This document shows, in pieces, positions 1-56,995 of a DNA stretch of 56,995 nucleotides. Numbering within the stretch: position 1 is the stretch's first letter; every line of letters begins with the position of its first letter. The translations under genes and the position numbers were made by a program. Under the pieces are notes generated by a model. The model searched no databases, was not told where the DNA came from, and saw nothing but the letters and a program-made list of their open reading frames with translations. Source of the stretch: an uncultured Pelagibacteraceae bacterium (lineage in GTDB: Bacteria; Pseudomonadota; Alphaproteobacteria; Pelagibacterales; Pelagibacteraceae); NCBI GenBank assembly GCA_902581695.1, contig CACHOW010000004.1:1-56995 (forward strand). The letters run 5' to 3'.

Positions 1-434
1 CAGTTGCTCAAAACGAAATCACTGGAGGAACTGTTTCTCCTAGTTACATATCACCAATACAAGGTTTACAAAGACTTCAAAGAATTATGGATGAGTATGT
101 AGGAGGAATTGCTACTAACTATATGACCAATGATAATATGCTTAAAAGAGGATTGGAATTATTAGCTTGGCTAGAGGAAGATTTAGAAAAAGTAGGTGCA
201 GAGGATTATCATCAGTTAATGAGAGCTTGGGAGCTTAAACATAGAGCTTTAACCTCACAATGTGTAACTGAACACACCCTATTTAGAGAAGAAACACGTT
301 GGCCAGGGTATTATTATAGAGGAGATCATATGAAACTTGATGATGATAATTGGCATTGTCTAACTGTTTCTAGAAGAGATCCAAAAACTGGCAAATTCTC
401 TATGGAAAAGGTACCCGTGTCACATTGTAGATGA
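1..434 (+). CDS. aprA: Adenylylsulfate (APS) reductase alpha subunit, 3' end (partial)
   Basis: This is the C-terminal ~144 residues of the FAD-containing alpha subunit of APS reductase; the gene starts outside the window. The reading frame is open from base 3, so the ORF-track ATG at 87 is internal. The tail with HTLFREETRWPGYYYRGD and the DDDNWHCLTVSRRDPKTG stretch matches my memory of AprA C-termini. AprBA interconverts sulfite plus AMP and APS in the cytoplasm. SAR11 genomes are known to carry aprBA without the rest of dissimilatory sulfate reduction, where it is thought to oxidise sulfite. The neighbouring sulfite-releasing enzymes (SuyAB, Xsc) and sulfite exporter fit that direction. 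The direction of the reaction is inference. aprB should lie just upstream, outside the window. Confidence 0.85.
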   Translation, partial: VAQNEITGGTVSPSYISPIQGLQRLQRIMDEYVGGIATNYMTNDNMLKRGLELLAWLEEDLEKVGAEDYHQLMRAWELKHRALTSQCVTEHTLFREETRWPGYYYRGDHMKLDDDNWHCLTVSRRDPKTGKFSMEKVPVSHCR

Positions 435-483
435 GAATGAGAAGAAGAAAGCCTCTTAAAACATATCAAATAAGTAAAAATCT

Positions 484-834
484 ATGGACCTTTTAGCTAA
501 AACTGATGAGGAAATATTTAAAATAGGCAAACCATTTTGGGAAAATTTAGTTAGATCTTCAAACCTTAAAGATTATGGTGGGTTTACCAGAGATTTTTCG
601 ACACAAATGCTTTTTGGAGCAAATGAGGTCGAACTTGGAAAACAGTGGGCTAATAATAAGATAATTACCAATTTAGATGAAACTTACGAGCCTTTTGGCA
701 CATTAAAAAGAGGCGATCACATCACTGTCCTTATTAAACAGACAAATAAAGAAATTCCAGGAGAGTTTCTAGGCAGATTAGTTCTTGGGGTTGAGGATGG
801 TGAAGTGAAGGTTTTTGGAGCAACAATTTACTAA
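484..834 (+). CDS. Conserved-looking hypothetical protein next to aprA
   Basis: A 116-aa soluble protein that I do not recognise. It has no signal peptide, no membrane segment and no cysteine cluster. The N-terminal half is charged and probably helical (KPFWENLVRSSNLKDYGGF). The C-terminal half looks beta-rich and ends GRLVLGVEDGEVKVFGATIY, vaguely like the end of a small alpha+beta barrel such as an NTF2-like fold, but this is a guess. It starts 49 bp after aprA on the same strand, so it is probably cotranscribed with it and may have a role in sulfite oxidation. An AT-rich hairpin follows its stop. Function unknown. Confidence 0.6.
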   Translation: MDLLAKTDEEIFKIGKPFWENLVRSSNLKDYGGFTRDFSTQMLFGANEVELGKQWANNKIITNLDETYEPFGTLKRGDHITVLIKQTNKEIPGEFLGRLVLGVEDGEVKVFGATIY

Positions 835-840
835 TTTAAT

Positions 841-861
841 TAATTGATAAAATATCAATTA
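841..861 (+). terminator. AT-rich hairpin after the aprA-associated gene
   Basis: A perfect 9-bp inverted repeat (TAATTGATA / TATCAATTA, loop AAA) lies 7 bp after the stop of the 116-aa gene. It is followed only loosely by T-rich sequence and has no GC pairs beyond one per arm, so termination would be weak. A TTGACA hexamer (866-871) just downstream could be a -35 element for the next genes, but no convincing -10 follows at standard spacing. Confidence 0.25.
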
Positions 862-902
862 TAGTTTGACAATTTTTTTACTGGGTGTATTGAGAAATAT
901 AG

Positions 903-1037
903 ATGCACTTTCCTAATATAAAAATTCCCCAAAAAATTAAAGATAACAAAACCAAATTTATTAAGACTGGGATTATTTCAGCAATAGGTGCTTGTTGGGG
1001 AGTGATCTTAGTTGGAACATTTGTAACTTTTAATTAA
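903..1037 (+). CDS. 44-aa single-pass membrane peptide
   Basis: This ORF is too short for the supplied track. It opens with ATG and encodes a basic N-terminus (KIPQKIKDNKTKFIKTG) followed by one hydrophobic helix (IISAIGACWGVILVGTFVTF) ending at the stop. That is the usual pattern of an N-in single-pass small membrane protein. It sits between the apr genes and the TSUP sulfite exporter on the same strand, 28 bp before the exporter start, so it may be an accessory peptide of the exporter or of sulfite oxidation. No family was recognised. Codon use and position support it moderately; conservation across SAR11 genomes would decide. Confidence 0.5.
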   Translation: MHFPNIKIPQKIKDNKTKFIKTGIISAIGACWGVILVGTFVTFN

Positions 1038-1065
1038 GTTATATTAATAGTTTTTTTATTTAAAG

Positions 1066-2160
1066 ATGGACGTTTTTTTACCTATAGCTCAAGTATTTGT
1101 TAATCCTATTGAAATACTTTTGTTAAGTGCAATAGTTGGTGTTCTCTCAGGTTTATTTGGTGTCGGAGGTGGTTTTCTAATGACACCTTTTTTAATTTTT
1201 ATGGGTGTTCCCCCAGCATATGCAGTTGCAAATGAAGCAAATAATATTTTAGCTACTTCTGTATCAGGATCTACAACTCATTATTTAAAAAATACTTTAG
1301 ATTATAAGATGGGTTTAATGATTGTAATTGGTGGTTCTATAGGAACTGCCTTAGGAATTTATACTTTTACATATTTTCAAGATATTGGAAAAATAGACAC
1401 CGTTATTTCTTTAGCTTATATGTACATATTAGCAATTATTGGCACATTAATGCTTGTAGAAAGTCTTGGAGAAATTGATAAAGCAAAAAAAAATATTGTA
1501 GAAAGAAAAAAATTGCACGTTCATTATTGGATACATGGCCTTCCTTTAAGAATGAGATTTCCAAAGTCAAAATTATATGAAAGTGTATTTACTCCAATCA
1601 TAATAGGACTGGCAGTTGGATTTATCGCTGCAATAATGGGGATAGGTGGTGCTTTCATTTTAGTACCAGCTATGATCTATATTATTAAAATGCCAACAAG
1701 ATTGGTTCCGGGCACTTCTTTATTTGTAACAATTTTTGTAAGTGTGATTGTTACTTTTTTACATTCTATTAACTATGGTTCTATTGACTTAATGTTAGTT
1801 GTTATGCTGGTAGTTGGATCAATAGTTGGTGTTCAAGTTGGTCAAAAACTTGGAGAACAAATTGATAGCTCAGGATTAAAAGCTTTGTTAGCAATTTTAT
1901 TATTAGTTGTTGGAATAGTCATAGCTTATGACACCTTCTTTGCTGAAGACATAAAAAAAGAAATACTTAATGGAACATCGCAAGATTTGAATTTTTTCTC
2001 AAAGTTTATAAAAGGATTTTCAGAGGATATGCCATTTTTTTATGGATTATTTTCAATCTTATTTGCTGTTATTTTAGGAATTGCTGCGGCATTTATAAGA
2101 AGATCGATTTCAAAATTTAGAAAAAAATATTTTAATAAAACTATAAAACAGTCTAAATAA
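1066..2160 (+). CDS. TSUP (TauE/SafE) family membrane transporter, probable sulfite exporter
   Basis: A 364-aa polytopic membrane protein of the 4-toluenesulfonate uptake (TSUP/TauE/SafE) family. The two internally repeated family signatures are visible: GVLSGLFGVGGGFLMTPFL near residue 25 and GFIAAIMGIGGAFILVPAM near residue 185, each starting a half of the inverted-topology fold. About 8-9 membrane segments are predicted, with a loop of ~55 residues between the halves and a C-terminal helix before a basic tail. Family members beside sulfonate genes (TauE, SafE) are proposed sulfite or sulfoacetate exporters. Here the neighbours are aprA, suyAB and xsc, so sulfite export is the best guess. 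It is the last plus-strand gene of the block and its stop overlaps a convergent exporter gene by 8 bp. Confidence 0.85.
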   Translation: MDVFLPIAQVFVNPIEILLLSAIVGVLSGLFGVGGGFLMTPFLIFMGVPPAYAVANEANNILATSVSGSTTHYLKNTLDYKMGLMIVIGGSIGTALGIYTFTYFQDIGKIDTVISLAYMYILAIIGTLMLVESLGEIDKAKKNIVERKKLHVHYWIHGLPLRMRFPKSKLYESVFTPIIIGLAVGFIAAIMGIGGAFILVPAMIYIIKMPTRLVPGTSLFVTIFVSVIVTFLHSINYGSIDLMLVVMLVVGSIVGVQVGQKLGEQIDSSGLKALLAILLLVVGIVIAYDTFFAEDIKKEILNGTSQDLNFFSKFIKGFSEDMPFFYGLFSILFAVILGIAAAFIRRSISKFRKKYFNKTIKQSK

Positions 2161-3226
2161 AAAATTTTAAATAAATTTCTATTGTTGATATAGAAATTAT
2201 TCCAACAGTTAACATAGCTACAAAACCAACAATAAACGGCTTATAACCCATATTTCTAATATCTTTTAAATTAGTTGAAAGACCTATTGCAGCCATAGCC
2301 ATCGTTAAAAAAATTTTAGATGATATTTGAATAAATTCTATTGTTTTTATCCAGCTATCTTCATTGTAAGTTGCAAAAATTTGATCCCCTATATTTCTTA
2401 AAATAATCATCCCAATAAAACCTAAAACAAAATATGGAAAAATATTTAAAATCGAATAATTTCTCTCTTTTCTTTGTCCTCTGTTGTATAAAAATGCAAA
2501 CAAAGGGATCATAATAATTAAAAAAGTATTTCTAATAAGTTTAGTTACAGTTGCGATATTTAAAGTCTCCGGACTATTAAATTGTTGATCATAAATAAGA
2601 CCTGCAGCAGCAACTTGTGAGGTCTCATGAATCGAGGTTCCTAAAAAAAGACCTATAAATAAAGAGTTTCCTTCAAAATAAAAATTTGCAAAATATGGGT
2701 ATATCAACATAGACAATATTCCAAAAAGAGTAATATTTGCTATTGCATAAGATACTTCATTTTTATTAGCTTTTATTACAGGAGCGGTAGCCATAATCGC
2801 TGTAGTTCCACAAACAGTGCTTCCAATTGATATTAAGTAAGCCATTCTAGTTGGAATCTTCAGTTTTTTAATTAAAAGTTTAATGACTATAAGAATACTT
2901 ATTATACAAATAATAATCAGTGGAATTGCAATCTTACCAAAATCTAAAAATTCAAATGGTTTTAATTGAATCCCAAGACAAATAATGCCTAGTTTCAAAA
3001 TATAATCTCGTGAAAAATCTAAACCTTTTTGAAAACTTTCTCTTATACTGAAAAAATTTCCAAAAAAAATTCCAAGAAGTATTGATATCATTGCAGTTGA
3101 TATAGGACTCTTGTCATATCCTAAAATTTCGATACCAATTATATTATTAAATCCTTGGGAGAGGGTATAAAGTACAAAAGCGAGAACAATACCTGGTAAA
3201 AGAACCAAATAATTTTTGTAAAACAT
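2153..3226 (-). CDS. UPF0324 / YeiH-family putative sulfite or sulfate exporter
   Basis: A 357-aa integral membrane protein with about 10 hydrophobic segments. It resembles the UPF0324/YeiH family (often annotated putative sulfate exporter): the N-terminal PGIVLAFVLYTLSQG, the central GSTVCGTTAIMATAPVIKA and the helix GTSIHETSQVAAAG, with conserved His-Glu and Ser/Thr residues. The family occurs beside taurine and sulfoacetate genes. Here it lies 15 bp downstream of suyB on the same strand, so it is probably cotranscribed with suyAB and removes sulfite released by the lyase. It is unrelated to the TSUP carrier that it meets tail to tail. Substrate is inferred from context. Confidence 0.75.
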   Translation of the reverse strand: MFYKNYLVLLPGIVLAFVLYTLSQGFNNIIGIEILGYDKSPISTAMISILLGIFFGNFFSIRESFQKGLDFSRDYILKLGIICLGIQLKPFEFLDFGKIAIPLIIICIISILIVIKLLIKKLKIPTRMAYLISIGSTVCGTTAIMATAPVIKANKNEVSYAIANITLFGILSMLIYPYFANFYFEGNSLFIGLFLGTSIHETSQVAAAGLIYDQQFNSPETLNIATVTKLIRNTFLIIMIPLFAFLYNRGQRKERNYSILNIFPYFVLGFIGMIILRNIGDQIFATYNEDSWIKTIEFIQISSKIFLTMAMAAIGLSTNLKDIRNMGYKPFIVGFVAMLTVGIISISTIEIYLKFFI

Positions 3227-3241
3227 GATTTGAGTGGCTAA

Positions 3242-4408
3242 TTAAGCACTTCTGTAAAGTTTAGTCATAACAAATTCTTTATGACCAAGAGCTTCTGCAC
3301 ACGTTAATCTTCCATTTGCAACTCTTAAAGTTGTTTCTATCAGCCTATCTCCTGCTTCAGATAAGTTCATTTCTCTTGAAAGAATTTTTGATACATCACA
3401 ATCAATGTGTTCACCCATTCCTTTAACAGTTAAAGGATTAGCTGTTAATTTAACAACTGGCTCAATTGGATTGCCAACAATGTTTCCTTGTCCTGTTGGA
3501 AATAAATGAATATTAAATCCCGCAGCAGCTTGTAGTGTTACACACTCAGCTGCAGCCGATGATGTATCCATAAAATATAAACCTTTACCTTTTTTTGGTT
3601 CTTCAGCTGGTTCTAAAACATCCACAAATTTACAATTACCAATTTTTTGAAAATTGCCAAATGCCTTTTCTTCAATTGTAGTTAAACCACCGGCAATATT
3701 ACCTGCAGTTGGTTGACTTTCAGATAAATCATCAGTTGCTTCTTTTAAAATAAAGTCGTTATACGCACTCCAAGTTTTCATAAATTTATCAGAAGCCTCT
3801 TTAGTTGCTCCCCTTGTTGCACAAACTTTTTCAGCTCCTGTAAGCTCAGATGTTTCACCAAAACATAAATGTACACCTAATGGCTCAAGTTTATCCATTA
3901 AATTTCCAACTGTTGGATTAGACGCTAAACCAGATGTGGTGTCTGACTCACCACACTTAACAGAAATCCATAAATCACTTATAGGACACTCTTCTCTTTG
4001 TTTTTCAGATGCCCACATAACAAATTCTTGAGCTTTTTTAGAAGCTTTCATTACTGTTCCAATATCACCGGTACGCTCAATATGAAAACCTTCGACTGGT
4101 TTTCCAGTCTTTGCTATTCCATCAACAATCTTTTTAGTCCACTTGGGTTCAATTCCAATTACAATTACAGCAGCAACATTTGGATTACTGCCTGTCCCTA
4201 TCATAGTTCTAAAGTGTAACTCCAAGTCAGCCCCAAACTGAAGTCTGCCATATGAGTGAGGAAGTGCAATCGTGCCTTTGATATTGTTCGATACTGCCTC
4301 GGCACAAGCATTTGAAATATCATCTACTGGAAGAATAATTACATGATTTCTTGTTCCTGATCTTCCATTTTCTCTTTTATAACCTAAAAAACTCTTTGGA
4401 ATTTCCAT
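3242..4408 (-). CDS. suyB: (2R)-sulfolactate sulfo-lyase, large (beta) subunit
   Basis: A 388-aa protein of the UxaA/altronate-dehydratase large-subunit superfamily. SuyAB cleaves (2R)-sulfolactate to pyruvate and sulfite in the cytoplasm. The N-terminus [20 protein letters not shown] is characteristic of the family, as are the cysteine-containing [16 protein letters not shown] and the [20 protein letters not shown] segment towards the C-terminus. Length agrees with SuyB. It follows the small subunit gene suyA after a single base, and a UPF0324 exporter gene comes 15 bp later, forming suyA-suyB-exporter. An altronate or galactarate dehydratase is the alternative, but the split two-gene layout beside xsc and aprA favours sulfolactate. 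Confidence 0.85.
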
Positions 4409-4409
4409 A

Positions 4410-4694
4410 TTACCACTTTTTTGTTTTCACGTTATGAACATGAACATGTTCACCTTTTTTTATAGATTTAATAACTTTTCCAATATCATGACCATATTTA
4501 AGAATTGTATCTCCTTCTTTTAGATCAACCATAGCAATTTTGTGCCCTAGTGGAATTTCAGCTACTGATTGAATATTAACAGAGTCATCATTTTCCATAA
4601 TCCAACAATTGCATTCTTGTTTTGGAGTGATTTTTTCAACAACTACAACACCCACGTTGTCTTTTTGGTCGTGAATAATGATATCTGTAGCCAT
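4410..4694 (-). CDS. suyA: (2R)-sulfolactate sulfo-lyase, small (alpha) subunit
   Basis: A SAF-domain small subunit partnering SuyB. I start it at the internal ATG giving [16 protein letters not shown] (94 aa); the track ORF begins 19 codons earlier with a sequence unlike the family (MRLIYKFFEISNK). The C-terminal [20 protein letters not shown] has the typical SAF pattern of altronate dehydratase-type small subunits, in which G-I-G precedes a conserved I-x-x-G-x-x-V-H-x-H-N. The gene stands 1 bp before suyB. It is transcribed divergently from xsc, with 117 bp between the starts, so one intergenic region probably controls both sulfite-releasing enzymes. Confidence 0.85.
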
Positions 4695-4811
4695 AAATAT
4701 AGTGTCGATTTGTTTGTTTGAAATTTCGAAAAACTTATATATTAATCGCAAAAATTAACAATTAATTTTTTATAAAATTATTACACTTACTAGTTTAGAA
4801 AGGTTCTACAA
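4695..4811. promoter_or_regulatory. Divergent suyA / xsc intergenic region
   Basis: These 117 bp separate the suyA and xsc start codons and must hold the promoters of both units unless they lie within the coding ends. The xsc side has AGAAAGG about 8 bp before its ATG as a weak ribosome binding site, and AT-rich stretches that could serve as -10 boxes. I see no clear operator palindrome and no riboswitch. Confidence 0.4.
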
Positions 4812-6596
4812 ATGGCAAAAATGACAACAGAAGAAGCTTTTGTAAAAGTTTTACAAATGCACGGTATAGAACATGCGTTTGGAATTATTGGATCAGCATT
4901 TATGCCAATCTCAGATATTTTTCCTGATGCGGGAATTACTTTTTGGGATGTTGCTCATGAAACTAATGGTGGATTAATCGCTGATGGTTACACAAGATCC
5001 ACTGGAAAGATGTCAATGGTCATTGCTCAAAATGGTCCTGGTATTACAGGATTGGTAACACCAATTAAAACTGCATATTGGAATCATACACCTTTATTAC
5101 TAGTAACACCCCAGGCAGCTAATAAAACTATGGGTCAAGGAGGTTTTCAAGAAGTTGAACAAATGAACCTATTTAAAGATATGGTTTGTTATCAAGAAGA
5201 AGTGAGAGACCCATCTAGGATGGCAGAAGTTTTAAATAGAGTTATTGAAAAAGCAATTAGAGGTTCGGCGCCAGCTCAAATAAATGTTCCAAGAGATTAT
5301 TGGACACAAGTAATTGATATTGAACTCCCACCAATAGTCAGACTAGAAAGACAAGGAGGCGGAGCAGAAGCAATTTCAAAAGCAGCAGACCTTTTATCAA
5401 ATGCGAAGTTTCCAGTTATTTTATCAGGAGCTGGAGTTGTGATAGGTGGAGCCATTGAAGAAACAAAAAAGCTTGCAGAAAAATTAGACTCACCAGTATG
5501 TTCCGGTTATCAACACAATGATAGTTTTCCAGGAAGTCATCCTTTAGCTGTTGGCCCATTAGGATATAATGGATCAAAAGCTGCAATGGAATTAATTTCA
5601 AAAGCAGATGTAGTTTTAGCTTTAGGAACAAGATTAAATCCATTTTCAACATTACCAGGTTATGGAATTGATTATTGGCCTAAAAATGCAAATATTATCC
5701 AAGTTGACATAAATCCAGATAGAATTGGACTAACAAAAAAAGTAACAGTGGGTATTAGCGGTGATGCAAAGTTAGTTGCTCAACAAATTTTAGAGAAATT
5801 ATCTACTAGCGCAGGTGACACTGATAGACAAAAAAGAAAAGATTTTATTCATCAAACTAAATCTGCATGGTTACAAAAACTATCAAGTCTTGATCATGAA
5901 GATGATGATGAGGGTACAGTTTGGAATAAAGAAGCAAGAGAAAGAGATGCTGATAGAATGTCTCCAAGACAAGCTTGGAGAGCAATCCAAGTGGGTATGC
6001 CAGAAGACGTTATAATCTCAAGTGACATTGGTAATAATTGTGCAATCGGTAATGCATATCCAACATTTGAAAAACCTAGAAAATACTTAGCTCCAGGTTT
6101 ATTTGGTCCTTGTGGTTATGGTTTTCCATCAATTTTAGGAGCTAAAATTGGATGTCCTGATACACCAGTAATTGGTTTTGCTGGTGATGGTGCATTTGGA
6201 ATTAGTATGAATGAAATGAGCTCATGTGCTCGTGAAGAATGGCCCGCTATCACAATGGTTATTTTTAGAAATTATCAGTGGGGTGCGGAAAAAAGAAATA
6301 CTACACTTTGGTTTGATAATAATTTTATTGGAACAGAATTAGATCCTGAATTAAGTTATGCAAAAGTAGCTGATGCTTGTGGTCTTAAAGGTGTAACAGT
6401 TAAATCCATGGAAGAAACAACCTCAGCTATTAAACAATCTTGCGAAGATCAAAAAAAAGGAATTACAACTTTTATTGAGGTCATTCTAAACCAAGAACTT
6501 GGTGAGCCCTTCAGAAGAGATGCAATGAAAAAACCTGTTAAAGTGGCTGGGATTAAAAAAGAAGACATGAAAAAACAACCTTCTTTAAATTCTTAA
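4812..6596 (+). CDS. xsc: Sulfoacetaldehyde acetyltransferase
   Basis: A 594-aa thiamine-diphosphate enzyme converting sulfoacetaldehyde and phosphate to acetyl phosphate and sulfite, the desulfonation step of taurine, isethionate and sulfoacetate breakdown. It reads almost as a textbook Xsc: TTEEAFVKVLQMHGI and the following GIIGSAFMPISDIFP at the N-terminus, a conserved Glu in WDVAHETNGG, GQGGFQEVEQMNLFKDMV, and the C-terminal ThDP/Mg motif GDGAFGISMNEM ending in FRNYQWG. Length matches the family (~590). It is monocistronic or nearly so, 39 bp before a glycosyltransferase. No taurine transaminase, taurine dehydrogenase or phosphotransacetylase gene is in view, so the upstream route to sulfoacetaldehyde must lie elsewhere. 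Confidence 0.95.
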   Translation: MAKMTTEEAFVKVLQMHGIEHAFGIIGSAFMPISDIFPDAGITFWDVAHETNGGLIADGYTRSTGKMSMVIAQNGPGITGLVTPIKTAYWNHTPLLLVTPQAANKTMGQGGFQEVEQMNLFKDMVCYQEEVRDPSRMAEVLNRVIEKAIRGSAPAQINVPRDYWTQVIDIELPPIVRLERQGGGAEAISKAADLLSNAKFPVILSGAGVVIGGAIEETKKLAEKLDSPVCSGYQHNDSFPGSHPLAVGPLGYNGSKAAMELISKADVVLALGTRLNPFSTLPGYGIDYWPKNANIIQVDINPDRIGLTKKVTVGISGDAKLVAQQILEKLSTSAGDTDRQKRKDFIHQTKSAWLQKLSSLDHEDDDEGTVWNKEARERDADRMSPRQAWRAIQVGMPEDVIISSDIGNNCAIGNAYPTFEKPRKYLAPGLFGPCGYGFPSILGAKIGCPDTPVIGFAGDGAFGISMNEMSSCAREEWPAITMVIFRNYQWGAEKRNTTLWFDNNFIGTELDPELSYAKVADACGLKGVTVKSMEETTSAIKQSCEDQKKGITTFIEVILNQELGEPFRRDAMKKPVKVAGIKKEDMKKQPSLNS

Positions 6597-6635
6597 GAAC
6601 TTTAAAATATAACTCATTTAGCGTAGTCTTTCTTC

Positions 6636-8324
6636 ATGAATAAAATTCTATCTTATTCGATTATTTTATTAATTTTATTTGCATGGTGGTCTTCCTTAAC
6701 GATTGGTCTATCCTCAGATGAATATTTCCATCATATTAATGGCCTTGTAAGATATAAATTTTTAATTTCTTTAGGCGAGATACAAAAATTTGAGTTTAGA
6801 AATAATCAATTTTATCCAGGCCTATATGACACAATTTCTTATGGATTAGGACAAATAGTTTTTTTAATTAATAAGAAACTCTATGCAAACAACATAGATG
6901 TTATAATGCATTTTGTTAATATATCATTTTCAACTTTAAGTATTTTAGGTCTTTATCTATTAACTCAAAGATTGTTTGATAAAAAGATTGCATTAATCAC
7001 GTCTTTACTCACTTTACTTAATCCTTTTTTCTTTGGACATATGGGAATGAATTCAAAAGATGTTATCGTTTTTTTTGCTTTTATTTGGTCTTGTTATTAT
7101 TTTTATCGTTATTGTACAGAAGACAAAGGATTTTTTAAAAACCTTATTTTATTTTCTTTATTTTTTGGTTTTGGCTGCGGTGTAAGACTAACTTTTGTTG
7201 TTGTTATTTTTCCTGTAATTATTTTAGGTCTATTTTATCTCTTCAGAAAGTATAGATCTAATTATTTGTATTTAGCTAAAAGATTAATTTTACACATACC
7301 AACAGTTTTTTTTATATCAGTAATCTTAGTTATTTTATGTTGGCCACATATAATGGTAGAAATAAATAAAGGTAATTTTTTTGAATTTATATCCTTAGTT
7401 ATAAAAAATACGATTAATTGGAATGATGGTCCTAAGATAGGATTGTTAAACGGAGATTTTTACGAGGTTTTTAATACACCCAAAAGCTATTTTTTAACCG
7501 TTGTAGTTTATAGATTACCTTTTTATTTCTCTTTGTTAATTATTGCGTCCTATTTTTTATTTTTTTTAAAAAAACTTGACATAGGAAATGAAATTAAAAA
7601 CTATAATCAAAAGTTTTTCTCAGTGAATTTAATTGCTTTTTTTCCAGTTTTTTTAGCACTCATCTTAGGAGTAAATATCTATGATAATTTAAGATTATTC
7701 TTATTTATAATTCCACTTTTTTGTATAATCGCAGCATTATCTTTAGATTATTTATTTAAAACTTTTAAAGAATCTTTATCAACAAAGATAGGTTTAGTTA
7801 CTATTTTAATATTATTTTCATTATCTTTCTACAGATTCATCATTCTTACTCCATATCAATATACTTATGTTAATTACAGTTATCCGTCATTAGGTAAAAG
7901 TGTGGAAAAATTTGAACAAGATTACTGGGGTACGTCTTACAAAGAACTTGTTAATAACTTAGGAAATAAATTCTCAAAAGAAGAAATTCAAAGATTTAAA
8001 ATCGCTGATTGTTACGGTGGTGATAGTACATTGTTATATTATTTAAATAAAAATTTTGGTGTTAAAAGATTATATAACATTGACGAACGACCCCTAAGAG
8101 CAACCCATATCGTTTTAACTAATAGAGCATTTTTAAATGCAATAAATAATCCAAGTGTTAAGGATTTGGTTAATGAAAAAGGCATCATACTCTTATCAGA
8201 TATGGAGAAAGTTGTAAGATCCCCAAATGTAAAAACTACTTGCTTTACTCAATATTCAGGAAAAGATGAAGTTGTAGTCTTTAGAGATGGAGCAGCTTTA
8301 TCTTCTTTAAGAAAATTAGATTAA
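6636..8324 (+). CDS. GT-C fold membrane glycosyltransferase (GT39/ArnT-like)
   Basis: A 562-aa inner-membrane protein with 10-12 hydrophobic segments in its first ~410 residues and a soluble C-terminal part (from about residue 415). The first luminal loop carries SSDEYFHHINGLVRY, with the acidic pair expected of GT-C enzymes (dolichyl-phosphate-mannose mannosyltransferase, ArnT and oligosaccharyltransferase-like families). A second typical patch is LTLLNPFFFGHMGMNSKD. Such enzymes transfer sugars from polyprenyl-phosphate donors to lipid or protein acceptors on the periplasmic face. Acceptor and sugar cannot be told. Its stop codon is part of the first hairpin repeat of the accessory array (8321-8354). 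Confidence 0.7.
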   Translation: MNKILSYSIILLILFAWWSSLTIGLSSDEYFHHINGLVRYKFLISLGEIQKFEFRNNQFYPGLYDTISYGLGQIVFLINKKLYANNIDVIMHFVNISFSTLSILGLYLLTQRLFDKKIALITSLLTLLNPFFFGHMGMNSKDVIVFFAFIWSCYYFYRYCTEDKGFFKNLILFSLFFGFGCGVRLTFVVVIFPVIILGLFYLFRKYRSNYLYLAKRLILHIPTVFFISVILVILCWPHIMVEINKGNFFEFISLVIKNTINWNDGPKIGLLNGDFYEVFNTPKSYFLTVVVYRLPFYFSLLIIASYFLFFLKKLDIGNEIKNYNQKFFSVNLIAFFPVFLALILGVNIYDNLRLFLFIIPLFCIIAALSLDYLFKTFKESLSTKIGLVTILILFSLSFYRFIILTPYQYTYVNYSYPSLGKSVEKFEQDYWGTSYKELVNNLGNKFSKEEIQRFKIADCYGGDSTLLYYLNKNFGVKRLYNIDERPLRATHIVLTNRAFLNAINNPSVKDLVNEKGIILLSDMEKVVRSPNVKTTCFTQYSGKDEVVVFRDGAALSSLRKLD

Positions 8325-8354
8325 GAGGTTCGTTCTGTTGCCAGGTGTCCTTAA
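8321..8354 (+). repeat. Hairpin repeat, copy A
   Basis: First of five same-orientation copies with core CGTTCTGTTGCCAGGTG. The core folds as TCTG-TTGC-CAGG (4-bp stem, tetraloop), and the flanks pair TTAAG with CTTAA, with a few bulged bases between. The left arm uses the TAA stop of the glycosyltransferase, so the element starts exactly where that gene ends. It lies between convergent genes (the GT and the 54-aa peptide). Confidence 0.75.
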
Positions 8355-8361
8355 ACTATAA

Positions 8362-8526
8362 TTATTTATTTCCAACTCGAGTCAACAAACCACCAACAAC
8401 TATTAATACAATAGGAGTAAATGATGATAATGGTCCCATAAACCCTGTTAGATTTATGTTTCCAAAATTTCCCAATAAGAAATCTGCTGCGCCAAGTGCT
8501 ATTAATATGTAACCAAGTATTTGCAT
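8362..8526 (-). CDS. 54-aa small membrane protein
   Basis: This ORF is too short for the supplied track. It runs from ATG (MQILGYILIALGAADFLLGN) to a TAA and encodes two hydrophobic stretches, residues ~2-19 and ~29-48, separated by a short polar Asn/Gly turn, with a basic tail ending RVGNK. It looks like a two-helix hairpin membrane protein. It follows the zinc-ribbon gene by 9 bp on the same strand, so the two form a small operon occupying the first segment of the repeat-bounded array. Function unknown. Confidence 0.6.
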   Translation of the reverse strand: MQILGYILIALGAADFLLGNFGNINLTGFMGPLSSFTPIVLIVVGGLLTRVGNK

Positions 8527-8535
8527 AAATGTACT

Positions 8536-8793
8536 TTATTTTGTTACAGGTGTACCATCAAGATAATAATTATTTTGATCCAGAACACTTGTGTGCCAGT
8601 TACTTTTGCAATGTTGACATTCTACAAAAGGTTGAGATTTTTCACCTGCTGGAATTAAAGGAATGAAAAAAAGTCTAAAGTAGTCCTTACTTGTTTTGAC
8701 TAAATATCTTTTTATGAAATTACAATTTGGGCAAATAAATTTGCCTTCTGCTTCTGTAAAATATTTCGGTCCATTTCCAAAAATAATAATCAT
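8536..8793 (-). CDS. Zinc-ribbon domain protein
   Basis: An 85-aa protein with two CxxC knuckles, CPNC around residue 22 and CQHC around residue 60, about 35 residues apart, typical of small zinc-ribbon proteins (zinc_ribbon_15-like). Between them is the hydrophobic stretch DYFRLFFIPLIP, which may pack against the membrane or a partner. The N-terminus MIIIFGNGPKYFTE resembles that family. It starts only 2 bp from copy B of the hairpin repeat and leads a two-gene unit with the 54-aa membrane protein. Function unknown; nucleic-acid or protein binding is possible. Confidence 0.7.
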   Translation of the reverse strand: MIIIFGNGPKYFTEAEGKFICPNCNFIKRYLVKTSKDYFRLFFIPLIPAGEKSQPFVECQHCKSNWHTSVLDQNNYYLDGTPVTK

Positions 8794-8794
8794 A

Positions 8795-8822
8795 TATAAG
8801 GGGCATTCTGTTTCACCCTATA
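8795..8822 (+). repeat. Hairpin repeat, copy B (degenerate)
   Basis: This copy keeps GGGGCATTCTGTT of the core but has lost the CCAGG half. Its outer arms still pair (TATA-GGG with CCC-TATA, one bulged A). Unlike the other copies it lies between divergent genes, directly in front of the zinc-ribbon start. It is the weakest of the five. Confidence 0.5.
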
Positions 8823-8860
8823 ATTTAAATACTAACAGAAAATAAAGACTTTTTGAAACA

Positions 8861-8883
8861 CTTCAATGTATTCTTCAATGTAA
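8861..8883 (+). repeat. Short direct repeats, CTTCAATGTA x2
   Basis: Two near-tandem copies of CTTCAATGTA(A) with a 12-bp period lie between repeat copy B and the polysaccharide-lyase-like gene. The same unit occurs three times on the other side of that gene (10047-10080). A small hairpin AGAAAC-CTT-GTTTCT follows at about 8900. Confidence 0.7.
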
Positions 8884-8948
8884 GTTTCTCATATTTGGCA
8901 GAAACCTTGTTTCTCGACTTCATTGTTATAAGGAGGTAAATTTAGAAA

Positions 8949-9998
8949 ATGTTAAAGATAGCATTAATACTAATTTATTTACTATTTAGTTCATCAACAG
9001 TTTTTGCAAATAAAATTGATTGGAAAAAGTGTTTAGGTGAAAATGATACTTCATCATCTTATTCAGCAAAACCTGCTTATTGTTATGGAATTGACTTAAA
9101 GTTACGTTCAGAAAAAGAAATAAAAATATTTATTTATAATCAAAATAATCAAGAAAAATTAGAAAATGATCAAAAAAAAGAATTACCAAAATTATTTGAT
9201 AAAAATAACAAATTAATCAAAGATCTAATTAAATATAAAGAATATATTAAAGTAGTTGAGGAAGATTTTTCAAAAGAATTTAAATATAAAAAAAAAATTT
9301 ATAAAAAAAAATTTCGCTATGACTACACTTTGGTCGGTACACCTAAAAAAAAATATATTGATGCTTTCAAAAAATCTATGAATATAAGCAATCAAGAGAT
9401 GGTTATTACTCTTAGACCTGGTACTAGACAATGGAAAGGTGATAAAAAAAATCGAACAGAAAGAGCAGAATGGGGATTTTATATAATCAATCCTTTAACT
9501 AAATTAATTAATAAAGATAAATTCATCAGGATTGCATTTGATTTTAAATTACCAAAAAATAGTAAAGATTTATTTAAAAACAAAAGAACCATGATTTTTC
9601 AAGCAAAACATGATGGGAACAACAATAACAATATGCCCGGATGGAGTCCTGCATTTGCTTTTTATGTTCAAAAAGGAGGTTCGGCAACTTGTGTTGATTA
9701 TAACAATCAGAGAGATAATATTAATGATCAAATTTATAATAATACTCCTATAAGGATTACAAATATTTATGATGGAAATTGGCATAGAGTAGTTTTTCTA
9801 ATTAAGTACGGTAATGGAAAAAAAGAGGGGCATTGTTCAGTAAAAATAAATGATGAACTTATATTTTCAAAAGTATTTTACGATAACGATTTACTGCCAA
9901 AAGATAATATATTGACTAGATTTGGTGTTTATCGTGATGAGTATGATAAAATTCAGGAAGTTACTTTTGATAATATTGAAGTTGGTTATTACAAATAA
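8949..9998 (+). CDS. Secreted polysaccharide-lyase-like protein
   Basis: A 349-aa protein with a clear signal peptide (LILIYLLFSSSTVFA, cleavage near residue 20) and a Lys-rich low-complexity segment (about residues 60-120). The C-terminal ~200 residues resemble the jelly-roll polysaccharide lyase family (PF14099-like): an R-x-E strand (NRTERAEWGFYI), F-D-F-K-L-P, FQAKHDGNNN, NWHRVVFLIKYGNGKKEGHC, and the end RFGVYRDEYDKIQEVTFDNI. Such enzymes cleave glucuronan- or alginate-type polymers; the substrate here is unknown. It has an unusually strong Shine-Dalgarno for this window, AAGGAGG 12 bp before the ATG. Secreted polysaccharide lyases are not typical of SAR11, and the gene is boxed by repeats, suggesting acquisition. 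Confidence 0.6.
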   Translation: MLKIALILIYLLFSSSTVFANKIDWKKCLGENDTSSSYSAKPAYCYGIDLKLRSEKEIKIFIYNQNNQEKLENDQKKELPKLFDKNNKLIKDLIKYKEYIKVVEEDFSKEFKYKKKIYKKKFRYDYTLVGTPKKKYIDAFKKSMNISNQEMVITLRPGTRQWKGDKKNRTERAEWGFYIINPLTKLINKDKFIRIAFDFKLPKNSKDLFKNKRTMIFQAKHDGNNNNNMPGWSPAFAFYVQKGGSATCVDYNNQRDNINDQIYNNTPIRITNIYDGNWHRVVFLIKYGNGKKEGHCSVKINDELIFSKVFYDNDLLPKDNILTRFGVYRDEYDKIQEVTFDNIEVGYYK

Positions 9999-10000
9999 TT

Positions 10001-10026
10001 GTTATAGACGCACATGCGTGTATAAC
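10001..10026 (+). other. Hairpin directly after the lyase-like gene
   Basis: GTTATA-G-ACGCA-CA-TGCGT-G-TATAAC forms 6 + 5 bp of stem with one G/G mismatch and a 2-nt loop, starting 2 bp after the stop codon. No T-run follows, so it is not a standard intrinsic terminator. It could protect an mRNA 3' end or be a recombination or protein-binding site. Confidence 0.55.
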
Positions 10027-10045
10027 GGTTAAATGTTGGTTAATC

Positions 10046-10080
10046 ACTTCAATGTAACTTCAATGCAAACTTCAATGTAA
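10046..10080 (+). repeat. Short direct repeats, CTTCAATGTAA x3
   Basis: Three near-perfect 11-bp units (47-57, 58-68 with one T-to-C change, 70-80 after a 1-bp insert; add 10000). The same unit occurs twice upstream of the lyase-like gene, in the same orientation, so the gene is flanked by direct-repeat clusters inside the outer hairpin repeats B and C. Confidence 0.75.
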
Positions 10081-10121
10081 GTTCCTTTTGGAAATTGACT
10101 GGGGACAACGGAAACCTTTGG

Positions 10122-10150
10122 AAAGGGGCGTTCTGTATCCGGGTTCCTTT
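10122..10150 (+). repeat. Hairpin repeat, copy C
   Basis: A diverged copy: AAAGGGGCGTTCTGTATCCGG and then GTTCCTTT. The inner stem is kept by compensating changes (TCTG pairs with CGGG around loop TATC), and the outer arms AAAGG and CCTTT pair although they differ from the other copies. It separates the lyase-like segment from the adhesin-E-like segment. Confidence 0.65.
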
Positions 10151-10185
10151 ATTTACTTACTATAGTTAACACCAAATAAGTGAAG

Positions 10186-10210
10186 AGTGTATGCTCTAAG
10201 TGTATGCTCT
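10186..10210 (+). repeat. 13-bp tandem repeat before the adhesin-E-like gene
   Basis: AGTGTATGCTCT occurs twice with a 13-bp period (10186-10197 and 10199-10210), followed by five T. AAGAG at the left can pair with CTCTT at the right, giving a weak terminator-like fold. An extended -10-like sequence TGCTATAGT ends 6 bp before the chosen ATG at 10239. Confidence 0.6.
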
Positions 10211-10238
10211 TTTTGTTAAAATCTGCTATAGTGTGATT

Positions 10239-10637
10239 ATGAAAAAAATATTTTTTTTTATCTTTTTTATTTTATTTTTTAGCACTAGTGTTATTGCAGA
10301 TTGGACTTTCATCGCATCAGGTGGTAATGGGGCAATAAAAATTTATATTGATAAAAAAACAATAAGATCCAATGGAAACACCGTAGTTTGGTGGCAACTC
10401 GATTCATATAAAGAAAAAATACCAGGTAGTGATTTAACTATCTTTTCAAACATTGCTAAAACCGAAGGTGATTGTCTTAGAGATGGGAGAAAAGATTTAT
10501 ATATTGCGTACTATGATCAAAAAATGGGAAAAGGTAATAAAGTATTAGAAGATACAAATCCATCAAAAGAGTGGGTTTATAACGAACCTGGTGAAGTTTA
10601 TTATAATACTTTAAGATTTGTGTGTGATAATAAATAG
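10239..10637 (+). CDS. Secreted surface-adhesin E-like small protein
   Basis: A 132-aa exported protein. I start it at the ATG giving MKKIFFFIFFILFFSTSVIA, a classical signal peptide; the track start 13 codons earlier would bury it. The mature part begins DWTFIASGGNGAIKIYIDKK, then has a W-W-Q-L strand, a single Cys pair (EGDCLRDGRK and RFVCDNK), and the pattern W..i......y.Ya.yD of the surface-adhesin E (PF16747-like) family, a small periplasmic or outer-membrane fold of unknown role. It is the only gene between hairpin repeats C and D. Confidence 0.6.
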   Translation: MKKIFFFIFFILFFSTSVIADWTFIASGGNGAIKIYIDKKTIRSNGNTVVWWQLDSYKEKIPGSDLTIFSNIAKTEGDCLRDGRKDLYIAYYDQKMGKGNKVLEDTNPSKEWVYNEPGEVYYNTLRFVCDNK

Positions 10638-10654
10638 TTCTATTTAATTAGTAG

Positions 10655-10679
10655 GGGGCGTTCTGTTGCCAGGTGCCCC
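10655..10679 (+). repeat. Hairpin repeat, copy D (best conserved)
   Basis: This copy forms a complete 25-nt hairpin: GGGGCG pairs with TGCCCC (one G-U), then one bulged T, then TCTG-TTGC-CAGG. No T-tract follows. It lies 17 bp after the adhesin-E-like gene. Confidence 0.8.
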
Positions 10680-10737
10680 GAACTTTGTACCATTATTCGT
10701 GAATAATTTGAATTGAAAAGATAGAATTTTAAAGAGT

Positions 10738-10758
10738 ATTCCGTCCATATTCCGTCCA
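10738..10758 (+). repeat. ATTCCGTCCA x2 before the nuclease gene
   Basis: Two direct copies of ATTCCGTCCA, 1 bp apart, lie 26 bp before the nuclease start. A third copy overlaps the last base of the gene's stop region (12643-12652). The word is unusually GC-rich for its surroundings. Confidence 0.7.
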
Positions 10759-10783
10759 GAGTTTTTGTGTTAGCTTATTTATT

Positions 10784-12643
10784 ATGAAAGAAAAATGGAC
10801 AAAAGAAATCGTACTTAAAGACGCAAAAAAATATAATTCAAAATCAGAATGGGCGAAGAACTCAAATAGTTCATATAATTCTGCGAGAAAAAATGGTTGG
10901 TTTGCAAAAGCAACTAGTCACATGGATAGACCAGACATGACGAGAAAATGGACAAAACAAAATGTTATAAAAAATGCAAAAAAATTTAAAACAATAAAAG
11001 AATGGACCAATAATTTTAGTGGAGCTTATGATGCAGCATTTAACAAAGGTTGGTTGAGGGAAGCAACAGCTCATATGGTTAGACCAGCCTGGAAAGGATT
11101 AAGAATTTGGACAAAAGAAAAAATCCTTGATGATGCTAAGAAATTTAAACATAGAGTTAGATGGGGTGAAAAGAGTGGAGGAGCATATGCTGCAGCACAA
11201 AGAATGGGTATTTTAAAATTAGCCACTAAACATATGATAAGACCAAGTACCAAGGGAGTTAATTTAGGTCGAAGAAGTCCAGCTAAATGGACTGATGAGC
11301 TTTTAAAAAATTCAGCCTCTAAATATAAAACTGTTAAAGAATGGCGAACTAAAGAAGAAAGTGCTTATGCTACTGCATCAGCAAGAGGACTTTTAAAAGA
11401 ACTCACAAAACGAATGATAAAAATTGGAGAGAAAGGATACTGGACAAAAGAAAAAGTTAAACATTCTGTGCTAAAATATAAAACAAAGGTTGAATGGATA
11501 ACTAATGATCCAGCTGCATATAGGGCATGTTTAAAAAATAGTTGGATTGATGAACTAACTAATCACATGACACCAATTGGAAATAAAAAAATGCGTTGTG
11601 TTTATAGCATTTCAGTTGTTGGAAAAAAAATAATTTATATAGGGTTAACAGGTTATTTTGAAAGAAGAATGAGAGACCATTTTGAAACTAAAAGAATAAC
11701 AAAATTGATTAAAGAACATGGCAAAAATTCAATAATAACCAAACAATTAACAAAATATATTTTAGCAGATGAAGCTATCAAAATTGAAGACAAATTAATT
11801 AATCACTATAGAAAAAAGAAATATATTGTCCTCAACCGCGCTAAAGCAGGAAGTCTTGGAGGAACAACCATTAAATGGACAAAAGAAAAAATTTTAATTG
11901 AAGCTAAAAAATATCAAACAATAAAAGATTGGTTAAAGAAAGATAAACTAAGCTACTCTGCAGCTTGGTCGATGAATATTCTAAATCAGGCCACAAAACA
12001 CATGACCAGATTATGGGAAAAAAAATGGACAGATGAAAAAGTTATTAAAACTGCCTTAAAGTTTAAATCTTTTAAAACTTGGGTAGAAAAAGATAAAAAA
12101 TCTTATGCGGCAGCTAGAGCTAGAAAATTGTTAAATGACCCTAGAATAACTAAACATCTTATAAAAATTTCAGGATTGCCAATATATAAATGGACAAAAG
12201 ATAAAGTATTAAAAGACTCAAAAAAATACAATTCAAGATCAGAATGGAAAAAAAATTCTCCTGCAGCATATAGAGGCGCAAGAGAAAGAGGATATTTTTT
12301 AAAAGCTGTTGCACATATGAAGAAGCCTCCGCTACACGGAATTTGGACAAAGGAAAATATTATTAAAAATGCAAAAGCATTTAAATCTATAAAAGAATGG
12401 ATGAAAAAGGAACCAGGTGCATATGGAGCTGCTCAAAAGAAAAAGCTTCTTAAAAAAGCCACTCAACATATGAAAAGATTATGGGAAAAAAAGTGGGATA
12501 AAAAAACTGTTATGAAAAGCGCAAGAAAATTTAAATTATCTTCTCGATGGAAAGATACTTATCCCAGTGCCCCTGCTGCTGCTAGACGTTTAGGTATCTA
12601 CAAACAAGCAACCAAGCATATGACTGATGGAAGATTCAAATAA
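10784..12643 (+). CDS. GIY-YIG nuclease embedded in ten ~50-aa repeats
   Basis: A 619-aa, very basic protein. Residues ~1-270 are five repeats of 51-60 aa, 271-363 are a GIY-YIG nuclease-like domain, and 364-619 are five more repeats. Each repeat follows K-W-T-K-E-x-(I/V)-..-A-K-K-Y/F-K-(S/T)-x-x-E-W ... A-Y-x-A-A-x-x-x-G-x-L-x-x-A-T-x-H-M. The nuclease part shows VYSI...IYIGLTG, ERRMRDHF with the expected Arg, and a Glu in AIKIEDKLINHY, then VLNRAKAGSLGG. GIY-YIG domains cut DNA in homing, repair and restriction enzymes; repeats of this W...HM type occur in phage and mobile endonuclease-like proteins and are probably DNA-binding, which is inference. It is bounded by hairpin repeats D and E and by ATTCCGTCCA copies. 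It is not interrupted, so probably functional. Confidence 0.75.
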   Translation: MKEKWTKEIVLKDAKKYNSKSEWAKNSNSSYNSARKNGWFAKATSHMDRPDMTRKWTKQNVIKNAKKFKTIKEWTNNFSGAYDAAFNKGWLREATAHMVRPAWKGLRIWTKEKILDDAKKFKHRVRWGEKSGGAYAAAQRMGILKLATKHMIRPSTKGVNLGRRSPAKWTDELLKNSASKYKTVKEWRTKEESAYATASARGLLKELTKRMIKIGEKGYWTKEKVKHSVLKYKTKVEWITNDPAAYRACLKNSWIDELTNHMTPIGNKKMRCVYSISVVGKKIIYIGLTGYFERRMRDHFETKRITKLIKEHGKNSIITKQLTKYILADEAIKIEDKLINHYRKKKYIVLNRAKAGSLGGTTIKWTKEKILIEAKKYQTIKDWLKKDKLSYSAAWSMNILNQATKHMTRLWEKKWTDEKVIKTALKFKSFKTWVEKDKKSYAAARARKLLNDPRITKHLIKISGLPIYKWTKDKVLKDSKKYNSRSEWKKNSPAAYRGARERGYFLKAVAHMKKPPLHGIWTKENIIKNAKAFKSIKEWMKKEPGAYGAAQKKKLLKKATQHMKRLWEKKWDKKTVMKSARKFKLSSRWKDTYPSAPAAARRLGIYKQATKHMTDGRFK

Positions 12644-12652
12644 TTCCGTCCA
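12643..12652 (+). repeat. ATTCCGTCCA, third copy after the nuclease gene
   Basis: Same orientation as the two copies at 10738-10758, so the nuclease gene sits between direct repeats of this 10-mer. Its first base is the last base of the stop codon. Confidence 0.7.
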
Positions 12653-12717
12653 CAGGCCGACTCATAAGGTTGCATTTTGAAATTAATATTGAGAACACTA
12701 ACTAATTAGAAAAAAGT

Positions 12718-12745
12718 TAGGGGCGTTCTGTTGCCAGGTGTCCTA
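12718..12745 (+). repeat. Hairpin repeat, copy E (right end of the array)
   Basis: Core GGGGCGTTCTGTTGCCAGG followed by TGTCC, the inner stem identical to copies A and D. The outer arms TAGG and CCTA pair, with one bulged G and G-U pairs. The element ends at the base before the stop codon of the convergent 39-aa gene, mirroring how copy A abuts the glycosyltransferase stop. Confidence 0.8.
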
Positions 12746-12865
12746 TCATAAATTCATATCAGGCCAGTCTTTATCATTATATTTCTTAAGTTCTCTTTCG
12801 GTAAAAGGTCTAAATAGCACCCAACCAACAACAATTACTAAAGTTAAAAGGATTAATGTTTTCAT
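12746..12865 (-). CDS. 39-aa single-pass membrane peptide
   Basis: Found by reading the minus strand; it is below the track cut-off. MKTLILLTLVIVVGWVLFRP is an N-terminal membrane anchor, followed by a short charged tail (TERELKKYNDKDWPD). It starts 3 bp after the hydratase-family gene and is the last gene of the minus-strand operon. A similar peptide (MKTISIFLLLIYWS...) occurs at 22862-22999. Function unknown. Confidence 0.5.
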   Translation of the reverse strand: MKTLILLTLVIVVGWVLFRPFTERELKKYNDKDWPDMNL

Positions 12866-12868
12866 CTT

Positions 12869-13642
12869 TTATCTAATTATTGCTTTTACAGATCCAATTT
12901 TATCAACTTTACCTGTGTAAAGGCCTTTACTTTTTATTGGGACTACACCAACCGAGGAACCAGTAAAAACCCAAAAATCTTTACTTAAGTTTATTTTATC
13001 TTTTTTTACTTTATTTAAAACAAATCTTAATGAGTTTAACGGATTAATATAAACTGTATTGGTATTTCCATCTACACTTTGGTTTACTTTTTTGTTAGAA
13101 ATATTTGTTTTTAAGTTACCTATATTAATTTTTTTATATTTTTTAATTGATCCTACTAAAAATTTTACATTAGCACCAAAATCACTACATAAGTCGCCAA
13201 ATGAGGTAATACCTTTTTTTCTTTGTCTATAACCAACAACTTCAATGCAAGGGGCCATATGTGAAATATATTTAGATATATTTTTCATGGTAATTGATCT
13301 TTTAGATGAAAAAAATTTTTTTTTAATTTTGTAGCAAACTTCAAGCTCAATACCTAAAGTTGCTTTATTGATTTTTACACTTTTACCACTTTTTAAAAGA
13401 TTTCTTTCATACACTGATGCGTAAAAAGGTTCTTTTTCCTTTAATTTCTTAATTAAAGGAATTCCTGTGCCAGCTGCTTTAAAACCAATTACTGGGAGTT
13501 TTATTTTACTTTCACAAAGTTTCCTTAATTTTTGTGCTTCCTTAATTTTCTTTGTAAACTTCGATGGAATTGGAGCAATAATTTTATTTTTAAGAAATGC
13601 TTTTACAAGTTTATCAGAAGTTTTTTCAATTAATTTTTTCAT
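12869..13642 (-). CDS. 2-keto-4-pentenoate hydratase / fumarylacetoacetase-family protein
   Basis: A 257-aa soluble protein of the FAH/MhpD-like superfamily. The typical pieces are in order: GFKAAGTGIPLIKKL near the N-terminus, the acidic metal-site strand LGIELEVCYKI near residue 95, PCIEVVGYRQ near 130, a D-x-x-x-x-F-G-A-N element near 150, and NPLNSLRFVLN near 200. Hydratases of this family add water to 2-hydroxypentadienoate or split related acids, using Mg and conserved Glu/Asp residues. The substrate is not predictable. The start overlaps the stop of the M23 gene by 4 bp, so translation is probably coupled. Confidence 0.6.
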   Translation of the reverse strand: MKKLIEKTSDKLVKAFLKNKIIAPIPSKFTKKIKEAQKLRKLCESKIKLPVIGFKAAGTGIPLIKKLKEKEPFYASVYERNLLKSGKSVKINKATLGIELEVCYKIKKKFFSSKRSITMKNISKYISHMAPCIEVVGYRQRKKGITSFGDLCSDFGANVKFLVGSIKKYKKINIGNLKTNISNKKVNQSVDGNTNTVYINPLNSLRFVLNKVKKDKINLSKDFWVFTGSSVGVVPIKSKGLYTGKVDKIGSVKAIIR

Positions 13643-14451
13643 AAAGCCGAGTTTAGCAATGACATTGGATCAAGTCTAGTTTGAAACCAATTTACTCTAA
13701 AATCCAAATGTGGACCTGTTGACCTACCGGTTGAACCTACTGTTCCTATGATATCTCCTTGATTTATTTGATCACCCACTGAAACCATAACATTTTCCAA
13801 ATGTGAATATATTGTTGAAATTCCGTGACCATGATCCATGATAATAGTTCCACCAGTATAATATAGATCATCTTCTGCCATCGTCACTGTCCCTGAAGCT
13901 GATGATTTAATCATAGTTCCTTTTTTAGCGGCAATATCAATTCCATAGTGGGGCCATTTAGGTTTACCATTCAAAATTCTCTGACTTCCATAAACACCAC
14001 TGATGATCCCTTCAACTGGCATAATAAACTGATCTTTAAAGAAAGGTAAATTTGAATTTATTGCTCTTGCCTCACCAATTTTATTATTTTCCTCCTTAAT
14101 TCTTTTATATACAGATTCAGGAGGTGTAACCTTGCTTTCTTCTAACCCATCTATTCTTTGGATATTATATTTTCTTTTTAAAACCTTCTTTATTATCTTT
14201 TCTTTTTTTTCATCCTTAATTTTTGTTATGACTAAATCAAATTTTCTATCTCTATCTATTCCAAATACAAAATACCCATCTTGAGAAACTTTAACTTCTT
14301 TTTTATCAATCATAATTTTTGATGATGAGTCAGTAATACCAACAATATAATGACCTTGTAAGAACTTACCTTTGAATTCAACTGCATTTAAATGAGTGTT
14401 TGTAAAAAAAACTAATAAAATGAATAATCGATTAATTATTTTGCAGTCCAT
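13639..14451 (-). CDS. M23-family (LytM/peptidase) periplasmic protein with altered active site
   Basis: A 270-aa exported protein with an N-terminal hydrophobic signal (LFILLVFFTNTHLNA), a middle beta/linker region, and a C-terminal M23 LytM domain. M23 enzymes are Zn endopeptidases cutting peptidoglycan cross-bridges. The first Zn motif is present (HYGIDIA, H-x-x-x-D), as are HGHGISTIYSHLENV and VGDQINQGDIIGTVGSTG. In the last motif, normally G-P-H-L-H-F/W, the window has GPHLDFRVNW, so one of the two histidines, a Zn ligand in active enzymes, is Asp. The protein may be a non-catalytic regulator or a weak variant. It overlaps the SDR by 16 bp and the hydratase by 4 bp. Confidence 0.8.
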   Translation of the reverse strand: MDCKIINRLFILLVFFTNTHLNAVEFKGKFLQGHYIVGITDSSSKIMIDKKEVKVSQDGYFVFGIDRDRKFDLVITKIKDEKKEKIIKKVLKRKYNIQRIDGLEESKVTPPESVYKRIKEENNKIGEARAINSNLPFFKDQFIMPVEGIISGVYGSQRILNGKPKWPHYGIDIAAKKGTMIKSSASGTVTMAEDDLYYTGGTIIMDHGHGISTIYSHLENVMVSVGDQINQGDIIGTVGSTGRSTGPHLDFRVNWFQTRLDPMSLLNSAL

Positions 14452-15203
14452 CCACCATCAACCAATAACGAAGTTCCAGTAATCATTGAAGCCGCGTCTG
14501 ATGCAAGAAAAACTGCTGCTGTTGCAACATCAGATAATTCTGCAAATCTTCCAAGCGGTATATTTCCCAAAACTTCTCTTTTGAATTTTTTACTTTTTAA
14601 AAACTTACTAGTCATAGGTGTGACTACAAATGTGGGGCAAACGGTATTAACTCTTATATTATATTTGGCAAGATCTATAGACATGCCTTTAGTAAGACCT
14701 TCTAAACCAAACTTTGTCATATTGTATACACTCCTTATTGGTCCACCAACGTGTCCCATTTGGGACGACATATTAACAATAGAGCCACCAATTTTTTTTC
14801 TATTTTTAAGCTTTATCATTTTTAACGCACATAGCTGCGCTAGATTAAAAGTTGCCATAGTATTAATCTTTACAAGATATTCCATATCTTTGGTTTTAAC
14901 TTTTGTGAAATGCTCTGGGATGTTATTTCCAGCATTATTTATTAAGATATCTATTTTAGATTGTTTATTTATAATTTCTTTAATTTTAATATAATTTGTG
15001 ATGTCGCAAACGTAGGATTTACTTTTTGATTTAAATTTTTTTATCTTGCTAGAAACCTCATCCAAATCTTTTTTAGTTCTACTAATTATGATTAGATTTG
15101 CTCCAGCCTCTGCCAAAGCTATTGCACACGCTCTTCCAAGACCTTTTCCAGCACCTGTAACTACAGCAGTTTTATTTTTAAGATTATATTTTTTTAAGAA
15201 CAT
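14436..15203 (-). CDS. Short-chain dehydrogenase/reductase (SDR)
   Basis: A 255-aa classical SDR. The Rossmann motif TGAGKGLGRACAIAL is at residues ~15-30, the NNAG motif is near residue 90, the catalytic Ser is in VNMSSQMG and YNMTK gives the catalytic Y-x-x-x-K; the C-terminus LVDGGWTAK is standard. It resembles gluconate 5-dehydrogenase or 3-oxoacyl-ACP reductase-like enzymes, but the substrate is unknown. It overlaps the TerC gene by one base and the M23 gene by 16, so it belongs to the GMC-TerC-SDR-M23-hydratase operon. Confidence 0.85.
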   Translation of the reverse strand: MFLKKYNLKNKTAVVTGAGKGLGRACAIALAEAGANLIIISRTKKDLDEVSSKIKKFKSKSKSYVCDITNYIKIKEIINKQSKIDILINNAGNNIPEHFTKVKTKDMEYLVKINTMATFNLAQLCALKMIKLKNRKKIGGSIVNMSSQMGHVGGPIRSVYNMTKFGLEGLTKGMSIDLAKYNIRVNTVCPTFVVTPMTSKFLKSKKFKREVLGNIPLGRFAELSDVATAAVFLASDAASMITGTSLLVDGGWTAK

Positions 15204-15796
15204 TACAAAAATAATATTTTAATATCCGTATAAATCAACTCAATAGCAACAAGAAGTATTGCTAATAAACCAGCCCAAGCAATCCATTTGTATTTTTTAA
15301 TCCAATTAGATATTAATGTTGCTGCTGTAGCCATTAAAATTATTGACAAAATAAGACCGAAAACTAACAAACCATAATGGTCTCCTGCTGCACCAGCAAC
15401 ACCTAAAACATTATCTAAACTCATTGTAAAATCTGCCAACAAAATTGTCCAAATAGCTTTTAAAAAACTTGAATTATCAACTTTAATGTTGTCTTCGTGA
15501 TCAACACCTTTAATGACATCTGTATAGAGTTTATAGATTATATACAGAAGAAGTAATCCACCTAATAATCTTAAACCTGTAATTTGTAATAAGTATGCTG
15601 TTAATAAAGTTAAAATTATTCTTAATATTACTGCCCCACCAATACCCCAAAAAATAATTTTTTTTCTTTGTTCTAAAGGAAACTTAGATGCAACCATTCC
15701 AATAATAATTGCATTGTCTCCAGCCAAAACTAGATCAATTAAAATGATTTGAGTTAAAATAGTTAATTGTTCAGGAGAAAATAAATCAATTGGCAT
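15203..15796 (-). CDS. TerC/YjbE-family integral membrane protein
   Basis: A 197-aa protein with 6-7 hydrophobic helices. The family hallmark, acidic residues within membrane helices, is present in IDLVLAGDNAIIIGM near residue 20 and ADFTMSLDNVLGVAGAA near 120. TerC/YjbE-type proteins are linked to metal (manganese) export and loading of exported metalloproteins. Its place between a GMC oxidoreductase (11-bp overlap) and an SDR (1-bp overlap) may only reflect operon packing. Confidence 0.8.
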   Translation of the reverse strand: MPIDLFSPEQLTILTQIILIDLVLAGDNAIIIGMVASKFPLEQRKKIIFWGIGGAVILRIILTLLTAYLLQITGLRLLGGLLLLYIIYKLYTDVIKGVDHEDNIKVDNSSFLKAIWTILLADFTMSLDNVLGVAGAAGDHYGLLVFGLILSIILMATAATLISNWIKKYKWIAWAGLLAILLVAIELIYTDIKILFL

Positions 15797-17390
15797 TACT
15801 TTCTAGTATCATATCTGCGCCTTTTTCTGCAATCATTATTGTTGGTGCATTAGTGTTACCAGATGTAATATTAGGCATTATAGATGCATCTATAACTCTT
15901 AAATTTTGTAAACCATGAACTTTAAGTTCATCGTTGACCACAGAATTTTCATCGTTTCCCATTTTACAAGTACCAACAGGATGGAAAATAGTTTGAGTAA
16001 ATTTACTTCCTTCTTGAACAAGTTCTTCATCTGATTGAAAATTAGAGCCAGGTCTAAGTTCTTCAGGACTATATTTTTTAAATGTTTCAGTATTGAATAC
16101 GATATTTCTTACCAATCTTAGTCCATCTGCAGCTACTTTCCTATCATCATCAGTTGATAAATAGTTCATTTTTATTTTTGGTTTTTCTCTACTATCGCTA
16201 CTTATTATATTAATTTCTCCTCTACTTGTTGGTCTTATGTTTGCGACAGTTGGGGTAAACGCATGAAAATCATGTAATGCTGCACCTCCAAGCTTATCAG
16301 TGCTTATAGGCTGAACATGAAATTGTAAATTAGGAGTATCTCTTGATGTATCACTTTTTGCAAACAAACAAAGTTGACTTGCACCCATTGTCATTGGTCC
16401 AGACCTATTAAATATAAACTCTAAGCCAATCATCAAATTTCCAAATAAACTATTTATCTTTTTATTTAGTGATTTAATATTTTTAACCTTATAGACAGGT
16501 CTAAACATTAGATGGTCTTGCAAATTTTGACCAACACCCTTTAATTCTTTAATCATTTTAATTCCTAAATTTGATAGCTTAGTACCATTACCAACACCGG
16601 ATGTTTGTAAGATTTGAGTAGACCCAATAGACCCAGCACTTAATAAAATTTCTTTATTTACACCGACTATATTGGTCTCACCGCCTTTCCAAAAAGATAC
16701 ACTTACAGCTTTAGTTCCATCAAAGTTTATTTTTTCTACATGACAATTTGTTTCGATCTTTAAATTTTTTCTTTTTTTAATTGGATTTAAATATCCGACT
16801 GCAGCACTACACCTTAGACCGTTTCTTTCAGTAACCTGAAAATAACCACAACCAAAATTATCGCCTTTATTAAAATCATCAATTTTTGGGATTCCCCTTT
16901 CTTCAGCTGCATCCATAAATCTTTCTAGTAAATCTAATTTAATTCTTGGATCAGATACGTACAAAGGGCCATCATCACCATGATATTTGTTTTTGCCTCT
17001 TTCTTGATTTTCTGATTTAATAAAATATGGAAGAACATCTTTCCAACCCCATCCTTTATTTCCTAATTGTCTCCAAATATTATAATCTTGCTCTTGACCT
17101 CTTATATATAACAGACCATTAATTGATGAACTTCCTCCTAAGGTTTTACCTCTAGGGTATGGTATCGATCTATTTGCCATTGTTTCATCTGGCTCTGTTT
17201 TATAACACCAGTCTACTTCTGGATTATGCATTGTTTTGTAATATCCAACTGGAATATGTATCCATGGATTATTATCCTTGCCACCTGCTTCAATCAGCAA
17301 AACTTTATTTTTTGGATCCTCTGTAAGTCTGTTTGCTAAAACACATCCTGCAGATCCAGCTCCAATAATTATAAAGTCGAAGTTTTCCAT
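15786..17390 (-). CDS. GMC-family FAD oxidoreductase (choline/alcohol dehydrogenase-like)
   Basis: A 534-aa flavoenzyme. The N-terminal FAD site is FIIIGAGSAGCVLANRL, with the acidic end of the second strand in LLIEAGG. The two GMC signatures are visible (PRGKTLGGSSSINGLLYIRG and LLSAGSIGSTQILQTSGVG), and the C-terminal active-site region contains FHPVGTCKMG and the NAPTIMIAEKGADMI motif. GMC enzymes oxidise alcohols such as choline or polyethylene-glycol-like compounds to aldehydes. No betaine-aldehyde dehydrogenase is adjacent, so betA is not claimed. It is the first gene of the minus operon and is divergent from the TRAP genes, 124 bp apart, which suggests a shared regulator and a possible link between uptake and oxidation. 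Confidence 0.9.
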   Translation of the reverse strand: MENFDFIIIGAGSAGCVLANRLTEDPKNKVLLIEAGGKDNNPWIHIPVGYYKTMHNPEVDWCYKTEPDETMANRSIPYPRGKTLGGSSSINGLLYIRGQEQDYNIWRQLGNKGWGWKDVLPYFIKSENQERGKNKYHGDDGPLYVSDPRIKLDLLERFMDAAEERGIPKIDDFNKGDNFGCGYFQVTERNGLRCSAAVGYLNPIKKRKNLKIETNCHVEKINFDGTKAVSVSFWKGGETNIVGVNKEILLSAGSIGSTQILQTSGVGNGTKLSNLGIKMIKELKGVGQNLQDHLMFRPVYKVKNIKSLNKKINSLFGNLMIGLEFIFNRSGPMTMGASQLCLFAKSDTSRDTPNLQFHVQPISTDKLGGAALHDFHAFTPTVANIRPTSRGEINIISSDSREKPKIKMNYLSTDDDRKVAADGLRLVRNIVFNTETFKKYSPEELRPGSNFQSDEELVQEGSKFTQTIFHPVGTCKMGNDENSVVNDELKVHGLQNLRVIDASIMPNITSGNTNAPTIMIAEKGADMILESNAN

Positions 17391-17514
17391 TTATAGTTGA
17401 ATAGTTATTTTATATTTAATTGTTTATACTTAAAATTGCTCAATTGTCACTTGTGTCAGCTTTATTTTTCTGGTTGTATGCTCTCGTTATAATTAACTAA
17501 CAAGAGGAAAAATA
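17391..17514. promoter_or_regulatory. Divergent GMC / TRAP promoter region
   Basis: 124 bp between divergent starts. On the plus strand a perfect -10 hexamer TATAAT lies at 17488-17493, with only a T-rich stretch at the -35 distance. AAGAGGA at about 17502 is a good ribosome binding site for dctP, giving a short leader. The sequence around 17440-17460 has repeated TTG/CAA words that could be an operator, but no clean palindrome. Confidence 0.5.
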
Positions 17515-18609
17515 ATGAAAAAAATCATTTCAATGTTATTTGCAACTGTTTTAGTACTAGGATTTGTTTCTAATGCTAATGCTGCAAAAACACTAAAATG
17601 TCAGACAGTTCTTAACACAAAAGCTGATGAAGTTAAGATGTTAAAGGACTTTACTGATACAGTGACTGAATTAACGAGTGGATCGTTAAAGTTTGAAATA
17701 CTTCCTGCGGGTGCTGTTGTTGGAGTTAAAGAAACTCTAGATGCAGTTGATAAAGGATTGATCGATTGTGGATTCGCATGGACTCACTATTGGTCAGGTG
17801 ATCACCCTGCTGCTATGTTATTTGGTTCGCCAGTAGCTGGTGGTGGAGTTGGTATAGACAACTTAGCTTTCTTATCCTGGTTCCAATACGGTGGTGGTAA
17901 AGAATTATACGACCAACTTTGGAAAGAAATGGGAAGAGACATCAAAGGATTTATGCTTCAACCAGTCGGACCAGAGGCTTTAGGTTGGTTTCCAAAACCA
18001 ATTAAAGATATGGCTGACTTTAGAAAATATAAGTTCAGAACTCCTCCAGGGATTCCAGGACAAACTTACAAAGACATTGGTATTGCATCTGTAGCAATGG
18101 GTGGTGGAGATATTCTACCAGCTTTAGAAGCAGGTACAATCGATGCTGCTGAATGGTGTTGTCCAAAACCAGATATGGTATTTGGTTTCCAAAAAGTATT
18201 AAAGCACTATTACCTACAAGGTTTACACCAAGTAGTTGTTAATGCTGACTTTTACATTACTGGAAAAACTTATAAAGCAATGAGTGCTCATGAGAAAAAA
18301 TCTCTAGAAGTTGCAGCTAATGCTTCATTAGCTAAATCTTTAAGTTATAGAATCTATGAAAACGGAAAAGCTTTACAACAATTAACTACTAAGCATGGAG
18401 TAATATTAGAAGATACTCCATCTGACTACTTTGTAGAATATATGGCAGCTGCAAAAGCTACATTGAATAAAAATGCTGAGAAAAATAAATTTTTCAAAAA
18501 AGTATATGATTCAATGAAAGATTTTGCTGATGTTGCTGTTCCATTCTGGAGTGGTGCTCAAATGTCTAATGCGAAGCTAGGAATGGCTCACGCAGCAACA
18601 TTAAAGTAA
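17515..18609 (+). CDS. TRAP transporter substrate-binding protein (DctP/TakP type)
   Basis: A 364-aa periplasmic binding protein with signal peptide MKKIISMLFATVLVLGFVSN, cleaved after NANA. The body fits the DctP family, closest by eye to the TakP/FcbT-like branch for keto acids and other carboxylates: an Arg-containing FRKYKFRTPPGIPGQTYK, GGGDILPALEAGTIDAAEW and the GYP-like PWF elements. It delivers an organic anion, probably a carboxylate, to the DctQM membrane unit. A strong hairpin terminator separates it from dctQ, so it should be made in excess over the permease. The substrate is unknown; linkage to the GMC oxidoreductase, NCS1 permease and SDR is suggestive. Confidence 0.9.
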   Translation: MKKIISMLFATVLVLGFVSNANAAKTLKCQTVLNTKADEVKMLKDFTDTVTELTSGSLKFEILPAGAVVGVKETLDAVDKGLIDCGFAWTHYWSGDHPAAMLFGSPVAGGGVGIDNLAFLSWFQYGGGKELYDQLWKEMGRDIKGFMLQPVGPEALGWFPKPIKDMADFRKYKFRTPPGIPGQTYKDIGIASVAMGGGDILPALEAGTIDAAEWCCPKPDMVFGFQKVLKHYYLQGLHQVVVNADFYITGKTYKAMSAHEKKSLEVAANASLAKSLSYRIYENGKALQQLTTKHGVILEDTPSDYFVEYMAAAKATLNKNAEKNKFFKKVYDSMKDFADVAVPFWSGAQMSNAKLGMAHAATLK

Positions 18610-18630
18610 TCAGTAATTAATCTTTATATT

Positions 18631-18668
18631 TTAGAGCGGACTTTTGTAGTCCGCTCTAATTTTTTTTT
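18631..18668 (+). terminator. Intrinsic terminator between dctP and dctQM
   Basis: A perfect 12-bp stem (TTAGAGCGGACT / AGTCCGCTCTAA) with a 5-nt loop TTTGT is followed by nine T. It is the clearest intrinsic terminator in the window. Partial read-through would still feed dctQM, which has no obvious promoter in the 11 bp that follow. Confidence 0.9.
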
Positions 18669-18679
18669 ACATAGAATTT

Positions 18680-19294
18680 ATGACTGACGAACCATCAAAA
18701 TTAGATATTTCAGATGAAATGATTGCCGAAAGGCGAGGTGGTTCAGGTAATATGCCAGATGATATGCCATCATGGATGGCAAAATCTATTATTAATATAG
18801 ATAAATTTAGCAAATGGGTTGGAAATATAGTTTGCTGGATTTTAATGCCATTAATTTTTGCGATGACTTATGAAGTTCTTGCAAGAAAGTTATTTTTAGC
18901 TCCTACTATTTGGGCATATGATATAAGTAGATTTTTGTATGGGGCTCTTTTTATGTTGGGAGCAGGATATGCCCTTTCAAGAGGAGTTCATATTAGAGCT
19001 GATTTTTTGTATAGAAATTTTAAAACGAAAACTCAGGGAAAAATAGACTTCTGGTTATATCTTTTATTCTATTTTCCTGGTCTTGTCGTTTTCCTTTATA
19101 TGACAATTGGATATGTAGGTGAATCTATTCAGAGAGGTGAAAGAGGAATGGATACTACTTGGATGCCATATATGTGGCCGATAAAAACTTGTTTATTAAT
19201 TGGAATAATATTTTTACTTATTCAAGGAATTTCAGAATTATTTAAAAGCTATTGGGCTGCTAAAAAAGGTGAATGGCCAGGAGAGTCTAAATGA
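18680..19294 (+). CDS. TRAP transporter small permease (DctQ type)
   Basis: A 204-aa inner-membrane protein with four helices after a ~45-aa polar N-terminal extension containing GGSGNMPDDMPSWM. Typical DctQ features are the first helix IVCWILMPLIFAMTYEVLARK, the motif YDISRFLYGALFMLGAGYALSRGVHIRADF and the closing helix near the C-terminus. It pairs with DctM (overlap of 4 bp) to form the sodium-driven uptake unit. Transcription must come through the preceding terminator or from within the dctP 3' region. Confidence 0.9.
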   Translation: MTDEPSKLDISDEMIAERRGGSGNMPDDMPSWMAKSIINIDKFSKWVGNIVCWILMPLIFAMTYEVLARKLFLAPTIWAYDISRFLYGALFMLGAGYALSRGVHIRADFLYRNFKTKTQGKIDFWLYLLFYFPGLVVFLYMTIGYVGESIQRGERGMDTTWMPYMWPIKTCLLIGIIFLLIQGISELFKSYWAAKKGEWPGESK

Positions 19295-20625
19295 TTGCTG
19301 AATTTATGGATCCAGCAATATTAGGTTTCATTCTCGTAGGTGTAATGCTTTTTGCAATTTTTGTTGGATTTCCAATATCATTCACATTGATATTTTTAGG
19401 ATTTGTATTTGGTTACTTAGGTTTTGGAAAATTAGTTTTCTATTTAATGACTCTTCAATTCTCCATGGTAATGACAGAACAAACTCTTGCCGCTGTTCCA
19501 CTCTTTGTTTTTATGGGGATAATGATGGAGCAAGCTGGATTAATGGAGAGATTATTTTCTGCATTTCAATTAATGTTAGCTAAAGTTAGGGGCTCTTTAT
19601 ACTATGCTGTTTTGTTTGTTTCTGTGATATTCGCAGCTGCCACAGGAATTGTAGGTGCATCAGTAACAATTCTTGGAATAATGGCTGCAAAGTCAATGAA
19701 TAGATCAGGCTATGATGTCAGACTTGCAGCTGGAACAATAACAGCTGGTGGAACTTTAGGAATTTTAATTCCTCCAAGCATTATGCTTGTAGTTATGGGC
19801 CCTATAATGGAAATACCAGTAATTGATTTGTTTGCAGCTGCTATTTTTCCTGGAATTCTTTTAGCAACTTTGTATGCAGCTTACACAACAATTAGATGCA
19901 TGATTAATCCAAAATTAGGTCCAATTTTACCTGAAGATATGAGAGCAGCAAGTATGAAAGAAGTATGGATAGAATTCTTTTTAGGATTGGTCCCACCTGC
20001 TGCATTAGTTTTTGCTGCATTAGGAAGTATCTTATTTGGATTTGCAACCCCAACAGAGGCTGCAGGTTGTGGTGCAATGGGCGCTTTATTACTTTCTTTA
20101 GCTTACAAAAAATTAACTTTATCTAAATTACAAGAAGCCTTAGTTAAGACATTAGAAATTACAGCTTTGATAATGGTTTTAGTGGCTGCTTCTAATTTCT
20201 TTGGAGCTGTATTTGCTCGATTAGGAACTCCAACATTACTGACTGAGTTTTTATTAGGCTTGGAGATGAATAAGTATTTAATTCTCGCAATGATAATGGT
20301 TATGATTTTTTTATTAGGATGGCCATTGGAGTGGGTGCCTATTGTAATGATAATAATACCAATAATTTTACCTTTGGTAGAAGCGCTTGGCTTTAATTTA
20401 ACTTGGTTTGCAATATTGGTAGCTGTAAACTTACAAACCGCCTGGTTGTCACCTCCAGTAGCACTTTCAGCATATTTTTTAAAAGGTGTAGTGCCTGAAT
20501 GGGATTTGAAAGATATATATTATGGAATGATGCAGTTTATGGTCTTACAGGTCATAGGTTTGATTCTAATAATTGTATTTCCTCAAATTGCTCTTTGGCT
20601 GCCAACTCTCTTATATGGACAGTAA
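19291..20625 (+). CDS. TRAP transporter large permease (DctM type)
   Basis: A 444-aa protein with about 12 hydrophobic segments, the transport subunit of the TRAP system. Family features include the N-terminal FVGFPISFTLIFLGF, VPLFVFMGIMMEQAG, GTLGILIPPSIMLVVMGPIM near residue 150 and TPTEAAGCGAMGALLL near residue 250. The start ATGATTG overlaps the dctQ stop by 4 bp, implying coupled translation. Sodium coupling is the known family mechanism. Confidence 0.95.
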   Translation: MIAEFMDPAILGFILVGVMLFAIFVGFPISFTLIFLGFVFGYLGFGKLVFYLMTLQFSMVMTEQTLAAVPLFVFMGIMMEQAGLMERLFSAFQLMLAKVRGSLYYAVLFVSVIFAAATGIVGASVTILGIMAAKSMNRSGYDVRLAAGTITAGGTLGILIPPSIMLVVMGPIMEIPVIDLFAAAIFPGILLATLYAAYTTIRCMINPKLGPILPEDMRAASMKEVWIEFFLGLVPPAALVFAALGSILFGFATPTEAAGCGAMGALLLSLAYKKLTLSKLQEALVKTLEITALIMVLVAASNFFGAVFARLGTPTLLTEFLLGLEMNKYLILAMIMVMIFLLGWPLEWVPIVMIIIPIILPLVEALGFNLTWFAILVAVNLQTAWLSPPVALSAYFLKGVVPEWDLKDIYYGMMQFMVLQVIGLILIIVFPQIALWLPTLLYGQ

Positions 20626-20650
20626 TTAATTTAAGTTTTATATTGTACAA

Positions 20651-22108
20651 GTGAGTCAACAAGAATCAAAAAAAACGCTTATTAATTGGGATTTAGTCTC
20701 TGTTAATCCAAATGACAAGAATTGGGATTGGAAAGATTTATTTTACTTTTGGGGAGTAAATATACAAAGTGTAATTGGTTTTTCTTTAATTTCATCTTTA
20801 TATCTTGTTTATAATTTAAATATATTTATAGTTTTTTTTGGTACATTATTAGGTTCTTTATTAGTTTATTTTTTCTCGAATTGGATAGGAGGACCTTCCC
20901 AAAAATTTGGATTACCTTTCGTTGTATTATTAAGATCTTCCCTTGGAGTCAAAGGCGCTAAATATTTAGGATTATTGAGAACTTTTGTGGGAATTTTTAT
21001 GTTTGGAATTCAAACATATTTTTTATCAAAAGGTTTTGTATATTTAATAAGAGTTTTATTATTTTCATTTGAGCCATCAATTTTAGATAATGATATTTTC
21101 TTAATATTTTTTTTAGGTCTTAATATATTAGATTGGATTTCAATTATATTAGCAATCGTAATTCAAGTTTTTCTATTTAGTGTTGGAATGATATTTAATA
21201 AAAAATTAATTAAATTTTCAGCAATAACAGTTTATACGGGGATCATTATGTGTTTTTTAATAGTCTTGTTAAATGATGTAAAAATTTCTTCAGCTTCTTT
21301 TGTAAACTCTCTTGAATTTCAAAATATATTTAATCAAAAAAATTTAACTCCTTTGTTAACTGTAACAGGTACTGTTTTCGCATATTTCTCAATAGTTATT
21401 CTGAGTTTTGGAGATTTTACTCGTTATGTTAAAAATAAGAATGAACTAAAAAAAGGTAATTTAAGTTTATTATTAAATTTAATTATTTTTTCATTTTTAG
21501 CTCTATTTATCGTTACTGGAGCTGATGCATTTTTGAACAAAGAACCAGAAAATTTATCTAGAATACTTACAAATCCAACTGATATCATTGGAAAATCAAA
21601 TAATTTACTTATAACAAGTTTAGTACTAATCTTTATAATTATTGCCTCAGCATCGAGCAATCTAATAGCCAACTTTATTCCCTCTCAATATACTTTAATA
21701 AATTTTATTCCATCATCAATATCTTTAAAAAGTGCAAGCTTTATAATAGGATTGTTAGGTTTTTTAGTTGGAATATTTTGGTTAACTTATTTAAGTCAAA
21801 TTGGAATACTATCTTTAATAGATACATTTGGATCATTTTTTGGACCATTATTTGGACTTATGATTTCAGATTTTTATTTCATTCAAAATGGAAAACTTAA
21901 TAATAAAGATATTTACTCATTAGAAAAAGATGGAGATTATTATTATTCAGCTGGATGGCATCTTAAAGGAGTTTATTCATTAATTTTAGGTTTTATTTTT
22001 GCTGCATCAACTATTTGGAACTCAAGTTTAATATTTTTACAGTCTTTCTCATGGATTATAGGAGCACTTATCACAGCAATTGTATATTATTTATTAGCAA
22101 GAGATTAA
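20651..22108 (+). CDS. NCS1-family nucleobase/hydantoin/allantoin-type permease
   Basis: A 485-aa, 12-helix transporter of the NCS1 (cytosine, uracil, allantoin, hydantoin) family. It begins with GTG, giving MSQQESKKTLINWDLVSVNP, and shows the family's N-terminal W-K-D-x-F-x-F-W-G-V-N block, IGGPSQKFGLPFVVLLRSSLG at helix 2-3, and SFGDFTRYVKNKNELKKGN near residue 250 (P-D/G-D-F-S-R-Y type motif). The ligand cannot be assigned. It is 25 bp after the TRAP large permease and 4 bp before an SDR, so all are probably one transcript; a purine- or pyrimidine-related nitrogen compound is possible. Confidence 0.85.
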   Translation: MSQQESKKTLINWDLVSVNPNDKNWDWKDLFYFWGVNIQSVIGFSLISSLYLVYNLNIFIVFFGTLLGSLLVYFFSNWIGGPSQKFGLPFVVLLRSSLGVKGAKYLGLLRTFVGIFMFGIQTYFLSKGFVYLIRVLLFSFEPSILDNDIFLIFFLGLNILDWISIILAIVIQVFLFSVGMIFNKKLIKFSAITVYTGIIMCFLIVLLNDVKISSASFVNSLEFQNIFNQKNLTPLLTVTGTVFAYFSIVILSFGDFTRYVKNKNELKKGNLSLLLNLIIFSFLALFIVTGADAFLNKEPENLSRILTNPTDIIGKSNNLLITSLVLIFIIIASASSNLIANFIPSQYTLINFIPSSISLKSASFIIGLLGFLVGIFWLTYLSQIGILSLIDTFGSFFGPLFGLMISDFYFIQNGKLNNKDIYSLEKDGDYYYSAGWHLKGVYSLILGFIFAASTIWNSSLIFLQSFSWIIGALITAIVYYLLARD

Positions 22109-22112
22109 TTTA

Positions 22113-22865
22113 ATGGTCAAAAATGAATATAATTTTAAAAACAGAACTGCCTTAATAACAGGTGGTGCTCAGGGTTTTGGTTTGGATATTGCTAAAAGAT
22201 TTTTAAACTCAGGTGCTAAAGTGATTATTTGGGATATTGATGCTAAACTTTTAGATATAGTAAAAAAAGATATTAAAAATGAGAATTTAAGCTCTGATAT
22301 TGTTGATGTTTCTAATTACGAAGAGGTTGAGATAGCTACTTTAAAAATTTTAAAAAATTCAAACATAGACGTTCTTATTAATAATGCTGGAATTACTGGG
22401 CCAACAGAGCCTTTATGGGAATATGATGTAGAAATGTGGAATAAGATTATAGAAATCAACTTATTTGGAACATTCAATTGTTGTAAAGCTGTAGTACCTA
22501 ATATGATTGAAAATAATTATGGAAGAATAGTAAATGTTGCATCAGTTGCTGGAAAAGATGGCAATGCTAATGCAAGCGCATATAGTGCTGCAAAAGCAGG
22601 TGCAATCGGACTAACAAAATCACTTGGAAAAGAATTGGCTGACAAAAATATAGCAGTCAACGCTGTAACTCCAGCAGGAGCTAAAACACGTATTTTAGAT
22701 CAAATGAGCAAAGAACACGTTCAAAAAATGCTATCAAAAGTTCCTAGAGGTAGATTTCTAGAAGTTTATGAATTTACCTCATTAGTTTGTTGGCTTTCAT
22801 CAGAAGAAAACACTTTTTCAACAGCTGCGGTATTTGATATAAGTGGTGGTCGTTCGACCTATTAA
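22113..22865 (+). CDS. Short-chain dehydrogenase/reductase (SDR)
   Basis: A 250-aa classical SDR. Cofactor motif TGGAQGFGLDIAKRF is followed by D-x-D in IWDIDAKLLD, which suggests NAD preference, then NNAGITGP, Ser in NVASVAG and YSAAKAG for the Y-x-x-x-K pair. It resembles gluconate 5-dehydrogenase or 3-oxoacyl-ACP reductase-like members; substrate unknown. Last gene of the TRAP-NCS1-SDR unit. Its stop overlaps a convergent 45-aa peptide gene by 4 bp. Confidence 0.85.
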   Translation: MVKNEYNFKNRTALITGGAQGFGLDIAKRFLNSGAKVIIWDIDAKLLDIVKKDIKNENLSSDIVDVSNYEEVEIATLKILKNSNIDVLINNAGITGPTEPLWEYDVEMWNKIIEINLFGTFNCCKAVVPNMIENNYGRIVNVASVAGKDGNANASAYSAAKAGAIGLTKSLGKELADKNIAVNAVTPAGAKTRILDQMSKEHVQKMLSKVPRGRFLEVYEFTSLVCWLSSEENTFSTAAVFDISGGRSTY

Positions 22866-22999
22866 CCACCTAGTTTTTGCTCAACTGAATTAATATTATT
22901 AGTTTTAGCTCTACTGAATTTTATATCTTTGGACATAACTGGTAAAAAAATCATTATTGACCAGTAAATAAGTAATAAAAATATGGAAATTGTCTTCAT
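22862..22999 (-). CDS. 45-aa single-pass membrane peptide
   Basis: Read from the minus strand; not in the track. ATG then MKTISIFLLLIYWSIMIFLP as a membrane helix, followed by a basic polar tail (SKDIKFSRAKTNNINSVEQK) ending GG. It fills the gap between the SDR and the DUF3047 gene, overlapping the SDR stop by 4 bp. It resembles the 39-aa peptide at 12746 in layout only. A coding assignment is plausible but unproven. Confidence 0.45.
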   Translation of the reverse strand: MKTISIFLLLIYWSIMIFLPVMSKDIKFSRAKTNNINSVEQKLGG

Positions 23000-23074
23000 A
23001 TTATTGATTTAGAGCTTAAAGTTGATTTTTGAATGTTTAAATTTTGTCAAAATAATGTATTAACAAATTTTTTT

Positions 23075-23725
23075 ATGAAACTTTTATTAAAAATTTTTGT
23101 ATTTGTATTTATTACCACCAACATCTCATTAGCAGATGAAGTAAAAGTATTTGATTTTACAGAGTCAGAGCTTTCTAAGTTAGAAGTGAGAAAGGTGAGG
23201 GGGGCTGATAATAAAACTACTTATACCGTAGGAACTGATGAAAAGGGTAATTTTTTAAAATCAGTTGCGGAAAACGCAGCCTCAGGCTTAGGTAAAGAAA
23301 TTAAAATTGATTTAAACAAGACACCTTTCATTAATATTACATGGAAAATTGAGAAAGATTTGTCTGGTATAAAAGAAAACACCAAAAAAGGTCATGATTT
23401 CGCTGCTAGAATTTTCGCAGTTAAAAAAACAGGTGCTACACCACTGTCAAATAGAGCAATTAATTATGTTTTTTCAAGTAATAGTGATGTTGGATTGAAT
23501 TGGCCAAGCCCATATACCAAAAAATCAATAGACTATGTGCTTTCTACTACAAAAGAAAACTTAAATGAATGGGTTACAGTAAAATCAAATGTCAAAGAAG
23601 ATTTTAAAAAGTTTCATAATTTAGATGTAAATGAATTAGATGGATTGGCTGTTATGTCAGATACTGATAATTCTAAAATGAAATCTGTCGCTTATTTTCA
23701 GAATATTTATTTTTCTACAGAATAA
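23075..23725 (+). CDS. DUF3047 family exported protein
   Basis: A 216-aa periplasmic protein. I start it at the ATG giving MKLLLKIFVFVFITTNISLA, a proper signal peptide; the track start lies 14 codons upstream. Landmarks of DUF3047 are present: an acidic strand W-K-I-E, a conserved R in AARIFAVKKTG, the block AINYVFSSNSDVGLNWPSPY, W-V-T-V-x-S-N-V-x-x-D, and the ending VMSDTDNSKMKSVAYFQNIYF. The fold is probably a carbohydrate-binding-like jelly roll, with no known activity. It is followed 23 bp later by a YbgC-type thioesterase gene. Confidence 0.75.
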   Translation: MKLLLKIFVFVFITTNISLADEVKVFDFTESELSKLEVRKVRGADNKTTYTVGTDEKGNFLKSVAENAASGLGKEIKIDLNKTPFINITWKIEKDLSGIKENTKKGHDFAARIFAVKKTGATPLSNRAINYVFSSNSDVGLNWPSPYTKKSIDYVLSTTKENLNEWVTVKSNVKEDFKKFHNLDVNELDGLAVMSDTDNSKMKSVAYFQNIYFSTE

Positions 23726-23748
23726 TAATAATTTGATATACTTTTTTT

Positions 23749-24171
23749 ATGCATGAAAATTTCTTTCATAAATTAAAAGTCTATTACGAAGATACTGACT
23801 CAGGTGGAGTTGTGTATTATGCAAATTATTTGAAATTTTTAGAGAGAGCAAGAACCGAAGCCTTATTTTCAATTGGATATAGCAATAAAAAAATCAAAGA
23901 TGATTTTGAATCATTAATTATAGTTAAAGCCTGTAATATTGAATATAAAAAATCTTCCCATTTAGAAGACGAATTAACTGTGAGATCTTTTGTTAAATCT
24001 ATCACCAAAACATCCTTTTTCATGAATCAAATAATTACAAAAGGTGATGATGTAATTGTTGAAGCTCAAGTTCATTTAGTTTTTATTAATATTGATGGAA
24101 AGCCTATTAGAATACCAGATGCAATTTATCTTAAATTTAAACCTTATTTTTGTGATACCATTAAAACTTAG
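23749..24171 (+). CDS. ybgC: YbgC-type acyl-CoA thioesterase (hotdog fold)
   Basis: A 140-aa hotdog-fold protein. VYYEDTDSGGVVYYANYLKF near residue 12 is the 4-hydroxybenzoyl-CoA thioesterase/YbgC active-site block, with catalytic Asp in EDTDSGG, followed by FLERARTEAL. Family members hydrolyse short-chain or phospholipid-derived acyl-CoA and often sit with tol-pal genes. Here there is no tolQ after it; instead the end overlaps a convergent uracil-DNA glycosylase by 11 bp. Confidence 0.9.
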   Translation: MHENFFHKLKVYYEDTDSGGVVYYANYLKFLERARTEALFSIGYSNKKIKDDFESLIIVKACNIEYKKSSHLEDELTVRSFVKSITKTSFFMNQIITKGDDVIVEAQVHLVFINIDGKPIRIPDAIYLKFKPYFCDTIKT

Positions 24172-24841
24172 CAATTTTTTTTGCTTTCTTAAATAATTGA
24201 TTAATCATTGAGGAAGTTACAACTTTAGTATTAACATTTCGAGGGCTTGGGTGATAGCAGGCTATCAATATTTTACCATCAGGCAATAAATATTTTTTAT
24301 TATGTTTAAATGAAATTTTTTGATCAATTTTAAATCTTTTTTTATATATCTTTAAACAATTATCAAAAGCAATCTTTCCAAGAGTTACAATTACTTTTAG
24401 ATCTTTTAAATAATCAAGTTCTTTCACAAAATAATTTGAACACGATGAGAGTTCATTATTCATTGGTTTATCACCTGGCGGTACACATTTTAATATATTA
24501 GTTATATATGTAGATTTTAATTTTAAACCATCTTTGATGTTATTAGAAAAATTTTGATTTGATATTTTAACTGAATGTAGACTTTTAAATAAAAAATCAC
24601 CAGATTTATCTCCTGTAAAAGCCCTCCCTGTTCTAGTACCTCCATGAGCAGCAGGAGCTAAACCAATAATCATAAGCTTAGCTTTTGTATCACCAAATCC
24701 AGTGACTGGCTTTCCCCAATATTTTTCATTTATATTTTGTTTCCTTTTTTCAATTGAAATTTTTTTTATAAAATTAGTTAAACGGGGACATTTTTTACAA
24801 TTAACTATTGTTTTATTTAATTTTTTAAATTTAATATTCAT
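24161..24841 (-). CDS. Uracil-DNA glycosylase, family 5 (UdgB) type
   Basis: A 226-aa base-excision-repair enzyme of the UDG superfamily, likely family 5. Motif A is MIIGLAPAAHGGTRTGRAFT, with the GLAPA-x-HG pattern of family 5 rather than GEAPG of family 4, then GDKSGDFL. Four cysteines for an iron-sulfur cluster are available (NCKKCPRL near the N-terminus, LKCVPPGD and SSCSNYF). Motif B is ACYHPSPRNVNTK. It removes uracil and hypoxanthine-type lesions in related proteins. Its ATG lies 2 bp from the divergent start of the histidine phosphatase. Confidence 0.85.
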   Translation of the reverse strand: MNIKFKKLNKTIVNCKKCPRLTNFIKKISIEKRKQNINEKYWGKPVTGFGDTKAKLMIIGLAPAAHGGTRTGRAFTGDKSGDFLFKSLHSVKISNQNFSNNIKDGLKLKSTYITNILKCVPPGDKPMNNELSSCSNYFVKELDYLKDLKVIVTLGKIAFDNCLKIYKKRFKIDQKISFKHNKKYLLPDGKILIACYHPSPRNVNTKVVTSSMINQLFKKAKKIAKF

Positions 24842-24843
24842 TA

Positions 24844-25401
24844 ATGAAATTATTAAACTTTATTTTAATTATATTTTTAATTTTAACAAATGGAATTAAA
24901 GCAGATACAGAATTTCAAGTTTTAAAAAATCTTAAAAATGGTGGTAATATAATTTTTATAAGACATGCTTATGCACCTGGTGGAGGAGATCCAGATCATT
25001 TTGAAATTAATGATTGTTCGACACAAAGAAATTTAAGTGAAGATGGCAGAAAACAAGCAAAAAATATTGGAAATTATTTTAAAAAAAATCTAATTCCAAT
25101 TGATAAAGTTATATCAAGTGAGTGGTGCAGATGTAAAGAAACTGCAGAAATAGCATTTGAAAAATTTGAAATAAATAACTTTCTCAATTCATTCTTTAGT
25201 GAAAAGTTTTCGAAAAATAGAATAAAACAAATTAAAAATCTTAAAAAATACATAAATGAATGGGATGGTAATAAGAATTTGGTTTTTGTTACACATTATG
25301 TGGTAATTTCTGAAGTACTAAATTATGCTCCTAGCTCTGGAGAAATTGTGATTTCTAATATAAGATTCGAAAAAATAGGTAACATAGAAATAAAATATTA
25401 A
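24844..25401 (+). CDS. Exported histidine phosphatase family protein
   Basis: A 185-aa member of the histidine phosphatase (phosphoglycerate mutase-like) superfamily. It has an N-terminal signal (FILIIFLILTNGIKA), the catalytic IIFIRHAYAPGG near residue 38, RNLSEDGRKQAKNIG near 62, SSEWCRCKETAEIAF near 96 and the second active-site His in VFVTHYVVISEV near 150. Likely a periplasmic phosphatase; substrate unknown. It starts 2 bp from the divergent UDG gene. Confidence 0.85.
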   Translation: MKLLNFILIIFLILTNGIKADTEFQVLKNLKNGGNIIFIRHAYAPGGGDPDHFEINDCSTQRNLSEDGRKQAKNIGNYFKKNLIPIDKVISSEWCRCKETAEIAFEKFEINNFLNSFFSEKFSKNRIKQIKNLKKYINEWDGNKNLVFVTHYVVISEVLNYAPSSGEIVISNIRFEKIGNIEIKY

Positions 25402-25406
25402 AGATC

Positions 25407-25532
25407 GTGTCATCAAAGAGAGCAATGAAACAAGCACAAAAACAAGCTTATGCTAAGCACAGAAGCAATATTACTAACAGCCAGCATGGTGCAAGACGAA
25501 AAAATTTTAAAAAAAATAAAAAAAAAAATTAA
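25407..25532 (+). CDS. 41-aa highly basic peptide
   Basis: Too short for the track. It starts with GTG 5 bp after the phosphatase stop and encodes SSKRAMKQAQKQAYAKHRSN followed by a Lys-rich tail, with about 16 Lys/Arg and no hydrophobic stretch. It looks like a nucleic-acid-associated or ribosome-associated peptide. The regular codon pattern in its first 30 codons argues for coding, and the stop overlaps a convergent gene by 4 bp. Function unknown. Confidence 0.45.
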   Translation: MSSKRAMKQAQKQAYAKHRSNITNSQHGARRKNFKKNKKKN

Positions 25533-25951
25533 CTTTCTATTTTAAATTCTTCAATTTTTTTACATGTTGAAATTTTTGATATACCCTCTTCATTATTAAG
25601 GACTGTTTTCATAAATATTTCTTGCTTTCCTTTCTCAAAAAAAATTTGGGTATAAAATTGTGGATAACCATGTTTGTGAGTAAAAATTTTTCCATCTTCT
25701 TCATAGATATTTCTTACGTAAGTATTAGTTTTTTTAACACTTAAATCTGTTATTTTATATTTTTGATATGTTTTATCTTTATAGACATAGTTTCTAGTCA
25801 TCATTAATTCATTAAGATTTAAAATATACTCATTCTTTAAAAATTCATCTTGTTTGTCATCACAAGCACTCATAATGATTATTTCTGATTTTAAATTTTG
25901 AATAGGCAAAATTACAAAAAAAAAAAAAATTAGGTATTTAATTTTTCTCAT
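25529..25951 (-). CDS. Exported protein of unknown function
   Basis: A 140-aa secreted protein. I take the ATG (MRKIKYLIFFFFVILPIQNL) rather than the TTG four codons upstream. After the signal peptide (cleavage near LKSEII) the mature chain has two cysteines (SACDDKQ, ISTCKKI) that may form a disulfide, and alternating charged/aromatic strands. No family was recognised. It overlaps the end of the upstream 57-aa membrane protein by 14 bp, so the two are probably coupled. Confidence 0.65.
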   Translation of the reverse strand: MRKIKYLIFFFFVILPIQNLKSEIIIMSACDDKQDEFLKNEYILNLNELMMTRNYVYKDKTYQKYKITDLSVKKTNTYVRNIYEEDGKIFTHKHGYPQFYTQIFFEKGKQEIFMKTVLNNEEGISKISTCKKIEEFKIES

Positions 25952-26111
25952 TTTTTTCAGCAAAAAATATTCCTATTAGAAGAAGAGCAGTCCATCCTAA
26001 CCCTAAAAGGCCTTTTAAAATACTTGTATCTGCACTCCAGACTTTGAGAACTAAAGCTCCAAAAATAAGCCCTATAACATAAATAATTATTACTATTGAA
26101 ATTTTACTCAT
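25938..26111 (-). CDS. 57-aa two-helix membrane protein
   Basis: Not in the track. ATG then MSKISIVIIIYVIGLIFGAL as helix 1, a short polar turn, and GLLGLGWTALLLIGIFF as helix 2, ending in a charged tail (AEKNEKN). It fits exactly between the DUF1289 gene (8-bp overlap) and the exported protein (14-bp overlap), an arrangement that strongly suggests a real gene. No family was recognised. Confidence 0.65.
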   Translation of the reverse strand: MSKISIVIIIYVIGLIFGALVLKVWSADTSILKGLLGLGWTALLLIGIFFAEKNEKN

Positions 26112-26355
26112 TTTTTAAATTTCTTTTAAATAAAGAGATACCATTTTCAATTTTGTATGTATAGGACTCTTCGAAGCTTTCTAATTGCCATCCAGACAAT
26201 CTTTTTTTGATAATCTTTAAATTATCACTTTTCCACTGATCTGATGTATCTAAAAGCTTCCAAATTTTTTTTTCATCCACTGTTCTTCCACAACCATAAC
26301 AATATCCAGTTTTTGGATCAGTTTTGCAAATACTTATACAAGGTGAAATAATCAT
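26104..26355 (-). CDS. DUF1289 family protein
   Basis: An 83-aa protein with the DUF1289 signature at its N-terminus: SPCISICKTDPKTGYCYGCG, four Cys that probably bind a metal, followed by RTVDEKKIW. Family members are small cytoplasmic proteins of unknown function common in Proteobacteria. It opens a three-gene minus-strand unit (DUF1289, 57-aa membrane protein, exported protein). Confidence 0.85.
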   Translation of the reverse strand: MIISPCISICKTDPKTGYCYGCGRTVDEKKIWKLLDTSDQWKSDNLKIIKKRLSGWQLESFEESYTYKIENGISLFKRNLKNE

Positions 26356-26444
26356 ATTAATATTATAAAGGATTATTAATATAATTAACTATAATTGTCG
26401 TTGGACAAATAATTTCAATAATATATAAAAACCTCTAAATTTGT

Positions 26445-26529
26445 GGGGCGATGGCGGAATTGGTAGACGCGTTGGTCTTAGGAACCAATAGAGCAATCTG
26501 TGAAGGTTCGAGTCCTTTTCGCCCTACCA
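26445..26529 (+). tRNA. tRNA-Leu (anticodon TAG)
   Basis: Cloverleaf read by eye: acceptor GGGGCGA pairs with TCGCCCT (G-U at the first pair), D-arm GGCGGAATTGGTAGACGC, anticodon loop CTTAGGA giving TAG, a class II variable arm (about TAGAGCAATCTGT), T-arm GGTTCGAGTCC, and CCA encoded at the end. 13 bp later the trigger factor gene starts. Confidence 0.95.
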
Positions 26530-26542
26530 TTTAATATTATTT

Positions 26543-27967
26543 ATGAAAGTTACAATCGAAAATAAAAAAGGTTTAAACAAAGATCTAAAAGTATTTGTAG
26601 ATAAGAAAACTATGAATACTTATATGGATGAAAAATACAATGAAATCAAAGAAACAGTTAATTTAAAAGGTTTTAGACCAGGCAAGGTTCCAAAAGAAAT
26701 TTTAAAAAGACAATTTGGTAAAGCTGTTTTTAGTGAAGTTTTGGATAAAATATTAAAAGAAACTTCAACAAAAGCGTTAGAAGAAAATAAAATTAAACCA
26801 GCTGGACAACCAAAATTAGATCTCAAAACATACGGTGAAGATAAAGAGCTTGAATATATTATTTCAGTGACAGAACTTCCTAAAGTTGAAACTAAACCTA
26901 TCGAAAATATAAAATTTGATCAATACACTGTAAAAATTGATGCAAAAGAAACTGATAAAAGAATAAATGAGATTGCAAAAAATCAACCAAATTTTAAAGA
27001 TTCTTCTCTAGATAGCAAAGCCAAAGATGGAGATTTAGTAGTCTTTGATTACACAGCTACAGTGGATGACAAACCTTTTAAAGGCGGCGAAGGTAAAAAC
27101 ACTCAATTAACTTTGGGTAAAGATTTATTTTTAAAAGGATTTGATAAACAATTAATTGGAGTTAAAAAAGGAGATGAAAAGATAGTTGAGGCGGTTTTAC
27201 CTGAAAATTTTCCTGAAAAAGATTTGATAAACAAGAAAGCAAAATTTAATTGCATAATTACTTCATTAAAAAATCCTGAAAAAATAGTTATTAATGATGA
27301 ATTTGCAAAAAATTTAGGTGCCAAAGATTTGAAAGATCTTAAGCTGCTAATATCTAAACAAATTAAAGATGAATATAAAAATTCACTTGAGAGACTTTCG
27401 AAAAATCAAATCTTAAAAGAATTAGAAAAATTTAAAATCAATGAAATTCCAGAAAATTTATTAGAGGAAGAAATCAAGATACTTTCACAAGGCATGAAAG
27501 ATGATGATGCGAAAAAAAATAGAAAAAATTTTGAGGAAGTTGCAAAAAAAAGAATTAAAGTTGGTTTAATTCTTAATGAATTTGGGGAGCAGAATAAAAT
27601 AAAAGTTACTGAACAGGAGTTGCAAGCAGAGGTTCAAAAACAAGTGAGAATGATGCCTGGCCAGGAAAAAATGGTAATAGATTTTTATCAAAAAAATCAA
27701 TCAGCCCTAGCAAGCTTAAGAGGCACTGTATATGAGGAAAAGATAATTTCCGCTATTAAAGAAAAAGCAAAACCTAATAATAAAGAAGTCACAAAAGATC
27801 AAGCTGAAAAAATTTTAAAAGATAGTCAAAAAAATGAAAATGAAAACTTAAAAGAAAAAACTGATGTTAAAGAAAAAAAAGTAGAAACAAAAAAAACATC
27901 CAGTAAAAAATCTTCAGTAAAATCACCTAAATTAAAACCTAAAATAAAAAAAGTTAGCAAAAAGTAA
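26543..27967 (+). CDS. tig: Trigger factor (ribosome-associated chaperone, prolyl isomerase)
   Basis: A 474-aa trigger factor. The N-terminal ribosome-binding domain holds the signature [17 protein letters not shown] (residues ~42-58), the middle FKBP-type domain [20 protein letters not shown] (about 165-185), and the C-terminal helical arms follow. It binds nascent chains at the exit tunnel. The last ~60 residues form an unusual Lys/Ser-rich tail ([20 protein letters not shown]). It heads the tig-clpP-clpX-lon cluster, a common order in bacteria, 13 bp after tRNA-Leu. Confidence 0.97.
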
Positions 27968-27999
27968 GCACAAGTTGTATAAGTAAAGCGAATCAACTT

Positions 28000-28611
28000 A
28001 TGACAATGAAAATTTCAGAGCATATGAATACCTTAGTTCCTATGGTTGTAGAACAATCAAACAAAGGGGAGAGAGCTTACGATATTTATTCAAGACTTTT
28101 AAAAGAAAGAATAATTTTTTTAACAGGGCCAATAAATGACAATGTTGCTTCTTTAGTAACAGCACAGTTGTTATTTCTAGAAGCAGAAGATCCTAAAAAA
28201 GAAATATACTTTTACATAAATAGCCCCGGAGGTTTGGTTACTGCTGGTTTAGGAATCTATGATACAATGCAATACATTAAGCCTGAAATTTCAACTTTAT
28301 GTATTGGTCAAGCAGCTTCGATGGGCTCATTTTTATTAGCAGCTGGAAGTAAAGGAAAAAGATTTTCATTGCCTAATTCAAGAATAATGGTTCATCAACC
28401 TTCTGCAGGTTTTCAAGGTCAAGCTACAGATATAGAAATTCATGCAACTGAAGTTTTGAACTTAAAAAAAAGATTAAACGAAATTTATTCCAAACATACA
28501 GGAAAATCTGTTGAAGAAATCAAGACTGCCTTAGAAAGAGATAATTTTATGACAGCAGATGTTGCTAAAGAGTTTGGTCTTGTAGACGAAGTTGTTGAAA
28601 AACGAACTTAA
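28000..28611 (+). CDS. clpP: ATP-dependent Clp protease proteolytic subunit
   Basis: A 203-aa serine protease that forms tetradecamers capped by ClpX. The catalytic triad is visible: Ser in [16 protein letters not shown], His in [13 protein letters not shown], and Asp in the [10 protein letters not shown]...[15 protein letters not shown] segment. The [20 protein letters not shown] start and [20 protein letters not shown] are diagnostic. It lies 32 bp after tig and 89 bp before clpX. Confidence 0.98.
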
Positions 28612-28700
28612 AACACAATATGTTGAGACAACTGATAATAGAACTTGATCTGATAAAGTCCTTTATATTAAAGTAATTAAATTGATTCGTTTTAAAAATT

Positions 28701-29972
28701 ATGAGTACAAATAATAAAAATATTCTTTACTGTTCTTTTTGTGGCAAAAGCCAACATGAAGTTAGAAAACTTATTGCAGGACCTACTGTATTTATATGTG
28801 ATGAGTGTGTTGAACTTTGTATGGACATTATTAAAGAAGAAAATAAAGATACATTTGTTAAACACCAAGACGGGTTACCATCACCAAAAGAAATTTGTGC
28901 AGTTTTAGATGATTATGTAATTGGTCAAGGACATGCAAAAAAAGTTCTCTCTGTTGCAGTACATAATCACTATAAAAGATTAAATTACGAAAATAAAACA
29001 AGCAAGAATGTTGAATTATCAAAGTCTAACATTCTTTTAGTAGGACCAACTGGTTGTGGTAAAACTTTGTTAGCTCAAACACTAGCTAGAATATTAGATG
29101 TACCATTTACTATGGCAGATGCCACAACTTTGACTGAAGCTGGTTATGTTGGAGAAGATGTTGAAAACATCATACTAAAACTTTTACAAGCTGCAGACTA
29201 TAACGTTGAAAAAGCACAAAGAGGGATTGTTTATATAGACGAAGTAGATAAAATTAGTAGAAAGTCTGAGAACCCTTCAATTACAAGAGACGTTTCTGGA
29301 GAAGGTGTTCAACAGGCTTTACTAAAAATTATGGAAGGTACCGTTGCAAGTGTTCCTCCTCAAGGTGGAAGAAAACACCCACAACAAGAATTTTTACAAG
29401 TGGATACTACAAATATTTTATTTATTTGTGGTGGAGCTTTTGCAGGTTTAGATAAAATAATTTCTCAAAGAGACAAAGGCACTTCAATTGGGTTTGGAGC
29501 TGATGTAAAAAATACACAAGATAAAAAAACTGGTGAATGGATGAAAGGATTGGAACCTGAAGATCTGTTAAGATATGGGTTAATTCCAGAATTTATTGGC
29601 AGGCTGCCAATGATAGCTACTTTAGAGGACTTAGATGTAAAATCTTTAGTAAAAATTATTCAAGAACCTAAAAACTCTCTAACAAAACAATATCAAGAAT
29701 TATTCAAATTAGATGGTGCTAAGTTAACCTTCAAAGAGAATGCATTAAAAGAAATTGCGCAAAAAGCAATAAAAAAGAAAACAGGAGCAAGAGGTTTAAG
29801 AGCTATTATGGAAAATATATTACTTAAAACTATGTATGATTTGCCAGGTATGGAAAATATACAAGAAGTAATAATTGATGCAAATTCTGCTAAGGGTCTC
29901 TCAGATCCAATATTAGTTCACTCGAAAACTGATTCAAAGTCAATAAAATCAGGAAAAACTACAGCGGCTTAA
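28701..29972 (+). CDS. clpX: ATP-dependent Clp protease ATP-binding subunit ClpX
   Basis: A 423-aa AAA+ unfoldase. The N-terminal C4 zinc domain is [18 protein letters not shown]...CDEC (residues ~10-38), Walker A is [12 protein letters not shown], Walker B is VYIDEVDKI, the RKH-type pore sequence is in GRKHPQQEF and sensor regions follow ([10 protein letters not shown]). It recognises and threads substrates into ClpP. The family length is ~420. Its own promoter may lie in the 89-bp gap after clpP. Confidence 0.98.
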
Positions 29973-30032
29973 TACCCTTAATAAATCATAAAAATCTATT
30001 GCATTATTTTATTTAATATCCATATTCGTTGT

Positions 30033-32411
30033 ATGGATGTCAAATTTACATTACCACTACTTCCTTTAAGAGATATTGTCGTATTTCCTAGCATGGTAAT
30101 ACCTTTATTTGTAGGTCGTGATAAATCAATTTCAGCATTAAATGAGGTAATGAAAAAAGAGAAAAAAATTATTCTTGTTACACAAAAAAATTCAGAGATA
30201 GATGATCCTAAAAAAACTGATATTTTTTTACACGGGTGTGAAGGTAATATTCTACAGCTTTTAAAACTTCCAGATGGAACTGTAAAAGTTTTGGTTGAAG
30301 GTGTTAAAAGAGTAAAAATTTTAGATTTTGTTGATAATCAAAAATTTATTACTTGTGATTATTCACATGCTAAAGATGTAAATGAAAAAAATGAGGATCT
30401 TTATCCTTTAGCTGTAACTGCGCTAAGAAGATTAGAAAAATTAACATCTATTAATAAAAAAATTTCTAGTGAAACCATTAATACTATTAAAGAATTAAAA
30501 GACCCATCCAAGATTGGAGATAATATTGCTTCACACTTATCTGCTACTATTTCTGAAAAACAACAAATTTTTGAAACTTTAGATGTTAAAAAAAGACTTA
30601 ACTCAATAATTAAAATAATGGAGAATGAAACAAGTATTATAGGTGTTGAGAAACGAATTCGAGGCAGAGTTAAAACACAAATGGAGAAGACTCAAAGAGA
30701 ATATTATCTAAATGAACAGCTCAAAGCTATCCAAAAAGAACTTGGAGAAATTGAAGACGGTAAAGACGAAAGCGCAAGTCTTAATAAAGCAATTTTGAAA
30801 TCAAAAATGCCAAAAGAAGTTGAAAAAAAATGTTTGCAAGAACTTAAAAAGCTTAAAAATATGAGTCCAATGTCGGCAGAAGCAACTGTAGTAAGAAATT
30901 ATTTAGATTGGATGATAGAACTGCCTTGGCATAAAAAAAGTGAAGTTGATATTGATTTAACAAAAGCTTTAAATGTTCTAGATAAAGATCATTTTGGATT
31001 AGAAAAGATTAAAGAAAGAATTATAGAATTTTTAGCTGTTCAAAAAAGAATGGAAAAAATTAAAGGTCCTATTTTATGTTTAGTTGGCCCTCCTGGTGTG
31101 GGTAAAACTTCATTGGGAAAATCAATAGCTAAAGCTACTAATAGAGAATTTGTAAGAATGTCGGTTGGAGGCATGCGAGATGAAGCAGAGATAAGAGGTC
31201 ACAGAAGAACATATATTGGTTCATTGCCTGGAAAAATTATTCAGATGATGAAAAAAGCTGGAACAAAAAATCCGCTTATTTTATTAGACGAGATTGATAA
31301 AATTGGTAATGATTATAGAGGAGATCCTTCGTCAGCTTTACTAGAAGCTCTTGACCCTGAACAGAATACTACTTTTAACGATCATTACTTAGAAGTTGAT
31401 TATGATCTATCAGACGTGATGTTTGTAACAACTGCTAATACGTTAAATATACTTCCTCCATTACTAGATAGAATGGAAGTAATTAGACTGGCTGGTTATA
31501 CAGAAGATGAAAAAATCAATATTGCTAATAAATTTCTTCTTCCTAAACAAATTAAAGATAATGGTGTTAAGGAAAATGAGATGAAAATTGGAGATGATAT
31601 TATAAAAGAGATAATCAGAAGTTACACAAAAGAGTCAGGTGTGAGAAATCTTGAAAGAGAGATTTCAAAAGTTGCAAGAAAAGTTGTTAAAAAGGTTGTA
31701 GCTGGAGAAGAAAAAGAAGTTAATATTAATAATACTAATTTGTCTGATTTTCTTGGAGTTCCAAAATTTAAATTTGGAGAATTAGAAAGTGAAGATAGAG
31801 TAGGCATTGTTACTGGTTTAGCCTGGACAGAGTATGGTGGAGAAATTTTAAAAATTGAAACTGTTACTATGCCCGGTAAAGGAAGAATGCAAATTACAGG
31901 TAAATTAGGAGATGTAATGCAGGAATCTGTTAAGGCTGCAAAATCATTTGTAAGATCAAAATGTTTAGAATATGGAATTATTCCTCCATTATTCGAAAAA
32001 AAGGATTTTCATATTCATGTTCCAGAAGGAGCAACTCCAAAAGATGGACCATCGGCAGGTATAGGTATGGTAACATCCATCGTTTCTTCAATAACGAATA
32101 TTCCTGTTAGAAAAGATATTGCAATGACAGGTGAAGTAACATTAACGGGTCAAGTTTTACCAATCGGTGGTTTAAAAGAAAAATTATTAGCTGCTCATAG
32201 GGCAGGTATTAAAGAAGTTTTAATTCCAAAAGAAAATGAAAAAGATTTAGTTGATATGCCAAAAAAAATTATCGACGAAGTAAAAATTACACCTGTTGAA
32301 TTTGCTGATGAAGTTTTAAAAATTGCTTTAACGAAAGAACTTAAAAAGACCGAGTGGGTTGAAGTAGATCTATCAAAAAAAGACGACAAATCTCAAGCTA
32401 GTATTCAATAA
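30033..32411 (+). CDS. lon: ATP-dependent serine protease Lon
   Basis: A 792-aa Lon protease. It has the N-terminal substrate-binding domain ([20 protein letters not shown]), an AAA+ module with Walker [16 protein letters not shown] and Walker [11 protein letters not shown], and the C-terminal protease domain with catalytic Ser in [14 protein letters not shown] and Lys in the [18 protein letters not shown] region. It degrades misfolded and regulatory proteins in the cytoplasm. 60 bp after clpX. It is followed not by hup, as in many Proteobacteria, but by a disrupted tRNA locus. Confidence 0.98.
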
Positions 32412-32461
32412 TAATTAATTTACATTTTCTGAACCTTGATGTGTTAGTTATCATCATTTTA

Positions 32462-32500
32462 GGGCGGTTAGCTCAGTTGGTAGAGCATCTCGTTTGCACC
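32462..32500 (+). pseudogene. Truncated tRNA-Val 5' half
   Basis: 39 bases match the first half of the intact tRNA-Val gene at 33492 with one difference (GTTTGCACC instead of GTTTACACC). Identity stops in the 3' side of the anticodon arm, where unrelated AT-rich sequence (TTTATTTTAATAAATT) begins. The T-arm and acceptor 3' strand are missing, so it cannot make a tRNA. The changed base would give a TGC anticodon, probably by decay. Confidence 0.9.
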
Positions 32501-32565
32501 TTTATTTTAATAAATTCTTAACATAACTGAAATAATAATAATGAAAAATAATATATGATTAGATT

Positions 32566-33213
32566 ATGAATAATGATAATTTTTTACATTTATGGCCTTC
32601 TATTGTAGCTAGATTTGAAAATCCAAATCATAATGAAATTAAAGGTGGTTTATTAGATTTTTTTAAAGAAGTTAGAAGTAAGAATCCAGTAGGTAGAAAA
32701 TCTTATGAAAATAAAAAATTATATGAGAGCACATATGATATGCATTCTAAAAATAATATTTTTTATCAAGAATTGATAAAATTCTTTCAAACATGTTTTT
32801 TAAAAAGCTCTTTGTATTCTTTTAATACTACAGTTAAAAATAAAAAATTAAATGCTGATGATAAATTTAAAGTTTCAATTACAAATTCTTGGTTTATCGA
32901 GTATGAAAAGGGTGGATCTGTATTACCTCATACTCATGGAAATTGTAGTTGGTGTTGCGTCTATTACGTTCAGATTGATGATTCTTCAATAGATGAAAGT
33001 GGAAACACCTATTTTGTAAAACCTTTTTCTCATAATAATTTAGATGATTTTGGATCATTTAGTTATAATAGTTTCACATCATTTTCACATAAACCAAAAG
33101 AAGGACAATTACTCATTTGGCCAAGTTATCTCGTCCATGGATCGGTTGCTTCAAGTGCAGATAACAATAAAAGAATTATTGTGTCTGCTAATTCAAAAAT
33201 ATTTAAGATTTAA
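32566..33213 (+). CDS. Putative 2-oxoglutarate/Fe(II) oxygenase (2OG-FeII_Oxy_5-like)
   Basis: A 215-aa protein resembling the TIGR02466/2OG-FeII_Oxy_5 group found in marine bacteria and cyanophages. It starts MNNDNFLHLWPSIVARFENP. The double-stranded beta-helix core has the metal-binding region SVLPHTHGNCSWCCVYYVQI and, ~60 residues later, LLIWPSYLVHGSVASS with the distal His, then R in KRIIVSANSKIF as the 2OG-binding residue. The second ligand pattern is H-x-H rather than the classic H-x-D. Substrate unknown. It sits alone between a tRNA-Val fragment and the intact tRNA-Val, indicating insertion at a tRNA gene. Confidence 0.65.
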   Translation: MNNDNFLHLWPSIVARFENPNHNEIKGGLLDFFKEVRSKNPVGRKSYENKKLYESTYDMHSKNNIFYQELIKFFQTCFLKSSLYSFNTTVKNKKLNADDKFKVSITNSWFIEYEKGGSVLPHTHGNCSWCCVYYVQIDDSSIDESGNTYFVKPFSHNNLDDFGSFSYNSFTSFSHKPKEGQLLIWPSYLVHGSVASSADNNKRIIVSANSKIFKI

Positions 33214-33491
33214 AAATATGAAAAATCTTTTTCAAAAAGTTCTACAGATAATTAACTAAGCTAGACCTAGTATATAAGATTGATATATGGAGTCCTAGTT
33301 TCAAAAAGGTGGACAGGGGTCAAACTAATTTCCAATTTTCAAATCCATAACTAATTTTAATCTGACTCAGTTTAATCACACTTGCACACTAAGATTCTTG
33401 AATTGTTCTTGTTTTATGAGTAATCTTATTTATTGACGAAAGTTGCTTAGAAAGTATAAAGCAGTAGTATTTTTGGTGTGCTAAAAGAATA
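33214..33491 (+). promoter_or_regulatory. 278-bp intergenic region with tRNA operon promoter
   Basis: No ORF of note. A promoter-like pair TTGACG (33433-33438) and TATAAA (33455-33460), spaced 16 bp, stands 31 bp before tRNA-Val and could drive tRNA-Val and tRNA-Asp. A 9-base word GGGGTCAAA (33316-33324) also occurs in the variable/T-arm part of tRNA-Val and may be a remnant of a lost tRNA 3' half, or chance. Confidence 0.5.
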
Positions 33492-33567
33492 GGGCGGTTA
33501 GCTCAGTTGGTAGAGCATCTCGTTTACACCGAGGGGGTCAAAGGTTCGAGTCCTTTACTGCCCACCA
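33492..33567 (+). tRNA. tRNA-Val (anticodon TAC)
   Basis: 76 nt with all arms: acceptor GGGCGGT / ACTGCCC, D-arm GCTCAGTTGGTAGAGC, anticodon loop TTTACAC giving TAC, variable GGGTC, T-arm AAAGGTTCGAGTCCTTT, encoded CCA. Its 5' half is duplicated 1029 bp upstream. Confidence 0.97.
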
Positions 33568-33582
33568 AAATGAATCACAAGT

Positions 33583-33659
33583 GGGGGTGTAGCTCAGTTG
33601 GTTAGAGCGATCGCCTGTCACGCGATAGGTCGAGGGTTCGAGTCCCTTCACTCCCGCCA
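33583..33659 (+). tRNA. tRNA-Asp (anticodon GTC)
   Basis: 77 nt: acceptor GGGGGTG / CACTCCC with one G-U, D-arm GCTCAGTTGGTTAGAGC, anticodon stem-loop ATCGC-CTGTCAC-GCGAT giving GTC, T-arm GAGGGTTCGAGTCCCTT, discriminator G, encoded CCA. 15 bp after tRNA-Val, probably cotranscribed. Confidence 0.97.
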
Positions 33660-33785
33660 CTTTAAAAATTTATCTATTAATTGTTAGACTAAACCTTGAT
33701 AATCATTATCAATTATAGTGTATATTTTGAATAATGTGACCTATCACCACTTCATCTACCCATAAAAAATGATATATATTCGACC

Positions 33786-34154
33786 ATGACTGCGGATTTT
33801 TTAAAAGATTATTTTCCTATCATACTATTCCTAATAATTGCATTAGGTTTAAGTTGTGCGTTCATAGTAATCAATTTTATTTTATCACCAAAAAACCCAG
33901 ACCCTGAAAAATTGTCTGCCTATGAGTGTGGCTTTGAACCTTTTGAAGATTCCAGAATGGAATTTGATGTTAGATTTTATTTGGTAGCAATTTTATTTAT
34001 TATTTTTGATTTAGAAATTGCATTTTTATTTCCGTGGGCAATTTCGTTAGGAAATATTGGATTACTTGGTTTTTCATCAATGATGATTTTTTTATTCATA
34101 CTTACTGTTGGTTTTATTTATGAATGGAAAAAAGGGGCCTTGGACTGGGAATAA
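33786..34154 (+). CDS. nuoA: NADH-quinone oxidoreductase subunit A
   Basis: A 122-aa, three-helix membrane subunit of complex I. Its loop motif [20 protein letters not shown] and the helix [22 protein letters not shown] are diagnostic of NuoA. It is the first gene of a complete nuoA-N operon. A -10-like TATATT lies only 5 bp before the ATG, leaving almost no leader if that is the promoter. Confidence 0.97.
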
Positions 34155-34166
34155 TTAGAAATTTAA

Positions 34167-34682
34167 ATGATGAATAAGCTAGAACAAGTTCCTGAAGAAT
34201 TTAAACAACTTGCTGAAGATTTTAGCAAGAATGGATTTATAACGACCTCATTGGATAACTTAATAAACTGGTCAAGGTCAGGTTCCTTACATTGGATGAC
34301 TTTTGGTCTTGCTTGTTGTGCTGTTGAAATGATGCAGACTGCCATGCCAAGATATGATCTAGAAAGATTTGGTGCAGCTCCAAGAGGATCGCCAAGACAA
34401 TCTGATGTTATGATTGTGGCAGGCACACTAACTAACAAAATGGCTCCTGCACTTAGAAAGGTTTATGATCAAATGCCTGAACCAAGATATGTAATATCAA
34501 TGGGTAGTTGTGCTAATGGTGGAGGTTATTATCACTATTCATATTCTGTCGTTAGAGGTTGTGATCGTATAGTTCCAGTTGATATTTATGTTCCAGGTTG
34601 TCCTCCATCAGCAGAATCTTTACTATATGGAATAATGCAACTTCAAAAAAAAATTAGAACAAAAGGTTCGCTCAATAGATAA
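34167..34682 (+). CDS. nuoB: NADH-quinone oxidoreductase subunit B
   Basis: A 171-aa peripheral-arm subunit carrying the terminal [4Fe-4S] cluster N2. The cluster cysteines are seen in [24 protein letters not shown] and [14 protein letters not shown]; the segment [20 protein letters not shown] is typical. N2 passes electrons to quinone at the NuoB/NuoD interface. 12 bp after nuoA; its stop overlaps the nuoC start by one base. Confidence 0.98.
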
Positions 34683-35290
34683 TGATAAACCTAAAAGATC
34701 TTGAAAAAAAAATAAACTCAGAATTAACTACAAAAATCAATTCTAGTTATATAAAGCATAATCAACTTTATTTTGAAATTGATAAAGATGATTTATTAGA
34801 TGTTGTATTGTTTATTAAAACCAATAATAAAACGAAATTTAGACAATTAATTGATCTCACAGTAGTAGATTATCCAGAAAAAACAAAAAGATTTAAAGTT
34901 GTATATCTTTTTTTAAGCCATGAATTCAACCAAAGACTAATATTAAGTTATTTTATTAGCGAAAATGAAATAATTTCCTCTTTAACATCAATTTTTCCAT
35001 CTGCAAATTGGATGGAAAGAGAAGTCTTTGATATGTATGGAGTTAATTTTAAAAATCATCCAGATTTAAGAAGAATTTTAACCGATTATGGTTTTGAAGG
35101 CCATCCACTAAGAAAGGATTTTCCATTAACTGGTCACACAGAAGTAAGATACAGCGAAGACAAAAAAAAAGTAATTAACGAACCTGTAAAATTAGAACAA
35201 AATTATAGAAATTTTGATTATGAAAGTCCATGGGAAGGAACAAAGTACATTAAAGAACAAACCGATACAAATGACAAAAAAAAAAATTAA
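34682..35290 (+). CDS. nuoC: NADH-quinone oxidoreductase subunit C
   Basis: A 202-aa hydrophilic subunit (30-kDa type). Its C-terminal family block is [20 protein letters not shown] followed by [22 protein letters not shown]. It is a separate gene, not fused with nuoD as in E. coli. The N-terminal ~60 residues are poorly conserved. Its 3' end overlaps the chosen nuoD start by 20 bp. Confidence 0.97.
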
Positions 35291-36449
35291 AAATTTAAAC
35301 TTAAATTTTGGACCTCAACACCCAGCAGCCCATGGTGTTTTGCGTTTGATTTTAGAATTAGATGGTGAGGTTGTAGAAAAAGCAGACCCTCATATAGGTT
35401 TATTGCATCGTGGGACAGAAAAACTAATTGAAAATAAGACATATATGCAAGCAGTTCCTTATTTTGATAGGTTAGATTATGTCGCTCCAATGAATCAAGA
35501 ACATGCATTTGCACTAGCTATAGAAAAAATTTTAAATATAGAAGTTCCTATTAGAGCTCAATTTATAAGAGTAATGTTTTGTGAAATAGGGAGAATCTTA
35601 AGCCATATTTTAAATGTAACAACTCAAGCTCTAGATGTTGGCGCTCTTACTCCATCTCTTTGGGGTTTTGAAGAAAGAGAAACTCTCATGACATTTTATG
35701 AAAGAGCTTCAGGTTCTAGACTTCATGCTAATTATTTTAGAGCAGGTGGTGTACATCAAGATTTACCAAGAGGATTAGAAGCTGATATTGGATCATTTTG
35801 TGAAAATTTTCCAAAAATTATCAATGATCTAGAAAATTTATTAACTGATAACAGAATATTCAAACAACGTAATGTTGACATAGGAATTGTAACTAAAGAA
35901 GATGCACTTGACTATTCTTTTTCGGGAGTGATGATGAGAGGGTCAGGTATAGCTTGGGACTTGAGAAAATCACAGCCTTACGATTGTTATCAGCAGTTAG
36001 ATTTTAAGGTACCAGTAGGCAAAAATGGTGATTGTTATGATCGTTATTTATGCAGGATTGAAGAAATGAAAGAAAGTGTTTTAATCATAAAACAATGCTT
36101 GGAAAAAATGGAAAAAGGTCCAATCAAAACATTTGATGGTAAAATATCACCACCATCAAAAAAAGAGATTAAACAATCGATGGAAGCTTTGATACATCAC
36201 TTTAAGTTATTTACTGAAGGATATCGTGTTCCAAAAGATGAAATTTATACTGCCGTTGAGGCACCTAAAGGTGAATTTGGTGTATATTTAATTTCAGATG
36301 GTTCTAGCAAACCCTATAAATGTAAAATTAGAGCACCTGGATTTTCTCATTTACAATCAATGGATTATCTAATTAAAGGACATATGTTAGCAGATGTCCC
36401 AGCCGTACTTGGATCATTAGATATTGTTTTTGGAGAGGTAGATAGATGA
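35271..36449 (+). CDS. nuoD: NADH-quinone oxidoreductase subunit D
   Basis: A 392-aa 49-kDa-type subunit lining the quinone site. I choose the ATG giving [20 protein letters not shown]; the track start is 19 codons upstream in sequence that belongs to nuoC in another frame. Diagnostic motifs: [14 protein letters not shown] with the quinone-site His, [20 protein letters not shown]-like [18 protein letters not shown], and the C-terminal [12 protein letters not shown]. It overlaps nuoE by 4 bp. Confidence 0.97.
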
Positions 36450-37054
36450 GTTTAAAAAGACCAGCTAAAGATCAACCTGAAAATTTTGAATTTACTCCTA
36501 ATTCACTTAAAGCTGCAGAAGCTATTGTCACCAATTATCCTAAAGGCAAACAACAAAGTGCAGTAATGGCTTTATTGTATATTGCTCAAAGACAAAATAA
36601 TAATTGGATACCTTTAGCTGCAATGAAGTATATAGCCAAATTTTTAAATATGCCTTACATAAAAGTTTATGAAGTTGCTACTTTTTACTCGATGTATAAT
36701 TTATCTCCCGTTGGGAAATATTTTATTCAAGTATGTACTACCACTCCATGCATGATTAGAGGTGCAAATATGCTAGTCGAAGCTTGTAAGGAAAAAATTT
36801 CCAAAAATGAGTCTGAGCTATCAAATGATAAAAAGTGCTCTTGGATTGAAGTTGAGTGTTTAGGTGCTTGTGTTAATGCTCCTATGATGCAAATTAATGA
36901 AGAATATTTTGAGGATTTGGACAAAGAAAAAACTTTAAAGATTTTAGATAAAATTTTAAAAGATGAAATACCGAAACCTGGTTCCTATAGAGGCAGAACA
37001 AGTAATGAGCCTGAAAATAATAGAAAAACTTTAATGGATTTAAAAAATGCTTAA
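36446..37054 (+). CDS. nuoE: NADH-quinone oxidoreductase subunit E
   Basis: A 202-aa thioredoxin-like [2Fe-2S] subunit of the NADH dehydrogenase module. The four cluster cysteines are in [12 protein letters not shown] and [13 protein letters not shown], and the N-terminal helical part has [18 protein letters not shown]. The C-terminal ~35 residues ([20 protein letters not shown]) are a charged extension. Overlaps nuoD by 4 and nuoF by 8 bp. Confidence 0.97.
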
Positions 37055-38375
37055 AGATCAAGACAGAATTTTTCAAAATCTTTATAATGACTTAGGATTT
37101 GATGTTATTTCATCTCAAAAAAGAGGTGATTGGGTTGATACTAAAGAATTGACTAATAAAGGACGTGATTGGATTATTAACGAAATTAAAGAGTCGCAAC
37201 TCAGGGGAAGAGGAGGTGCTGGTTTTCCAACTGGATTAAAATGGTCTTTTGCACCTAAAGAAGTTGGGTCAAGACCGCACTATTTAGTTATAAATGCAGA
37301 TGAATCTGAACCAGGTACTTGCAAAGATAGAGATATATTAAGATTTGAACCACACAAATTAATTGAGGGATGTTTAATTGCTTCATATGCGGTTCAGGCT
37401 CATGTTTGTTATATTTATATTCGAGGAGAATATTTTATTGATGGACAAAAGCTTCAAGCTGCTATTGATGAAGCTTATGAAAAAAAACTAATTGGTAAAA
37501 ATGCAGCAGGAACAGGCTGGGATCTAGATATATATATTCATTACGGTGCAGGAGCATATATTTGTGGAGAAGAAACAGCACTGCTTGAAAGTATTGAAGG
37601 AAATAAAGGTCAACCAAGGTTGAAGCCGCCATTCCCAGCATTAATAGGACTTTATGGATGCCCAACTATAATTAATAATGTTGAAACAATAGCAGTAGTA
37701 CCAACAATTTTAAGACGAGGTGGTAAATGGTTTTCATCACTAGGCAGAGAAAAAAATACAGGTACTAAAATTTTTTGTATTTCCGGCAATGTAAATAACC
37801 CATGTAACGTTGAGGAAGAAATGAGTATTCCTTTAAAAGAGTTAATTGAGGTTCATGCTGGAGGCGTGATTGGCGGATGGGATAATTTGCAGGCCGTAAT
37901 ACCTGGCGGTTCTTCTATGCCACTTATTCCAAAACAAAAATGTGAAACACTTACAATGGACTTTGATGCTTTGATGGCTGAGAAAAGTGGTTTAGGAACT
38001 GCTGGTATAGTTGTTATAAATAAAGATCAAGACATAATTAAATGTATGGCAAGAATTGCAAGATTTTATAAACATGAAAGCTGTGGACAATGTACTCCTT
38101 GTAGAGAAGGTTCTGGTTGGATGTGGAGAATGCTTGAAAGAATGGCAAGAGGTGAAGCAACTAAGGATGAAATTGATATGCTTGGCGATGTAACTAATCA
38201 AATTGCCGGTCATACAATTTGCGCATTTGGAGAGGGGTCTTCATGGCCGGTTCAAGGATTATTAAGACATTTTAAAAAAGAAATTAAAGAAAGAAATAAA
38301 TTTGATCCAATAGTAAAAGAAAATAAAAATATTCCTTATTTAGTTGATCAACACTTATTAGATAAAAATGCTTAA
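37047..38375 (+). CDS. nuoF: NADH-quinone oxidoreductase subunit F
   Basis: A 442-aa subunit carrying FMN, the NADH site and one [4Fe-4S] cluster. The NADH-binding glycine loop is [17 protein letters not shown], the FMN region includes [14 protein letters not shown] and [17 protein letters not shown], and the cluster cysteines are [15 protein letters not shown] plus a later Cys in [10 protein letters not shown]. Overlaps nuoG by 8 bp. Confidence 0.98.
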
Positions 38376-40401
38376 ATTAAAAGTTAATGACATGGATGTT
38401 GAGGTTGAAGAAGGGCTAACTGTTCTTCAAGCATGTGAAAAAGCTGGAGTAGAAATACCAAAATTTTGCTATCATGAAAAATTGTCAATAGCTGGAAATT
38501 GTAGAATGTGTTTGGTTGAAATGGAAAAATCAGCAAAACCCATAGCATCTTGTGCGATGCCCGCTTCTGAAGGAATGGTAATAAAAACAAACACTCCAAT
38601 GATAGAAAAATCTAGAAAAGGAGTAATGGAATTTCTGCTTGCGAACCATCCTTTAGATTGCCCTGTTTGTGACCAAGGTGGTGAATGTGATCTTCAAGAT
38701 CAATCAATGTTTTATGGGATAGATAAATCAAGATTTAAAGAAAACAAAAGAGCTGTTCCAGATAAAAACATGGGACCTCTTATAAAAACCCAAATGACCA
38801 GATGTATTCACTGTACAAGATGTATAAGGTTTGCTACAGAAATTGCTGGTGTTCCAGAACTAGGTGCAATTGGTAGAGGTGAGGACATGCAAATAACAAC
38901 TTATTTAGAACAATCAATAAAATCTGAATTATCAGGTAATGTAATAGATCTTTGTCCCGTTGGAGCCTTAACATCAAAACCTTATGTTTTTGAAGCTAGA
39001 CCTTGGGAGTTAAAGAAAACTGAAACAATAGATGTGATGGATGCCATTGGCTCAAATATAAGAGTTGATACTTATGGCTGGGAGGTAAAAAGAGTTTTAC
39101 CAATAATAAATGAGGATATAAACGAAGAATGGATTTCAGATAAAACGAGATATGCTTGTGATGGCTTGTTGAATCAAAGATTGGATGTTCCCTATGTTAA
39201 ATACAATAATAATTTTGAAAAAGCATCATGGAAAGAGGTCTTTAATATAATTAAATCTAAAATAGAAAACTCTAATAAAGAAAATATTTGTGGTTTTGTA
39301 GGAGACCTAACAAATATGGAGACAAGTTTTATTTTTAAAGAATTTTTTGAGAGAACGCTTAATTCAAAAAAGTATGAATCAAGAACTTCTGATAGATTTA
39401 TAGATAACTCCTCTAGAGAGAATTATATATTTAACTCAACAATAAATGGAATTGAAGAATCAGATTTTATATTTTTGATCGGAGCGAACCCCAGATTTGA
39501 AGCAACTATGATTAATGCTAGAATTAGAAAAGCATATTTGAATAATAAAACAAAAATTATTTCACTTAATGATGTGGGTGATCTTACTTATCCGTATGAA
39601 GCTTTAAATGGAAAAACTCAATCTATTAAAGATGTCATTGAAAATAAAAACTCATTATCTCAAGCTATTTTAGACTCAAAAAAACCAATGATTATAATTG
39701 GTGAGTCATTCTTAGATCTTGAGAAATCTGAATATCTTTTTAATTCACTAAAAAAATTTTTATATAAAAACAAAAAGTTTACGAACGAATGGAATCCTCT
39801 AAATATATTGAGCACTGATGCATCATCTGTTGGTAATTTTGACTTAGATATTATTAACAATAATGAAATGTTACTTAAGGATCTTAAAGAAAATAAGTTT
39901 GAAATAGTTTTTTTAATTGGACAAGATAATATTGATTTTAAAAAGAAAGATGAATTTGTAATTTATCAAGGTAGCCATGGTGATAAAGGAGCTGAGCTTG
40001 CTGATATCATTCTTCCAGGATCTGCTTTTACAGAAGAGTCCAGCCATTATACAAATTTAGAGGGTAAAATACAAAAAACATTCAAAGCTTCGTATCCACC
40101 TGGTGAAGCCAAAGAGGATTGGCAAATAATTAATGAACTTGCAGAATTAATGAATAATCGTAAGCTCTTTAATGATAAGGAAGAGCTTCAAAGTAGTATG
40201 TTTAATTATTTGAATATCAAAAAGGAAAAACAAAAATCAAATTTTGTTGATAATAAAATTGAAGATAATTTTGTAAATGAATATTTAAAAGTAAATTACA
40301 AAGATTACTATTTTTCTAACGTAATTGCGCGTTCATCTAAAACAATGGTTGATTGTAATAACAATAAACATGAAATTAAGCGAACAGGCACAGAGGGATA
40401 A
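38368..40401 (+). CDS. nuoG: NADH-quinone oxidoreductase subunit G
   Basis: A 677-aa iron-sulfur subunit. The N-terminal ferredoxin-like [2Fe-2S] site is in [19 protein letters not shown], followed by the His/Cys cluster [18 protein letters not shown] and the two [4Fe-4S] motifs around [12 protein letters not shown] and [11 protein letters not shown]. The rest is a molybdopterin-oxidoreductase-like fold without a cofactor, degenerate towards the C-terminus, where [20 protein letters not shown] is still recognisable. Length is normal for alphaproteobacterial NuoG. Confidence 0.97.
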
Positions 40402-40404
40402 TTA

Positions 40405-41403
40405 ATGGAATATTTAAGTTCAATTTTTCAAGAGGTTTATAAAATTTTGTTTTTATTAATCCCTGTTTTAGTCTCGGTGGCAATGATTGTTTGGTTAGAT
40501 AGGAGAGTTTGGGCTTTCGTCCAAAAACGGCAAGGACCTAATGTAGTTGGACCTTTTGGTTTGTTACAATCACTTGCAGATGCTTTAAAATATATCTTTA
40601 AAGAAATAATTATTCCAGCAAGTTCAAATAAGGTTATTTTTATTCTTGCACCAATTATTACCATGACATTAGCCTTAGTTGCATGGGCAGTAATCCCCTT
40701 TGGAGAGTCTCAAGTTTTAGCAGACATAAATGTAGGAATTTTATATATATTTGCAGTATCTTCCTTAGGTGTTTATGGAATTATAATGGGCGGATGGGCA
40801 TCGAATTCAAAATATCCATTTTTAGGAGCTATAAGATCAGCAGCACAAATGGTTTCATATGAAGTTTCAATAGGCATCATTATTATAAATGTTTTACTTT
40901 GTGTGGGTTCTTTGAACTTAAGTGACATTGTAGTTGCTCAAAAAGAAATGTGGTTTGTAATTCCATTGTTTCCAATGTTCATTATTTTTTTCATTTCATC
41001 ATTAGCTGAAACTAATAGACCACCATTTGATTTACCAGAAGCAGAAGCTGAGTTAGTTGCAGGCTATCAAACAGAATATTCAGGAATGATGTATGCTATG
41101 TTTTGGTTAGGTGAATATGCAAATATTTTACTAATGTGTGCCCTTGGTTCAATTTTATTTTTAGGAGGCTGGCTATCCCCTATAGATTTGTATCCCTTTA
41201 CTCTAGTTCCAGGAGCAGTTTGGTTGATATTTAAAATTCTTTTATTGTTTATTCTTTTTGCTTTAGTTAAAGCAACAGTACCAAGATATAGATATGATCA
41301 GTTAATGAGATTAGGATGGAAGATATTTTTACCATTATCATTAATTTATGTAATCTTAACAGCAAGTTATCTTTTTTATTTTAACCTTTTACCAACAAAC
41401 TAA
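40405..41403 (+). CDS. nuoH: NADH-quinone oxidoreductase subunit H
   Basis: A 332-aa membrane subunit with 8 helices that joins the quinone cavity to the pump modules. Key motifs are [20 protein letters not shown] near residue 30 and [20 protein letters not shown] near 210, the latter with conserved acidic residues, then [18 protein letters not shown]. 3 bp after nuoG; its stop is immediately followed by nuoI. Confidence 0.98.
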
Positions 41404-41889
41404 ATGAAAATTACGAGATTTATTAAAACTATAATGATGGTTGACTTTGTAAGTGGATTATTAATTGCCATTAAAGAATTATTCAAATCAAAAAAAACAA
41501 TTAATTACCCGTTTGAAAAAGGAAAAATTAGCCCAAGATTTAGAGGTGAACACGCCCTCAGAAGATATCCTAATGGTGAAGAAAGATGTATAGCTTGTAA
41601 ATTATGTGAAGCAGTATGTCCTGCACAAGCTATTACAATCGAATCAACTCAAAGAGAGGATGGAAGTAGAAAAACAACTCGCTATGATATAGATATGATG
41701 AAATGTATCTATTGTGGCCTATGTGAAGAGTCTTGTCCAGTTGATGCAATTGTGCAAGGACCAAATTTTGAATTTTCTACTGAAACTAGAGAAGAACTAT
41801 ATTACACTAAGGAAAAACTCCTTGATAATGGAGATAGATGGGAAAATATTTTAGCTGCAAATATTAAATCAGACAATCCTTATAGATAA
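41404..41889 (+). CDS. nuoI: NADH-quinone oxidoreductase subunit I
   Basis: A 161-aa ferredoxin-like subunit with two [4Fe-4S] clusters: [16 protein letters not shown] and [20 protein letters not shown]. The N-terminal amphipathic part with [18 protein letters not shown] is typical. It carries electrons from NuoG towards NuoB. Starts directly after the nuoH stop. Confidence 0.98.
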
Positions 41890-41892
41890 TTG

Positions 41893-42525
41893 ATGATAGC
41901 TCACGCAATCTTTTTTTATATTTTTTCATTAATAGCTATCGTTTCTGCGATAATGGTTACAGTCTCTAAAAATACAGTTCATTCAGTATTTTTTTTAATC
42001 TTGGATTTTATAAGTATTTCATGTCTTTTTATTATGATTGGAGCAGAATTTTTAGGTATGATCATGTTAATTGTCTATGTTGGTGCAGTAGCAGTTTTGT
42101 TTTTATTTGTTGTTATGATGTTAAATGTAGCTCAACAAAAGAACCAATGGTTGCTATCTGAGGATAGTTCAAAACATATTCCTGTAGGACTTATTATTAG
42201 TACTTTAATATTCTTTGAATTAATTATTGTTATTGGTGGCTGGAAGTATAAGCCAGATTTATTTAATTCAAGTAATTTAGATATATCTAGAGAACTTAGT
42301 AATACTCATTCCTTGGGGCAAATTTTATATACAGATTACATTCATATTTTTCAAATAAGTGGAATGATTTTATTAATTTCAATGATAGGAGCGATTGTTC
42401 TTACTTTTAGACAAAGAGAAGGTGTAAAAAAACAAAGTTACCTTAAACAAATTTCAAGGGAAAGATCTGAAGGAGTAGAGGTTTTAGATGTTGCATCTAA
42501 CAAAGGAGTAAAAATTGATGATTGA
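41893..42525 (+). CDS. nuoJ: NADH-quinone oxidoreductase subunit J
   Basis: A 210-aa, five-helix membrane subunit (ND6 type). I use the ATG ([20 protein letters not shown]), one codon after the TTG used by the track. [20 protein letters not shown] is the conserved helix with the pi-bulge region. The C-terminus is extended and polar ([20 protein letters not shown]). Overlaps nuoK by 8 bp. Confidence 0.96.
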
Positions 42526-42829
42526 AATTGGCTTGGGGCATTATCTAACTTTAGGAGCGGTAATTTTTACGATTGGTATAGTTGGAATTTTTTTAAATAG
42601 AAAAAATATTATTGTAATTTTAATGAGTATTGAGCTTATCCTGTTGGCGGTTAATATTAATTTAGTTTCGTTCTCAATATATTTAAATGACTTGTCTGGC
42701 CAAGTTTTTACTTTATTTATTTTAACAGTTGCTGCAGCTGAGGCTGCTATAGGTTTAGCAATTATAGTTGTTTACTACCGAAACTCTGGAACTATCCGAG
42801 TTGAAGAAATTGATAATTTAAAAGGTTAA
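42518..42829 (+). CDS. nuoK: NADH-quinone oxidoreductase subunit K
   Basis: A 103-aa, three-helix subunit (ND4L type). Start taken as ATG ([20 protein letters not shown]), one codon after the track's TTG. The helix-2 acid is in [20 protein letters not shown] and the helix-3 acid in [20 protein letters not shown], both part of the proton path. Confidence 0.97.
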
Positions 42830-42830
42830 T

Positions 42831-44744
42831 ATGGAAATTTCAATTATAGCATTACCTTTATTAGCCTCAATAATATCTGGATTTTTTGGAAAATTTATTG
42901 GTGACAGAAATTCAGAAATTGTTACTAGTTTTTTGGTAACTATTTCGGCGATTTTATCTGCAGTAGTTTTGTATGAAGTTATTATCAATCAATATCAAGA
43001 CAATATAATTATAGCTAAGTGGATTAGTTCTGGATCATTGGATGTTAATTGGTCAATGAAGATTGATCCTTTATCTGCAGTGATGTTAGTAGTTGTAACT
43101 TCAGTTTCATCCTTAGTTCATATTTATTCTATTGGTTATATGTCCCATGACCCTCATAAGCCAAGATTTATGGCTTATTTGTCTTTGTTCACTTTTGCAA
43201 TGTTGATGTTGGTAACTTCTGATAATTTTATTCAATTATTCTTTGGTTGGGAAGGCGTAGGTTTATGTTCATATTTTTTAATTGGATTTTGGTTTAAAAA
43301 AGATACTGCTAATTCAGCTGCTATTAAAGCCTTTTTAGTTAATAGGGTAGGAGATTTCGGTTTTGCTTTGGGAATTTTTTTAATTTTTTATTTGTTTGGT
43401 ACTGTAAATTATTCAGAAGTTTTTGATTTAATTCCAACTATTGTTGATAAGAATTTATTTTTTCTAGGCTTTGATGTTAATGCTATTGATTTGATTTGTT
43501 TGCTTCTATTTGTTGGAGCGATGGGTAAATCAGCTCAAATTTTACTTCACACTTGGTTACCAGATGCAATGGAAGGTCCAACACCTGTTTCAGCACTTAT
43601 CCATGCTGCAACTATGGTTACAGCAGGTGTTTTTTTAGTTGTAAGATGTTCGCCAATTTACGAATATTCAGAGCTAGCATTAAATGTCATTACAATTATA
43701 GGCATGAGTACAGCCTTCTTTGCAGCAACAGTTGCACTTGTCCAAACAGATATTAAAAAAATAATTGCTTATTCTACTTGTAGTCAACTTGGTTATATGT
43801 TTTTTGCTGCAGGTGTGGGTGCATATAATGTTGCTATGTTTCATTTATTTACACATGCATTTTTTAAAGCTCTTTTATTTTTAGGATCTGGTTCAGTTAT
43901 TCACGCTTTTAAAGATGAGCAAAATATAAATAAAATGGGGGGAGTTTGGAAAAAATTACCTTACACATATACATTAATGTTAATAGGTACTTTAGCTTTA
44001 ACTGGTTTTCCTTTTTTATCAGGATTTTATTCTAAGGATGCAATCATAGAATTTGCTTATTTAAGGGGGAATACTACTGGATATTACGCGGCAGGGATTG
44101 GTATTATTACTGCATTTCTTACATCCATTTATTCATGGAGATTAATTTTTAAAACTTTTCATGGAGATTATAAAAATAAAGATATCAAGATTGAAGAAAC
44201 TCACGAGTCACCTTTGGTAATGTTGATACCTTTAATTTTTCTTTCTATAGGCGCTATATTTGCAGGGTATGCTTTTAAAGAATTATTTTTAAGTAATGGT
44301 GGAATAAATAATTTTTGGCAAGAGTCAATTTTTTTTCTACAACCATTAAGTAGTGATCATCCACCTTTTTGGTTTTTAGTATTAACTCCTGTTTTAGTAA
44401 TTTTATCAATACCAATTGCTTATTATTTATTTGTAAAAAATAAAAATTTATCTGATCAAATTGCAAATGTTAATAAACCTTTATATCAATTTTTGATTAA
44501 TAAATGGTATTTTGATGAGCTGTATGATGTCATATTTGTAATTCCCTCAAAAAAAATAGGAATATTTTTGTGGAAGTTTTTTGATATAAAAATAATTGAT
44601 GGTTTTGGTCCTGATGGTATTTCATCATTCATTAAAAAGTGCTCTTTAAAAGCTAATAAATTTCAAAGTGGATTTATATATCAATATGCATTTGTAATGT
44701 TACTTGGTTTCTCTGCTTTATTAACTTTTCTAATTGTTAAATAA
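42831..44744 (+). CDS. nuoL: NADH-quinone oxidoreductase subunit L
   Basis: A 637-aa antiporter-like subunit, the distal proton pump of complex I. It has ~16 helices and the family block LLHTWLPDAMEGPTPVSALI followed by HAATMVTAGVFLVVR; GWEGVGLCSYFLIGFW holds the conserved Glu and DIKKIIAYSTCSQLGYMF the lysine region. A lateral helix should span the C-terminal part before the last membrane segment. Length is normal. Confidence 0.98.
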   Translation: MEISIIALPLLASIISGFFGKFIGDRNSEIVTSFLVTISAILSAVVLYEVIINQYQDNIIIAKWISSGSLDVNWSMKIDPLSAVMLVVVTSVSSLVHIYSIGYMSHDPHKPRFMAYLSLFTFAMLMLVTSDNFIQLFFGWEGVGLCSYFLIGFWFKKDTANSAAIKAFLVNRVGDFGFALGIFLIFYLFGTVNYSEVFDLIPTIVDKNLFFLGFDVNAIDLICLLLFVGAMGKSAQILLHTWLPDAMEGPTPVSALIHAATMVTAGVFLVVRCSPIYEYSELALNVITIIGMSTAFFAATVALVQTDIKKIIAYSTCSQLGYMFFAAGVGAYNVAMFHLFTHAFFKALLFLGSGSVIHAFKDEQNINKMGGVWKKLPYTYTLMLIGTLALTGFPFLSGFYSKDAIIEFAYLRGNTTGYYAAGIGIITAFLTSIYSWRLIFKTFHGDYKNKDIKIEETHESPLVMLIPLIFLSIGAIFAGYAFKELFLSNGGINNFWQESIFFLQPLSSDHPPFWFLVLTPVLVILSIPIAYYLFVKNKNLSDQIANVNKPLYQFLINKWYFDELYDVIFVIPSKKIGIFLWKFFDIKIIDGFGPDGISSFIKKCSLKANKFQSGFIYQYAFVMLLGFSALLTFLIVK

Positions 44745-46225
44745 TGAATTTTCCTATTCTTTCTTCTTTAATACTATTACCTACAATTGGTGCTTTTTTT
44801 CTTTTTTTTACAAGAAGCAATCAAAAAAATAATATTACAGTAAAATATGTTGCATTATTTACCTCACTAGTAAATTTTTTTTTAGCCATTTATTTATGGA
44901 TATTATTTGATCAATCAACATCAGAATTTCAATTTGTTGAGGATAGAGTTTGGATTAAAGATCTAATAAATTATAAGGTAGGTATTGATGGTATCTCAAT
45001 ATTATTTATTGTTTTAACAACTTTTATAACACCTCTATGTATAATTTCTGTCAATAAATCTATTAAAAACAGACTTAGTGAATTTCTTATTGCAATCCTA
45101 ATAATGGAATCTTTTATGATTGGAGTTTTTTGTTCATTAGATTTAGTAGTTTTTTATTTATTTTTTGAGGCAGGTTTAATTCCAATGTTTTTGATTATTG
45201 GGATTTGGGGTGGTTCAAGAAGAGTTTACTCTGCATTTAAGTTCTTTTTATTTACATTATTAGGCTCTGTATTGATGCTTATAGCTATAATCTCAATATA
45301 TTGGATATCAGGGACAACTGATGTAGTTCAACTTTATGAATTAGGAATTGATGCTAAATATCAAAATCTTTTATGGCTGGCCTTTTTTAGTTCTTTTGCA
45401 GTTAAAACTCCTATGTGGCCTGTTCACACTTGGTTACCAGATGCGCATGTTGAGGCCCCAACAGCAGGATCAGTATTACTAGCAGCAATTTTACTTAAAA
45501 TGGCAGGTTATGGATTTATAAGATTTTCTTTAGGTCTATTTCCTATTGCTTCAGAAATTTTTACACCATTAATTTATACTTTAAGTGTTATCGCAATTAT
45601 TTTCACATCCTTAATTGCTTTAATGCAAGAGGATATGAAAAAATTAATTGCTTATTCATCTGTAGCTCACATGGGTTTTGTTACATTAGGAATTTTTACA
45701 ATTCAACAGCAAGGCCTAGAAGGAAGTATTTTACAAATGATAAGTCATGGGTTAGTTGCAGCTGCACTCTTTTTGTGTGTTGGTGTAGTTTATGATCGAA
45801 TGCATTCGAGATTAATAAACACTTATGGTGGTATTGTAAGTATTGTTCCCAAATACTCAGTTTTATTTATGTTATTTACATTAGCAGCTTTAGGTCTACC
45901 AGGAACAAGTGGATTTGTAGGTGAATTTTTAATTTTAATGGGAGCATTTAAAGACAATTTTTTAGTAGCTGTAATTGCAAGTTTAGGAGTGATAATAGGA
46001 GCAGCATATATGCTTTGGTTATATAAAAGGGTAGTTTTTGGAAAGCTAGTTAATTCAGATTTAAAACAAATGGTAGATTTAAATAAGTCTGAATTATTTA
46101 TTTTATCATGTTTAGCTGTACCAACATTATTTTTTGGATTTTATCCAGAACCTCTAATAAATACCATTGAAGTTTCTATCAGCAACTTAATAAAGGTATA
46201 TAACTTTAATATAATTGGTAATTAA
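44744..46225 (+). CDS. nuoM: NADH-quinone oxidoreductase subunit M
   Basis: A 493-aa antiporter-like subunit. Conserved regions: YLFFEAGLIPMFLIIGIWGG with the helix-5 Glu, PVHTWLPDAHVEAPTAGSVL, and DMKKLIAYSSVAHMGFVTLG. The stop-start overlap with nuoL is one base; nuoN follows after 2 bp. Confidence 0.98.
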   Translation: MNFPILSSLILLPTIGAFFLFFTRSNQKNNITVKYVALFTSLVNFFLAIYLWILFDQSTSEFQFVEDRVWIKDLINYKVGIDGISILFIVLTTFITPLCIISVNKSIKNRLSEFLIAILIMESFMIGVFCSLDLVVFYLFFEAGLIPMFLIIGIWGGSRRVYSAFKFFLFTLLGSVLMLIAIISIYWISGTTDVVQLYELGIDAKYQNLLWLAFFSSFAVKTPMWPVHTWLPDAHVEAPTAGSVLLAAILLKMAGYGFIRFSLGLFPIASEIFTPLIYTLSVIAIIFTSLIALMQEDMKKLIAYSSVAHMGFVTLGIFTIQQQGLEGSILQMISHGLVAAALFLCVGVVYDRMHSRLINTYGGIVSIVPKYSVLFMLFTLAALGLPGTSGFVGEFLILMGAFKDNFLVAVIASLGVIIGAAYMLWLYKRVVFGKLVNSDLKQMVDLNKSELFILSCLAVPTLFFGFYPEPLINTIEVSISNLIKVYNFNIIGN

Positions 46226-46227
46226 AA

Positions 46228-47646
46228 ATGACAAATTTAACTTTAGTTTTTCCAGAAATTTTTCTTTCTTTATCTATAATGTTTCTTCTTATTTTAGGTG
46301 TCTTCAAGAAAAATAGTTCCAAATTGATTCAAAACATTTCATTAATTATTTTACTTATTACTTCTGTAATTACTTTAAATGAAACTTTAGGTATTCAAGA
46401 AATACTATTATTCAACTCTAGTGTAATTATTGATTATTTATCATCTTTTATGAAAATTGTTACGTTGTTGGCTGCATTTTTGGTTTTGGTAATCTCTTCA
46501 AATTATTTAAAGATTTTAAAGATTTTTAAAATTGAATATCCAATTCTAATTTTAAGTTCAGTTCTTGGTATGATGATAATGATCAGTTCAAATGATTTAA
46601 TTGTATTTTATATGGGTTTAGAACTTCAATCTCTAGCTTTATATGTTTTAGCTACTTTTAATAGGGATCAACTTAAGTCTTCAGAAGCCGGTTTGAAATA
46701 TTTTGTCTTGAGTGCATTATCTTCAGGTTTATTACTGTATGGATGTTCACTAATATACGGGTTTACAGGCTCAACTAATTTTAACATTATTGCTAATCAA
46801 TTAAATTCAAATGAATATGCAATCACTTTTGGTATAGTCTTTATACTAGTTGGTCTAGCATTTAAGATTTCTGCTGTGCCATTTCATATGTGGGCTCCTG
46901 ATGTTTATGAAGGATCACCAACATCCGTAACATTATTTTTTACAATGGTTCCTAAAATAGCAGCACTGACTGTATTTATTAGATTTTTATATGTTCCTTT
47001 TTTAAATTTGATAGATCAGTGGCAAATGATTTTGATTTTTTTATCAATAGCATCAATGCTTTTTGGAGCAATAGCAGCTATAGGCCAAACTAATCTTAAA
47101 AGACTAATTGCTTATAGCTCAATAGGACATGTGGGCTATACATTAGCTGGATTAGCAACGGGTTCTAATGATGGAATTCAAAGCTCAGTTATTTACATAA
47201 CTATTTATATATTAATGAACCTAGGTCTATTTTCATGTTTGTTAATGATGAAGAGAAATAATAAATACTTTGAAGATATTGAAGATCTTTCAGGTTTGTC
47301 AAAAAATCACCCATTAATATCGTTATCATTATTAGTGATCTTATTCTCTTTAGCTGGAATTCCACCACTAGCTGGTTTTTTTGCAAAGTTTTATATTTTT
47401 AAATCAGTTTTAGAACAATCCATGTATTTTTTAGCTATTGTAGGTTTGTTATCAACCGTAGTAGCAGCTTTTTATTATTTAAGAATAATTAAGATAATGT
47501 ATTTTGATAAAGAAAAAGAAAAATATGATACTGATCATGGCTTATGGTTAAAATTTTCTTTAATGTTTTCAACATTATTAATTCTAATTTACTTCATATT
47601 TCCGAGTCAATTAATTGAAGTTGTTTCTAGAATTAATATTATTTAA
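46228..47646 (+). CDS. nuoN: NADH-quinone oxidoreductase subunit N
   Basis: A 472-aa antiporter-like subunit that closes the complex I operon. MGLELQSLALYVLATF carries the conserved Glu, PFHMWAPDVYEGSPTSVTLF the family block, and NLKRLIAYSSIGHVGYTLAG the helix-8/9 region. Its last base is the first base of the birA start codon, so the housekeeping genes that follow are likely read through from nuo. Confidence 0.98.
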   Translation: MTNLTLVFPEIFLSLSIMFLLILGVFKKNSSKLIQNISLIILLITSVITLNETLGIQEILLFNSSVIIDYLSSFMKIVTLLAAFLVLVISSNYLKILKIFKIEYPILILSSVLGMMIMISSNDLIVFYMGLELQSLALYVLATFNRDQLKSSEAGLKYFVLSALSSGLLLYGCSLIYGFTGSTNFNIIANQLNSNEYAITFGIVFILVGLAFKISAVPFHMWAPDVYEGSPTSVTLFFTMVPKIAALTVFIRFLYVPFLNLIDQWQMILIFLSIASMLFGAIAAIGQTNLKRLIAYSSIGHVGYTLAGLATGSNDGIQSSVIYITIYILMNLGLFSCLLMMKRNNKYFEDIEDLSGLSKNHPLISLSLLVILFSLAGIPPLAGFFAKFYIFKSVLEQSMYFLAIVGLLSTVVAAFYYLRIIKIMYFDKEKEKYDTDHGLWLKFSLMFSTLLILIYFIFPSQLIEVVSRINII

Positions 47647-48176
47647 TGAATTTTAAAATTTTTAGGTTTAAAAAAGTTAACAGTACAAATAATACTGCTA
47701 TTAGAATAATACAAAATTCAAATTTAAATTATGGAATGGTTATTTCAGAAATGCAAAATAATGGTCGAGGTCAATATGGAAAGAAATGGATTTCTTATAA
47801 AGGAAATTTATTTATAAGTTTTTTTTATAATCTGGAAAATTTTACTGTTTCTGTAAAACAATTGACAAAAATTAACTGTTTATTAGTAAAAAAATTGTTG
47901 TCTTTATATTGTAAAAATAAGATCATCTTTAAAAAACCAAATGATTTATTGATAGATAAAAAAAAAATATGTGGAATACTTCAAGAAACTTTAGTCAAAT
48001 TAGATAAAAAGTATTTGATTGTTGGAATAGGTGTTAATTTGATAAAAAATCCATATATAAGAAATTATCCAACAATTAACCTTTTAGATTTGACTAAGAA
48101 GAAAATATCAAAAAGTAAAATAGAGAATGAGATTAAAAAAATTTTTGAATTTAAGTTAAACAAATTTTGTAACTAA
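47646..48176 (+). CDS. birA: Biotin--[acetyl-CoA-carboxylase] ligase (short form)
   Basis: A 176-aa enzyme that activates biotin to biotinyl-AMP and loads it on the carboxylase carrier protein. Catalytic-domain motifs are present: FKKVNSTNNTAIRI, the biotinyl-AMP loop NNGRGQYGKKWISYKGNLF (G-R-G-R-x-G-R-x-W type), FKKPNDLLIDKKKICGILQE and YLIVGIGVNLIKNP. It lacks an N-terminal helix-turn-helix and stops right after the catalytic core, apparently without the small C-terminal SH3-like domain. The nuoN-birA-coaX-rnj order is a known alphaproteobacterial arrangement. Confidence 0.92.
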   Translation: MNFKIFRFKKVNSTNNTAIRIIQNSNLNYGMVISEMQNNGRGQYGKKWISYKGNLFISFFYNLENFTVSVKQLTKINCLLVKKLLSLYCKNKIIFKKPNDLLIDKKKICGILQETLVKLDKKYLIVGIGVNLIKNPYIRNYPTINLLDLTKKKISKSKIENEIKKIFEFKLNKFCN

Positions 48177-48189
48177 GAAAGATTGGGTA

Positions 48190-48936
48190 ATGTTTATTTT
48201 TGGCGATATAGGTAACTCTGAAACTAAGGTTTTTTTAGTTAGTTCAAATAATAGAATTTTAAAGAATATCAATTTTCCATCAAATAAAATTAATGAAAAA
48301 ATTTTAAATTCAAAGTTTAAGACTTTAGTTAAAGATTTCAAAAAAATAAGGAAAATACTTTTTTGTAGCGTTGTGCCTAAATCTTTTAATTTAATTAAAT
48401 ATTTTTTATCTAAAAAGACCAAAATAAGATGTTATGAAGTTAAAAATCTTAATTTAAAATCATTAATAAACATAAAAGTAAATTATAAACAAGTAGGATC
48501 AGACAGATTAACTAATGCAATTAGTTTAATAGATTATAAAAATAACTTTATAATTTTAGATTTTGGTACTGCTACAACTTTTGATGTATTGATTAATAAA
48601 ACTTACAGAGGAGGAGTTATCGCACCTGGGATTAAAATATCTTTGAATACCTTGTCAGACAAAGCAACTTTAATTCCAAAAATAAACCTTAAGAAAATTA
48701 AAAAAGTTGTTGGTGTTGATACAATTAGCGCCGTTAGGTCAGGCTTTTTTTGGGGGTACGCTGGTTTAATTGACAATATTGTTAATTTGATTAAGAAAGA
48801 AACAAATAAATCATTTAAACTGGTAATTACAGGAGGATTTTCTGATTTATTTAAAGAATCAATAAAAACCAAACTAATAAAAGATAAAGAAATTACTATT
48901 AAAGGATTAATCAAAATTTCTAAACTAATTAAATAA
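48190..48936 (+). CDS. coaX: Type III pantothenate kinase
   Basis: A 248-aa ASKHA-fold kinase making 4'-phosphopantothenate, the first step of CoA synthesis. Phosphate-1 motif FGDIGNSETKVFLV is at the N-terminus, QVGSDRLTNAISLID is the pantothenate-side signature with catalytic Asp, DFGTATTFDVL is phosphate-2, and YRGGVIAPGIKISLNTL follows. The next gene begins directly after its stop. Confidence 0.93.
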   Translation: MFIFGDIGNSETKVFLVSSNNRILKNINFPSNKINEKILNSKFKTLVKDFKKIRKILFCSVVPKSFNLIKYFLSKKTKIRCYEVKNLNLKSLINIKVNYKQVGSDRLTNAISLIDYKNNFIILDFGTATTFDVLINKTYRGGVIAPGIKISLNTLSDKATLIPKINLKKIKKVVGVDTISAVRSGFFWGYAGLIDNIVNLIKKETNKSFKLVITGGFSDLFKESIKTKLIKDKEITIKGLIKISKLIK

Positions 48937-50595
48937 ATGAAAGATGAACTATTATTTTGTCCTTTAGGAGGATCTGGAGAAATTGGAATGAACATGAATC
49001 TTTTTGGTTATGGTCAACCTGGAGATCATAAATGGATTATGGTTGATATAGGTGTAACATTTGCAGATGATACTGTTCCAGGTGTAGATCTTATTTATCC
49101 AGACCCAGGATTTATTGTTGAACGTAAAGACAATTTATTAGGCATTGTTTTAACTCATGCTCATGAGGACCATATTGGAGCAATAGCGCATTTATGGCCA
49201 AAATTAAAATGTAAAATTTTTGCTACACCTTTTACAGCAATTTTAATTAGAGAAAAATTTAAAGAAAAACATATAGATATAACAAGCCATTTAAAAATTG
49301 TTGAATTAAACGGCAAAGTATCGCTTAAACCTTTTAATATTGAATACATAACATTAACCCACTCGATATTAGAACCGAATGGACTAAGAATTCAAACTCC
49401 AGCTGGAGTAATATTGCATACTGGTGATTGGAAGGTTGATCCAAATCCTTTAGTTGGAGGCGAAATAAATTCTAAGAGATTAAAAGAAATAGGTGATGAA
49501 GGAGTTCTTGCTATGATTTGTGACTCTACAAATGTCTTTAGCGCAGGTAGATCAGGATCTGAACTAGATGTAAGAAAGAATCTATTGAATATAATGAGTC
49601 GATTAAAAAAAAGAATTATAATAACCTCATTTGCTTCTAACGTAGCAAGAATGGAAACTGCTTTTTATTGTGCAGAAAAAACCGGTAGACAAATTTCACT
49701 AGTTGGAAGATCAATGCACAGAATTTATAAAGCTGCAAGACAATGTGGTTATTTAAAAGATACAATTGAACCAATTGATTCTAGAGATGCTAAAAATTTT
49801 TCAAGAGAAAAAATTGTTTATTTATGTACAGGAAGTCAAGGCGAACCTATGGGCGCAATGATGAGAATTTCAAGCTATATACATCCTGATGTATTTATTG
49901 AAAAAGGTGATGCTGTTATTTTTTCTTCAAAAATTATACCTGGAAATGAGAAGAAACTTTACAAATTACATAATCAACTAGTTAAAGATGGTATCGAGGT
50001 TATTTCAGAGGAAACAGAATTTATTCATGTTTCTGGACATCCTAATCGAGAAGATCTCAAAGATATGTATCAATGGGTTAAACCAAAATGTGTTATTCCT
50101 GTCCATGGTGAACATAGACATATGATTGAGCACATTAACTTTGCAAAAGAAATGCAAGTTCCCCACCCAGTTCAAGTAGAGAATGGAGATATTGTTAAAT
50201 TATATCCAGGCAACGCACCTGAAGTATACGATAAAGCACCTAGTGGTAGATTATATTTGGATGGTAATGTTAGTGTTGAAGAAGACTCTCAATCAATAAA
50301 AGATAGAAAAAATTTAAGTTCAAATGGATATTTAGAAGTGACCATTCTAATTACACCTAAAGGTAATATCCATAATAGTCCTATAGCTTCATTTAGAGGA
50401 TTGCCAGTTTATAAAAAAGAGGAATTTCTTTTCGGCTTAGAAGATGAAATAGAAAAAACGACAAGATCCTTTAACCTTAGTAACAAAAAACAAGAACATA
50501 ATATAATTGATGCTCTTAAGATTGCCTGTCGAAAATTTACTAAAGAAAAAACAGGAAAAAGACCATTTACAAATATTAATTTAGTTAAAATTTAA
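48937..50595 (+). CDS. rnj: Ribonuclease J family metallo-beta-lactamase RNase
   Basis: A 552-aa RNase J. The metallo-beta-lactamase/beta-CASP motifs are in order: LGGSGEIGMNMNLFGYG, VDIGVTFADD, LTHAHEDHIGAI (Zn motif II), HTGDWKVDP, and the beta-CASP helices with CTGSQGEPMGAMMRI, VSGHPNREDLKDMYQWVKP and VIPVHGEHRHM. It acts in mRNA decay and rRNA maturation with 5'-3' exonuclease activity in the family. Its stop overlaps the next start by one base. Confidence 0.95.
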   Translation: MKDELLFCPLGGSGEIGMNMNLFGYGQPGDHKWIMVDIGVTFADDTVPGVDLIYPDPGFIVERKDNLLGIVLTHAHEDHIGAIAHLWPKLKCKIFATPFTAILIREKFKEKHIDITSHLKIVELNGKVSLKPFNIEYITLTHSILEPNGLRIQTPAGVILHTGDWKVDPNPLVGGEINSKRLKEIGDEGVLAMICDSTNVFSAGRSGSELDVRKNLLNIMSRLKKRIIITSFASNVARMETAFYCAEKTGRQISLVGRSMHRIYKAARQCGYLKDTIEPIDSRDAKNFSREKIVYLCTGSQGEPMGAMMRISSYIHPDVFIEKGDAVIFSSKIIPGNEKKLYKLHNQLVKDGIEVISEETEFIHVSGHPNREDLKDMYQWVKPKCVIPVHGEHRHMIEHINFAKEMQVPHPVQVENGDIVKLYPGNAPEVYDKAPSGRLYLDGNVSVEEDSQSIKDRKNLSSNGYLEVTILITPKGNIHNSPIASFRGLPVYKKEEFLFGLEDEIEKTTRSFNLSNKKQEHNIIDALKIACRKFTKEKTGKRPFTNINLVKI

Positions 50596-50840
50596 TGAGT
50601 ATAACTGGGCTAGCAATAATTTACATTATCATATGGTGGATTGTCTTTTTTGCAATTTTACCTATTGATGTAGTAAGACAAAAAACCATTAAAGTTGATG
50701 GTGAAGACCCAGGATCACCAGAAAATCCGAAAATGTTGAAAAAATTCCTTTATTGTACAGGAATAACAACAATTTTTTTTATGATAATTTATTTATTAAT
50801 GAAATTTGAATATTTGAATTTAAGAAATATAATAAATTAA
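50595..50840 (+). CDS. DUF1467-type small membrane protein
   Basis: An 81-aa protein with two helices: residues ~5-24 (GLAIIYIIIWWIVFFAILPI) and ~55-70. The loop VVRQKTIKVDGEDPGSPENP matches the DUF1467 pattern known from alphaproteobacteria, where the gene sits next to proS. Function unknown. One base of overlap with rnj and one base before proS. Confidence 0.8.
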   Translation: MSITGLAIIYIIIWWIVFFAILPIDVVRQKTIKVDGEDPGSPENPKMLKKFLYCTGITTIFFMIIYLLMKFEYLNLRNIIN

Positions 50841-50841
50841 C

Positions 50842-52176
50842 ATGTATATTTCTAAATCATTTATACCAATTCTTAAAAATAATCCATCAGAAGCTCAAAT
50901 AAAATCACACCAACTGATGTTAAGAGTTGGAATGATTAAACAATCTTCAGCAGGCATTTATTCATGGTTACCGTTAGGTTTTAAAATTATGAAAAAAATT
51001 GAACAAATTGTAAGAGAAGAGCAAAACCGAATTGGAGCTCAAGAAATTTTAATGCCAACAATCCAATCGAGTGAAATATGGAAAGAAAGTGGACGTTATG
51101 AAGATTATGGTGAGGAAATGCTCCGAATAAAGGATCGACAAGATCGTGAAATGCTCTATGGACCAACTAATGAAGAACTTGTAACCGATATATTTCGATC
51201 CTCTGTAAAATCATATAAATCTCTTCCACAGCTTTTGTATCATATTCAATGGAAATTTAGAGATGAAATAAGACCAAGATTCGGAATAATGAGATGTAGA
51301 GAATTCTATATGAAAGATGCATATTCATTTGATGTTAATGATGAAGAAGCATTTTTCTCTTATAATAAATTTTTTTTATCTTACTTAAAAACTTTTAAAA
51401 GATTAGATCTTAAAGCTATCCCGATGGCAGCAGATACAGGACCCATAGGTGGTAATCTTTCTCATGAATTCATTATCTTAGCTGAAACAGGTGAAAGTAA
51501 AATTTATACAGATAAAAGAATTTTTGATGTAATTAGTGATGGGACGAAACTAGAAAAAAAATCCCTTAAAGATTTAAGAAAAAAATATGAGCAATTTTAC
51601 TCAGTTACAGATGAAAAATTTGATAAAAAAGAGTTTGAAGGAAAAGTTACAGAGTCAAATCGTCTTATAACCAAAGGAATTGAAGTTGGTCACATTTTTT
51701 ATTTTGGTGATAAATATTCTAAACCGATGGGTGGTTCAGTTGATTTACCTGAAGGTAAAAAAGATTTTGTTAAAATGGGTTCTTATGGAATAGGCGTTTC
51801 GAGATTAGTGGGAGCCATTATTGAGGCTAAATATGACTCAAAAAACGAAGTCATGAAATGGCCAATTTCTGTTGCACCATATGATATTTCTATAATACCA
51901 ATGATTAATAAAAATGAAACATCAGCTTTAGATAAATCAAATAAAATAAATTTAGAGTTGGAAAAGAATAACATAGAAGCATTAATTGACGATACCGATG
52001 AAAATTTGTCATCAAAAATTAAAAAAATGAATTTAATAGGAGCTCCATATCAAATTATAATTGGCAAACAAACAGAAGGAAACTTATTAGAGTTCAAAGA
52101 AATTGGCGAAGAAACACAAAAAAAAAGCTTAGAAGAAATAATTAAAATTATAAAAGAACGAAAAGCAAACAATTGA
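50842..52176 (+). CDS. proS: Prolyl-tRNA synthetase, short alphaproteobacterial type
   Basis: A 444-aa class II aminoacyl-tRNA synthetase that charges tRNA-Pro. Motif 1 lies in GIYSWLPLGFKIMKKIEQIV, motif 2 in FRDEIRPRFGIMRCREFYMK, and motif 3 in MGSYGIGVSRLVGAI. It goes directly from motif 2 to the short linker and has no ~180-aa editing (INS) insertion, as expected for alphaproteobacterial ProRS. The anticodon-binding domain is C-terminal. Its stop overlaps the lolC start. Confidence 0.97.
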   Translation: MYISKSFIPILKNNPSEAQIKSHQLMLRVGMIKQSSAGIYSWLPLGFKIMKKIEQIVREEQNRIGAQEILMPTIQSSEIWKESGRYEDYGEEMLRIKDRQDREMLYGPTNEELVTDIFRSSVKSYKSLPQLLYHIQWKFRDEIRPRFGIMRCREFYMKDAYSFDVNDEEAFFSYNKFFLSYLKTFKRLDLKAIPMAADTGPIGGNLSHEFIILAETGESKIYTDKRIFDVISDGTKLEKKSLKDLRKKYEQFYSVTDEKFDKKEFEGKVTESNRLITKGIEVGHIFYFGDKYSKPMGGSVDLPEGKKDFVKMGSYGIGVSRLVGAIIEAKYDSKNEVMKWPISVAPYDISIIPMINKNETSALDKSNKINLELEKNNIEALIDDTDENLSSKIKKMNLIGAPYQIIIGKQTEGNLLEFKEIGEETQKKSLEEIIKIIKERKANN

Positions 52177-53402
52177 TTTCTACACTAGAAAAAGAAATTA
52201 CTTTGAGATTTTTAAGAGCCAGAAAAAAAGATGGTTTCTTGAATATAATCTCTATCTTTTCATTTATTGGCATAAGCCTTGGTGTTGCAGTTTTAATTAT
52301 AGTCATGTCAGTTATGAATGGCTTCCGCTCTGAATTAATTAATAAGATCGTTGGTTTTAATGCTCATATTACTGTTGATCCATATCAAAATAAAATAGAT
52401 TTAGATAAAGTTAATTCAAATCTTAAAAAAATTTCAAAAAATCTAATTTTAAGTAATTCTGGTGAAGCAATAATTATCAAAAGTAATACTTCAAAAGGTA
52501 TTTTGTTGAGGGGTTATAAAAATAATGATTTTTCTTCTTTAGAATTTTTTAAAGATAATAATTTTTTAGGTAATAATAAAATTTTATCAAAAAACTTTAT
52601 TTCTATAGGTAAAGAACTTAGTTTTACACTTGATCTTGAAGTTGGTGATAAAATTACCTTAATGTCATCGGTTGGATTAGAGACAATTATTGGAAACTTA
52701 CCTAAACAAAGGACGTTTTTAGTGGCATCTATTTTTGAAAGTGGAATGGCTGAATTTGATAACAATATAGCTTTTATAAATTTAAAAACATTAGAAGAAT
52801 TTTTTAATTTAGATGATAAAGATCGAAACCTAGAAATCTATTTAAACAATCCAAAAAATATTAAATATCAAAAATCATTAGTTCAGAATAATTTTCCAGA
52901 TGAGTTTATCTATTCATGGTCTGATATGAATAGCTCATTATTTTCAGCTTTAAAAGTTGAGAGAAATGTAATGTTTATAATTTTATCCTTAATTATTATT
53001 GTTGCTGCATTTAATATTATTTCAGGTTTAACAATACTAGTTAAAAACAAAACTCGTGATATTGCTATTTTAAAATCAATTGGAGTTTTAAATAAGTCTA
53101 TAATTAAAATATTTTTTTTAATTGGAATTATTATTGGAGCATCAGCAACTATTTTTGGAATTGTTTTAGGAGTAACTTTTTCAATGTATGTTGAAAATTT
53201 ACGTCAATTCTTAAGCACTACCTTTAATATAAGTTTATTTCCAGAAGAAATATACTTTTTAAGCACAATGCCTTCTGAGATTAATCCATTATCAATATTT
53301 ATAATTTCTTCATGTTCAATATTAATAACTATCATTGTCTCAATATTCCCAGCATTAAAAGCAGCTAAGCTAGATCCAATTAAAGCATTAAAGTATGAAT
53401 AA
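52173..53402 (+). CDS. lolC: Lipoprotein-releasing ABC transporter permease (LolC/LolE type)
   Basis: A 409-aa inner-membrane protein of the Lol system that frees lipoproteins for transport to the outer membrane. It starts with TTG inside the proS stop (TTGA), giving MISTLEKEITLRFLRARKKD. It has one helix near residue 30 (GISLGVAVLIIVMSVMNGFR), a periplasmic domain of ~210 residues, and three C-terminal helices with the MacB-like region; it ends AAKLDPIKALKYE. Only one permease gene is present, consistent with a homodimeric LolF-type system. Confidence 0.93.
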   Translation: MISTLEKEITLRFLRARKKDGFLNIISIFSFIGISLGVAVLIIVMSVMNGFRSELINKIVGFNAHITVDPYQNKIDLDKVNSNLKKISKNLILSNSGEAIIIKSNTSKGILLRGYKNNDFSSLEFFKDNNFLGNNKILSKNFISIGKELSFTLDLEVGDKITLMSSVGLETIIGNLPKQRTFLVASIFESGMAEFDNNIAFINLKTLEEFFNLDDKDRNLEIYLNNPKNIKYQKSLVQNNFPDEFIYSWSDMNSSLFSALKVERNVMFIILSLIIIVAAFNIISGLTILVKNKTRDIAILKSIGVLNKSIIKIFFLIGIIIGASATIFGIVLGVTFSMYVENLRQFLSTTFNISLFPEEIYFLSTMPSEINPLSIFIISSCSILITIIVSIFPALKAAKLDPIKALKYE

Positions 53403-54072
53403 TTTTATACACCTTATAAATATAAATAAAACTTTTGACTCTTTCAAAAAAGTAAAGGTTTTAAAAAAAATATCTTACAAATTCCATAAAGGCAAAATTT
53501 ATTCTTTAATGGGTCCATCAGGATCAGGTAAATCTACCCTTTTAAATTTACTCTCTTTAATTGATAGACCTAGTTCTGGTTTGATTAAAATTGAAAATAA
53601 ATCAATTAATTTTGATAATCAAAATGATAACGATATTTTGAGAGCTAATAAAATTGGTATAATTTATCAACAAGATAATTTACTTCCTGATTTCACAGCT
53701 CTGGAAAATATATATTTAGGTAGTCTCGCAGCAGGAAATAATAAAAAGTTATCTATAAATAAAGCAAAAAACTTATTAAAAAAAGTTGGGCTTTTGAATA
53801 GATCAGATCACTATCCATCCCAATTGTCAGGAGGCGAAAAACAAAGAGTTTCAATAGCAAGAGCACTAATCAATAATCCACAAATTATTTTGGCAGATGA
53901 ACCCACGGGAAGTTTAGACATAGAAACAGCTAAGAATATTTTTGATATTCTAAAAAAACAAATAAATTCAAATCGAATAATAATATTTGCAACCCATAAT
54001 AGATTTTTTGCAAATAAGTCAGATTGCTTATTGGAAATAGTTAATGGTAATATAAAAACCATTAATGGATGA
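53395..54072 (+). CDS. lolD: Lipoprotein-releasing ABC transporter ATPase
   Basis: A 225-aa ABC ATPase partnering LolC. Walker A SLMGPSGSGKSTLLNLL, Q-loop IIYQQDNLLPDFTALENI, signature QLSGGEKQRVSIARALINNP, Walker B IILADEPTGSLD, H-loop IFATHNR. The MacB/LolD subfamily is indicated by the neighbouring permease. Overlaps lolC by 8 bp and dnaE by 8 bp. Confidence 0.95.
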   Translation: MNNFIHLININKTFDSFKKVKVLKKISYKFHKGKIYSLMGPSGSGKSTLLNLLSLIDRPSSGLIKIENKSINFDNQNDNDILRANKIGIIYQQDNLLPDFTALENIYLGSLAAGNNKKLSINKAKNLLKKVGLLNRSDHYPSQLSGGEKQRVSIARALINNPQIILADEPTGSLDIETAKNIFDILKKQINSNRIIIFATHNRFFANKSDCLLEIVNGNIKTING

Positions 54073-56995
54073 CTCTAAAATTCAAAATTTTAATCATTTA
54101 AAAATTCATTCACAATATTCTATTTGTGAAGGTGCTATTAAAATTGATGATTTAAAAGATTTTTGCAAAGAAAATGAAATTAGATCATTGGGGTTATGTG
54201 ATACTACAAATTTATGTGGTTCATTAGAATTCGCTGAAAAAATATCAAAATCAGGAACACAACCAATTATAGGAACACAAATAAATTTTAAATATGGAGA
54301 AACTACAGGACTATTACCCTTGTATTCTTTAAATGAAGAGGGATATAAAAAAATTATTGAATTGTCATCATTATCATACCTTAAAAATGATGAATTATCA
54401 GACCCGCATTTAGATTTTGGTGAATTATTGGTTGAAAACAATGGTGTTGCTTTATTTTCAGGAACAGTGAATGGTTTATTCGGTAAATTATTCGATAAAG
54501 GAAAATTTACTGAAATTGATGAACTATATTCTAAATTAAAATCAAAATACCAGGATAGATTTTATATCGAAATCCAACGTCATGGAGATCAAAATGAAAC
54601 AAGTTTTGAAAATTTTAATCTAGCTCAATCTTCAAAACTTGAAATACCAATAATTGCTACCAACGAAGTTTTTTACATAAACAAAGATATGCATGAAGCT
54701 CATGATGCATTAATTTGTATTAAAGAAAAAACATACATTAATGAAAAACATAGAGTTAGATTTAGTGATCAACATTATTTAAAAAATAATTCTGAAATGT
54801 CAGAATTATTTGATGATCTACCTGAGGCGTTAGAAAACAATTATAATTTTCCATTTCGTTGTAATTTTCGACCGTTATTTTCAAAACCAATTTTGCCAAA
54901 TATAAGCTCGGATAAAGATGGTGATGCAAATGAAATTTTAAAAAAGAATTCTTTGAATGGTTTAAAAGAAAAATTTATGAAAATCTTCAAGATTGGAGAA
55001 AAAAACTTTTCCTCCGATAAAAACTATTTAAAATATAAAGATAGACTTGATCATGAATTAGATATCATTATAGAGATGAAATATGCCAGTTATTTTTTGA
55101 TAGTATCAGATTATATAAAATGGGCTAAACAAAATGATATACCTGTAGGTCCAGGCAGAGGATCTGGTGCTGGATCTTTAGTTGCATGGTGTCTTTCAAT
55201 AACAGATGTAGATCCAATCAAATTTAATTTAATTTTTGAAAGGTTTTTAAATCCTGACCGTATATCAATGCCAGATTTTGATATTGATTTCTGTGAGGAA
55301 AAAAGAGACTTAGTTTTTGAGTATTTAACAACTAAATACAAAGATAGCGTTGCACATATTATTACCTTCGGAAAATTGAAAGCCAGAATGGTTATAAGAG
55401 ATGTTGGAAGGGTTTTAGGTTTACCTTATGGTTTTGTTGACAGTATCTCTAAAATGATACCATTTGACCCTTCAAGACCTCAAAACTTAACAGAATGTAT
55501 TGCTGGTGAGTCACGTTTACAAAAACTTATTAACGAAGATTCTAGAGTAAAAAAACTTACAGACCTTTCATTAAAATTAGAGGGGTTGAACAGAAATTTT
55601 GCCACCCATGCTGCTGGAGTAGTTATTGCTGACAAAAAGTTAACAGAGGTTGTGCCATTATACAAAGATTCTTCAGCTGATTTGTTATTGCCATCTACAC
55701 AATTTGATATGTATTCTGCAGAAAATGCTGGATTGATTAAGTTTGATTTTTTAGGATTAAAAACTCTTACAATTATTAACAATACCCAAAAATTGATTAG
55801 AAAAAAACATAAAGATTTTAATATTGAAGAAATTAATTTTGAAGATCAAAAAGTTTTTGAACTGCTGTCTTCTGGTAAAACTGTCGGTTTATTTCAAATT
55901 GAAAGTGCAGGAATGAGAGAAGCTCTTATTCAAATGAAGCCAAATCATATTGAAGATATAATCGCGCTAGTAGCTTTATACAGACCAGGCCCAATGAGCA
56001 ATATTCCCACTTATAATGACTGTAAAAATGGAAAACAAACACCAGACTATTTACATCCATTATTAGAAGATATTCTAAAACCTACTTATGGAGTTATTAT
56101 ATATCAAGAGCAAGTAATGCAAATTGCTCAAAAATTATCAGGTTTTACCGCTGGTCAAGCAGATATTTTAAGGAGAGCCATGGGAAAAAAAAAGAGAGCT
56201 GAACTAGAGAGGCAAAAACAAAATTTTATATCTGGAGCTGTAAATAATGGAATTAGCAAAGACGTAGCAGCAGGAATTTTTTTAAAAATCGAGCCTTTCG
56301 CAGAATATGGATTTAATAAAAGTCATGCAGCGGCTTATGCAATTATCTCTTATCAAACTGCATTTCTAAAAACATATTTTCCTAAAGAATTTATTGCCGC
56401 ATCAATGACTATGGATATTTCAAACCAAAACAAACTAAATGAATTTTATGAAGAACTTAAAAGGCTAAACATAGAAATTATAAGACCAGATATTAACGAA
56501 TGTTTTGCAGATTTTAAAACTGAGGGTAATAAATTTTACTATGCATTAGGAGGGATTAAAGCAGTTGGTTTCGACGCTATCTCAAACATAGTCCAAGAAA
56601 GATTAAACAATGGAAGATTTAAATCAATCATTGATTTTTTAAATCGTGTTAATCCAAAAGATATTAATAAATTACAATTAGAAGGATTAGTAAAAGCTGG
56701 TGCTTTCGATAATCTCAATAAAAATAGAAATTCTCTATATAGTTCGATTCCAAGTTTTATTACTAAATCTAAAAATATTTTTGAAAACAAGTTAAATAAT
56801 CAGATAGATTTATTTGGCACAAATGAAAATCAAGAAACTGAAATAATGCTAAATCAAGAAGATTGGAATTTTGAAGACAAGCTCTCTAAAGAATTTGAAG
56901 CTGTTGGTTTTTTTATTTCAGACCACCCCTTAAACCAATATAAGGAATTTTTTGATGATTATAAAATTTTAGATTATCACAATTTCAATAATAAT
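54065..56995 (+). CDS. dnaE: DNA polymerase III alpha subunit, 5' part (partial)
   Basis: An open frame of 977 codons from ATG at 54065 to the window edge; absent from the track because it has no stop here. It begins MDDSKIQNFNHLKIHSQYSI, a PHP domain (HLKIHSQYS, later LGLCDTTNL), and has the polymerase core VGPGRGSGAGSLVAWCL with the catalytic aspartates in MPDFDIDFCEEKRD. Later come LTIINNTQKLIR, ALYRPGPMSNIPTYND, GFTAGQADILRRAMGKKK and FNKSHAAAYAIISYQTAF. It is the replicative polymerase subunit; about 160-180 residues (OB fold and tau-binding end) should lie beyond the window. It overlaps lolD by 8 bp. Confidence 0.97.
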   Translation, partial: MDDSKIQNFNHLKIHSQYSICEGAIKIDDLKDFCKENEIRSLGLCDTTNLCGSLEFAEKISKSGTQPIIGTQINFKYGETTGLLPLYSLNEEGYKKIIELSSLSYLKNDELSDPHLDFGELLVENNGVALFSGTVNGLFGKLFDKGKFTEIDELYSKLKSKYQDRFYIEIQRHGDQNETSFENFNLAQSSKLEIPIIATNEVFYINKDMHEAHDALICIKEKTYINEKHRVRFSDQHYLKNNSEMSELFDDLPEALENNYNFPFRCNFRPLFSKPILPNISSDKDGDANEILKKNSLNGLKEKFMKIFKIGEKNFSSDKNYLKYKDRLDHELDIIIEMKYASYFLIVSDYIKWAKQNDIPVGPGRGSGAGSLVAWCLSITDVDPIKFNLIFERFLNPDRISMPDFDIDFCEEKRDLVFEYLTTKYKDSVAHIITFGKLKARMVIRDVGRVLGLPYGFVDSISKMIPFDPSRPQNLTECIAGESRLQKLINEDSRVKKLTDLSLKLEGLNRNFATHAAGVVIADKKLTEVVPLYKDSSADLLLPSTQFDMYSAENAGLIKFDFLGLKTLTIINNTQKLIRKKHKDFNIEEINFEDQKVFELLSSGKTVGLFQIESAGMREALIQMKPNHIEDIIALVALYRPGPMSNIPTYNDCKNGKQTPDYLHPLLEDILKPTYGVIIYQEQVMQIAQKLSGFTAGQADILRRAMGKKKRAELERQKQNFISGAVNNGISKDVAAGIFLKIEPFAEYGFNKSHAAAYAIISYQTAFLKTYFPKEFIAASMTMDISNQNKLNEFYEELKRLNIEIIRPDINECFADFKTEGNKFYYALGGIKAVGFDAISNIVQERLNNGRFKSIIDFLNRVNPKDINKLQLEGLVKAGAFDNLNKNRNSLYSSIPSFITKSKNIFENKLNNQIDLFGTNENQETEIMLNQEDWNFEDKLSKEFEAVGFFISDHPLNQYKEFFDDYKILDYHNFNNN

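What the first reader, a model, noticed from the sequence alone, without database searches (positions are those of the whole stretch)
10784..12643. GIY-YIG nuclease placed symmetrically between five and five modular repeats
Seen: ten ~50-aa repeats (K-W-T-K-E ... E-W ... A-Y-x-A-A ... H-M) split exactly 5 + 5 by a 93-aa GIY-YIG domain with its Arg and Glu in place. Known: related W...HM repeats occur in phage and mobile endonuclease-like proteins. Inference: each repeat may bind a DNA segment, making a long-site, modular DNA cutter; the symmetry suggests a target with two half-sites around the cut. Repeats 6 and 9 end alike (LWEK), hinting at internal duplication.
Basis: partly seen in the sequence, partly recalled or inferred. 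Interest (0 to 1): 0.7.

Follow-up and report, generated by a model that had tools for sequence, protein, structure and literature searches.

The report
Modular DNA-cutting enzyme in mobile cassette
A marine SAR11-type bacterium carries a phage-style DNA-cutting enzyme, built from a nuclease flanked by up to ten small DNA-reading modules, as the only gene of a tiny mobile cassette whose two ends are copies of the tail of the cell's tmRNA gene.

Summary
In detail: ORF 10784-12643 (619 aa) has a GIY-YIG domain (Pfam E 1e-8) between five and five ~50-aa W...HM repeats. The 5+5 symmetry is not conserved: relatives have 0-6 repeats before and 0-7 after (12 of 75 symmetric), and the closest are 6+3, 5+3 and 2+5. 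A modular DNA cutter is well supported: catalytic residues conserved, purifying selection, basic helix-turn-helix-like modules with variable third-helix positions, and the same module fused in phages to other nucleases and helicases.

The missed part is the setting. The gene is the sole cargo of a 2.07-kb element bounded by direct copies of the tmRNA 3' end, with 11-bp-period repeats 50-60 bp inside each end that resemble integrase arm sites. Relatives lack the island at this spot. Near-identical copies sit beside the tmRNA gene in two SAR11 single-cell genomes (98% identical, in flanks only 83% identical); distant ones sit at tRNA-Met and tRNA-Leu genes. The element has no integrase. Similar tmRNA-bounded cassettes without the nuclease are common in SAR11.

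Best reading: a phage-type homing-class nuclease carried by a non-autonomous integrative cassette, probably acting on phage or rival DNA. That role is inferred and untested.

The parts
10784..12643 (+). 619-aa nuclease gene: repeats 1-5, GIY-YIG, repeats 6-10
   Evidence: ORF; Pfam GIY-YIG; repeat HMM; purifying selection
10793..11569 (+). repeats 1-5 (aa 4-262)
   Evidence: helical HTH-like module in AF2 models
11597..11824 (+). GIY-YIG catalytic domain (aa 272-347)
   Evidence: Pfam; closest solved fold I-TevI 1ln0, TM-score 0.70 by target length; catalytic residues conserved
11873..12622 (+). repeats 6-10 (aa 364-613)
   Evidence: AF2 model mean pLDDT 87.7
10650..10678 (-). left cassette end: copy of the tmRNA (ssrA) 3'-end hairpin
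   Evidence: the repeat finder; Rfam RF01849 E 3e-6; intact tmRNA on contig C1
12715..12743 (-). right cassette end: second copy of the tmRNA 3'-end hairpin
10739..10757 (.). left arm-like direct repeats TTCCGTCC x2, period 11
   Evidence: period-11 excess near cores against shuffles
12644..12663 (.). right arm-like direct repeats (TTCCGTCC / GCCGACTC), period 11
8322..8350 (-). outermost tmRNA 3'-end copy, left border of the whole island
8800..8818 (-). degenerate tmRNA-end-like core (weak)
   Evidence: 9.1 bits; sequence; coordinates
10125..10147 (-). degenerate tmRNA-end core between neighbouring cassettes
   Evidence: family D5
8949..9998 (+). neighbouring cassette cargo: polysaccharide lyase, with its own arm-like repeats at 8860-8884 and 10046-10081
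   Evidence: Pfam
10200..10637 (+). neighbouring cassette cargo: surface-adhesin E-like protein, arm-like repeats at 10187-10209
   Evidence: Pfam

Best explanation
The protein is a phage-type, free-standing GIY-YIG endonuclease of the homing class. One I-TevI-like cutting domain is carried between two strings of helix-turn-helix-like modules that read a long DNA site. In this SAR11-type genome it is the sole cargo of a 2.07-kb non-autonomous integrative cassette. The cassette's attachment cores are copies of the tmRNA 3'-end hairpin, and its arm-like repeats lie just inside both ends, so a tyrosine integrase supplied in trans most likely moves it. The nuclease is kept by selection and most likely cuts foreign DNA, meaning phages or rival elements, rather than driving insertion into the tmRNA gene itself. 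Shown here: domain anatomy, cassette ends, filled and empty sites, recent transfer between species, purifying selection and phage kinship. Inferred: DNA reading by the modules, integrase in trans, and the target.
For: Anatomy and conservation. Modules as DNA binders: basic, variable at helix-2/helix-3 positions, fused to Vsr/MTES_1575-like nucleases and SF2 helicases in phages. Phage kinship: PHROG 20046; no match in about 780 other genomes of the class and phylum; SAR11 copies form one clade, sister to Vibrio phage copies, in a tree otherwise viral. Cassette: tmRNA-end repeats; identity with relatives starts and stops at the core, 98% inside against 83% outside; the island is absent at this junction in three relatives; 11-bp-period repeats near cores, 12 of 40 and 16 of 70 against 0.0 and 0.4 in shuffles; similar cassettes without the nuclease are common. 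All five SAR11 copies lie between repeats containing tmRNA or tRNA sequence.
Against: No cleavage or binding data exist. No integrase was found: most genomes searched have a single 309-325-aa, probably Xer-type, tyrosine recombinase, and none of 18 viral records holding the core has one, so integrase in trans is unproven. PADLOC finds no defence family. The Vibrio phage copies also sit between hairpin repeats, which leaves room for the nuclease itself to act at such sites.
Confidence: 0.5

Rival explanations
1. The nuclease drives its own cassette: it cuts cassette-free tmRNA or tRNA ends and the break is repaired by copying the cassette in (homing), with a tmRNA or tRNA fragment restoring the gene end.
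For: All five SAR11 copies lie between copies of RNA-gene sequence. Vibrio phage copies also sit between hairpin copies found only there in 100 kb searched, with a single hairpin in the phage lacking the genes. T4-type SegB, a GIY-YIG enzyme, cuts within tRNA genes (PMC13096335).
Against: The window's own genome keeps an intact, unoccupied tmRNA 3' end on contig C1, which such an enzyme should cut. Most tmRNA-bounded cassettes lack the nuclease. None of 79 viral relatives lies within 500 bp of a tRNA, and most lack flanking repeats.
Confidence: 0.2
2. Neutral passenger: a phage homing endonuclease gene caught in a cassette, with no benefit to host or cassette.
For: Rare: 4 of 397 SAR11-family genomes. 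Repeat number changes quickly.
Against: Purifying selection over all regions, conserved catalytic residues, and presence in cassettes at three different RNA genes.
Confidence: 0.15
3. An accessory recombination factor: the nuclease works with an integrase or with recA to excise or insert cassettes in trans.
For: A modular DNA-binding nuclease sits in an element with integrase-like arm repeats of 11-bp period.
Against: Arm-like repeats of many sequence types occur in cassettes whose genomes lack the nuclease.
Confidence: 0.1

Closest known systems
Free-standing GIY-YIG homing endonucleases of T4-like phages (SegA-G, SegB)
   Same: GIY-YIG cutter not inside an intron, phage kinship, sporadic presence, alleles with and without the gene in Vibrio phages
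   Different: Here up to ten W...HM modules, carried in a bacterial chromosomal cassette; cutting untested
I-TevI catalytic domain (PDB 1ln0)
   Same: Closest solved fold of the nuclease domain
   Different: I-TevI is intron-encoded and, from general knowledge, has a zinc finger and a different DNA-binding region rather than this repeat
PHROG 20046
   Same: Same nuclease plus repeat architecture
   Different: Unnamed, function unknown; this copy is chromosomal
Dehalococcoides ssrA-specific islands (PMC2764846)
   Same: Tandem elements separated by direct repeats of the tmRNA gene end
   Different: Those carry recombinase genes; the SAR11 cassettes mostly hold one to a few genes without one
Tycheposons and integrase-type genomic islands at tRNA genes
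   Same: RNA-gene-end repeats as borders
   Different: No recombinase in the cassette

Membership tests
GIY-YIG nuclease superfamily | GIY-YIG domain above family cut-off | tested here: met
   35.5 bits against 22.6
GIY-YIG nuclease superfamily | Catalytic Tyr, Tyr, Arg, Glu, Asn | tested here: met
   invariant or at least 90% over 50 relatives
Free-standing homing endonuclease | Homologous loci with and without the gene | tested here: met
   Vibrio phages R11Z with, ValKK3 without; SAR11 cassette island present or absent
Free-standing homing endonuclease | Cuts the allele that lacks the gene | not testable with these tools
   needs biochemistry; the intact tmRNA end in the same genome argues against the tmRNA site
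Integrase-type genomic island at tRNA/tmRNA gene | Direct repeats of the RNA gene end at both borders | tested here: met
   also L016 and L017; the L018 repeat covers the tRNA-Leu 5' part
Integrase-type genomic island at tRNA/tmRNA gene | Own integrase gene | tested here: not met
   no recombinase in the cassette by gene content; one Xer-like tyrosine recombinase, on another contig
Integrase-type genomic island at tRNA/tmRNA gene | Arm-type direct repeats inside the ends | tested here: inconclusive
   11-bp-period repeats strongly enriched; binding not shown
Integron cassette | IntI integrase and attC sites | tested here: not met
   no integrase near the array; ends are tmRNA-derived
TALE-type modular DNA reader | ~34-aa two-helix repeat with two-residue code | tested here: not met
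   repeat is ~50 aa with three to four helices
Known anti-phage defence family | Match to a PADLOC model | tested here: not met

The most novel reading that the evidence does not exclude
SAR11 genomes carry an undescribed kind of integron-like array: integrase-less cassettes of one to a few genes bounded by tmRNA 3' ends and by integrase arm-like repeats of several specificities, mobilised in trans. This nuclease is a re-targetable, repeat-coded DNA cutter that such cassettes use against phages or each other.
Probability: 0.3. Interest if true: 0.85.

Novelty: new variant of a known kind. Interest (0 to 1): 0.62.

Why it matters
The W...HM module is an uncharacterised, portable, apparently DNA-reading repeat that occurs in variable numbers on nucleases and helicases. 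If it has a per-module code it could be a new programmable DNA reader. The setting shows how streamlined SAR11 cells, among the most abundant in the ocean, may exchange single genes through tiny cassettes at RNA-gene ends without carrying an integrase, and links that traffic to phage-type nucleases.

Tried and rejected
Two half-sites implied by 5+5: rejected, symmetry is not conserved.

GIY-YIG as sole driver of the cassettes: lowered, because most cassettes lack it and an intact empty tmRNA end coexists.

tRNA proximity as a property of the whole nuclease family: rejected, 0 of 79 viral relatives.

Direct-repeat flanking as a property of the whole family: rejected, only the Vibrio phage clade shows it clearly.

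Known fold of the module in PDB: no significant match. The viral structure library returned only uncharacterised phage proteins, the best from BcepSauron.

Pfam, NCBIfam and PADLOC names for the repeat: none.

Integrase in viral records that hold the tmRNA core: none; of the 12 scanned for RNA families, nine carry a phage tmRNA gene above cut-off.

Arm sites in pelagiphage HTVC019P: no convincing period-11 repeats near its integrase.

The genome-contig scan found only three SAR11 loci with its narrow patterns.

Literature: no paper found on SAR11 tmRNA cassettes in the searchable library.

Full report
Observation. The gene is real and as described: 619 aa, GIY-YIG at aa 272-347 between five and five ~50-aa repeats. 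It belongs to PHROG 20046, function unknown. The nuclease fold is closest to I-TevI (Foldseek E-value only 0.018, TM-score 0.70 by target length), and its catalytic residues are conserved in 50 relatives. dN/dS against three SAR11 relatives is about 0.07-0.26 by region, so the protein is maintained.

The repeats. Each is modelled as three helices plus a short fourth (mean pLDDT 89.4 and 87.7). The low pTM (0.48, 0.34) means the relative placement of modules is not determined. Over 360 distinct repeats the structural positions are conserved, while the four most variable positions are 29, 21, 25 and 32. Position 21 falls in helix 2, and 25, 29 and 32 are spaced i, i+4, i+7 along one face of helix 3, as expected of a helix-turn-helix that reads different bases. 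Repeats are basic. In phages the same module is attached to Vsr/MTES_1575-like nucleases (the Pfam matches are below its curated cut-off; PHROG 3339, 'homing endonuclease') and to SF2 helicases. DNA binding is therefore likely but not shown. Repeats 1-2 resemble 8-9 (28/44 and 26/44), so part of the symmetry comes from internal duplication.

The setting. The gene lies between two 29-bp direct repeats (10650-10678, 12715-12743) that match the 3' end of the alphaproteobacterial tmRNA on the minus strand (below Rfam's gathering score because only the end is present). The genome's intact tmRNA gene is on another contig and is followed by a tRNA-Leu. A further copy at 8322-8350 and two degenerate ones at 8800 and 10125 divide 8322-12743 into about four units, carrying a zinc-ribbon protein, a polysaccharide lyase, an adhesin-like protein and this nuclease. 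In three relatives (G240, G457, G302) the two flanking genes are directly adjacent, so the island is an insertion.

Related copies. Among 397 genomes of the family, four including this one have the gene; a fifth copy came from a genome scan. In SAG-MED01 and AG-422-L21 it sits beside the tmRNA gene itself, between tmRNA-end copies. These two cassettes are 98% identical where the neighbouring chromosome is 83% identical, and similarity stops at the core: recent transfer of the cassette. In AG-343-D15 it is between copies of part of tRNA-Met. In G378 it is between 168-nt repeats that include the 5' part of tRNA-Leu. The five form one clade, sister to Vibrio phage proteins, in an otherwise viral tree (bootstrap not fully settled, and the G378 branch is long). 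About 780 other genomes of the class and phylum have none.

Cassettes in general. The tmRNA-end motif occurs once or more in 341 of 397 genomes, often in tandem with up to eight copies, against zero for the reversed control pattern. In ten fetched regions, units between copies hold mostly one to a few ORFs, and no gene there was recognised as an integrase; the only tyrosine recombinases in those genomes lie elsewhere. Inside the cores, direct repeats with 11-bp period are strongly enriched (12 of 40 and 16 of 70, against 0.0 and 0.4 in shuffles); one side also shows period 12 (7 of 40). By established knowledge of lambda-type integrases, such repeats are what arm-type binding sites look like; that identification is an inference. 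Of twelve genomes searched, eleven have a tyrosine recombinase, in ten of them a single one of 309-325 aa that I take to be Xer (not verified by phylogeny), so an integrase would have to come from elsewhere. Dehalococcoides ssrA islands are a known parallel, but carry recombinase genes (PMC2764846).

Phage parallel. In Vibrio phage R11Z two paralogous GIY-YIG genes each sit between copies of a terminator-like hairpin. In 100 kb searched the exact or near-exact hairpin is found only at these three places, plus one degenerate copy, and phage ValKK3, which lacks both genes, has one hairpin there. Tandem duplication explains part of this. It is the main reason to keep the homing rival alive.

Mechanism. 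I favour cargo of a trans-mobilised cassette with a nuclease aimed at foreign DNA. The cassette form does not require the nuclease. An intact unoccupied tmRNA end sits in the same genome, which argues against that site as the target, unless the assembly is mixed or the target needs flanking sequence. Phage homing enzymes commonly cut competitor phage DNA (general knowledge). The target remains untested.

Noticed in passing
L155-L164 (SAR11 genomes G033, G081, G115, G003, G001, G107, G188, G051): Tandem arrays of small cassettes, mostly one to a few genes, bounded by tmRNA 3'-end copies, many with arm-like 11-bp-period repeats of several sequence types and no recognised integrase; single cores also lie far from the tmRNA gene (G051).
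   Followed up: partly
window 8800-10147: Polysaccharide lyase gene in its own apparent cassette with ACTTCAATG arm-like repeats at both ends; similar arm-like repeats next to a tmRNA-end core in G465.
   Followed up: partly
L137:2570-4603, L144:2423-5056: Phage SF2 helicases with four or more W...HM modules at the C-terminus.
   Followed up: partly
L121, L128, L141, L149: W...HM modules fused to a Vsr/MTES_1575-like nuclease domain.
   Followed up: partly
L218:46143-48591 (Vibrio phage R11Z): Two tandem GIY-YIG genes bracketed by three copies of one terminator-like hairpin; single copy in ValKK3.
   Followed up: yes
L018:8907-10853 (G378): 168-nt direct repeat covering the 5' part of tRNA-Leu and upstream sequence, the opposite end from usual integrase sites.
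   Followed up: no
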